The translations under genes were made by a program, and so were the position numbers. A model generated the notes under the pieces. That model was not told where the DNA came from and did not search any database. It was given only the letters and a program-made list of their open reading frames with translations. Positions 1 to 32,997 of a stretch of DNA of 32,997 bases are shown one piece after another (the stretch's first letter is position 1; every line of letters begins with the position of its first letter). Origin of the DNA: Methanosarcinales archaeon (lineage in GTDB: Archaea > Halobacteriota > Methanosarcinia > Methanosarcinales > Methanogasteraceae); the NCBI GenBank assembly GCA_004211975.1, contig RXIK01000134.1:1-32997 (forward strand), written 5' to 3'.

Positions 1-2
1 TG

Positions 3-368
3 GAACTTGAATACAACCGGGGGTTTTCCACAGGCTTCTATTTTGGGGTGCCAGGTCCCGAGGGCGTGGGCTACAAATCAGATATGAACGCATCACCAGT
101 ACACAGGCAGGCAGTTGGCATAGTAGCCAACTACTTCCAGCAACAGAACGCCGCATCAGTGCGGCTGCTTGAACAAGGTCTAACAATTGGTGACCAAATC
201 ATAATCGAGGGAACCACCACATACATAGAACAAGAAGTTAAATCGCTGATCGTGAATGGAAAACCAGTTCCAGAGGCAGAAAGGGGACAGGACGTAGGAC
301 TGGGCGTACAAGACAGAGTCAGGAAGAATGACCGGGTGTTTACGGTGAAACAGCTGCCCACTTCCTGA
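3..368 (+). CDS. U32-family peptidase-like protein, C-terminal part
   Basis: The ORF track starts this at an internal GTG (base 48), but the frame is open leftward to the window edge and reads NRGFSTGFYFG before that point, which is typical of the region preceding the C-terminal beta-barrel of U32 peptidases. The remaining ~105 residues (GDQIIIEGTTTYIEQEV, then KGDRVF-like RKNDRVFTVK) match the small barrel domain that ends these proteins. U32 proteins are collagenase-like peptidases or RNA/tRNA- and ubiquinone-hydroxylation factors; which subtype this is cannot be told from the tail. The catalytic part lies outside the window. It ends with TGA and is followed by decayed insertion-sequence DNA, so no downstream operon partner is visible. 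The family call is from recognition of the tail only. Confidence 0.62.
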   Translation, partial: ELEYNRGFSTGFYFGVPGPEGVGYKSDMNASPVHRQAVGIVANYFQQQNAASVRLLEQGLTIGDQIIIEGTTTYIEQEVKSLIVNGKPVPEAERGQDVGLGVQDRVRKNDRVFTVKQLPTS

Positions 369-398
369 TTACAGGGTCGCCACCGAACCGGAATACCT

Positions 399-560
399 CG
401 CAAAATTTATTATTAATGTGATTATATTTACCAGCGTAATGGTTGCGGCTAAAACATTTTGTTTGATGGGTGGAGAACATGGTGCATAGACTTAAACTCG
501 CGATGAGATTCGTGCCGCTTACCAGCGTGGGGGATTACGTTGGCTGAGGTGCGGCGCAGG
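399..560 (+). pseudogene. IS66-type transposase, decayed 5' fragment
   Basis: The stretch starting GCAAAATTTATTATTAATG and running through the upstream region into the coding start is clearly homologous to bases 12241-12375, with scattered substitutions. One frame reads RDEIRAAYQRG, which matches the N-terminal DEI.A.YQ.G motif of IS66 transposases (copy two reads HNEIHAAYQQGEEA). The frame is broken within a few dozen codons and similarity fades after about 560. It is a dead remnant with no catalytic part. Its right end and inverted repeats are not visible here. Confidence 0.6.
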
Positions 561-803
561 CGGCGTGGCAACTGTTACTTCAGCCGCGGCGAGCACCATC
601 ACGACCGCAACTGCCGACACGGGCAGCAGTCGCAGTTGGGTCATGCTGGCTCTGTAACCACCTCAGCCAGTATCTCCGTGTCAGTGATTGTTTTTGGAAC
701 AGTGCAAAATTCGATCGGGAGGTGTCTTTGACCCTATTAATGATCTTTATAACCTCAATCCACTATATCATCTCTTTTTATAAACGTCTTCCAATCACAT
801 AAA

Positions 804-855
804 GCATCAATCGGGGTGTTTGAGGTGGCAATGTGCCGGAAACACCCCTTGATGC
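804..855 (-). terminator. Strong hairpin just after sepS stop
   Basis: GCATCAATCGGGGTGTTT and AAACACCCCTTGATGC form a long stem (interrupted by a 2-nt bulge) around a loop of about 18 bases, starting 8 bases past the sepS stop on the minus strand. No good T-run follows, so it may protect or process the 3' end rather than terminate by the usual archaeal T-tract mechanism. Confidence 0.5.
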
Positions 856-863
856 GAGTCGTA

Positions 864-2477
864 TCATGGTATAATCTCGGATCGTACCATTGTGAAGACG
901 GGTCCTCTGATATCGATTTTTTTGTTGCTTGACGTGATCCATCGGTTTGCATGGGGTTTTATCTCGATGTTGATCTCTGAAGGTAATTTGACGCCTTTCA
1001 CCCGGTGTTCACATTCTTTGCCGCATCGTGCTGCATCCTCGATCTCGCGTGCTGCTTCTGATGCGAATGTATCGATGAACCGGAAGCCTGCGGGAATTCC
1101 GTTTTTGAAGACGTGATCCCATTTTCCGGTGTGGGGCACTCCGAGGATGCTTCCGTCGTGAATCATGACTTCGTTCATTGCAGCTGGACCGCAGAGTTTT
1201 GTGTTTTCTTCCGGTTCGATGACGGTTACCCGGATATCGTGCTTAAAAAGCTTGCCTTCCCATGCTATATGCTCGCATGGGCTAAGATCGCTCCCGTGCT
1301 CCTCGCATACGCTCACAATTGCACGTTCGATCATGAGTCCTGCGTGAGTTGCTGGTGACCGCCTGACACCGACAGTGCTTGCGAGTTTTGGGTCGGTCAT
1401 TGTGAGTGTGTCAAACTGCGGGTATGATAGTGATCTGACGTCGCTTGCGTCGTGAAGGATCATTGCGAGCCGCTCCACGCCAAGACCAAGGTTCATCACG
1501 GGATAGGGTATCTCGTATGCGGCAAGAGCGATTGGCGAGTACATGCCAAAGGTTGCGATCTCGATCCAGCCGTCCGCATACTTTGTGTCGGAGTCATGTA
1601 AGGCAGGATGGTACGCGTAGACCTCGATCTGGGTGTCGGGGACGTAGTACTTGCTCCGCTTCTCGTCCGGCTGGAATCGGAACTCCTCGAATCCAAACTG
1701 GGATAGTAGAGCCTGGGAGATTGCTTTTCCATAATCAACCGTGATATCTTCACCCATCATGACGCATGATGCTGAATGATATGTCATCAGCCTTGATGCG
1801 TCTTCTGACTGCTCTCTTCTGAAGCAGCGGTCTATTGAGAAGAGGTTCGCCGGGGGTTCGCGTAATTCCTTGAGTGCTGAGAGCGTGATGAACCAGCCGG
1901 ATGTCATGTGGCTGCGAAGCGTTTTTTTTGTTGGTTCCGGGATTAATTCACGAAACTCCGGAAACACCTCGTCAATCACCACGGCAACCTTTGAATCCGC
2001 CGCATCAAGCCGTTCTGCGAGCACTGGAATTAAGTCGTCACCCTCTATCACTCCTTTCTTGTATGAGTGAAGCACCTCTTTCACAGCCACGACATCATCA
2101 TCACTGAGGTTTCGTCCGAGGATGCCTGAAACTTTTGCGATCCGCTCGTCGGAAAGCCCGACATCAGGGCGCGGCAAGCCTGCCAGATAGAAACACCGGT
2201 CCAGAACAGCAAGAGCTTCGGATCCAAACTGGCGGTAGACCTCCCGATCCTCAACTATAAGCGGGTTCATAGTCTCTGTGAACCCCATTCTGAGATACGC
2301 CTCCCGCAGAAGGTGTGCGGTCTCAAATATCGGGTGCGTCTTCCCATAACCAAGTTTAAGGCGCGGGTAGCTATCGTTGATCGCAGGAGCCGGGATTAGT
2401 TCCTTACCCATGTTCCAGGTCTTCTCAAAGTCCTGCGCCGCTGACTTTCTGATTGCATCAGGATCGAACTTCATCAT
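864..2477 (-). CDS. sepS: O-phosphoseryl-tRNA(Cys) synthetase
   Basis: A class II aminoacyl-tRNA synthetase that charges tRNA-Cys with O-phosphoserine; SepCysS then converts this to Cys-tRNA in the tRNA-dependent cysteine route of methanogens and relatives. The protein (~537 aa, the usual family length) shows FGSEALAVLDRCFYLAGLPRPD near the N-terminus, LRSHMTSGWF, motif 2 as FSIDRCFRREQ followed by TYHSASC, and motif 3 as NLGLGVERLAMI. All are characteristic of SepRS rather than PheRS-alpha. The track's longer start is rejected: a TATA-like ATTTAAAC lies 26 bases before the ATG at 2477 (next ATG at 2474), fitting a leaderless mRNA. No sepcysS (pscS) lies beside it in this window. A hairpin follows the stop codon. 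Confidence 0.95.
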   Translation of the reverse strand: MMKFDPDAIRKSAAQDFEKTWNMGKELIPAPAINDSYPRLKLGYGKTHPIFETAHLLREAYLRMGFTETMNPLIVEDREVYRQFGSEALAVLDRCFYLAGLPRPDVGLSDERIAKVSGILGRNLSDDDVVAVKEVLHSYKKGVIEGDDLIPVLAERLDAADSKVAVVIDEVFPEFRELIPEPTKKTLRSHMTSGWFITLSALKELREPPANLFSIDRCFRREQSEDASRLMTYHSASCVMMGEDITVDYGKAISQALLSQFGFEEFRFQPDEKRSKYYVPDTQIEVYAYHPALHDSDTKYADGWIEIATFGMYSPIALAAYEIPYPVMNLGLGVERLAMILHDASDVRSLSYPQFDTLTMTDPKLASTVGVRRSPATHAGLMIERAIVSVCEEHGSDLSPCEHIAWEGKLFKHDIRVTVIEPEENTKLCGPAAMNEVMIHDGSILGVPHTGKWDHVFKNGIPAGFRFIDTFASEAAREIEDAARCGKECEHRVKGVKLPSEINIEIKPHANRWITSSNKKIDIRGPVFTMVRSEIIP

Positions 2478-2498
2478 GCTGTAATCGCTGTCGATCAC

Positions 2499-2506
2499 AT
2501 TTAAAC
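2499..2506 (-). promoter_or_regulatory. TATA-like box of sepS
   Basis: On the minus strand this reads GTTTAAAT, centred about 26 bases upstream of the ATG at 2477. That is the expected spacing from an archaeal TATA box to a transcription start at or beside the start codon. Confidence 0.5.
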
Positions 2507-2609
2507 ATGAGCACAACCATCACAGCATCCCTGAAAGCTCGCTCGCCATGCAGTTCACATATCTTTCGCAAAAACCACTATTGGTTTTGCACCTTCCACA
2601 TGCCAGGTA

Positions 2610-3260
2610 TCAATCCACCCCGACCACTTTCTGCAGGATCATGAGCACGTCGAGCGATGTAACATTCCCATCACCATTGATATCTGCGGTCTCGTTGTAT
2701 CCGCCGCTGACTGCCGTCCGGAGTGTGGCGACTACATCGATTAGGGTGGCTGTTTCACTGCCTATAACAGTTACCTCGCCATCGCCGATCACGACATACG
2801 GACCAACTATTTCAGGACCACCCGTTTCTCCGCTGATAGTAGCTAAGACGATCCCCCTCATAGAATAGTTGCCAGATGCGGTATCGACGGGTATTGTGAC
2901 ATTGTAGCTAACAGTCTTTGTACCGGTCTGTACGCCGCTCCAGAGCCACGTTGTTTTATCAACATTGCACATTGCTCCATCATCGTCGATCACGGTCACA
3001 TTCCAGCCCGCAGGAATACTCTCATTCAGTACTGGGCCGTAGACCTCGTCGGTTATAGTTACATCAACGGTTACTCTTAATGTGTCGCCTGCATTCACGC
3101 ACGCAGGACTAATTGTCCGGTCACCTGTGATGGTGCCTGCTGCGGCTGATGGTGTCGATGCGGCAAAAACTAACAACACCACGACAACCGTCAATAATCC
3201 CAACATTTGTTTCTTTTTCAGGTTCCTGCTTGATAATCCAATATCGTTATTCTCTAGCAT
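2610..3260 (-). CDS. Secreted protein with dockerin-like EF-hand at C-terminus
   Basis: About 216 aa from the start MLENNDIGL. A charged stretch (RNLKKK) is followed by a hydrophobic segment (LLTVVVVLLVFAAS) and an AAA-type cleavage region, so export is predicted. The middle (~50-145) resembles an immunoglobulin-like or DUF11-type extracellular beta-sandwich with N-glycosylation sequons (NES, NVT, NYS). The C-terminus carries DINGDGNVTSLDVL, a calcium-binding dockerin type I half-repeat; only one good loop is present where a full dockerin has two. The chosen start overlaps the stop of the upstream secreted gene by 7 bases and is preceded by GGGGGACGT, suggesting translational coupling. The partner is unknown; a cell-surface role is inferred. 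Confidence 0.72.
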   Translation of the reverse strand: MLENNDIGLSSRNLKKKQMLGLLTVVVVLLVFAASTPSAAAGTITGDRTISPACVNAGDTLRVTVDVTITDEVYGPVLNESIPAGWNVTVIDDDGAMCNVDKTTWLWSGVQTGTKTVSYNVTIPVDTASGNYSMRGIVLATISGETGGPEIVGPYVVIGDGEVTVIGSETATLIDVVATLRTAVSGGYNETADINGDGNVTSLDVLMILQKVVGVD

Positions 3261-4129
3261 ACGTCCCCCGTTGCCCATTGATACTCAAGCATGCTGATCT
3301 CGCTATCGGTGATGATGTGTCCGTTTACTGGAGTATTGGTTGCCCAATGATACTCCGCAAGGGATATCTCAAAGTCTTCGATGACACAGTCATCGTCCCA
3401 TTGGTTCCAGTTTAGGTCTCTGAGGTGTATTGTAAAATCAGAGGTTGGTTGTGGACCTGGGGCACACCTATCCATACACTCCGGACAGGCGGAGGCTTCT
3501 CCTGAATAGAATGTGATGTCGATACGATATTCCACTCCCTCATACGTGCAGCCCTGTCCAGGATATAATTGATGATCGTCCACTTTTACCTGACCGGTTC
3601 CGTCAGTGATGGTTACATTGGTGTAACTCGCTTCGCAGTTGCACAAGCCACACTGTGAACAATTTGGTGTACTGTTATATGTTATCACATAATCACTTAA
3701 TAACGGAGGCTCCAGGGAGTCGGATGACCAGTAAGGCTCCAAAAAATTGGGGTCGCCGTATATGTCGGTTATGATCGTCTCGGTGCACGAGTTCATCTTT
3801 CCTAAACTAATAACCGCCCCCATAGGTGCTGAACCAAGTATCTCTACATAATCACCCACACATATCTCATTTGCTGCATCATCATTCGGGAATAGCCATT
3901 TTATTGTGGTGCTGCTACATTGCCATTCACCACCGGATCCACCATCAGACCAGTTATGCGTTGTCTGAACTTCAAACGTAGCATTCTCAGCATCTTTTTC
4001 GATCACCGTTCCCAGATATCCCTCTGGGTTGAACGCTGCCAACGCGCCTCCTGTAAGAGTGCCAAGTAGCGCAACTGCTGTGCAAAGTCCAAACGCAATA
4101 TATTTTGTAGTTCTATTTATTTTAATCAC
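3254..4129 (-). CDS. Secreted Cys-rich protein with C-terminal 'EIS..EY.WAT' tandem repeat
   Basis: Unrecognised exported protein. I prefer the GTG at 4129 (MIKINRTTKY followed by AFGLCTAVALLGTLTGGALA, a clean signal peptide) over the track's upstream TTG, giving about 291 aa. The mature part has many cysteines arranged in pairs (CSQCGLCNC, CPECMDRC), sequons, and a possible OB-like region around GTVIEKDAENATFEV. The C-terminus contains two near-copies of a ~20-residue unit, DFEISLAEYHWATNTPVNG and DSEISMLEYQWATGDV. This resembles the short 'D.E....I..WA.G' tails I associate with surface proteins of methanogens and ANME archaea. It is upstream of, and overlaps, the dockerin-like gene, so the two probably work together at the cell surface. 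Function unknown. Confidence 0.68.
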   Translation of the reverse strand: MIKINRTTKYIAFGLCTAVALLGTLTGGALAAFNPEGYLGTVIEKDAENATFEVQTTHNWSDGGSGGEWQCSSTTIKWLFPNDDAANEICVGDYVEILGSAPMGAVISLGKMNSCTETIITDIYGDPNFLEPYWSSDSLEPPLLSDYVITYNSTPNCSQCGLCNCEASYTNVTITDGTGQVKVDDHQLYPGQGCTYEGVEYRIDITFYSGEASACPECMDRCAPGPQPTSDFTIHLRDLNWNQWDDDCVIEDFEISLAEYHWATNTPVNGHIITDSEISMLEYQWATGDVC

Positions 4130-4410
4130 CTCTGCCAGAAATACGATTCGCTCCAACCGGAGTCTTCGCGCTATGTACGGTCAACATACCACCCATACAA
4201 TAAAAAACTTCCTGCATAGCATAACAATAGCCATCCTGCCACGTTAACACGCCACAATAAAACCAACTGTTGCACGAGGCTTTGCTTGTGACTTCATCCC
4301 CGCTACAAGTAACGGGGTCTTCTGCCGCGGAGACTATAAAGCCACATAAGCACATCTACACCCCGCCGCCCGGCGGCGCTACGTGGTATAGCTGGCAACA
4401 CCGCCGCAAA

Positions 4411-4418
4411 TTTAAGTA
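4411..4418 (+). promoter_or_regulatory. TATA-like box for the 4444 gene
   Basis: TTTAAGTA lies about 30 bases upstream of the ATG at 4444 with no ribosome binding site between. This supports a leaderless transcript starting at MRLGD rather than at the track's 4270 start. Confidence 0.45.
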
Positions 4419-4443
4419 CGCATACGGAACCATTGAAGTCATA

Positions 4444-4962
4444 ATGCGACTGGGCGATATTATTGAAGTGCTATCCGTTGACCGGTACACCGTGAAACTC
4501 ACTGATGATGAGAGCGGGTTTATCGGGCGTTTTGTCTCCATGTCGGCGGAAGATGGTGCGATTATCGGCGTTATTACCGGGCTTACGCATTCGGTGCGAG
4601 AAGAGGTGCTCGGGTTTTTGGCGCCGGATGAGAAGGTTAAATACCAGCCGTACATTGAGGATTATAAGAACAGTTATGCGATTATTCGTGGACTTGGCAG
4701 GCTGCCAGATGGTGGGGGGCGGGCAGGCAGATATGTAATTGATAAGCCGCCGCGCATTGATGATCCGGTTGAACCGGCGTCACATGATGAGATCGTGCGG
4801 TTTCACACGGTGCACGGTAAACCGGGCGCTCCGTACCTGCGGGCTATGCGGGATGTGCTGGATGCGCCGGTTATCCTGAGTATGACCGGGCAGATCGAGG
4901 CAGCGATTCCTGAGAGTGGTAACATGTTGCACCTGGTCAGGCGGTATGTGAAGCGGACGTGA
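4444..4962 (+). CDS. Small conserved-looking protein, HAS-barrel-like N-terminus
   Basis: 172 aa from MRLGDIIEVLS. The track extends to 4270, but that extension is low-complexity and is contradicted by the TATA box at 4411. The N-terminal ~85 residues (GDIIEVLSVDRYTVKL, IGRFVSMSAEDGAIIGVITG) look like the HAS barrel found at the front of HerA/FtsK-like archaeal ATPases, where it acts as a small beta-barrel assembly domain. No Walker motifs follow, so it is not a full HerA. The C-terminal half (SHDEIVRFHTVHGKPGAPYL) is unrecognised. It stands alone between the divergent secreted-protein pair and a repeat-rich gap. Function unknown; the barrel assignment is tentative. Confidence 0.6.
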   Translation: MRLGDIIEVLSVDRYTVKLTDDESGFIGRFVSMSAEDGAIIGVITGLTHSVREEVLGFLAPDEKVKYQPYIEDYKNSYAIIRGLGRLPDGGGRAGRYVIDKPPRIDDPVEPASHDEIVRFHTVHGKPGAPYLRAMRDVLDAPVILSMTGQIEAAIPESGNMLHLVRRYVKRT

Positions 4963-5096
4963 TATGGGTTTCTGTGCGTTCGTGGTTAAATTAGGAGACT
5001 TTGTAACTACCCAGGTACCTAAAACCACTATCAGGGGACTTCGCTATAAAGGAACTATTCGGGAGGGGGTGAATACTATAACCAAACCGGGAATTT

Positions 5097-5175
5097 AACC
5101 GTAGAGTGCGCAGAGGGACGCGGAGGGGAAATAAACGGTTAAATACTCTCTCGTTTCTCTGCGCCCTCCGCGGTT
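5097..5175. repeat. Palindromic repeat family B, copy 1
   Basis: The left arm AACCGTAGAGTGCGCAGAGG pairs with the right arm ending CGCCCTCCGCGGTTA, giving an imperfect stem of about 28 bp. The loop (AAACGGTTAAATACTCT) is also shared with copy 2, so the two are homologous elements, not chance stems. Confidence 0.7.
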
Positions 5176-5316
5176 ATTTTTTCTTACCATAAAGTACCGA
5201 ATCGCAATCGGGCAACTAATCACCATACCTGAGCAGTTACGAGACTTTTTAATTTGTTCTGGTCGGTTGAACAACATGATGCCAATCCTGTAAACAGTGG
5301 CATGATATGACTTCCG

Positions 5317-5391
5317 AAATCAGTGAAATCAGTGTTAATCTGTGGCAAATAAAACTTTTAGCCACAGATGAACACTGATTTCACAGATTAA
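5317..5391. repeat. Palindromic repeat family A, copy 1
   Basis: AGTGAAATCAGTGTTAATCTGTGGC is followed, after a short AT-rich loop, by its near-perfect complement GCCACAGATGAACACTGATT. The same 75-bp design recurs at 14325, 28736 and 31522. Confidence 0.85.
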
Positions 5392-5677
5392 CGATATAAA
5401 TGACTTTTTAGATCGATAGCGCTCAATTTTATCGGTTGTGCTTACATAAGACAACCCCGGGTAACCAGAAAATAATAAAAAGTCTCTAAATTAGCCAGAT
5501 GAAAAGCGCAGTTTATGTTGTGTGTGTGCCCGGGCATAGTTGCGGTGCACTGCTGCTTTTGACGCTTAAATCTTCAAGAATTGATAACTACGCCGGGCAC
5601 CCAGAAACACTATCGTGTGACTTATCTATATCCACACTACTTGATCCGGAACACAACCTGCGCCAAACCTGAAATGT

Positions 5678-5758
5678 AACCGTGGAGTGCGAGAGAGGGA
5701 CGCGGATGGGAAATGAACGGTTAACTACTCTGCGCTCTCGTGTCTTTGCGTTCCCCTG
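5678..5758. repeat. Palindromic repeat family B, copy 2
   Basis: AACCGTGGAGTGCGAGAGAGG and the right arm TGCGCTCTCGTGTCTTTGCG form a less perfect version of the 5097-5175 element, sharing the internal ACGGTTAACTACTCT segment. It ends about 80 bases before the DUF92 gene's stop. Confidence 0.6.
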
Positions 5759-5837
5759 ATATAACACAAAGTCGTGATGGTGCAAAGAACAAAAGTCTCG
5801 GGATGCATTTCACTGGAATTTCCGATTGTGCCCTGGC

Positions 5838-7268
5838 TCACGTCACAATCATCCATAGCGCACCAGCCACGAGACCTCCGGCGAGTGTTGATACTACATT
5901 CACGCCGTTGTTGGAGAGTATGCCTCGCTGCTGCAGGGTTGCGCCGAGCAGGCTGTCGATGTTGGTGCCTGCAAACCCGCTGACGACAACGATTGTCATG
6001 CCGATCATGCATAGTCGGATCGGGTCAATTGCAATCACGCCGAAGAGAACCGCGAAGATGCCGATTACCAGTGAGCCTAATATGGATGCGGTTTCTCCGA
6101 GCATGGACACGCCTCCGTCGGTGCCTGGCTCGACTTTTTTTAGTGTGGTGATCATGCGGGGGCTGCCTTTGTATGTTGTGCCGACCTCGCTTGCAAGCGT
6201 ATCGCCGGTTGCGGTTGCTACTGAGCCAAGATAGATATACAGGAACAGGTATGACTCGTGTGGGAATATGGTGTAGCAGATGCTTGCGGCGATTGCGAAG
6301 ATGCTGTTGCTAAAAACGTTTCGGTAGCCTCTTGCGCCGCCTTTTCCCTGTGCAATCCCGAGTGACTTCTTATATTCATATTTGTACTTTGTGAACCCGC
6401 CTCCGAGCAGGTAGAAGGTCAGGAGAAGCAGAAACCACCAGACGTTGGTGAATGCGATGATCAGGACGCCGACCAGTGTTGCGCTGAGCAGCCCTGAGAT
6501 GTCTGCAATCTTTGCAACGTAAGCCAGGTACCCGAGCAGCAGCGCAAAGGCAAGCGCAAACAATAGATACATGGGTGAGACCGAGTATCCGATGACAAGG
6601 AGCAGCCACATGGTCATGGCAGAGCCGATCGGGACTGTGATATTGTCATGGATCCGTGTTGAGATGCATTCGAAAAGCGCGCCGGAGGTTCCTCCGATTA
6701 CCGAGATAAAGAATAACAACTGGAATGATACGGTGTATCCGGTCCAGTACACGATCCATGCCCCGATCAGAAATGAAAAGATCGCCCCGACAGAGAGAAT
6801 TGTTAGGCTGGCTTTGACGGACTCTGGTTTGGTTTGTTCTCCCTGGTACTGTCGTCTTGGGTACTCGATGTTGTTGAGTATGTTGTATCTTGCCTGCTCG
6901 GTCACGCGGAGGCTGGTTGCCATGCCGTCGCCAAAGGTGGTGATTGCGATCGCTCCTCCTATCAGGAAGATCGGGAACTCGTAATCAGTGAATGTGAGTA
7001 CCCATGCTACTAAAACCAGGATTAACATGCTTCCGCTGAGGCAGATTGCGCCTGTGGGTCTTCTTTTGGTAGCTTTATCTGATGACGTGATGATTCTAAA
7101 TAGTTTGCTTGACACTGGCAGCATCAGAACAGAGGAGAACAGCACGAGCAACAGTAGCACGAGGTATTGCAAGGGGACAAACGGGAATATTAGTACGATC
7201 ATCCCGATTAGGACATGAATCGTCTGCCTTTTGTATTCATGTTTGATGTTCAGGTGCATCGCAGTCAT
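5838..7268 (-). CDS. Fused dolichol/phytol-kinase-like and DUF92 membrane protein
   Basis: 476-aa integral membrane protein with two parts. Residues ~1-215 have the marks of the dolichol/phytol kinase (VTE5, CTP_transf-like) family: EYKRQTIHVLIG, RPTGAI, FGDGMATSL, TKPESVKASL and FECISTRIHDNITVP. Residues ~235-476 are DUF92: GGGFTKYKYEYKKSLG, GKGGARGYRNV, ATGDTLASEVG, KKVEPGTDGGVSMLGE and FAGTNIDSLLG. In plants and cyanobacteria VTE5 makes phytyl phosphate and the DUF92 protein VTE6 makes the diphosphate. The archaeal fusion could therefore phosphorylate a prenol such as geranylgeraniol twice for lipid salvage; that role is inferred. It is the last gene of the ksgA operon, 33 bases after ksgA. 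Either ATG at 7268 or 7259 could start it. Confidence 0.85.
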   Translation of the reverse strand: MTAMHLNIKHEYKRQTIHVLIGMIVLIFPFVPLQYLVLLLLVLFSSVLMLPVSSKLFRIITSSDKATKRRPTGAICLSGSMLILVLVAWVLTFTDYEFPIFLIGGAIAITTFGDGMATSLRVTEQARYNILNNIEYPRRQYQGEQTKPESVKASLTILSVGAIFSFLIGAWIVYWTGYTVSFQLLFFISVIGGTSGALFECISTRIHDNITVPIGSAMTMWLLLVIGYSVSPMYLLFALAFALLLGYLAYVAKIADISGLLSATLVGVLIIAFTNVWWFLLLLTFYLLGGGFTKYKYEYKKSLGIAQGKGGARGYRNVFSNSIFAIAASICYTIFPHESYLFLYIYLGSVATATGDTLASEVGTTYKGSPRMITTLKKVEPGTDGGVSMLGETASILGSLVIGIFAVLFGVIAIDPIRLCMIGMTIVVVSGFAGTNIDSLLGATLQQRGILSNNGVNVVSTLAGGLVAGALWMIVT

Positions 7269-7301
7269 TCAGTCGTATCTCTTGCGTTTATGGCAATAAG
7301 G

Positions 7302-8081
7302 TTAATCCCTTTGGTGATGGTACAAAACGTCTGATATTTCAGCTAGTCGGGCGGCGGGAAGTTCTTCAGGTCGCATGTTCAGTAGGTCCTCGGGCAGCTC
7401 CACATCCTTGATACTTGTAAACGCTGCAATAGAGTTCTTCAGTTTCTTTCTGCGCTGCGAGAAGACTGCTGTTAGGAATCTTGAGAAGAAGTTGCGGTCA
7501 GCCACCTCGTATTCCGGCGCACGGGGGGTCAGGCGCACGATTGCTGACCTCACGCCTGGTTGTGGGGAGAACGCTGTGGGTGGCACGATTTCAAGCAGTT
7601 CTACGTCAGCAAGATACTGAACACAGATCGAAAGCTTTCCGTAATCCTTTGACCCGTGTGATGCCGCCAGTCGTCTTGCGAATTCGTACTGATACATCAG
7701 AATTGCCTCTTCAAACGGATGTTCCAGTAATTTAAAGGTGATCTTCGAAGAAATCGAATAGGGCAGGTTTGAAACGACTTTATTGAACCATGTGAACTGT
7801 GAGAACTCTATTTTCAGTGCGTTGCCGTGCACCACTTCCACCACGCATGCGCCGGTGCCTGTGTCTTTGAACCGCGTGGTGAGCGATCTTGCCATGGTTG
7901 TGTCAGATTCGATCGCGATTACCATGCCTGCGTGTTCTGCGAGTTTTTCTGTGAGGATGCCGGTTCCTGCGCCGATCTCCAGAACCACGTCGCTCTCATG
8001 AAGGCAGGCATACGTGAGGATATGGTGAAGCACCAGATCATCGATCAGCATGTATTGGTCGGATCGTGTCATTGTTGCCAT
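7302..8081 (-). CDS. ksgA: 16S rRNA dimethyladenosine transferase
   Basis: Methylates two adjacent adenines at the 3' end of 16S rRNA (KsgA/Dim1 family), a late step in small-subunit assembly. The SAM-binding motif I is VVLEIGAGTGILTEKLA, motif IV is NLPYSISSKI, and the C-terminal domain includes FSPQPGVRSAIVRL and FSQRRKKLKNS, all diagnostic. I place the start at the ATG at 8081 (MATMTRSDQYMLID), giving 259 aa. The track's extra 41 N-terminal residues run back into the upstream gene and are rejected. It begins 19 bases after the RimK-like gene and is followed closely by the DUF92 fusion, so all are probably co-transcribed. No clear Shine-Dalgarno sequence was seen. Confidence 0.94.
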   Translation of the reverse strand: MATMTRSDQYMLIDDLVLHHILTYACLHESDVVLEIGAGTGILTEKLAEHAGMVIAIESDTTMARSLTTRFKDTGTGACVVEVVHGNALKIEFSQFTWFNKVVSNLPYSISSKITFKLLEHPFEEAILMYQYEFARRLAASHGSKDYGKLSICVQYLADVELLEIVPPTAFSPQPGVRSAIVRLTPRAPEYEVADRNFFSRFLTAVFSQRRKKLKNSIAAFTSIKDVELPEDLLNMRPEELPAARLAEISDVLYHHQRD

Positions 8082-8100
8082 CACTATATTATCTATGTGT

Positions 8101-8967
8101 TTAACGCCTTGCCATCGTACTGCACAGTTCCACGATGTTTTTGGTGACATCAACTCCGCACGCATCGAATATTCCTTTCCCGGAGGGTGTGCCGTTAACC
8201 TCAAGAATCACGAAGCCATCCTTGGTCTCGGCGAGGTCCACGCCTGCAAAGGTGGCGCCAACAGCTTCAGCTGCCAAAACGCTTGCTTCTTTCTGTGACT
8301 GGTTAAGCACGCATGGTAGAGGTCGCCCGTTCTGGCTTAGATTAGTGATCCACCCTGTTTCGGCATACCGGTAGATCGAGCCTGCAACCGTTTTTCCGAC
8401 GACAAACACCCGCATATCCCGGTTCATCGGTATAAATTCCTGAATATATAACACGCCTCGTTCAGCGAGTATTTTATCGATAGAATCTCGATTCTGGATG
8501 GATCGTTCGGGGTCGCTGCGAAAACGCGTGATTCCAATACCTTTGTACCCAAAGATCGGTTTGATCACGATCTCACCCCAATCATCAAGTATCTTGATCG
8601 CAACATCCGGATCACAGGTCACGGCTGTTTTTGGGACTGGAAGACCTGATTTTTGGAGAAGATGTAGTGAATAATACTTGTTCGCAGCGTTCCGGATGGC
8701 TTCAGGCGTGTTGATGACCGGTATGTCACTGGCAAGTATCTTTAGCAGATCAAACTTGAAAGAGACCTGCTCAAATGCGCCTGCGCCAACATCTCGCACG
8801 ATGACCGCGTCTATGTCGCAGGTCCCGGGGATATTTGGTGAACCAACACATGCCGTGATTTCATCTAACCTGAGCAGAATCGGGGTTGCACCGATCTTTT
8901 TTATTGATCGAACAAGAGCCAGGGCAGTCCAATCACCTTGATCGGTGACTATGATTCCTATTTTCAT
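8101..8967 (-). CDS. RimK-family ATP-grasp ligase (MptN/CofF-like)
   Basis: 288 aa, full length for archaeal RimK-like ligases, which join an amino acid (usually glutamate) to a carboxylate. Candidates are MptN (tetrahydromethanopterin to tetrahydrosarcinapterin), CofF (coenzyme F420 tail capping), or a LysX-like enzyme. Visible marks are an N-terminal alpha/beta domain (MKIGIIVTDQGDW, DAVIVRDVGAG, INTPEAIRNAANKYYS), the ATP-grasp core (IVIKPIFGYKGIGITR, YIQEFIP, DMRVFVVG) and the metal-binding end EVNGTPSGKG. The lack of a LysW-type partner and the methanogen context favour MptN, but substrate cannot be read from sequence. It lies 20 bases after the winged-helix gene; its start sits in a triple 8-bp tandem repeat containing three ATGs, of which only the last opens this frame. 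Confidence 0.82.
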   Translation of the reverse strand: MKIGIIVTDQGDWTALALVRSIKKIGATPILLRLDEITACVGSPNIPGTCDIDAVIVRDVGAGAFEQVSFKFDLLKILASDIPVINTPEAIRNAANKYYSLHLLQKSGLPVPKTAVTCDPDVAIKILDDWGEIVIKPIFGYKGIGITRFRSDPERSIQNRDSIDKILAERGVLYIQEFIPMNRDMRVFVVGKTVAGSIYRYAETGWITNLSQNGRPLPCVLNQSQKEASVLAAEAVGATFAGVDLAETKDGFVILEVNGTPSGKGIFDACGVDVTKNIVELCSTMARR

Positions 8968-8985
8968 GGTTTCATGGTTTCATGG
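8961..8985 (-). repeat. 8-bp tandem repeat at the ligase start codon
   Basis: TTTCATGG occurs three times in a row on the plus strand. On the coding strand this gives three ATGs 8 bases apart, each in a different frame; the first two encode only a few codons before a stop. Confidence 0.8.
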
Positions 8986-8987
8986 TC

Positions 8988-9347
8988 TCAGGGCATCCGC
9001 TCGACGATGCCGTCGATCTGCATCGATTTCCTGTAGAATTTGGTGGACGTTTCGATGAACCGTGCGGCTGCAAGCCCCTTGTCTGTGATTACATATCCAC
9101 CGCGGTGCACCTTCTCCACCAGTCCTGACAGCAGGAAGATAACTTTAATTTTGCTCCCAACACTGCCGCGATCTGCGATCTGGTCTGTGTACGCCCGAAT
9201 ATCCGCAAACATTGTGACGTGTCCCTCGTTTTCCGCGAGAACGCGGATGATCAGGCGGTACTGAAGGTCACCTGGACCGTTGTTGATGCCAAGCGATTGA
9301 AAGTACAGGGCAACCTCACCTTCAAGGGAAATATCAATTTCACTCAT
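8988..9347 (-). CDS. Small winged-helix-like protein
   Basis: 119 aa from MSEIDISLEG. The middle and end look like a winged helix: YRLIIRVLAENEGHVTMFADI, then VIFLLSGLVEKVHRGGYVITDKGLAAARFI, where the wing and the 'T.KG' turn are typical of archaeal wHTH domains. The track's longer start is rejected because MSEID begins inside the stop of the upstream 7TM gene (ATGAGTGA overlap, 8 bases), a common coupled arrangement. It could be a DNA-binding regulator or a protein-binding wHTH adaptor. It is co-linear with the RimK-like ligase and ksgA. Specific family not recognised. Confidence 0.68.
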   Translation of the reverse strand: MSEIDISLEGEVALYFQSLGINNGPGDLQYRLIIRVLAENEGHVTMFADIRAYTDQIADRGSVGSKIKVIFLLSGLVEKVHRGGYVITDKGLAAARFIETSTKFYRKSMQIDGIVERMP

Positions 9348-10104
9348 CGATTCCATCCCCGTCAGGCTCTGCATCCTGAACTTTCCGGATGCTAAGGCGG
9401 TCCTGCAGTATGTCGGGCGGATAGTATGCGAGGAATGCAAGCACCACCCCGATCAGGATGAAGAGGCGTGCTACTACCTGCATCATATCCTGAACTGCCA
9501 CCATATCCACAAGAATAAAGTCAAAGACAAGGGATATTGCAACCAGCACCAGCGCAATATGGTACCTGCGGCGTCTCGAGATCTTTCGGATCAGGGTGAT
9601 TCCAAGAAGTGCGAAGATCATCGCGGTCGGCACGATGAAAAGCCCTGCCATATATACGGTGATCGCGATATCGCTGTCGATTGAGAAGATGGTTGCCCAG
9701 TAGGTGACCTCGGGACCAACGACCCCGGACATGTAAAGAAACGTTAGATATGCGATGCCGAATATGGAAAAAAGCAGAGACATCGCCCAACTAGATGTTT
9801 TATCCCCTGTAGTGACATAAACAATGAAAAACACAATTGGTACCGGGAGAAATGCGAAAGGAACTGCCGCAATATAATAACACACCCTATCAACTTCAAC
9901 ATACCCGTAAAACGCTGCAATCACCCGCACACAGACAAACATGAAAGAAATCGAGATCAGCGCCCAGAAATCAATCAGCGCTATCATCGAAGGTGTGCTC
10001 TGATCTTTACATTTCGGTTTGTTTCGGTATAGCGTCAATGCAAACGCAAACGCAGACAGCATTATCGCGGCGCAGATCGTTGCATTCAATATCAGTCCAC
10101 TCAT
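9340..10104 (-). CDS. Seven-TM membrane protein of unknown function
   Basis: 254 aa with about seven hydrophobic segments (residues roughly 5-25, 42-65, 78-98, 107-127, 148-170, 180-198, 205-226) and a charged C-terminal tail of ~30 residues (DILQDRLSIRKVQDAEPDG). The layout resembles the 7TM sensor modules fused to histidine kinases in methanogens, but no kinase or other signalling domain follows here. Instead the tail leads straight into an overlapping small winged-helix gene. Together they could be a membrane sensor and a cytoplasmic effector; this is inference from topology and overlap only. It is preceded by a 62-base gap after the FBPase gene and may belong to the same transcript. Confidence 0.66.
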   Translation of the reverse strand: MSGLILNATICAAIMLSAFAFALTLYRNKPKCKDQSTPSMIALIDFWALISISFMFVCVRVIAAFYGYVEVDRVCYYIAAVPFAFLPVPIVFFIVYVTTGDKTSSWAMSLLFSIFGIAYLTFLYMSGVVGPEVTYWATIFSIDSDIAITVYMAGLFIVPTAMIFALLGITLIRKISRRRRYHIALVLVAISLVFDFILVDMVAVQDMMQVVARLFILIGVVLAFLAYYPPDILQDRLSIRKVQDAEPDGDGIDE

Positions 10105-10166
10105 ATCCCACCCCCCGCATAGGTCTTAATTACTGATTCAAGTCTTGCGATTGCAGATCCATACGG

Positions 10167-11273
10167 TCACCGCAACCGGACCGACGTTCGCATCTTGTCA
10201 AGTACATAGATGCTGTCAATAAAACGAATCGTCCCGGATCCTGAGCCCATAACAACCGATCGCACCCGTGCACTATCGTTTTCAAAGAAGTTCACGCCTT
10301 CAACGAGATCGCTCTGCGTCACACCCGTTGCCGAGAATATCACGTCCTTTCCAGGCGCAAGATCCTCGGTGTAAAGCAGTTTATCGATATCGGTAATCCC
10401 CATCTCAAGCAATCTTGGCATGAACCGATCATATTCACGCTGCACCTCAGCCTCGCTCTTTTGATTTGCCTTTGCCGGAAGAACAAACCTGCTGAGAATC
10501 TTTCCTCCGGTGGTTCGCAGCGCCGCCGCAGTCAGAACACCTTCCGGAGCTGCTCCGATGCCCATGCCAACATGAACATTGGTGCCGCGGATTCCTGCCC
10601 CAACCCCTGGCAGCAGGTCGCCATCAGTGACAAGCCGCACCTTTGCGCCGGCATCCCGCACCTCTTTTATCAGCTCGGCATGTCTGGACCGCTCAAGTAT
10701 CACCACGATAACATCCTCAACATTGCGGTGCAGAGCCTCTGCCACGATGTTTAAGTTATATTCGGGTGGAGCGTCAAGATCAAGGCGCTGTCCGGTCTTC
10801 TGCTCGTACCGCACCACATCGGGACCAACGATCAGTTTGTTAAGATAAATATCAGGTGCGCGCAGGAGCCCGCCAGGTTCTGCGACTGCCATCACCGCCG
10901 CCGCCCCAAACTTGTTCTCTGCCGCAAGATTCGTGCCCTCAAGCGGATCAACTGCGATGCTAACCTTGGGACCTTTTCCGGTTCCAACATTCTCTCCAAT
11001 ATAGAGCATCGGCGCCTCGTCGCGCTCACCCTCCCCAATAACGATCTCACCATCAATATCAAATTGTGCAAACACTCTTCGCATCGCCTCAACCGCAGCA
11101 TCATCGGCAGCATGCCGGTCGCCATGACCAATCCAGCGCGCAGCAGCGATCGCTCCTGCCTCAGTCACTTTCAAAAGCCTTAAGAACAGTTCTTTTTCGA
11201 TTTTTCCCATCCGGCTGCTCATGGTTTCAGGAACACCAACAGTTACAGCCACATTATCGGTTGCTGCTGACAT
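10167..11273 (-). CDS. glpX: Class II fructose-1,6-bisphosphatase (GlpX-like)
   Basis: 368 aa from MSAATDN. Class II FBPases hydrolyse fructose 1,6-bisphosphate in gluconeogenesis and need a divalent metal. The diagnostic motifs are visible: VTEAGAIAAARWIGHGD, GEGERDEAPMLYIGE, VAVDPLEGTN-type SIAVDPLEGTNLAA, LVTDGDLLPGV, and GIGAAPEGVLTAAALR, in the right order and spacing. Start chosen because CTTATATCTC lies 26 bases upstream, fitting a leaderless archaeal message; the track's start precedes that box. Most archaea use the bifunctional FBP aldolase/phosphatase, so a bacterial-type GlpX is notable and may be an old transfer. It probably heads the operon that runs down to the DUF92 fusion. Confidence 0.93.
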   Translation of the reverse strand: MSAATDNVAVTVGVPETMSSRMGKIEKELFLRLLKVTEAGAIAAARWIGHGDRHAADDAAVEAMRRVFAQFDIDGEIVIGEGERDEAPMLYIGENVGTGKGPKVSIAVDPLEGTNLAAENKFGAAAVMAVAEPGGLLRAPDIYLNKLIVGPDVVRYEQKTGQRLDLDAPPEYNLNIVAEALHRNVEDVIVVILERSRHAELIKEVRDAGAKVRLVTDGDLLPGVGAGIRGTNVHVGMGIGAAPEGVLTAAALRTTGGKILSRFVLPAKANQKSEAEVQREYDRFMPRLLEMGITDIDKLLYTEDLAPGKDVIFSATGVTQSDLVEGVNFFENDSARVRSVVMGSGSGTIRFIDSIYVLDKMRTSVRLR

Positions 11274-11293
11274 GTGGCAATATATGCTCCAGT

Positions 11294-11303
11294 GAGATAT
11301 AAG
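11294..11303 (-). promoter_or_regulatory. TATA box of glpX-like gene/operon
   Basis: Minus strand CTTATATCTC, centred about 26 bases from the ATG at 11273. It is the strongest promoter-like element upstream of the five or six co-directional genes. Confidence 0.55.
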
Positions 11304-11629
11304 TGTGAGCATCAGAGGGATGCACACTGTGCGCTATACATGCCACACCATCCGGAGCGGTTGTTCGCCGACAGTGCCAACCCAGCACTGTGATCCCGTG
11401 TTCTGGGAATTATCCGTGATCCGAAAACAAGAACTCTGAAAGTGAAGGTGGTTATTGATAATGGTGCTACACTTGATAAGCTGCGCGAGTTTGTTCGCGC
11501 TTATAGGCGGAGTGGCGGCTGTCGCTACGCAAGTTTGGGTTGATGGCTCCGCAGCACCAGTATAACAAACGAGGCATATCAAGAGGTAAGGCTACCAAAA
11601 CAGAACCTTTCGATTCAGATACAGTCATA
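11304..11629. other. Decayed region, no intact gene
   Basis: About 325 bases between the FBPase promoter and the TnpB relic. A plus-strand frame near 11436-11500 reads coding-like (KVVIDNGATLDKLREFVRAYRR) but has no start and soon meets a stop, so it is probably a gene fragment of unknown origin. No RNA gene or repeat was recognised. Confidence 0.45.
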
Positions 11630-12130
11630 CGGTACCTCCAATTATACATCGCATTAGGTGCAGCCCGCACCCCCTATCTCGTCCGCGTTCATTTACGAAT
11701 GCTTTCAGGATTGCTTTTTTAATTATGTTTAGAGCACCGTTCACGTCGGCATTGATCTTTGTGCCGTCTGACGCACGGAAGACCTCGCGTTTAATCCGCT
11801 TACCCCGCGTATTTCTCATGGTGCTCGATTGATCCATCATCAAGAAAACTGCATTTAGAGGTGTGCGCCCCTTCCGGTTCCTTCACCGGCATTCCGATCT
11901 CTTCACCCCCATAATTCAGATCATGGATCAGGATGTAGTACGGGATCGAAACAAAGTTCCGGTTATTACGTCTTCCAAGACCCAACTCTTACTTCCAGTT
12001 GTCATTGTGCCCGATCACCAACGTACCGATGTCGTGCTCAATGCAGTAGTCAAACAAATCTGCTGATCTTATGCATCGCGTCCTTCATCTTCCGGTTACG
12101 CTTAACTTGCATCCAAACCAACCCCCATCT
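11630..12130 (-). pseudogene. TnpB (IS200/IS605-type OrfB), broken remnant
   Basis: On the minus strand several frames join into the C-terminal half of a TnpB RNA-guided nuclease: DYCIEHDIGTLVIGHNDNWK, then a TAA, then [63 protein letters not shown]. These match the RuvC-III and zinc-finger region of the family (TSKCS and the ADVNGA motif near the end). At least one nonsense change and two or more frame changes break it, and the N-terminal half is missing. The TnpA partner is absent. The region abuts the IS66 relic, so this looks like a small graveyard of insertions. Confidence 0.8.
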
Positions 12131-12329
12131 TCATCTTATTTCGCTTGATATACATTTTCACGGAGTAACAGTGTAACAGGGACACTACCTCATCAAACAC
12201 CTCTTCTGAATCAAGTTCAGTAGTAACTACTCACCCCCACCGCAAAATTTATTATTAATGAGATTATATTTCACATCACAATGGTTGTGAATAAAACATT
12301 TTGTTTGATGGATGGAGAACCTGGTGCAT

Positions 12330-13048
12330 AGACTTACTCACAACGAGATTCATGCCGCTTACCAGCAAGGGGAAGAGGCTATTGTTCAACTGTTCGATTA
12401 CCTCACATGGGAACTTGCAGACCATGCAGGATCAGCTGAATAAGAACAGCAAAACAGCAGCAAGCCCCCTTCCAGCGATGGTCTCAAAAAGACGCCCCAC
12501 ACCAAAAGCCAGGAGGTTGCCGGGCAACAAGAAGAACGGGGAGCAGGAGGGCATGTTAATCACACATTGGAACCTGTAGAAGAGCCAGATTATGTAGAAG
12601 TGCATGTTGCAGATCGGTGCACAGTGTGCGGCGCAACTCTCGAAGGTGCCTACGCAGATGACTGCCAGAAGCAGCAGGTCTTTGATATTCCGCCCGTGAA
12701 AATTGAAGTAACGTATTTCCACCAGAATGCACTGCATCTGTGCAATATAACAATCGAGTCAGGGCGATGGCAGTATACCAGACCAACTACCAGTTTGTCC
12801 CAATGGATACGTGTCGGAGATTTTTTCGAGGATATTTTTGGTCACCGCCAAACGGAGACAGATGATATCAGGCACATTCAGGACTGCTGCAGGGGCAGAT
12901 GTGTTCTGTGGTATTCGTGGGTATATATCTGCAGTGCGAAAGAACGGGCATCATGTGATCAGTGCGATTCAAGATGCACTTAGAGAGGATCTGTTTATGC
13001 CGTCTGGCTGTGTGGGTGAGTATTTACGTGGAGAGATACATACATGAT
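12330..13048 (+). pseudogene. IS66 transposase, frameshifted and core-deleted
   Basis: Reading across frames gives LTHNEIHAAYQQGEEAIVQLFD, QDQLNKNSK, then EPVEEPDYVEVHVADRCTVCGATL (zinc-binding region) with QKQQVFDIPPVKIEV, the paired TNYQFVP and FFEDIFGHR segments, and finally GADVFCGIRGYISAVRKNG with ALREDLFMP. These follow the order of IS66 transposases, but between FFEDIFGH and the C-terminal DVFCGIRGY about 250 residues including the DDE core are missing. Several frameshifts separate the pieces. The relic is ~0.72 kb against ~1.5 kb for an intact gene, so it cannot be active. The track's ORFs at 12301, 12567 and 12811 are fragments of it. Confidence 0.82.
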
Positions 13049-13059
13049 CAGGAGAAACC

Positions 13060-13112
13060 AAATGCGAAATCGCTATGTGCAGGCTCCGTACTTAAGTCCG
13101 GGGTTTAGTGAC
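13060..13112 (+). repeat. 53-bp inverted repeat, left copy
   Basis: AAATGCGAAATCGCTATGTG...GGGGTTTAGTGAC. Its reverse complement occurs at 14898-14950 with one mismatch in 53. It is at the right end of the IS66 relic and 32 bases before the DUF63 start. Confidence 0.9.
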
Positions 13113-13144
13113 TTAAACATTAAGTGAAAATAGGGGATTAACAA

Positions 13145-13975
13145 ATGGTAGAGATCATGCAACAATTTATTGAGAAGTGCTATATCAATCCTATTATTTA
13201 TAATAGTGGATATAATCATATAAATACTATCACGTGGTTTACAATCATTGTAATTTCAATCTTTTTAGCATTGAAACTTTTTCCAAGAATCGATGTCAAA
13301 ATCGATGATTACTTTATCATCGCTACTGCACCATATATCGTATTCGGTTCAATCTTAAAGGTGTTAGAAGATACAGGCACCATACAGCCGCCGTTAAATT
13401 ATTTACTAATGTCCCCAATTTTCTATGGGTTAACCTTAGTCATTACGATACTTTCTATCGTATTTGCAAAAATATTTGCTCCAAAGTTGAATATTCATGA
13501 TTGGCGGATATTGTTTAGTGGTATCGGAATTGTCCTCACCATATTCAACATTGCATTGTTGCTTAGTATCCAAGATATCATGCATCCAGGGGCATTTTTG
13601 ATGATTTTTAGCTTTGGTGTGGGGATGTCACTTGTCATTTATGCTATTGGTCGCTATTTTTCAATTTCATTTATTACTGATAAGCTCAATGCGATCATAA
13701 TTTTTTCATTTCTGCTTAAAGCATCGTCCACTTATATAGGCGTCGAATTTTTTGGATATTATTCCAAAACTTTAGGCATATTATTTGGAAAAAATATTTA
13801 CTTAAACCTGATAAGTCTAATACCTAGCTTAATTATTGTTATACTATTTTTATATTTTCTTGATACTAAATTAAAAAATAATGATACTCTTAGAAATATT
13901 ATAAAGTTATTTATGCTCGTCATCTGGATAACACCTGCACTGAGAACTACTGCCAGGATAGTTATAGGGCTATAA
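13145..13975 (+). CDS. DUF63 family archaeal membrane protein
   Basis: 276-aa integral membrane protein with about eight hydrophobic segments. The motif YIVFGSILKVLEDTG (residues ~62-76) matches the conserved FGS..R.LEDTG of the archaeal DUF63 family, whose function is unknown. The length matches the family. The start ATG is preceded by AGGGGATTAACAA, a possible weak Shine-Dalgarno. The gene is noticeably more AT-rich than the core genes around it and lies between two inverted copies of an IS66-end sequence, so it may have been moved or isolated by insertion events. No partner gene is next to it. Confidence 0.82.
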   Translation: MVEIMQQFIEKCYINPIIYNSGYNHINTITWFTIIVISIFLALKLFPRIDVKIDDYFIIATAPYIVFGSILKVLEDTGTIQPPLNYLLMSPIFYGLTLVITILSIVFAKIFAPKLNIHDWRILFSGIGIVLTIFNIALLLSIQDIMHPGAFLMIFSFGVGMSLVIYAIGRYFSISFITDKLNAIIIFSFLLKASSTYIGVEFFGYYSKTLGILFGKNIYLNLISLIPSLIIVILFLYFLDTKLKNNDTLRNIIKLFMLVIWITPALRTTARIVIGL

Positions 13976-14897
13976 ATCTTGTTCACTTCACTTGCAAGCA
14001 TGCACTTTAAATTTAAAAATGAATACCAGGCAAGTTTCACAAAATAAAATTCCAGAACATCAGTTTCAATGCAGCAATTCCCGCTATGATTGTAAACACA
14101 TGCAAGCGAGGGACTGTTTCTTTGCCGTTTCGTAAACATCCACATCATCTCTTCACAATACAAATCAGCCACGGGCGATGGTATAATCTCAAACAGTTGG
14201 AATGATGTGAATATGAGATGGCGTGAATTGCTTGGATATTTTGATGTTTTTTGGGTAATGTCCTAATCTACGATAGTTTATCATAACACTAAGTACGATG
14301 GAAACCTGGAAATGAGTAGATTGATGAAATCCGTGTAATCCGCGTTAATCTGTGGCTAAAAGTTTTATTTGCCACAGATTTCACAGATGGACACAGATTA
14401 CCGGTCTTTTGTACTGCTAGACCATTTTTAAAACTCAGCAGGGCATTGAGCTTGCACGTATAACCCAATCACAATGGATATTATAGCACGGACTCTTTCA
14501 TTTCTATTAACTATCTCGGATTGACACACTACCGATAAAACCCCAGAGTTCTGGATCAATCCTAAAATTATTCACATAACAATTAAAACCTGAATTTGAA
14601 AGATCCTTCTTCCACCCCCCACACCTAACAGTCCGTAGCCACCTATTGCTATCGTTTTATCTCAACTCGAATATTTGAATTTGATACCACTAACTATTTT
14701 TAAATAAATACACAAACAGTAAGCAATAATATTATAAATAGTTGCCACAAACCTTAAGCAGTTACATAAGCTTTTTCTGTTACATAAACATTCAGGTGCA
14801 TTTCACGTGAAGATTAGACGAATACGAACCCCAAAACGCCGCTTCACCACACGACCGACCCCCAACACATGCAAACACATCACACCCATCTCCCGCA
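13976..14897. other. 920-bp gene-free region
   Basis: AT-rich, no convincing coding sequence on either strand. The minus ORF at 13798-14172 mostly overlaps DUF63 and is rejected. It contains one palindromic repeat of family A (14325-14402). Bases 14640-14800 are strongly AT-rich with TTTAAATAAATA- and ATTATAAATA-like promoter-looking sequences but no gene to match. Confidence 0.55.
14325..14402. repeat. Palindromic repeat family A, copy 2
   Basis: GAAATCCGTGTAATCCGCGTTAATCTGTGGC, a short loop TAAAAGTTTTATTT, then GCCACAGATTTCACAGATGG and ACACAGATTA. Same design as the copy at 5317. Confidence 0.82.
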
Positions 14898-14950
14898 GTC
14901 ACTAAACCCCGGACTTAAGTACGGAGCCTGCACACAGCGATTTCGCATTT
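14898..14950 (-). repeat. 53-bp inverted repeat, right copy
   Basis: GTCACTAAACCCCGGACTTA...CGATTTCGCATTT, the reverse complement of 13060-13112 with a single difference. It is embedded in a more diverged region similar to the IS66 right end. Confidence 0.9.
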
Positions 14951-15117
14951 AGCATCTCCTGATTCCATATACCCCTACACAACCTCCCATCCATGACCAA
15001 CCGAGCCATGGAACATGGAAACAGGAGGGTGTCCGGAAACCAATACTCGCACCATCCCGAAAGGTGTGAAACTGCCTTGCACAGTTCTCCACTGTCAACG
15101 ATCTTGACTCCAATATC
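14898..15117 (-). mobile_element. Second IS66 right-end remnant, opposite orientation
   Basis: Beyond the 53-bp repeat the similarity to the left relic continues more weakly (TCTCCTGATTCCATATA against TCTCCTGATCATGTATG). On the minus strand no clear transposase reading remains. The ORFs 14902-15240 and 14949-15266 cross this area but show no family features. It marks the right border of the DUF63 segment. Confidence 0.45.
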
Positions 15118-15203
15118 CATGTGAATATCCCGGATACTATCATCAGCGCAAGCACGACAACACCCGGCCAGAACCTCCCGCGGTTGCTCCAGCAAACCCA
15201 CCA

Positions 15204-15227
15204 CAGTCCGCAACACGAAAGCGAGCG
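15204..15227. repeat. Short repeat left of the restriction module
   Basis: CAGTCCGCAACACGAAAGCG plus AGCG. It is similar in 21 of 24 positions to 19924-19947, and both lie just outside the restriction enzyme / membrane protein pair in the same orientation. Confidence 0.45.
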
Positions 15228-15375
15228 ACTGCACCCACACCCACCAACAGGATCAATTCCCACCAAACAACCCCATTTCTACGAGGACCTAAGGCGTCAT
15301 TATCGAGATGGCGCCACATTCTTCTTTGCTTGCCGGACACAGATTCCCGGGAAAACATGCAAACGATTCTACAGT

Positions 15376-15383
15376 AAATATAA
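15376..15383 (+). promoter_or_regulatory. TATA-like box of the restriction-modification gene
   Basis: AAATATAA lies 26-33 bases before the ATG at 15409. This fits a leaderless transcript and argues against the track's start at 15121. Confidence 0.45.
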
Positions 15384-15408
15384 TGAAGCACGGAGCACCA
15401 TTCATGAT

Positions 15409-18405
15409 ATGATGCCGAAAAACGAAACGAAAGACGAGGCAAAACAGAAGATCGGGGAACTTGTCGAGCGGTTCAGATATAATCTTAACGTCTACAAAAA
15501 ATCGGCATACAATGAAACACAGGTGAGGCGAGAGTTTATTGACCCGTTCTTTGAAGCTCTGGGCTGGGATGTTAGCAATAAGCAGGGTCATGCAGAACAG
15601 TACAAGGATGTTGTTCACGAGGACGCAATAAAAGTGGGGCGTTCGACCAGAGCGCCAGATTACAGTTTCAGAATCGGAGGTCTGCGGAAGTTCTTTGTCG
15701 AAGCGAAGAAGCCCGCAGTAAACATAAAAGATGACGTTGCCCCATCATACCAACTGCGGCGATACGCATGGAGCGCAAAACTGCCATTATCCATCGTGAC
15801 CGATTTTGAGGAAATATCAGTCTACGACTGCCGGATCAAACCAGGGCAGAAAGACAAAGCCAGCGTGGGACGGATCGGATACTACACGTTTGAAGAATAT
15901 CCCGATAAGCTTGATGAGATATACGATGTCTTTTCCAAGGACGCAGTTCTCAAAGGAAGCTTCGACCAGTACGCACAGTCAACAAAAGGCAAAAGAGGCA
16001 CTGCAGAAGTTGATAACGAATTCTTAAAAGAGATTGAGAGCTGGCGTGAAATACTGGCTAAAAACATCGCTCTCAGGAACCCCGAGGTGTCAATCCACGA
16101 GTTAAACTATGCGGTGCAGAAAATAATAGACCGGGTCATCTTCCTCAGGATCTGCGAAGACCGGGGAATCGAGCCCTACGGGCAGCTGCACCCAACAGCC
16201 AACTCCACCAACATCTACACACACCTGCTGAACCACTTCAAACTCGCAGAACTAAAATACAACAGCGGCATATTTAACTTTGGGGCAGACGCGGTAACGC
16301 CACAATTGGAGATTGACGACAAGGTCTTGAAAACAATTATCCAGAGTCTGTACTATCCGAAATCGCCGTACGAATTCTCGGTTCTCGGCGTCGAGATCCT
16401 GGGAAACGTGTACGAACAGTTCCTGGGCAAGGTCATCAGGCTGACCGCGGGACACCAGGCAAAAGTGGAGACAAAGCCAGAGGTCAAAAAGGCAGGCGGA
16501 GTGTACTACACACCCCAATACATCGTTGATTACATTGTGGGAAACACGGTTGGTAAACTGGTTGCGGGAAAAACGCCAGAAGAGATTGCGGAAATCAAGA
16601 TACCCGACCCTGCATGTGGTTCAGGAAGTTTTCTTATCGGTGCGTACACGCATCTCCTGAGGTATCATCTGGACTGGTACGTGGAAAACAAGCCGAAGAA
16701 GCACAAAAAGGCGGTTTTTCAGGTCAAAGAGAACGAATGGTACCTGACAACAGATGAGAAGAAGAGGATTCTTTTAAACAACATCTACGGCGTTGATATC
16801 GACTCGCAGGCAGTCGAGGTTACAAAACTGAGTTTGCAATTGAAAGTGCTTGAGAACGAAAGCAGGGAGAGCGTAGACCAGCAGGTGAAACTGGGGACGG
16901 AGGGCATACTTCCGAACCTCGGGGGCAATATCAAATGCGGAAACTCACTCATCGGACCGGATTTTTACGATGCAGGGCAGACAACTCTTTTCGATGAGGA
17001 TGAAATGCGGCGAGTCAATGTGTTCGATTGGGATGATGCAGGACGGGGGTTTGGGGAGATTATGGGCAGGGGTGGGTTTGATTGCGTGATCGGGAATCCA
17101 CCATATGTACGGCAGGAACTGCTGAAAGAACAGAAAGGATATTTTAAAGATCATTATCAGGTGTATCAGGGAACTGCTGACCTGTGCGCCTACTTTATTG
17201 AGAAAGGGGTCTCGCTGCTCCAGTCTGGCGGATATTTCTCGTATATTGTTGCGAACAAGTGGATGCGTGCGAATTATGGCAAACCGCTCCGGCAGTGGCT
17301 AAAGACAAAGCGAATCGAGGAGATCGTTGATTTTGGCGATCTCCAGGTGTTCCAGAATGCTACAACTTACCCCTGTATTATGCGGATTTCCAACGGGAAA
17401 CCCAGTTCGACATTTGGAGTGACGCAGGTCGAAACGCTGGAGTTCTCAGACCTCGGGACTTATGTGGAAAAGCATCAGTATACGGTGAATCAAGATGGAC
17501 TGGATGATGGTGGGTGGGCGCTCGTCGATAAAGAGACCCGGGCATTACTGGATAAACTACGTAAAACAGGCGTCCCGTTGGGTGAATATGTCGATGGAAA
17601 AATATACTATGGCATTAAAACAGGTCTGAATGAGGCTTTTGTCATCGATTCCTCAACTCGTGATAAGCTGATCACGGAAGACCCCAAAAATGCAGAACTG
17701 ATCAAGCCATTTCTTGCCGGTAAGGACATCAAACGATATCAGCCACCGTGCAGCAAACGGTACTTGATACTGATACCAAAAGGCTGGACAAACCAAAAAT
17801 CAGGAGGGGTGAAAGATGCCTGGAACTGGCTGCAAAATAACTATCCCGGAGTGGCTTCTCATCTGAAACCCTTCTCTGAAAAAGCTCAGAAACGCTATGA
17901 CAAAGGTGAATATTGGTGGGAACTGCGTGCTTGTGATTATTACATTGAATTTGAAAAGCCTAAGATTGCATATCTAATATTTCAAGTAAAGCCCACATTT
18001 ACCTTTGATGATGGGGGTAATTATTGCAATAATGCAACTTATATAATTCCAAATAAAGATTTGCTATTGTTGGGAATACTTAACTCGAAGCTTGGTTGGT
18101 TCTTAATTTCTAGCTATTGTACTCAAATACAGAATGGTTATCAACTCATCTTCAAATATTTTGGGAAAATCCCCATATGCACGATAGACTCCTACAATCC
18201 TGCTGAAAAAGCCCAGCACGATAAACTTGTTTCCTTGGTAGATAACATGCTCGATCTGCAAAAGAAATACGATAAGACGAGAATGGAGCGAGATAAAGAA
18301 CTTTATGAACGGCAGATAAAGATTGTTGATGCACAGATTGACCGGCTGGTTTACGATTTGTATGGGCTGACAAAGGGGGAGATTGGAATTGTGGAAGAAG
18401 AGTGA
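15409..18405 (+). CDS. Type IIG-like restriction endonuclease-methyltransferase
   Basis: 998 aa from MMPKNETKDE, containing a whole restriction-modification system in one chain. Residues ~30-110 hold a PD-(D/E)xK nuclease (RREFIDPFFEALGWD, PDYSF...VEAKKP). A helical linker follows, then an N6-adenine methyltransferase with GGVYYTPQYIVDYIV, motif I DPACGSGSFLIGAY (~400) and motif IV GNPPY (~563). The C-terminal third is a TaqI/Eco57I-like target-recognition region (IYYGIKTGLNEAF, LIKPFLAGKDIKRY, IAYLIFQ) ending in a coiled-coil-like helix. It should cut and methylate one strand-specific site, recognition unknown. The track's first 96 residues are rejected: they lie in decayed DNA, show no homology-like features, and a TATA box sits at 15376. 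The 3' end overlaps the next gene. Confidence 0.92.
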   Translation: MMPKNETKDEAKQKIGELVERFRYNLNVYKKSAYNETQVRREFIDPFFEALGWDVSNKQGHAEQYKDVVHEDAIKVGRSTRAPDYSFRIGGLRKFFVEAKKPAVNIKDDVAPSYQLRRYAWSAKLPLSIVTDFEEISVYDCRIKPGQKDKASVGRIGYYTFEEYPDKLDEIYDVFSKDAVLKGSFDQYAQSTKGKRGTAEVDNEFLKEIESWREILAKNIALRNPEVSIHELNYAVQKIIDRVIFLRICEDRGIEPYGQLHPTANSTNIYTHLLNHFKLAELKYNSGIFNFGADAVTPQLEIDDKVLKTIIQSLYYPKSPYEFSVLGVEILGNVYEQFLGKVIRLTAGHQAKVETKPEVKKAGGVYYTPQYIVDYIVGNTVGKLVAGKTPEEIAEIKIPDPACGSGSFLIGAYTHLLRYHLDWYVENKPKKHKKAVFQVKENEWYLTTDEKKRILLNNIYGVDIDSQAVEVTKLSLQLKVLENESRESVDQQVKLGTEGILPNLGGNIKCGNSLIGPDFYDAGQTTLFDEDEMRRVNVFDWDDAGRGFGEIMGRGGFDCVIGNPPYVRQELLKEQKGYFKDHYQVYQGTADLCAYFIEKGVSLLQSGGYFSYIVANKWMRANYGKPLRQWLKTKRIEEIVDFGDLQVFQNATTYPCIMRISNGKPSSTFGVTQVETLEFSDLGTYVEKHQYTVNQDGLDDGGWALVDKETRALLDKLRKTGVPLGEYVDGKIYYGIKTGLNEAFVIDSSTRDKLITEDPKNAELIKPFLAGKDIKRYQPPCSKRYLILIPKGWTNQKSGGVKDAWNWLQNNYPGVASHLKPFSEKAQKRYDKGEYWWELRACDYYIEFEKPKIAYLIFQVKPTFTFDDGGNYCNNATYIIPNKDLLLLGILNSKLGWFLISSYCTQIQNGYQLIFKYFGKIPICTIDSYNPAEKAQHDKLVSLVDNMLDLQKKYDKTRMERDKELYERQIKIVDAQIDRLVYDLYGLTKGEIGIVEEE

Positions 18406-19831
18406 AATAAAATATAAATGGATATACTATAAATACTGGATTTATTACCTAATTCCAACATTGGTAGTCGTTTCAATTCTATACTGCATCCATCCGAACG
18501 AATGTCCAGATAATGCAAGGTACATATTAAGCGCAATCTCTCAAGGCTTGGCTGCTATACTTGCGTTGGTGTTTACGATTACATTAGTAGTAGCACAGAT
18601 GACGAGAAGATACACGGCGATGGATAAGATTATATTTAGATCTGAAACCAAGTTTTTAATGATTCTCTTTGGAATTGGCATTATTGCACCGCTTTTAGTT
18701 CTTGAATTTGGGTTTTGGAAATGGGGTGTACCTTTGTCGATTGTTACTGCGAGTTTTTGTGTCTTTTCATTGCTTCCGTTTTTGATAGGTGTTAACAGCG
18801 TGTTGAAATATGACATTGCGGTAGAAATTTTAGACGAAGAGACCATGGAAGCAATTGAGTTGGGATACGAACCAAGGGCTATAAACAAAATCAGGGAGTT
18901 GAATGAGATTGGTGAAAGTGCAGTTAGAGAATTTCGTGAGGATGATGTAATGGAAATAGTAGGTCGGTTATCAATAATTGGTGAAGAATCGGCCAAAAAA
19001 AGGTTTAAACACGCAACACTTCTTGTTGCAGATGGGATTATAGGTATGGGAATTGGAAGTATCGAAAATGAACTTGATGATATTAGGATAGTTAAGAATG
19101 CAGTTATCGGATTGAAAAATATTGGAGTTGAGGCTGCCAAAAATAGATTAGAGGGTTTGTCAGAGGTGGTTCCAAAAGCTATCAATGGGCTAACAAAGGT
19201 TGGAACCAAAGCCGCCGAGAAAAAATTGGTAGGCACAACAATTAGTGCCGTAAGCGGACTAAAAGATATCATTGTAGAGTATAGGTATCTGTTTAGTTGG
19301 GACAATATCCCTGGGACGGATAACGAGAGATTCTTAAAGTGCCTCATAACTTATCACGATATAAACTGGGCGAAAAGCGCAAAAATCCGCAAATCCGATG
19401 ACGACAAAACCATATACCTTTTTACTGATGAAAATTCAGCTGAAATAACGATCGATGAGACGGGGGAAACGGCGATCTTAAAAATTAACGATGGTAGGAT
19501 CCACGATATAGAAGTTAAAAAGGAAAACCACAAGCTAAACCTACGTAACGGTGGCACTGAATTAAAGGGTGAAAGAGATAAATATATTGAGGTGTTAAAA
19601 GATACAAAGAATATACTCACTGCGGTAAAAGGGGTGTGGTGTTTGGGTGCATTTGTGACGAAATATATGCCTAAACAGGCAGACACTGTAATCCAAAGTC
19701 TAAAAGAAATAGAGAAAGAGATCGGAAAGGATTCGTTAATGAAATGGGAATGGGAGAAAAATTGTACAAACAAGCACCCTCACCTAAAATCCTCTTTTGA
19801 AAAGTTTAAAAGGAGATATGATGGGAGATGA
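18383..19831 (+). CDS. Membrane protein with four TM segments and repeated helical domain, coupled to the restriction gene
   Basis: Unrecognised, up to 482 aa. Four TM segments lie at about 18-36, 48-72, 90-110 and 115-138; the second (AISQGLAAILALVFTITLVVAQM) resembles the DUF2254 membrane region. Residues ~160-300 contain four related units: EIGESAVREF, IIGEESAKKRF, NIGVEAAKNRLEGL and KVGTKAAEKKLVG, each followed by a helix ending in V..AI.GL-like residues, so a HEAT-like solenoid is likely. The last ~180 residues are charged, mixed alpha/beta. It starts with TTG at 18383 or 18389, the latter 8 bases after GGGGGAG, overlapping the restriction gene by 17-23 bases, so the two are translationally coupled. 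It is more AT-rich than its partner. A defence role is inferred from the coupling only. Confidence 0.72.
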   Translation: MELWKKSEIKYKWIYYKYWIYYLIPTLVVVSILYCIHPNECPDNARYILSAISQGLAAILALVFTITLVVAQMTRRYTAMDKIIFRSETKFLMILFGIGIIAPLLVLEFGFWKWGVPLSIVTASFCVFSLLPFLIGVNSVLKYDIAVEILDEETMEAIELGYEPRAINKIRELNEIGESAVREFREDDVMEIVGRLSIIGEESAKKRFKHATLLVADGIIGMGIGSIENELDDIRIVKNAVIGLKNIGVEAAKNRLEGLSEVVPKAINGLTKVGTKAAEKKLVGTTISAVSGLKDIIVEYRYLFSWDNIPGTDNERFLKCLITYHDINWAKSAKIRKSDDDKTIYLFTDENSAEITIDETGETAILKINDGRIHDIEVKKENHKLNLRNGGTELKGERDKYIEVLKDTKNILTAVKGVWCLGAFVTKYMPKQADTVIQSLKEIEKEIGKDSLMKWEWEKNCTNKHPHLKSSFEKFKRRYDGR

Positions 19832-19923
19832 CCCCCGCCACCCCCCAGAAAATAAGACACAGACGATAACATGACTTCAACCAGCTCCGCACCCGAAAAC
19901 CCACCGCTTCGGCGAACACGCGG

Positions 19924-19947
19924 CAGTCCACAGCACGAAAGCGATCG
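19924..19947. repeat. Short repeat right of the restriction module
   Basis: CAGTCCACAGCACGAAAGCG plus ATCG, partner of 15204-15227. The 180-base interval 19832-20015 that holds it is otherwise empty. Confidence 0.45.
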
Positions 19948-20015
19948 CGTCCACAACTAACCCATCTCACCACCGTAACAGTCGCACAATCAATCCATAC
20001 AAGGAGAACTTCAAA

Positions 20016-20270
20016 ATGCAAGCCGCAACACAAGCCATTGAAACGATAGGAACGATCGACGCCCAGCATCATCTCGTTCTGGACGAAACGCTGCCCATCA
20101 CCGGACCGACTCGTGTCCGCGTAATTATCCTGCTGCCCGAAGAATCAGAGATAGACGAGACTGAATGGCTACAGGCAGCAGCAGCCAACCCAGCCTTCGA
20201 TTTCCTGAAAGATCCTGAAGAGGATATTTACACGCTTTCTGATGGGAGACCGTTCTATGATGATGGGTAA
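20016..20270 (+). CDS. Antitoxin-like small protein paired with PemK/MazF toxin
   Basis: 84 aa, preceded by a good Shine-Dalgarno (AAGGAGAA, 7 bases from the ATG). The first half (ETIGTIDAQHHLVLDETLPITGPTRVRVIILLPE) resembles the beta-rich N-terminal domain of small DUF104/AbrB-like antitoxins. The second half is acidic (PAFDFLKDPEEDIYTLSDGRPF), like the disordered tails that wrap toxins, and PEEDIYT..DG is commonly seen in such partners. It overlaps the MazF-like toxin by 14 bases. Role: bind and neutralise the toxin and probably repress the shared promoter; the latter is family knowledge, no operator was identified here. Confidence 0.78.
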   Translation: MQAATQAIETIGTIDAQHHLVLDETLPITGPTRVRVIILLPEESEIDETEWLQAAAANPAFDFLKDPEEDIYTLSDGRPFYDDG

Positions 20271-20601
20271 AGTCGTTCTGGTACCTTTTCCGTTCGATGA
20301 TCTTTCTACTACCAAGGTACGACCTGCAGTCTGCCTGACAGATCCCATTGGCACGCATCGCCACGTTATCATGGCTTTTGTCAGCAGCCGAACACCAGCC
20401 GACCTACTGGAAACCGACCTGATACTGAATTCGGGGCAGGCAGACTTTACCATGACGGGGTTACGAGTGACCTCCACGCTCCGGCTGCACCGTCTGATGA
20501 CGGTCACGACTGCGTTGGTTCGGCGGGAATTGGGCGAATTATCGCCCCGAATGCAGGATGAAGTGGTGAACCGGCTGCGGGGACTGTTTGGTCTGGCATA
20601 A
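20257..20601 (+). CDS. PemK/MazF-type toxin (endoribonuclease)
   Basis: 114 aa from MMMGKVVLVPFPFDDL. The start KVVLVPFPFDD..T.KVRPAVCL is the hallmark of the MazF/PemK SH3-like fold, with the conserved arginine of the RPA motif. VIMAFVSSR and LRLHRLMTV correspond to the later strands with the catalytic Ser/Thr region. These toxins cleave mRNA at short sites. The start overlaps the antitoxin end (three consecutive ATGs, GGGAG 8 bases upstream of the first), so translation is coupled. The track's earlier start at 20242 lacks this spacing. The pair appears intact and potentially functional. Confidence 0.85.
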   Translation: MMMGKVVLVPFPFDDLSTTKVRPAVCLTDPIGTHRHVIMAFVSSRTPADLLETDLILNSGQADFTMTGLRVTSTLRLHRLMTVTTALVRRELGELSPRMQDEVVNRLRGLFGLA

Positions 20602-20635
20602 AAACGATCACCAAAGCACAATCACGAGGTAATTC

Positions 20636-20890
20636 ATGGAAACAAAAACATGGGGCGCTTGCATTGTAGCCAACCCCGCCGTCTGCCATGTCGAACCAAC
20701 ATTTCGCGGCGCACGTATCTTGGTTGTGGGTGTGCGGGAACAGGTTGAGAGCGGTATGGCGTGGGGGGCAATCATCAAAGAGTGGCGTTACGCAGTGACG
20801 AGAGATGCGATTGCCGAGGTGGTTCGCATGGCGCGTGAGGCGTTGGTTGCTTATGCGCCAAAGCTGGTTTCGGAGCAGGTAATTGCATGA
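20636..20890 (+). CDS. DUF433 antitoxin
   Basis: 84 aa with GAGGT 7 bases before the ATG. IVANPAVCHVEPTFRGARILV is the DUF433 signature (the usual form is PxVCxGxPxFxGTRI), followed by a helix-turn-helix-like VESGMAWGAIIKEWRYAVTRDAIAEVVRMAREAL. DUF433 proteins are antitoxins, usually paired with PIN-like (DUF5615) toxins. Here the next reading frame starts at an ATGA overlap but is broken, so the antitoxin appears orphaned. It sits 35 bases after the MazF-like toxin and could share its transcript. Confidence 0.85.
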   Translation: METKTWGACIVANPAVCHVEPTFRGARILVVGVREQVESGMAWGAIIKEWRYAVTRDAIAEVVRMAREALVAYAPKLVSEQVIA

Positions 20891-20995
20891 ATGTTCTGGA
20901 CGAGAAACTCTCGGACCGCTAGCGGCAACTCTTGTGTAGTTGGCGGATCCGGGTTCGGCAGTTTGGTAACGAATTCAGCGGACATGCGATAAAGG
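20887..20995 (+). pseudogene. DUF5615/PIN-like toxin, truncated
   Basis: Starting in the ATGA overlap with the DUF433 stop, the frame reads MNVLDEKLSDR, then TAG, then RQLLCSWRIRVRQFGNEF. This matches the beginning of a DUF433-associated toxin I recognise by its MNVLDEN...QRQLLRSWRI.VRQ.G start. After about 35 codons homology is lost and the remaining two thirds is absent. The toxin is therefore dead through a nonsense mutation plus loss of its 3' part. Confidence 0.7.
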
Positions 20996-21038
20996 TAGAA
21001 GGGTGGATGTAAAGAGTTGAACAGCAAGAGGGATGAAC

Positions 21039-21839
21039 ATGGTAGAGAATAATGTGGACACTGCCTTTTTCCATTTGTGGTTTCGAAAGTACGTAAAAGG
21101 TTTTTACTCGGATGATCCAGGAATCCAGGAGAATATCAGGCTTAAGGAAGCGCACACGTTACGTGTTTGTAAGGAGATTTTTCGATTAGGCAAGTCGCTT
21201 CATCTCACTGAAAGTGCACTTTGTCTGGCTGATATCATCGCATTGTTTCACGACATAGGTCGCTTTGAACAATTCAAGACATATCACACTTTTGATGACC
21301 GGGTGTCGGAAAACCACGCAGTTCTTGGGCTGAAGGTTTTGGAAGAGACAAATGTATTAAGTCGGCTCACAAAAGTACAACGTTCCATTGTTTGTAAAGC
21401 CATAGGATATCATAATGCACGTGAACTTCCCGATCCCGCGGATGAAACTCCTGGTTGTTTACTGTATTCAAAATTATTGCGGGATGCGGACAAATTGGAT
21501 ATATGGCTGGTTGTGACAACTTATTATACACAACGTCATCAGCATCGTAATCCTGCATTGGAGCTGGGACTTCCTGATACGCCTGAATATTCGCGTTGTT
21601 TTGTTGAGGATATTCTTAACAACCGGGTTTCAAATTCTCAGGGTTTGAAAACATTTAATGACATGAAACTCTTGCAACTGGGTTGGGTATTTGACATTAA
21701 TTTTACTCAGACATTCATTCAGATCCGGCAAAGGCGGATTATTGAGAAGATCCTTGCTGATTTGCCTGATACTGAAGATATCCGAAAAATTCAAAACCAT
21801 TTAAAAGAATATCTGAATGAAAGAATATCTGAAAAATAG
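21039..21839 (+). CDS. HD-domain phosphohydrolase
   Basis: 266 aa from MVENNVDTAFFHLWF; GAGGG lies 6 bases upstream of this ATG, which decides against the ATG 6 bases earlier. The HD superfamily metal-binding residues are visible: EAHTLRVCK (first His), ALFHDIGRFEQF (the HD pair), NHAVLGLKVLEE, GYHNARELP and LLRDADKLDIW (final Asp). Members hydrolyse phosphoesters such as nucleotides or cyclic dinucleotides. The substrate is not evident; this is a stand-alone HD protein with a long helical C-terminus. It is 80 bases upstream of mevalonate kinase in the same direction, but no functional link is clear. Confidence 0.85.
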   Translation: MVENNVDTAFFHLWFRKYVKGFYSDDPGIQENIRLKEAHTLRVCKEIFRLGKSLHLTESALCLADIIALFHDIGRFEQFKTYHTFDDRVSENHAVLGLKVLEETNVLSRLTKVQRSIVCKAIGYHNARELPDPADETPGCLLYSKLLRDADKLDIWLVVTTYYTQRHQHRNPALELGLPDTPEYSRCFVEDILNNRVSNSQGLKTFNDMKLLQLGWVFDINFTQTFIQIRQRRIIEKILADLPDTEDIRKIQNHLKEYLNERISEK

Positions 21840-21919
21840 GTGATTCCTGGTACCCGATATAAGAAGTAAACGATGTGTAAACGGCAGAAGAAATATCAGG
21901 ATACGGGAATAAAGATAAC

Positions 21920-22834
21920 ATGACCACAACTTACTCCGCCCCCGGAAAAATTTATCTCTTCGGTGAACACGCCGTTGTCTATGGTAAGCGGGCGGTTGCA
22001 TCCGCAATTAACCTCCGCACAGTCGCAACCGTCCGAGAATCGAACCAGACGAGGATCACCTCTTCTCTTGGAACAACTGGTATTGATTACATGGTGCACC
22101 CTTATATTTCGCGGTGCATTGAATCGCTCAGTGTTCCCGAGGTTTCAGTTATGATTGATTCTGATATTCCGGTTGGTTCCGGACTTGGGTCATCGGCTGC
22201 TGCGGTGATCGCGACGCTTGGTGCGCTTAACTCTGAGTTTGGTCTTGGAATGACCCGCGCAGAGATTGCGGAGGTGGGGCATGCGATTGAGCGGGAGGTT
22301 CAGGGTGCTGCGTCGCCGACTGACACGTTTGTCTCGACGATGGGTGGCACTATAATGATAACGCCCGGGGGGTTGTCGCCAGTGTCAGCGAAGTTGAGGT
22401 TGATTGACTGTGATATTGTGATTGGGGACACGCGGGAGTTTTCTTCCACAAAGGAACTTGTGGGGAATGTCGGGGTTCTGCATGAGCGTTATCCAACTGT
22501 CATGAACCCGGTTTTTGACATAATTGACAGTTTTGCAGAGGTTGGCGTGCCCTTAATTGAGAATGGGGATTACCGCGGGGTTGGAGAACTGATGAACATT
22601 AATCACGGGCTTCTGGACTCGATAGGTGTTGGGAGCGCGAAACTCTCCGCGCTGGTCTACGCCGCAAGAGATGCTGGCGCGTGGGGTGCGAAGATCACGG
22701 GTGCGGGTGGTGGTGGCTGCATTGTTGCGCTTGCCGATGAGGCGGCGGCGGATTCTGTCGTGCAAGCGATCGCTGATTCTGGAGGGCACGCGATCGCAAC
22801 GAGCGCGAGCGAGGAAGGGGTTGCGGCACGGTGA
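21920..22834 (+). CDS. mvk: Mevalonate kinase
   Basis: 304 aa, typical for archaeal mevalonate kinase, a GHMP kinase that phosphorylates mevalonate on the way to isoprenoid lipids. Motifs: the N-terminal SAPGKIYLFGEHAVVYGKRA, the ATP loop IPVGSGLGSSAAAV, the catalytic Asp region GAASPTDTFVSTMGGT, and the C-terminal GAKITGAGGGGCIVAL. Start at ATG 21920 gives MTTTYSAPGK, which aligns with the family. AAATATCAGG about 25 bases upstream is a possible TATA box. Together with uppS and the prenol kinase/DUF92 fusion, it is one of three isoprenoid genes in the window, though they are not adjacent. Confidence 0.95.
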   Translation: MTTTYSAPGKIYLFGEHAVVYGKRAVASAINLRTVATVRESNQTRITSSLGTTGIDYMVHPYISRCIESLSVPEVSVMIDSDIPVGSGLGSSAAAVIATLGALNSEFGLGMTRAEIAEVGHAIEREVQGAASPTDTFVSTMGGTIMITPGGLSPVSAKLRLIDCDIVIGDTREFSSTKELVGNVGVLHERYPTVMNPVFDIIDSFAEVGVPLIENGDYRGVGELMNINHGLLDSIGVGSAKLSALVYAARDAGAWGAKITGAGGGGCIVALADEAAADSVVQAIADSGGHAIATSASEEGVAAR

Positions 22835-22899
22835 GCAAAACCGTGTAGCCACACACAGCAGACAGGGGATGAAATACTAACTAACGGGGGGTGATCCGG

Positions 22900-23133
22900 A
22901 TGAAACTTGATGGAAAGAACGCGGTGATAATCGCCAGGAAATATTTTGAAGAGATGAAAACTCATCATTGTTTCATGTTTTAAACGGTTAAAACCAGTTA
23001 TAACGACAAAGAGGAACATTGGATTGTGGATTGCGATGTAAAAGATATTTTTGAGGTGGACAGCAGAGAATATCTGGTGCGGGTCAGAGATGATGATGCG
23101 ATCTCCGATGTTGAAATGAAACCGGCTCTTTGA
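22900..23133 (+). pseudogene. Small ORF interrupted by one in-frame TAA
   Basis: A strong Shine-Dalgarno (GGGGGGTGATC) precedes ATG 22900. The frame reads MKLDGKNAVIIARKYFEEMK, continues to codon 27, meets TAA at 22981, and then stays open with protein-like composition (NDKEEHWIVDCDVKDIFEVD, SREYLVRVRDDDAISDVEM) to TGA at 23133. The whole would be 77 residues. It looks like a small alpha/beta protein resembling short archaeal proteins with a 'KKAV.IA+.Y' helix followed by strands. It is missed by the ORF track because neither half is long enough. It may be a recent pseudogene or a sequencing error at one base. Confidence 0.55.
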
Positions 23134-23705
23134 CAATTACCCGACTTTCAGTATTGGAACAAACATCTTTTTTGTTGTCGCGATTTTAGAGGTTTTTCGC
23201 TGCAGGGACGTGGGTGATCTAAATATCCTCCTGCCAGATTAGGTAGTAGTATCGGGGGGAGATGCTCTGATAAAACAGGTAAAATAAAACAGCAGAGAGT
23301 GCAGAGGGGTGTAACCGGTTTTAATATGGGTGATTTGTGGGTGATAATTGATGATATGGCTTTGTGTCCTATGTGGTTTATTTTTTTGTGAGGAATGGAC
23401 TGAAAATAAGTGTTTGGTGACCGTGAAAATGTATCTCCTGCTGTGTGACTTATTTTGAGTGGTGCTTTTTGCGTTTCACCAAAACCGGGTAATCAGTGAG
23501 TGCGAAGCAGCTTGTAGATGAATCCTGCCGGTGTAAACAAGAAAATAGCCGTGGTGGGCGCGGAGGTTCGCTGAGATACGGAGCCTCTGCATCCCTCTCG
23601 CGTACTTGGAGGTTAGATTCCTGTTTGGCTCATGCAGGGTCCTGGCGAGGGGGGCGCTAGTCCTCCAAAGTGTTTACAATCCAGTGGACTCCAGAAATAC
23701 TTATT
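23134..23705. other. 570-bp gene-free region upstream of marker protein 8
   Basis: No gene seen. GCAGAGAGTGCAGAGGGGTG at 23292 and GCGCGGAGGTTCGCTGAGATACGGAGCCTCTGC near 23560 look like decayed pieces of palindrome family B. The last ~80 bases before the gene have inverted-repeat potential and are listed separately. Confidence 0.5.
23591..23669 (+). ncRNA. Possible structured leader before marker protein 8
   Basis: TTGGAGG (23606-23612) pairs perfectly with CCTCCAA (23662-23668), and CCCTCTCGC (23593-23601) can pair imperfectly with GCGAGGGGG. The overall shape recalls a tRNA acceptor, but the length is wrong and no D-arm, anticodon arm or TTCRANY loop fits. It lies 37 bases before the chosen start. 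It could be an RNA leader or only repeat debris. Confidence 0.25.
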
Positions 23706-24545
23706 ATGCCTCATATAATGGAGATGCTTGGAACGACGCGGGTCACTGTGAAGGATGGGCGGGTTATTGATGTTGGTGAGCCTTGTATCAGGTGGTGTCC
23801 GCTTTTTGATAAGGTGCATAGTATAAAGGAGATTACTGTGGGTGCGGTTCGTGCGAACATGGAGTTCCGGATAGCGGAACTCGGGATGTTCACGTCTGCT
23901 CGGGATCTTGATGTGGATGTTTTCGTGAATTTTGGCGCGTCGGAGGTGATGATGACGGGGCTTCGCACGGGGCTTATTGATACGACGGTTACTGCGTGTG
24001 ATGGTGCGGGCACGGTTGTAACAGATAATCCGGGGCTTGTTCAGGGTATGGGTGCACAGATATCGGGGCTTGTTGAGACTGAGCCGATCCGGGAGATTAT
24101 TGAGGGTATTAGGGAGCGTGGCGGGGTGGTTGTTGATGAGGGTGTGGCAAGCATTGATCCGGTTGTTGGCGTGCGTTGTGCTGCTGAATCAGGATATGGG
24201 CGGATTGCAGTCACGGTTGTTGATCCGGGCACGGCGTTTGAGATCAGGAAGCTTGAGTCTGAGCTTGGTGTAACAACGATCATTATTGCTGCGCACATCA
24301 CGGCGCTTTCCAGGTCAGAGATTGTGGATCTGTTGGGGTTGGTGGATATTGTAACAGGCTGCGCATCAAAGCATGTTCGTGATCTTGTGAAGCCGCTTGC
24401 GCAGGTTGGAACCGCGATTCCGCTGTTTGCATTGACAGTGGATGGAAAAGATCTCTTGATCGAGCGGGCGAAAGAGATTGTGACGCCGGTTATGATTAGC
24501 ACGGCGCCGCTTCCGGTGTTGCCGGATGAGCGGCAGCCGGTGTAG
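23706..24545 (+). CDS. Methanogenesis marker protein 8 (DUF2099)
   Basis: 279 aa from MPHIMEMLGTTRVTVKDGRVIDVGEP, the usual start of this family; the track's GTG 12 codons earlier has no support, whereas TTTACAAT ~30 bases upstream could be a TATA box. Family features include IRWCPLF, RANMEFRIAELGMFT, a repeated 'FGASE' region, GLVETEPIREIIEGI and VTGCASKHVRDL. The family is confined to methanogens and methane- or alkane-oxidising archaea that carry methyl-coenzyme M reductase, and its exact role is not established. It is the strongest metabolic clue in the window. It converges on dnaG. Confidence 0.9.
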   Translation: MPHIMEMLGTTRVTVKDGRVIDVGEPCIRWCPLFDKVHSIKEITVGAVRANMEFRIAELGMFTSARDLDVDVFVNFGASEVMMTGLRTGLIDTTVTACDGAGTVVTDNPGLVQGMGAQISGLVETEPIREIIEGIRERGGVVVDEGVASIDPVVGVRCAAESGYGRIAVTVVDPGTAFEIRKLESELGVTTIIIAAHITALSRSEIVDLLGLVDIVTGCASKHVRDLVKPLAQVGTAIPLFALTVDGKDLLIERAKEIVTPVMISTAPLPVLPDERQPV

Positions 24546-24586
24546 ATCAGCTAAACACATACACGAATCCACAGGTGATCAATCAG

Positions 24587-24615
24587 AAAAAAAAGCCGCA
24601 GAGAAGGTCTCTGCG
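24587..24615 (-). terminator. Intrinsic-type terminator of dnaG
   Basis: Immediately after the dnaG stop (on the minus strand) a perfect 8-bp stem CGCAGAGA/TCTCTGCG with a 3-base loop is followed by GGC and a run of eight Ts (AAAAAAAA on the plus strand). Confidence 0.8.
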
Positions 24616-25815
24616 TTACAGGCTGGATGCGGTCATAACCTTGATCGCGGTTGGGTGTTTGGTGATGTGTCCTAGTTCAACTCCGACAAGACATTTAACG
24701 TTTTTTTCAGCGGCGATGTCCAGTATTCGTTGGGTAACCATCCCATCAAAGACCACGCTTTCAATGTTATCGTTACATGATTTCAGTGAAGATGCTAGAT
24801 CTCGCACAGCGACTTCGTTGATGATGTTGGTGTCGCTATCAAGCAGCCGCGCGTTGCTTGTGTTCAGGAGGTCTTTTGCGTGTGGCTGTAACTCGGAATC
24901 GGGTTCTGGCTTCTCTACCGCGCGAGGTTTTACAAGAACTTTTTTACGTGGTTCTGCGCCGTAGCGTTTTTTCTTTGTGTCCGGAGCTGGCTTGTAGCTG
25001 ATTATTGCCTGTTCGACTGGCTCTTTTTGGCGTAGTGCGGTTACGATCTCCTTCTGAACGAGGTCTTCGACGCATTTGCCGTCAGGAGCGCGTGCGACAA
25101 AATCAAGATCGGCTACCTGCAATAGTTCCTTGATGATCAGCTCTCCTCCACGATCCCCGTCTGTGAAAGCGGTGACCGTTTTTTCTTTGCATAGTGGTAT
25201 GATTGCGTCGGGGATGCAGGTTCCGCCAACGGCGATCGCGTTTTTGATCCCGTATCGTAGTAGAGTGAGGACGTCTGCGCGCCCTTCCACGATGATGATT
25301 GCATCGGAGTTCAGCACGTTGGGACCTGAGGGAAGTTTGTCCTTGCCCCATACGGTGATCTCTTCAATTCGCACAGCTTTTTTGACTTCTTCGGTAATTC
25401 CCTGGCTTTCCAGGACTGTTTGATCGAACATGTCGGTCAAAACATACTTTGCTTTTTCAATGATCTGTTTTCTTTTTGAAGCACGCACATCAACAACTTT
25501 TTCAAGCGTTATGTGTGCGATGCACGGTCCGACCCGGTCAATTGTCTCGAGTGATGCTGCTAAAATGGCAGTTTCGATGCGGTCGAGGCTTGATGGGATT
25601 GTGATTGTTCCTGTGGACTTACCGGCTTTAGGAGCAATGCTCACATCGATTCTCCCGATTCTCCCGGTTTTCTGAAGGTCGCGTAGATCAAGGTCGTTGC
25701 CCAGTAGCCCCTCGGTCTGCCCAAATACCGCCCCAACTACATCAGGGCGCTCAACGATCCCTTCTGCGGTTATTGCAGCTCTAATGACATATTTCGTTGT
25801 ATCTGAATCTTGCAT
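24616..25815 (-). CDS. dnaG: DNA primase DnaG, archaeal type
   Basis: 399 aa from [22 protein letters not shown] sits 5 bases before this ATG, deciding against the ATG three codons earlier. The archaeal DnaG N-terminus is present ([31 protein letters not shown]), followed by the TOPRIM domain: [14 protein letters not shown] (catalytic Glu), AVGGTCIPD and [12 protein letters not shown] (DxD). The C-terminus ends with a ~120-residue region after a Lys/Pro-rich linker ([28 protein letters not shown]). In archaea DnaG associates with the exosome and may also act as a primase. Terminated by a clear hairpin and T-run. Confidence 0.95.
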
Positions 25816-26568
25816 GTAAATCACCTCTGAAAAAATAGTCGTATGATTGTGCCACTCGCATTGATGTGTTCACGGCTACGGATACTGTGATGCATTGTTA
25901 CGGTATCACTCTTTCTTATTACGTGAACGTTTCACGAACGCGATCTGATGATTAGCCCATCCTTCCCCGCCCTGCAAGCCCGACATGACCCACAGAAATG
26001 GTTTGCAACAGATTTTGAGGTGTTTCGGGCTATTGCAAGTATTATAATCGTTGACTATTTTTTTATTGGATCTGGTGCATCATGCACCATTAGTATATCC
26101 ATCTATGGGCAACACTATAATAACGTTACGGTTCCTAAAGGTTGTCACTTTTTATGGTGTTTAGGTGATATCCTCGGCGGTGGTGTGGACGAATAAACTC
26201 AAATATAAGCTCTTCACGGTTCCAGGGGGTGGGTGGCTGGAGATTAAGGTGACCCAAGTCGGGGCGCGTCATGGTGATGAAATTCTTTAGTATTTAGTAT
26301 AGATAATTAACCACAGATGTCACAGCGGGACACCGAATGTTCGTATCAGCCATTACTCGTAAAGCACAACTTAAAACAGATTGCTTTTCTCTGTGACCCC
26401 TGATCCAGGCGCAAGTTAACAATCCCAAATCACCCGAACCCGTGCAGGATAGCAATTAAGTATTGCTCCGCCAGATATGAATCGTTGCAGCACCGATGCA
26501 ACCCCTGTATCATTGATGCTACAGACATGTGGCGTGACCAAAAAAACCGTGACTGGAATGCTGTGACC
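25816..26568. other. 750-bp region upstream of the FilR1-type regulator
   Basis: No gene supported; the plus ORF 25948-26196 lacks family-like sequence. It contains a perfect 17-bp palindrome (26073-26089), a half copy of repeat family A (ACCACAGATGTCACAG at about 26309), and AT-rich promoter-like stretches. Confidence 0.5.
26073..26089. promoter_or_regulatory. Perfect palindrome, possible operator
   Basis: TGGTGCATCATGCACCA: two 8-base arms, exact complements around one central base. It stands about 500 bases before the regulator gene with no nearer gene on the plus strand, so what it controls is unclear. Confidence 0.4.
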
Positions 26569-27330
26569 ATGACCCTACCAAAACTCCTCTTCGAACTTTC
26601 TGGCAGCACAAGGCTCGAGATACTTCATGCGCTTGAGACTGCGCCCCTGACGTTCACAAAGATTGTAGACCGGATGAAGATAACATCATCCGAAGCATCC
26701 CGCCAGATCGAGCGCCTCTCAGGGATGAACTTAATCGAGAAACGTGCCACAGGCAACTACGCAATAACCCCTCTCGGAGTGCTCATGCTCTCGTTTCTGC
26801 CCGGAATTGACTTTGTCCACAAGAACCATGACTTTTTCCTCGCCCATGACACCGCACCGATCCCACATGAACTTGTCATGCGGTTTGGCGACCTATCTGG
26901 CGCCACATTCATCAAGGGCACAATTGAGGCGATGAATTTCATGCAGGAGAGGCTGCGGAATGTGGAGCGGTATCACTGCGGGATGGTGGATGGTTTGATT
27001 GACTCGATAATCCCAATGGTCGTTGAGAGGGCGAAGTCAGGCGTTACCTTCAGAGCGATCCTTCCCGAGACATATCGTGAGAAGATCTCTATGGTTATGG
27101 ATGGATACAGGACTGCGGATGCAACCATGCCGCCACACATAATTGAGATCAGGACACTTCCGATTGTTCCGATATGTGGTGCGGTAACCGATCGTGGAGG
27201 CGGGTTCAAACTACCATTCACAGATGGCAGCATGGATCATTCGACAATGGTTGTGGGGGATGATCCCCTGTTCTGCAGGTGGTGCCGCGACCTGTATACG
27301 CACTACTGGGCGCGGGCAGATCCAATATGA
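26569..27330 (+). CDS. HTH transcription regulator with FilR1 (DUF1724) domain
   Basis: 253 aa from MTLPKLLFELSGSTRLEILHAL. The N-terminal ~75 residues form an ArsR-like winged helix (TRLEILHALETAPLTFTKIVDRM, SEASRQIERLSGMNLIEKR, YAITPLGVLML). The C-terminal region, with LVMRFGDLSGATFIKG, YHCGMVDGLIDSIIPMVVERAKSGVTFRAILPE and MVVGDDPLFCRWCRDLYTHYW, matches the methanogen FilR1/DUF1724 family. The N-terminal extension in the track (MQHRCNP..., also MWRDQ at 26527) is possible but less family-like. FilR1-type regulators are common in methanogens and control filament formation or stress genes in studied members; the target here is unknown. It converges on a broken redox gene. Confidence 0.85.
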   Translation: MTLPKLLFELSGSTRLEILHALETAPLTFTKIVDRMKITSSEASRQIERLSGMNLIEKRATGNYAITPLGVLMLSFLPGIDFVHKNHDFFLAHDTAPIPHELVMRFGDLSGATFIKGTIEAMNFMQERLRNVERYHCGMVDGLIDSIIPMVVERAKSGVTFRAILPETYREKISMVMDGYRTADATMPPHIIEIRTLPIVPICGAVTDRGGGFKLPFTDGSMDHSTMVVGDDPLFCRWCRDLYTHYWARADPI

Positions 27331-27350
27331 CGGGCAGGTCCGGTGCCAGG

Positions 27351-28147
27351 CTACAGAAGTATCTGCTCAATTATCTCTGCGGCATCCCGAACAAACTTCG
27401 GGCAACGAGTAGTGAAGAGTTCATTCTCTTCTGCAAGTCTCATCCCTTCAGAGGTGCTTATATCACATCCAAGTAATTCTCTGCACGTAATCGATCCATT
27501 ACGAGACTTAAATTCTTGAGCGAATTCCTTAACAAGACTGTGGGCTTTCGCTCTCCGCTGCTCGTCATCTGCCAGGGTCATCCCATACTTGAGCCATATA
27601 AGCATGAACGCACCATTGACGTGCTCCCCGTTCTGAAGAGCGAGGAATCTTTGTGCAGTGTGTGTTGCCACTTTCATGCTAACACCCACAATGGGTCCGC
27701 CATAGCCCAGTTACTGCTACCCGGAGGCTCACAGTTATTATTCTGTTCAATGTTTGCGACGCCGTTCACATCTGTATTTATGGACACACCCCGATCGGGG
27801 CATACATCTAATCCTCGGTGTTTTCTACCGTTTTTGTGGATTACTTCGCATAAACAACATGTGTTGGAGGAGGGGGTACTATAAAAACATTTTGCACGTT
27901 CAGAAAGGCGGGGGCGGGCTATCCCCGCTCTGAAGAGCGAGGCTTGCGCTGCCCCCTGCGCCCCCGATACTGTCACCGCACCACACGTTTCACCAAGATG
28001 CCTCATTCCCCCACCGAAAGCTCCGGAAACCTTTAATGCCATTTCATGATCCAGACCGAATCGTTCACTATAAGCCGAAAGCACTGCCTGGGAACAGCTA
28101 AAACCATCTTTAAAACAAGAAACCGCATGTTCTACTTCATCCATCAC
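27351..28147 (-). pseudogene. C_GCAxxG_C_C family protein, split by an insertion
   Basis: The 5' part (minus strand, 28147 to ~27973) reads MMDEVEHAVSCFKDGFSCSQAV, then FGGGMRHLGETCGAVT, the typical start of this Cys-rich redox family. The 3' part (~27623 to 27351) reads GAFMLIWLKYG, VKEFAQEFKSRNGSITCRELLGCDIST, FTTRCPKFVRDAAEIIE, its typical end. Between them lies ~350 bases containing a TnpB fragment. Joining GETCGAVT to GAFMLIWLKYG restores a normal ~145-residue protein, so the insertion was into a working gene. The start overlaps the end of the zinc-ribbon membrane gene, indicating a former operon. Confidence 0.82.
27626..27942 (-). mobile_element. TnpB fragment flanked by direct 20-bp hairpins
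   Basis: The insert in the redox gene encodes, on the minus strand, KNGRKHRGLDVCPDRGVSINTDVNGVANI, the end of a TnpB zinc finger and its ADVNGA-type motif. On the plus strand CCCCGTTCTGAAGAGCGAGG (27626) and CCCCGCTCTGAAGAGCGAGG (27923) lie at either end, differing by one base. Each can fold as a small stem-loop, like the one near the right end of IS605/IS607-type elements where the guide RNA ends. Only a C-terminal fragment remains. Confidence 0.65.
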
Positions 28148-28511
28148 TTAAACCTCCAGCTTTCACATCTTCTTCTTTCACCTGCAAGCACCAGGACGTC
28201 GCTGAACATCGAGGACACGTGAGCGATTTCCTTGCGGGAAAAGGAATATGCGGACTGAAAAACTCCGCTGATACGGATCTTTCCGATCGCTTAAAGATAT
28301 GACCGCATCTCCGGCACTTCCAGGTATGTGTATTCCACTGCCACCTCACAAGCAAGAACAATCCGGTGAATGACACGGTTAAAACAATGAAAACCGATAA
28401 CCACGCGGGATAATGCGTTGCAGGTAAAATAATTGTGATCAATGCCACTATAAACACGAAAACAATTAGTGGCAGCCAATCCCGGATATTTTCGGTCATC
28501 CGCACACACAT
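28137..28511 (-). CDS. Small membrane protein with zinc ribbon
   Basis: 124 aa. TATA-like TTTTATAT lies ~27 bases before the ATG at 28511, so the leaderless start MCVRMTENIRDW is favoured over the ATG four codons in. Two TM segments (LPLIVFVFIVALITIIL and LSVFIVLTVSFTGLFLLV) are followed by a cytoplasmic zinc ribbon, CRRCGHIF and CPRCSATSW (two C-x2-C knuckles 29 residues apart). The end overlaps the start of the C_GCAxxG_C_C gene by 11 bases. The family is not known to me beyond this architecture; pairing with a redox protein suggests a role in metal or redox sensing, which is inference. Confidence 0.72.
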   Translation of the reverse strand: MCVRMTENIRDWLPLIVFVFIVALITIILPATHYPAWLSVFIVLTVSFTGLFLLVRWQWNTHTWKCRRCGHIFKRSERSVSAEFFSPHIPFPARKSLTCPRCSATSWCLQVKEEDVKAGGLSDG

Positions 28512-28534
28512 TTTTATTTATTAGACGTGTCCCC

Positions 28535-28542
28535 ATATAAAA
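28535..28542 (-). promoter_or_regulatory. TATA box of zinc-ribbon gene
   Basis: Minus strand TTTTATAT, centred ~27 bases upstream of ATG 28511. Confidence 0.55.
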
Positions 28543-28930
28543 TGCAACTTTTGCGGCAGGTCATTCAGGGTTTGCAATTCCCCCATACTTAAGATCAACA
28601 TCAGGAAGATCATCCCATCCACAGGGGGTGTCACATATGTGGTGCTTGGGTCATATCCTTGCAGGTGGTGCGGTTGGATGAGCTCAAATATAGCATGAAA
28701 TCTCTTGAATGAATCGAGTTCTTTGGTAAATAACCTGTAATCTGTGTCCATCTGTGAAATCTGTGGCTGACAAAAGTTTTTAGCCACAGATTAACACGGA
28801 TCACACAGATTTATCTTGCAACTCACTTGAATAGATTCGTGGAATCTCGTGTAACTCCAGATGGCGTGACAGTCTCCATCCACACCAATCTCGCACTCAA
28901 TGAGTAGCAATCCGATGTCTGATGCAAATG
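28543..28930. other. Gene-free region with a family A repeat
   Basis: The track's minus ORF 28521-28787 is a reading through the repeat and is rejected. The only recognised element is the palindrome at 28736-28812. Confidence 0.55.
28736..28812. repeat. Palindromic repeat family A, copy 3
   Basis: CTGTAATCTGTGTCCATCTG and TGAAATCTGTGGC, loop, then TTTAGCCACAGATTAACACG and GATCACACAGATT. Same family as 5317, 14325 and 31522. Confidence 0.8.
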
Positions 28931-28938
28931 TTTATATA
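28931..28938 (+). promoter_or_regulatory. TATA box of the MqsRA-like pair
   Basis: TTTATATA, followed within 24 bases by the inverted repeat at 28962. A transcript start near 28960 would lie at the operator. Confidence 0.55.
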
Positions 28939-28961
28939 GTATGTACGTTAATTCAAAGTAC

Positions 28962-28983
28962 AATGTACGTAAGATCGTACATT
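28962..28983. promoter_or_regulatory. Operator-like inverted repeat before toxin-antitoxin pair
   Basis: AATGTACG and CGTACATT are exact complements separated by 6 bases. A third partial site, TATGTACGTTAAT, lies at about 28940, beside the TATA box. This is a likely autoregulatory site for the downstream toxin-antitoxin operon. Confidence 0.6.
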
Positions 28984-29053
28984 ACGAGGCAAACATAGCA
29001 AACATAGGAGAGTGCAATGGACACAAAAATGATAAAAAACCGGAAGTATATAA

Positions 29054-29359
29054 ATGAACATAGAAAACATATACAACGATATGCTCAAATTGAAAGAGCA
29101 GGTAAAAGAGTTGATTTACAACGAGAGATATGCCATTCAATGGCATCACATACTGTCACACCACCCGAATATCACGGAGAGTGACATAATAAACGGACTG
29201 TTATATGGATTATACAAACCAGATCAAGAAATAGACGGAAGATACATATCATGGTCTCGAATGAATTATCCGCCAAGACTTATCCGCATCGTATTCAAAG
29301 TTGATGAAACCGATGCCGGTAGTTTTGTGAGGGTGATAACAGCGTTCGACGAGGAATGA
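29054..29359 (+). CDS. DUF4258/MqsR-like toxin
   Basis: 101 aa. The core IQWHHILSHHPNITESDIINGL, DGRYISWSR, RLIRIVFKVDE and VRVITAF matches the small RelE/MqsR-like DUF4258 fold, including the His after the first helix and the closing VITAF strand. Such proteins are usually mRNA-cleaving toxins. It is followed after 15 bases by a zinc-finger antitoxin, giving toxin-first order as in mqsRA. The ATG at 29054 has no Shine-Dalgarno; an ATG at 29017 with TAGGAGAG before it opens a different frame, so either the leader contains a short overlapping ORF or a frameshift has occurred near the start. Confidence 0.78.
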   Translation: MNIENIYNDMLKLKEQVKELIYNERYAIQWHHILSHHPNITESDIINGLLYGLYKPDQEIDGRYISWSRMNYPPRLIRIVFKVDETDAGSFVRVITAFDEE

Positions 29360-29374
29360 TGCAAAAACAAAAAT

Positions 29375-29860
29375 ATGAACCCAAAAAACGAAAATGTGCC
29401 GAAAGCGGCTGACATCCCCACCATAACCCCCGAGATGGTAGAGGAAACGAATATTGAGATCGCAAAAAGACGTGCGGGCATACCAGGGTCACCTCTGAAG
29501 AATATCGCAGATGCACCCTGCCCGGTATGTGGCTTGCAGTCAGTGAGTTTTGTGGATGATCTTGTATTTGAAGTGGTGCTAACTGGTGAGCGGATCGTGA
29601 TTCCGAACTTATCCGGGATTCGATGCTCAAGCTGCGGGGATTTTGCATTTGATGCCGTTTCATCGAAGATCATTGATGAGCACACCGGAAACAAACCCGC
29701 GGGCGGCTACGAATGCCGGATATCGACAGTTGGCGCAGGAAAACTTGGGATGTACTTTCCGAAAGATGTTCTCAGGGTCATGGAGATCACAAAGAAAGTC
29801 AAGGCGATTGTGACGCCGCTTTCACGAAGGAAGATGATTGTGGAGTTGTATCCGGAGTGA
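29375..29860 (+). CDS. MqsA-like antitoxin: YgiT zinc finger plus AbrB-like end
   Basis: 161 aa. Residues ~12-40 resemble a short helix with 'TPEMVEE'. A YgiT-type zinc finger follows: CPVCG at ~49 and CSSCGD at ~84 with LVFEVVLTGERIVIPNLSGIRC between. The last ~45 residues, GAGKLGMYFPKDVLRVMEITKKVKAIVTPLSRRKMIVELYP, look like a SpoVT/AbrB swapped-hairpin DNA-binding domain rather than the HTH_3 domain of classic MqsA. It should bind the DUF4258 toxin upstream and the inverted repeat at 28962. Domain swapping of the DNA-binding part is the unusual feature here. Confidence is good for the zinc finger and lower for AbrB. Confidence 0.75.
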   Translation: MNPKNENVPKAADIPTITPEMVEETNIEIAKRRAGIPGSPLKNIADAPCPVCGLQSVSFVDDLVFEVVLTGERIVIPNLSGIRCSSCGDFAFDAVSSKIIDEHTGNKPAGGYECRISTVGAGKLGMYFPKDVLRVMEITKKVKAIVTPLSRRKMIVELYPE

Positions 29861-29921
29861 ACCGGGTCGTCCCGCAACTTTGTTCTCTTAATTCCACAAG
29901 TTCACAGTCACTGTATCAGAG

Positions 29922-31100
29922 TCATCGTGTTGACACGATCTTCACAACATCTCGGTCTTCAAGCTCTCTTCCCATCCGCATCTTTCGTCTGGCATCAACC
30001 GCATGTAGAAAGCCCTCTCCGATGTCGGTGTGCACCTGATATGCAAGATCGTGTGCGGTGCTGCCCCGTCGCATCAGGAAGGCATCAGGAAGGATGTTTC
30101 CTTTTTTGTCCGCGAATTTTGATTCGTCTTCAACGGGATATGCCACGATCTGGTCCAGGAGATCAAAAACTGCCGCATTGATGCACCGCTGTATGCCGGT
30201 TCCGCCCATTGTCCCGATCATGTCCTGGATCTTATCGAGAGCCTGTGTTTGCGCACCTGTGAGGTCTTTTGAGATGATTTCAAAGCTTGAATCGCCGGGT
30301 AGGTAGGAGATCGCGCCGCTCCGGTCTGCCATGCGCAGCGCAAGTTCTGCTTCGGCGGATGTTGGGATTACGGTGTAGCCAAGTTCGCATAACCTACGGA
30401 TATTCTCTTCAGGTGCGATGTCAGCCTTGTTTGCTGCGATGATCATGGGTTTGCTCTCTCTGCGGAGCAGGTCTGCAAAGTCCCGTACATCGGAATCCTC
30501 CCATTTGTGCAGGGGTGTTGTGCAGGTCTCGTTGAAATGGAAAAGGGCTGTTTTTGCCTGCAGGATACTTATGCCAGCGCCAGCGAGTTGTTCGGCGATC
30601 ACAACCTCTGCTTTCAGGTTTTCTGCGTGTATCTTTTTTGATAGCCGGTTCCAGTTCCGGCTGAGTATTGAGGATAGCCACAAGGCAAACTCGCGTTCAA
30701 GAAACTCGATGTCCCCAACCGGATCATGCTCGCCGGGATTCACGGGGTTGCCCTCAATATCGGTTCCGCCTGAGGCATCGACTACGTGGATGATTGCCTG
30801 CGCCTGACGCAGGTTGTCAAGGAACGCATTGCCAAGACCCCGTCCCAGGTATGCGTCAGGCACGAGACCCGCGACATCAATTAGATCAATTGGCACAAAC
30901 CGGATGCCGTTTCGGCAGTTTGTGCATCTGGCATCAAGGTCGGTGCACGGGCATTCAGTGCGCACATAACCAATTCCGTGATTGGCATCAATGGTGGTGA
31001 ATGGATAATTTGCAATTTCAATGTCCGCAAGAGTTGCGGATTTGAAGAACGTTGATTTCCCGGAGTTTGGTTTTCCTGCAAGTGCTATCGACATCGGCAT
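29922..31100 (-). CDS. OBG/YchF-type GTPase with TGS domain
   Basis: About 392 aa from MPMSIALAGKPNSGKSTFF (ATG 31100; a second ATG two codons on is possible). G1 is GKPNSGKS, the switch region is ANYPFTTIDANHG, G3 is DVAGLVPDAYLGRGLGNAFLDNLRQ and G4 is ANKAD. The C-terminus has the TGS-like DAFLMRRGSTAHDLAYQVHTDIGEGF. This is the archaeal YchF-related family of ribosome-associated translation GTPases. The track's 18-residue N-terminal extension is rejected because the G1 motif normally starts within ten residues. It is convergent with the toxin-antitoxin pair. Confidence 0.92.
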   Translation of the reverse strand: MPMSIALAGKPNSGKSTFFKSATLADIEIANYPFTTIDANHGIGYVRTECPCTDLDARCTNCRNGIRFVPIDLIDVAGLVPDAYLGRGLGNAFLDNLRQAQAIIHVVDASGGTDIEGNPVNPGEHDPVGDIEFLEREFALWLSSILSRNWNRLSKKIHAENLKAEVVIAEQLAGAGISILQAKTALFHFNETCTTPLHKWEDSDVRDFADLLRRESKPMIIAANKADIAPEENIRRLCELGYTVIPTSAEAELALRMADRSGAISYLPGDSSFEIISKDLTGAQTQALDKIQDMIGTMGGTGIQRCINAAVFDLLDQIVAYPVEDESKFADKKGNILPDAFLMRRGSTAHDLAYQVHTDIGEGFLHAVDARRKMRMGRELEDRDVVKIVSTR

Positions 31101-31190
31101 GACGATGACTTGTTGTCGGGCTCCGGATAAATAACTTGCGATGCTATACTTCACACCGACACAAACCAGAGATTTTTCAAATCAGTCGAT

Positions 31191-31271
31191 ACGTAATTCG
31201 TGGGATTTGTCCATTCGTATATTTCATGGTAAAATCACGAATTTAGACGAATATCGCGAATTACACGAATC
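31191..31271. repeat. Palindromic repeat family C
   Basis: ACGTAATTCGTGGGATTTGT and CCATTCGT pair with ACGAATTTAGACGAATATCG and CGAATTACACGAAT across a short loop. It is the only copy in the window. Confidence 0.65.
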
Positions 31272-31521
31272 TACACCCACATAATCCATTTATTATACTT
31301 GAAAATTTGGATTATTCCGTATGAGTGAAATTTAGGTCCTTGTTTTTGTAGGCATCGTCTTTGGTCTGCCGATAAACAGCGCAGTTTATGCAGCGTGCGC
31401 AAGTATAGCTAAACACGTATCCGCTTCAAATTAAGTGGTGACCGAGGTACTATCCAAAAAATCGGTGAATTAGGATAATTATTGTAGATGCGGGTTTCAT
31501 AAATTTACGCTGGTATTACGT

Positions 31522-31599
31522 CAAATCAGTGAAATCCGTGTTAATCTGTGGCTTACAATGGCTTTTAGCCACAGATTAACAGTGATAAACACAGATTTC
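31522..31599. repeat. Palindromic repeat family A, copy 4
   Basis: AAATCAGTGAAATCCGTGTT and AATCTGTGGC, a short loop, then TTTTAGCCACAGATTAACAG and TGATAAACACAGATTT. Confidence 0.82.
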
Positions 31600-31659
31600 G
31601 GTTTTTACGCATATCTTTTGGAAAGACTGAAGATTGGGTTCCACCATACTTTTTAAGGT

Positions 31660-31830
31660 GGATACCTAAACCATGTGCATTCAGGGTAACATTGACGCAA
31701 GCAATCGCGGATGATGGCATGATCCGGTGGCTCTGTCCAACCGAGAACGAACCAGTTCCATGCGACCTGATTCCGGAACTTTTGACAGTTGCGCTCTTTG
31801 TTGTTGTTGTTGGGTTGTTGTTGGGTTGTT
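31660..31830 (-). pseudogene. Possible transposase N-terminal fragment
   Basis: A minus-strand frame reads QKFRNQVAWNWFVLGWTEPPDHAIIRDCLRQ, which recalls the 'R..A..WL.G...PDH.TI..F' region near the start of IS5/IS1182-type transposases. No start, catalytic residues or terminal repeats remain. A weak call. Confidence 0.3.
31798..31830. repeat. GTT-rich simple repeat
   Basis: TTGTTGTTGTTGGGTTGTTG and TTGGGTTGTTG, a simple-sequence run just past the uppS stop region. Confidence 0.6.
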
Positions 31831-31879
31831 GAGGATTGACTGATGTAGGTGGATCGGGCAATTAGGTCAGCTATTGTGA

Positions 31880-32758
31880 TTAGCCCGGGTGGCGATGCAG
31901 GATAGCCCCTCTGAGATGACCGGCAACATCCCCCATCTTGGCAGATCCACATGCTGCAAGCATATTAGCAGTTCTGATCAGTGCGGATTGTTTTTGTTCG
32001 TGCTCTCGCGTCTGATAGACCCGTATTGCCCGGAGAAAGTCGATTTTCCGAAACTCAGGCCAGAACGGCGCGCAGAAATAGGCTGCACACTCGCTTCCGT
32101 TCGCCTGCCACGGAAGAAAGTTCGAGGTGCGAATGTCGCCGCCGGTTCGTATGATCAGGTCAACATCAGAGTCAGCGACGCCGTTTGTGTACATGTGACA
32201 TGACACAACCGACTCATTGATGTCATCAGCCCGCAGCTCACCTGCTTGAACCTTGCGTGCCATGTCCTGCACTGCATCAAGGATCTCACGCTGCCCGCCG
32301 TAAGCGACTGCAATGTTGAGGTGGAGTCCATCATAGTTACAGGTAACCTTTTCCACACGCCTTATCGCGTCCTGAAGGTGAGTGGGCAGTAGATGCACCT
32401 CGCCGATCGCCGAAACCTTCATTCGTCTTTCGTGAGTGCGAGGATCATCTGCAAGTTCGCATAGTTTTTTGGCGATGATCTCAAATATCTTCGCACGCTC
32501 AGGTTCCGGGCGCGAGAAGTTCTCGGTTGAGAACGCATAGATCGTGGTCTGCTGTATCCCGAGTTCCCAGCACCACTCAAGAAACTGCTCTGTGGTCCTG
32601 GCACCATAGATATGCCCGTAATACCGCACGATCCGCACGCGATCCGCATACCTGCGATTCCCATCCATGATCACGGCAACGTGACGCGGCACACCGTGTT
32701 TCTTGACCTCATCGGTTAGTAAACGTTCATAGCCATAGTACAGCGTCTTACGAAGCAC
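31880..32758 (-). CDS. uppS: cis-prenyltransferase (undecaprenyl/dolichyl diphosphate synthase type)
   Basis: 292 aa; adds isoprene units in cis to a farnesyl- or geranylgeranyl-diphosphate starter to make the lipid carrier for surface glycosylation. Motifs: HVAVIMDGNRRYADR (catalytic Asp), YAFSTENFSRP, GGQREILDAV, and the C-terminal DLIIRTGGDIRTSNFLPWQ, CAAYFCAPFWPEFRKIDFLRAI. Archaeal members have this NFLPWQ form. The best start is GTG at 32758 (V/MLRKTLYYGYERLL); no in-frame ATG precedes the family core, so GTG is inferred from conservation. It lies 22 bases after the end of the partial gene at the window's right edge and may share its operon. Confidence 0.92.
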   Translation of the reverse strand: MLRKTLYYGYERLLTDEVKKHGVPRHVAVIMDGNRRYADRVRIVRYYGHIYGARTTEQFLEWCWELGIQQTTIYAFSTENFSRPEPERAKIFEIIAKKLCELADDPRTHERRMKVSAIGEVHLLPTHLQDAIRRVEKVTCNYDGLHLNIAVAYGGQREILDAVQDMARKVQAGELRADDINESVVSCHMYTNGVADSDVDLIIRTGGDIRTSNFLPWQANGSECAAYFCAPFWPEFRKIDFLRAIRVYQTREHEQKQSALIRTANMLAACGSAKMGDVAGHLRGAILHRHPG

Positions 32759-32780
32759 GTTATTCAGCTCTCTGGTATTT

Positions 32781-32997
32781 TCATCTTTTTTGTGGTGGCG
32801 GTTCTCCGGGTTGGAGGTCCGCCAGGATCGTTACGATTCTATGAGCAATAGGTTCTGTTGTGTAAATAGTGTTTGCCAGCAATGGCACTACCTTAAGCGG
32901 ATATCCCACCTCCACGTAATTCGTTGCGAGCTTCGTTCCGTGGTTTGGTGAGTAACGGGTAGGGTTTACGTCGGCGTTTGACGGCACGTGGTTCACT
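32781..32997 (-). CDS. Unidentified gene, C-terminal part
   Basis: Open from the window edge on the minus strand; the track's M is an arbitrary GTG. The visible 71 residues read NHVPSNADVNPTRYSPNHGTK, LATNYVEVGYPLKVVPLLANTIYTTEPIAHRIVTIL and end in a Pro-rich tail (PGEPPPQKR). The composition is protein-like and the helix-rich middle looks conserved, but I do not recognise the family. It ends 22 bases before uppS, so a shared transcript is likely. Confidence 0.5.
   Translation of the reverse strand, partial: VNHVPSNADVNPTRYSPNHGTKLATNYVEVGYPLKVVPLLANTIYTTEPIAHRIVTILADLQPGEPPPQKR

Follow-up and report, generated by a model that had tools for sequence, protein, structure and literature searches.

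The window analysed here (the whole stretch of 32,997 nucleotides) carries on its minus strand an open reading frame (ORF) that joins two membrane domains in one polypeptide. The features most relevant to the interpretation of this ORF are as follows.

5838..7268, minus strand: the whole ORF, 476 aa with an ATG start, SEC59-like N-terminal half and DUF92 C-terminal half
6564..7268, minus strand: N-terminal SEC59/COG0170-like domain, residues 1-235, degenerate (hhalign, motif loss)
5838..6563, minus strand: C-terminal DUF92/TIGR00297 domain of the VTE6 family, residues 236-476, intact (PF01940, TIGR00297)
7302..8204, minus strand: ksgA/rsmA rRNA dimethyltransferase gene, upstream of the ORF at a distance of 33 bp, a context specific to the window's family
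21920..22834, plus strand: mevalonate kinase gene, on the same contig as the fused gene
31880..32758, minus strand: uppS cis-prenyltransferase gene, 24.6 kb from the fused gene (TIGR00055, E 3.5e-70)

The window also contains a gene for the O-phosphoserine-tRNA ligase SepS (864-2516, minus strand; 698 bits against a cut-off of 380.65), two successive genes for secreted-type proteins (2610-4156, minus strand), of which the first matches dockerin type I and the second has, by eye, a similar end repeat, and a 254-aa protein of membrane-like sequence for which no Pfam or NCBIfam match was found (9340-10104, minus strand). At 15121-18405 the plus strand encodes a 1094-aa DNA methylase of the Eco57I type that contains HSDR_N and TaqI_C domains and weakly resembles BREX PglX; it looks like a type IIG-type restriction-modification enzyme.

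The first-pass annotation described the product of 5838-7268 as a fusion of two domains, and both the ORF and the fusion were borne out by a PF01940 match in the C-half (E 1.8e-66) and a profile-profile match of the N-half to SEC59 (hhalign E 7e-18). By sequence comparison, the ORF is a genuine and conserved SEC59/DUF92 fusion that is neither unusual nor new. Homologues were detected in 57 of 60 relatives, representing all 17 genera of the order, and nearly all are full length, with a few fragments; relatives with names, from a scan that gave 12 loci, include Ethanoperedens, Argoarchaeum and Methanoregula. Across the sampled phylum, which we take to be Halobacteriota, DUF92 is present in 294 of 296 genomes. 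Among the matches listed, the DUF92 ORFs are at least 398 aa long, with the exception of three ORFs of 251-298 aa in genomes G068, G140 and G145 (L100, L098 and L097, respectively), in which DUF92 occurs without the N-half. A relative from Thermoproteota is likewise a single-domain protein, of 273 aa. The DUF92 controls included Methanosarcina acetivorans, Haloferax volcanii, Methanocaldococcus jannaschii and Synechococcus elongatus; the last of these extends the family to cyanobacteria, in keeping with its link to VTE6.

The AlphaFold2 model of the full protein, built on a 59-sequence alignment (pLDDT 92.8, pTM 0.90), is an all-helical membrane protein with two bundles. A phmmer search of the PDB found no relative, and a Foldseek search with the full model gave no significant match to a solved structure, the best CTP-transferase match being CdsA (4q2g, probability 0.30). 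Because direct profile comparison of the N-half with the C-half is weak (E 9e-4 to 5e-3, probability 7-23%), a common origin of the halves by internal duplication would rest on a published HHpred result (PMC5898192).

The assignment of the C-half to DUF92, the family of VTE6, was confirmed by PF01940 (residues 241-464, 224.5 bits against the Pfam cut-off of 27.5), by TIGR00297 (residues 235-468, 211.5 bits against the curated NCBIfam cut-off of 205.85) and by the following family-invariant residues, identified by alignment.

6306..6341, minus strand: residues 310-321, GGARGYRNVFSN, with family-invariant G311, R313, N317 and N321
6186..6209, minus strand: residues 354-361, TGDTLASE, with family-invariant D356, T357 and E361
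5952..5969, minus strand: residues 434-439, GTNIDS, with family-invariant G434, D438 and S439

Altogether, 24 columns of the C-half, including R313, N317, N321, D356, T357, E361 and D438, are invariant among 59 sequences drawn from the whole phylum, and at the level of sequence all DUF92 family-invariant residues are kept in the C-half of the 5838-7268 protein. The plant enzymes VTE6, a phytyl-phosphate kinase belonging to COG1836, and VTE5, a phytol kinase, both prefer CTP (PMC9782597). By analogy with plant VTE6, it is reasonable to predict that the C-half is a VTE6-like kinase. COG1836 has also been found by HHpred to resemble the cytidylyltransferase family, with both metal-binding Asp residues conserved (PMC5898192).

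No Pfam or NCBIfam model matches residues 1-235. Because the intact single-domain SEC59 protein from the same genome also escapes Pfam, the missing family match of the N-half says little. Profile-profile comparison with hhalign connected the N-half to single-domain SEC59 proteins over about 180 columns with a probability of 99%; the E value was 7e-18 when the N-half set comprised the window's family alone or the phylum and 2e-19 when it comprised the order, the SEC59 comparison profile consisting of 40 SEC59-type sequences of the same order, some of them duplicated. In the AlphaFold2 models, the N-half and a single-domain SEC59 protein show seven helices in identical order. The best solved match of the single-domain SEC59 model in a Foldseek search was the CTP-transferase CdsA (probability 0.97, E 0.15). 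Judged by profiles, the N-half is homologous across the whole domain to the dolichol kinase/VTE5 family (SEC59, COG0170).

Homology is accompanied by extensive motif loss. In the single-domain SEC59 proteins of the same order (n=26), the invariant residues are R12, G106, D107, G114, G118, E131, G132, D173, N174 and P178, a motif set that derives from same-order homologues rather than from biochemically tested enzymes. The counterparts of these motifs in the window protein are as follows.

7215..7229, minus strand: residues 14-18, RQTIH, counterpart of SEC59 RKxxH with R and H kept and K replaced by Q (alignment)
6924..6932, minus strand: residues 113-115, GDG, corresponding to the metal-binding GD motif and present in 14 of 14 members of the window's family (alignment)
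6819..6830, minus strand: residues 147-150, KPES, occupying the position of K[ST]xEG, a low-confidence loop in the model (alignment, AlphaFold2)
6642..6650, minus strand: residues 207-209, HDN, counterpart of SEC59 (H/D)DN (alignment)

The Q that takes the place of K in RKxxH also occurs in 2 of 40 single-domain SEC59 sequences. In the segment GDGMATSLRV of the window protein, the GD and the A of the SEC59 motif GDxxAxxxGxxxG are present and both later G residues are gone; the DN-then-P feature is present as HDNITVP (residues 207-213). The first-pass annotation had reported VTE5/dolichol kinase motifs in the N-half, and this holds for GDG, for R14 and H18, and for HDN followed by VP at residues 207-213, but not for GxxxG or K[ST]xEG. 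In the window's family, R14, H18, GDG, DN and P213 are found in all 14 members, and LRV and KPES replace GxxxG and K[ST]xEG, respectively. This family thus has the least eroded N-half and yet lacks the CTP-loop motifs.

Phylum-wide, the erosion is far more advanced. Neither GDxxAxxxGxxxG nor K[ST]xEG, both near-invariant in the single-domain SEC59 proteins of the same order, occurs in any of 67 fused N-halves; GD is retained in 22 of the 67, so that the Asp is lost in 45, and DN and the helix-1 His are each retained in 23. Loss of key catalytic residues in the alignment, which the first-pass annotation had named as grounds against its own proposal, is evident for the fused proteins overall and applies only by half to the window's lineage, in which R, H, GDG and DN are kept. 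The models differ in the same region. In intact SEC59, the GD helix stops 10 residues past the Asp and gives way to a loop, containing short strands, that connects to the EG motif; in the window protein this helix extends 19 residues beyond the Asp before a low-confidence loop. At a conservation level of at least 95%, there are 2 columns in the N-half as against 34 in the C-half. Pairwise dN/dS values of 0.07-0.31 for the N-half and 0.03-0.31 for the C-half, with the N-half value higher in 15 of 16 pairs, indicate that the N-half evolves under purifying selection that is looser than that on the C-half. The N-half is thus a degenerate domain that has lost most of its nucleotide-binding residues and, to judge from the motif loss, is probably inactive.

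A fused gene of this type has been described before. Makarova, Galperin and Koonin (2015) reported Mbar_A3310 of Methanosarcina barkeri (arCOG02245), in which a SEC59-like N-domain (HHpred 99.85%) is joined to a C-domain of COG1836, noted the uppS gene context and proposed an isoprenoid step that needs a kinase (PMC5898192). Both catalytic Asp residues of the Mbar_A3310 N-domain were stated to be conserved (PMC5898192). In three loci (L079, L117 and L118, in genomes G279, G306 and G182, from two related genera), the Asp site of the N-half reads GD, GN and GS, respectively, so the conservation stated for Mbar_A3310 fails across these close relatives. The first-pass view that the predicted activity is not standardly annotated is true of databases, although the fusion and a prediction of the prenol-kinase type had been in print since 2015 (PMC5898192).

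The genome of the window also encodes, on a different contig, an intact single-domain SEC59-type ORF of 225 aa with RKxxH, GDASAAIFGKAFG, VEG and DDN. PF01148 (CTP_transf_1) was discarded as a detector of such genes: its main matches were CarS-like ORFs, and it did not recover the window's N-half in its own genome. It was replaced by a profile built on single-domain SEC59 proteins, against which the 225-aa ORF scores E 3e-79, the profile itself including that protein. This profile was matched in 175 of 197 phylum genomes, almost always by short ORFs among the matches listed, although at the threshold used a few of the lower-scoring matches may stem from fused proteins. In three genomes that have no match to the SEC59 profile (G064, G090 and G187), the fused N-halves are likewise degenerate, which argues that the fused domain is no substitute for the absent SEC59 kinase there. 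On the simplest view, a separate protein carries out the first phosphorylation in trans wherever that step takes place.

Since the N-half lacks most nucleotide-binding residues, one working kinase with a degenerate partner is likelier than a two-step enzyme. We consider it fairly probable, on the strength of these sequence comparisons, that the protein combines a single CTP-dependent prenyl-phosphate kinase, the C-half, with a degenerate SEC59-derived domain, and that the first phosphorylation is performed by another protein. Under this model, the product of the fused gene would be a polytopic membrane enzyme whose only active site lies in the C-half; this half would transfer phosphate from CTP to a prenyl monophosphate to yield the prenyl diphosphate, as expected from VTE6. 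The SEC59-derived N-half would have lost the CTP-binding loop and, in most lineages, the catalytic residues; it would be maintained by relaxed purifying selection and probably acts as a partner domain with a structural, regulatory or lipid-binding role. The conversion of prenol to the monophosphate would fall to the cell's separate SEC59-type kinase, and the cis-prenyltransferase neighbours would assign the step to polyprenol/dolichol metabolism or to that of short prenyl diphosphates.

The substrate of such a kinase could be of either of two kinds. The uppS gene adjoins the fused gene in 36 compared loci, which is the usual arrangement in other families of the phylum; in the window, ksgA takes this place. 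A YchF-related GTPase gene adjoins uppS in the window, the two together spanning 29922-32758 on the minus strand, and in Methanoregula and other loci the GTPase gene adjoins the fused gene. Together with the mevalonate kinase gene, this context supports an isoprenoid role and leaves the chain length unfixed. A variant of the preferred model, in which only the substrate differs, a long-chain cis-polyprenyl or dolichyl phosphate destined for glycan carriers taking the place of a C20 prenyl phosphate for membrane lipids, has a substantial chance of being correct, if one somewhat short of even. The recurrence of uppS as a neighbour, observed in the 36 loci and also reported in PMC5898192, speaks for the long chain, but the known VTE6-type enzymes work on C20 chains (PMC9782597), and uppS also uses short allylic diphosphate primers, so that the context does not settle chain length. 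Moreover, the immediate neighbour in the window is ksgA, with uppS far away on the same contig.

The proposal of the first-pass annotation, two working kinases acting consecutively in one polypeptide, was not supported. It would have the N-half phosphorylate a free C20 prenol and the C-half phosphorylate the resulting monophosphate to give geranylgeranyl diphosphate for archaeal lipids. Both domains do come from the right families, R14, H18, GDG and DN persist throughout the 14 members of the window's family, and the fusion itself hints at a functional link. Nevertheless, the CTP-loop signature (GxxxG and K[ST]xEG) is missing from all 67 fused proteins and the catalytic Asp from most of them, the N-half is the faster-evolving half in most pairs, and an intact, separate SEC59 gene is carried by this genome and by most others in the phylum; we regard such a bifunctional enzyme as improbable.

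The retention of R14, H18, GDG, DN and P213 in 14 of 14 members makes a residual or altered activity of the N-half possible in the window's family. Accordingly, a more restricted scenario can be formulated, in which the N-half of this family alone has kept or re-evolved prenol binding or phosphoryl transfer with a rebuilt nucleotide loop, such that both steps would be performed by one polypeptide, and elsewhere in the phylum would be a pseudokinase serving the DUF92 kinase as scaffold or regulator; we give this scenario only a slim chance. Finally, it is very unlikely that the C-half, instead of being a kinase, works in the manner of a cytidylyltransferase with a prenyl or archaeal lipid phosphate as its substrate: although COG1836 is related to the CTP-transferase superfamily (PMC5898192) and CdsA is the best solved match of the single-domain SEC59 relative, a CarS-like ORF matching PF01148 is already present in the genome, and every tested DUF92 protein cited is a VTE6-type kinase (PMC9782597).

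What is new here is a correction, namely the loss of N-half motifs across the fused family; the fusion and the prediction of an isoprenoid kinase were already published in 2015. The analysis points to two gene products, with the single-domain SEC59-type protein predicted to perform step one and the DUF92 protein step two, and labelling the fused protein a bifunctional prenol kinase from domain content alone would be unsafe. The maintenance of a degenerate kinase domain over nearly a whole archaeal phylum is in itself a modest puzzle.

The fused protein shares with arCOG02245/Mbar_A3310 the SEC59-like plus COG1836 architecture, the proposed kinase-requiring isoprenoid step and, in relatives, the uppS context. 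It differs in that the catalytic Asp residues of the N-domain are mostly lost in the wider sample, including two of three Methanosarcina-like sequences (the genus assignment being presumed), and in that the gene of the window's family now lies beside ksgA. Like plant VTE6 and COG1836, the C-half spans a complete DUF92 domain and retains the family-invariant residues, but the single-domain family model has a length of 237 and the fused protein adds a SEC59-derived domain. The N-half is homologous to SEC59/VTE5/FOLK (COG0170), with the same order of seven helices and, in the window's family, R, H, GDG and DN; unlike those kinases, it is devoid of GxxxG and K[ST]xEG, and most other families have also lost the Asp. 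Two archaeal prenol kinase activities reported in 1996, as they are cited in PMC9385802 and PMC9782597, match the two steps proposed in the first-pass annotation, but according to the account in PMC9385802 they belong to two enzymes and to a different archaeal lineage. In the yeast and human dolichol kinases, an additional N-terminal domain modulates the catalytic part (PMC11542857); although not homologous to the fused N-half, that domain provides a precedent for a non-catalytic partner domain.

Follow-up and report, generated by a model that had tools for sequence, protein, structure and literature searches.

The restriction gene and its overlapping membrane partner

The locus studied here raises the question of why the gene for a one-chain restriction enzyme runs into the gene for a membrane protein, and of what that membrane protein consists. 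In the window, the whole stretch of 32,997 nucleotides that we analysed from a Methanosarcinales archaeon, an open reading frame that starts at GTG 15121 or ATG 15409 and ends at 18405 lies among archaeal genes (methanogenesis marker 8, mevalonate kinase and archaeal DnaG). The PADLOC model REase_MTase_IIG (PDLC03604) matches residues 10-992 of the 998-aa product read from 15409 (E 1e-218), and the single chain carries HSDR_N, Eco57I methylase and TaqI_C domains in the architecture of Type IIG enzymes, so that the original prediction of a Type IIG-like gene is borne out by a near full-length match and by the three expected domains. What distinguishes this gene from other Type IIG enzymes, with which it shares the one-chain nuclease, methylase and specificity domain, is an apparently swappable, overlapping 3' gene that is often effector-like. 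The features of the locus are collected in Table 1.

Table 1. Features of the Type IIG locus, in window coordinates
Feature	Position	Strand	Basis or detail
Restriction gene leader and first codons; in G006 directly joined to the membrane protein	15367..15482	+	blastn 71.6% to G006, next aligned base is window 18413
Type IIG restriction-modification enzyme	15409..18405	+	998 aa; HSDR_N nuclease, Eco57I-type N6 methylase, TaqI_C specificity domain
Probable ribosome-binding site GGGGGAG (AGGGGGAG region), within the restriction gene	18374..18381	+	sequence; junction kept in L300-L302
4-TM DUF2254-like membrane protein	18383..19831	+	482 aa from TTG 18383, 480 aa from TTG 18389
In-frame coding mobile element, 262 bp	19285..19546	+	HMM match E 1e-40; encodes residues about 300-387 (YLFSWDNIPG...KLNLR); absent from G006 homologue
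5' terminal inverted repeat, GTATCTGTTTAGTT (consensus GTATTTGTTTAGCT)	19285..19298	+	
3' terminal inverted repeat, AGCTAAACCTACGT (consensus AGCTAAACATATAC), partly decayed	19533..19546	+	

The two genes overlap by 23 nt if translation of the membrane protein starts at TTG 18383 and by 17 nt if it starts at TTG 18389; the overlap and the probable Shine-Dalgarno sequence inside the restriction gene, both proposed originally, can be read directly from the sequence. A check on conservation of the overlap found the same junction at four loci, distributed over three genomes (the window, two loci in G370, and G268 with a truncated form), so that it is not a product of chance. Hydropathy agrees with the four TM helices that had been described, and inspection by eye places the 'IG..A.+' helical repeats at about residues 165-297. 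What had been taken for a long cytosolic tail is not native throughout: a mobile element has been inserted at residues about 300-387, and the 395-aa homologue in G006 lacks it. After the membrane gene, at 20016-20601, the window holds an 84-aa open reading frame and a PemK/MazF toxin, and in G036 (L250) an 84-aa frame of the same type stands after a remnant of the restriction gene.

Above cut-off, the membrane protein matches none of the families in Pfam, NCBIfam and PADLOC, and no PADLOC model of PycTM or another known membrane defence effector matches it. Its likeness to DUF2254 is a short stretch near the second TM segment that scores 15.1 bits, below the Pfam cut-off of 28.8. With the whole protein as query, a first scan of the contigs gave no match; a search among relatives found a match to either the close-homologue part or the insert part of the query in 97 of 150 genomes, residues about 7-297 matching a handful of close homologues and residues about 297-390 matching more than 100 unrelated open frames. 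The more distant homologues stand mostly in housekeeping neighbourhoods (SecY operon, PEP synthase, IF2/NDK). The protein is not a novel kind of partner tied to restriction, as had been supposed, but a DUF2254-like 4-TM protein; tight coupling to this particular Type IIG subfamily recurs, whereas the wider family is mostly found away from restriction genes, which is the outcome named originally as refuting the idea. In G001 one homologue (L035:4807-6585) immediately precedes a restriction gene of the GmrSD/SspE type (DUF262-like).

A variable position 3' of the restriction gene

Relatives of the restriction gene are 60-86% identical to it, and many fall in one family (f10), which is probably ANME-1, the lineage name being inferred. 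Among these close relatives the gene that directly follows the restriction stop varies and is often effector-like. The same 4-TM protein occupies the position in the window and at two loci in G370, with the truncated form in G268; elsewhere we find PycTM-like 2-TM proteins at +1 or -3 (the PycTM model of PADLOC matches the G024 gene), a Dsr2/ThsA-like SIR2 protein at -25 (a 25-nt overlap), a TIR protein at +64, a HEPN protein at +49, a DUF2254 protein at +7 (in G375 the protein at this position, of 601 aa, passes DUF2254 with 37.5 bits), a TM protein in G006 and G410, and DUF6414 and AlbA proteins in other relatives. The slot is frequent and not universal, as several relatives lack a tight partner or have at this place a gene that is unrelated or on the opposite strand.

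Truncated copies of the last 30-110 codons of the restriction gene precede several later genes, and in four cases it is the PycTM-like gene that lies at +1 or -3 of such a truncated end. The pattern suggests that cassettes are exchanged at the 3' end of the restriction gene. In polymorphic toxin loci, orphan effector modules are found as downstream cassettes that start with truncated copies of the 3' end of the main gene. The truncated 3' copies would be similar in kind here and could likewise permit swapping by recombination, but the main gene of this locus encodes a restriction enzyme, and its payload comes as a gene of its own instead of a C-terminal domain. Eight loci (L298, L303, L306, L307, L308, L310, L250 and L277) have the look of arrays of cassettes, with truncated Type IIG 3' ends before the downstream genes.

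In G006 the homologue of the membrane protein (67% identical, adjoining the same mevalonate kinase gene) serves as an empty site for the inserted segment. The first restriction codons of G006 continue directly into the membrane protein, and most likely, therefore, the restriction body was deleted there and the membrane partner retained. The omega of this protein against the one in the window is 0.43. The fused frame (L034, G006:C64, 5502-6689) joins the first 24 restriction-enzyme residues to the membrane protein, apparently by natural deletion, and its junction has ATATAA in common with the window.

A coding mobile element inside the membrane gene

The segment that sets the window protein apart from its G006 homologue belongs to a family whose ends are 14-bp terminal inverted repeats (GTATWTGTTTAGCT), with the consensus GTATTTGTTTAGCT / AGCTAAACATATAC derived from 131 copies. 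Copies in non-homologous genes are 80-96% identical in DNA, with the identity ending at the boundaries of a unit of about 262 bp, and two such copies in what is apparently one genome are 95.8% identical. In 73 non-redundant hosts, the 8-bp flanks are alike at 0.599 against 0.329 expected, a value reached by none of 5000 permutations, and flank lengths of 6, 7, 9 and 10 gave no comparable signal in the same hosts. At least six of the eight flanking positions are equal in 31 of the 73 hosts, with exact duplications in seven. The element in the window has the modal length of the family, and 262 bp together with the 8-bp duplication make 270 bp, or 90 codons. In the window copy the flanking 8-mers (GAGTATAG/AACGGTGG) agree at 3 of 8 positions and the 3' end carries several changes; because the duplication has decayed and this end has changed, the mobility of this copy is judged from its relatives. 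Terminal inverted repeats, target duplications of fixed length, no transposase of its own and ends common to autonomous insertion sequences place the family among MITEs, or non-autonomous elements.

Two further sequences resemble parts of the element. The downstream protein of L274 contains TYIIRKEDGTLNIYEG, which resembles a decayed mobile-element end, and L154 (G013:C103, about 76404-76503) holds a short repeat, about 100 bp long, whose ends (GTATGTGTTTAGCT) are related to those of the element and which is apparently a non-coding relative.

Hosts, reading frame and fold

Nearly all sampled copies lie in frame within genes. At least 25 open codons upstream and at least 10 downstream flank 117 of the 129 full copies (medians 194 and 190), and within the element no other plus-strand frame is open in any of 123 copies, one reverse frame being open in 39. 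The hosts, identified with Pfam and by alignment to PDB structures, include CDC48, LonB (two copies), ATP-dependent DNA ligase (five copies), PRPP synthetase, RadC, a K+ channel, a patatin and an XPD/DinG-type helicase; within the genome of the window itself the segment also occurs in a multihaem cytochrome and a FecCD permease. Alignments to solved structures of PRPP synthetase and a VCP-like ATPase show an insert-sized gap in an otherwise continuous host sequence.

The peptide is under selection, with an omega of 0.12-0.60 on the insert in orthologous hosts, usually looser than on the host. The terminal codons are fixed in comparison with the interior of the element (Ser AGC 87% against 25%, Ile ATA 91% against 31%, Leu TTG 66% against 6%), and since they are fixed against the interior preference, the DNA of the ends is kept as well as the peptide. 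Pattern scans were made on alignment A2, as alignment A1 was too variable for them. An AlphaFold2 model of 92 residues built from 34 sequences has a pLDDT of 91.3, a pTM of 0.80 and a strand at either end. In the PDB, no structure matched this fold at an E-value of 0.001 or lower, and the insert has no match in Pfam; hits to DUF4340 and Laminin_G were rejected as spurious, being weak, below cut-off and not common to the members.

A candidate mobiliser of the IS66 family

A scan for the end sequence led to a 1464-bp unit in G056 that is bounded by the inverted end pair, contains an IS66-family transposase gene, agrees with the element at 13 of 14 end positions and has an exact 8-bp duplication, GCCTTATT. 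Searching with the G056 transposase, we found in G044 a 1615-bp IS66-family insertion sequence with the duplication AAAAAAAC, whose ends are identical to those of the element at 14 of 14 positions; the ends are all that the two have in common. Because of this identity, an IS66-family insertion sequence is the likely mobiliser. The same search gave no IS66 match in the copy-rich genomes G091, G041 and G059, so the assignment is drawn across genomes, and in these three the mobilising sequence could be absent, unassembled or different. The IS66 elements of Methanosarcina have other ends (GTAACTATTCAGCC). Repeats in G013 that start with GTATGTGTTTAGCT were considered as mobiliser and rejected, since they look like another, non-coding repeat family. 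The element itself is not an IS66-family insertion sequence, as it encodes a peptide of about 90 aa only and no DDE_Tnp_IS66 transposase.

Competing explanations

We give a probability of roughly 0.85 to the joint reading in which the 3' end of the Type IIG gene would be a slot for translationally coupled accessory genes, occupied here by a probable membrane-acting effector, and the membrane gene would in turn contain a 262-bp MITE-type element. That the partner is instead a housekeeping DUF2254-like protein that merely lies 3' of the restriction gene, coupled to it without any meaning for defence, is a doubtful but serious alternative: the distant homologues in housekeeping contexts and the retention of the protein in G006 after loss of the restriction body agree with it, and the recurrence of the overlap at four loci and the recognised defence effectors at the same position in relatives argue against it. 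We consider it improbable that the partner regulates the enzyme or anchors it to the membrane: the strict overlap would favour a fixed stoichiometry, yet close relatives replace the partner with unrelated SIR2, TIR, HEPN and PycTM-like families, so that no fixed partnership is needed. The second-layer effector proposed originally would gain indirect support from the abortive-infection-type effectors found in the slot of relatives, and the distant membrane homologues, which are not beside restriction genes, speak against it; the guard that senses DNA damage, proposed with it, appears to fit the contents of the slot less well.

For the inserted segment, the purifying selection (an omega below 1 is also what a functional domain would show), the confident compact fold and the repeated use of the same CDC48 loop in several genomes would suit an ordinary mobile domain with a binding, regulatory or similar host function that spreads by recombination and not by transposition. 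We regard this as very unlikely, in view of inverted-repeat ends conserved in DNA against codon preference, 8-bp target duplications, hosts without a common function or compartment, and an insertion sequence with the same ends. Removal of the insert as an intein or intron, which would leave the host proteins unaffected and explain the tolerance in essential proteins, has hardly any claim on belief. To our knowledge, about 90 aa is below the size of known mini-inteins; in alignments A1/A3 neither an initial Cys/Ser nor a terminal Asn is conserved; the insert is under coding-type selection and has no Pfam match, to a Hint domain or otherwise; with the splice residues absent, we reject both. Under the transposition reading, an IS66-family transposase that recognises GTATWTGTTTAGCT would cut and paste, or copy, the element; an insertion of 262 + 8 = 270 bp would preserve the reading frame; the peptide, as a compact domain with a strand at both ends, would be placed in a surface loop and leave the host protein working; and copies that break the frame or are wrongly oriented would be purged.

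Taken further, these observations lead to a wider reading to which we lean slightly: that self-folding, in-frame coding archaeal transposons mobilised by IS66 act as a domain-insertion engine, with up to 29 copies per genome, essential proteins included, and have crossed archaeal phyla, and that Type IIG 3' ends are recombination sites at which abortive-infection effectors are exchanged. The restriction-effector slot would tie Type IIG systems to abortive infection.

Relation to known elements

Rickettsia palindromic elements (RPEs; Ogata et al. 2000) are small in-frame translated repeats in unrelated genes, with inverted-repeat ends (PMC10969869, PMC2229807); they are bacterial, about 105-150 bp long, and their target duplication is listed as unknown in a review table (PMC2229807). 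The archaeal element works like RPEs in its in-frame insertion, predicted translation and inverted ends, a likeness of description and not of family membership, and it differs from them in its 262 bp, clear 8-bp duplications, predicted stable fold and an IS66-family insertion sequence with the same ends. With MITEs mobilised by insertion sequences it shares the short non-autonomous form, the inverted repeats and duplications, and ends common to a full-length insertion sequence, but its copies are nearly all in frame inside genes and its peptide is under selection; archaeal MITEs are not described as coding in a review (PMC10969869). The 8-bp duplication and the GTA-starting ends are as in the IS66 family, the 14-bp repeat being identical to that of the G044 insertion sequence, whereas the element lacks a transposase and has the ends alone in common with that family. 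In the openly accessible literature we found RPEs and coding MITEs in bacteria and no archaeal counterpart; most subscription papers lay outside this search, and absence from it is not proof.

For 25 years, coding repeats that insert in frame have been a curiosity known from Rickettsia and Wolbachia, with no known mobiliser in the reviews consulted, and the element adds a second case, independent of the first, in the archaea that dominate methane oxidation. Its clean ends, duplication length, candidate transposase and folded payload make the mechanism directly testable. For annotators, unexplained insertions of about 90 aa in proteins of ANME, Methanoperedens and Altiarchaeota may be this element.

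Distribution of the element

A genome scan finds the element in ANME-1, ANME-2, Methanoperedens, Methanosarcina, Methanothrix and Altiarchaeota, and also in single Omnitrophota and Bacillota MAGs, where binning errors could account for it. Of the 394 genomes in the phylum sample, 49 carry it. Copy numbers reach 29 (G091) and are 17-25 in four Altiarchaeota genomes, and searches of viral contigs, plasmids and phages detected no copies. A copy from Altiarchaeales and one from ANME-1 share 82.7% DNA identity, which suggests that the element has been transferred between phyla.

In one Altiarchaeales genome (G513; L319, L320) the element lies in frame in a gene that is present in six identical copies and that we called transposase-like by eye, Pfam giving no match. 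Genes that by eye resemble those of contractile tails or baseplates are unusually rich in the element (L160 and L161 in G041, L159 in G091, and L053, L117 and L110), with up to seven copies in one Bacillota gene.
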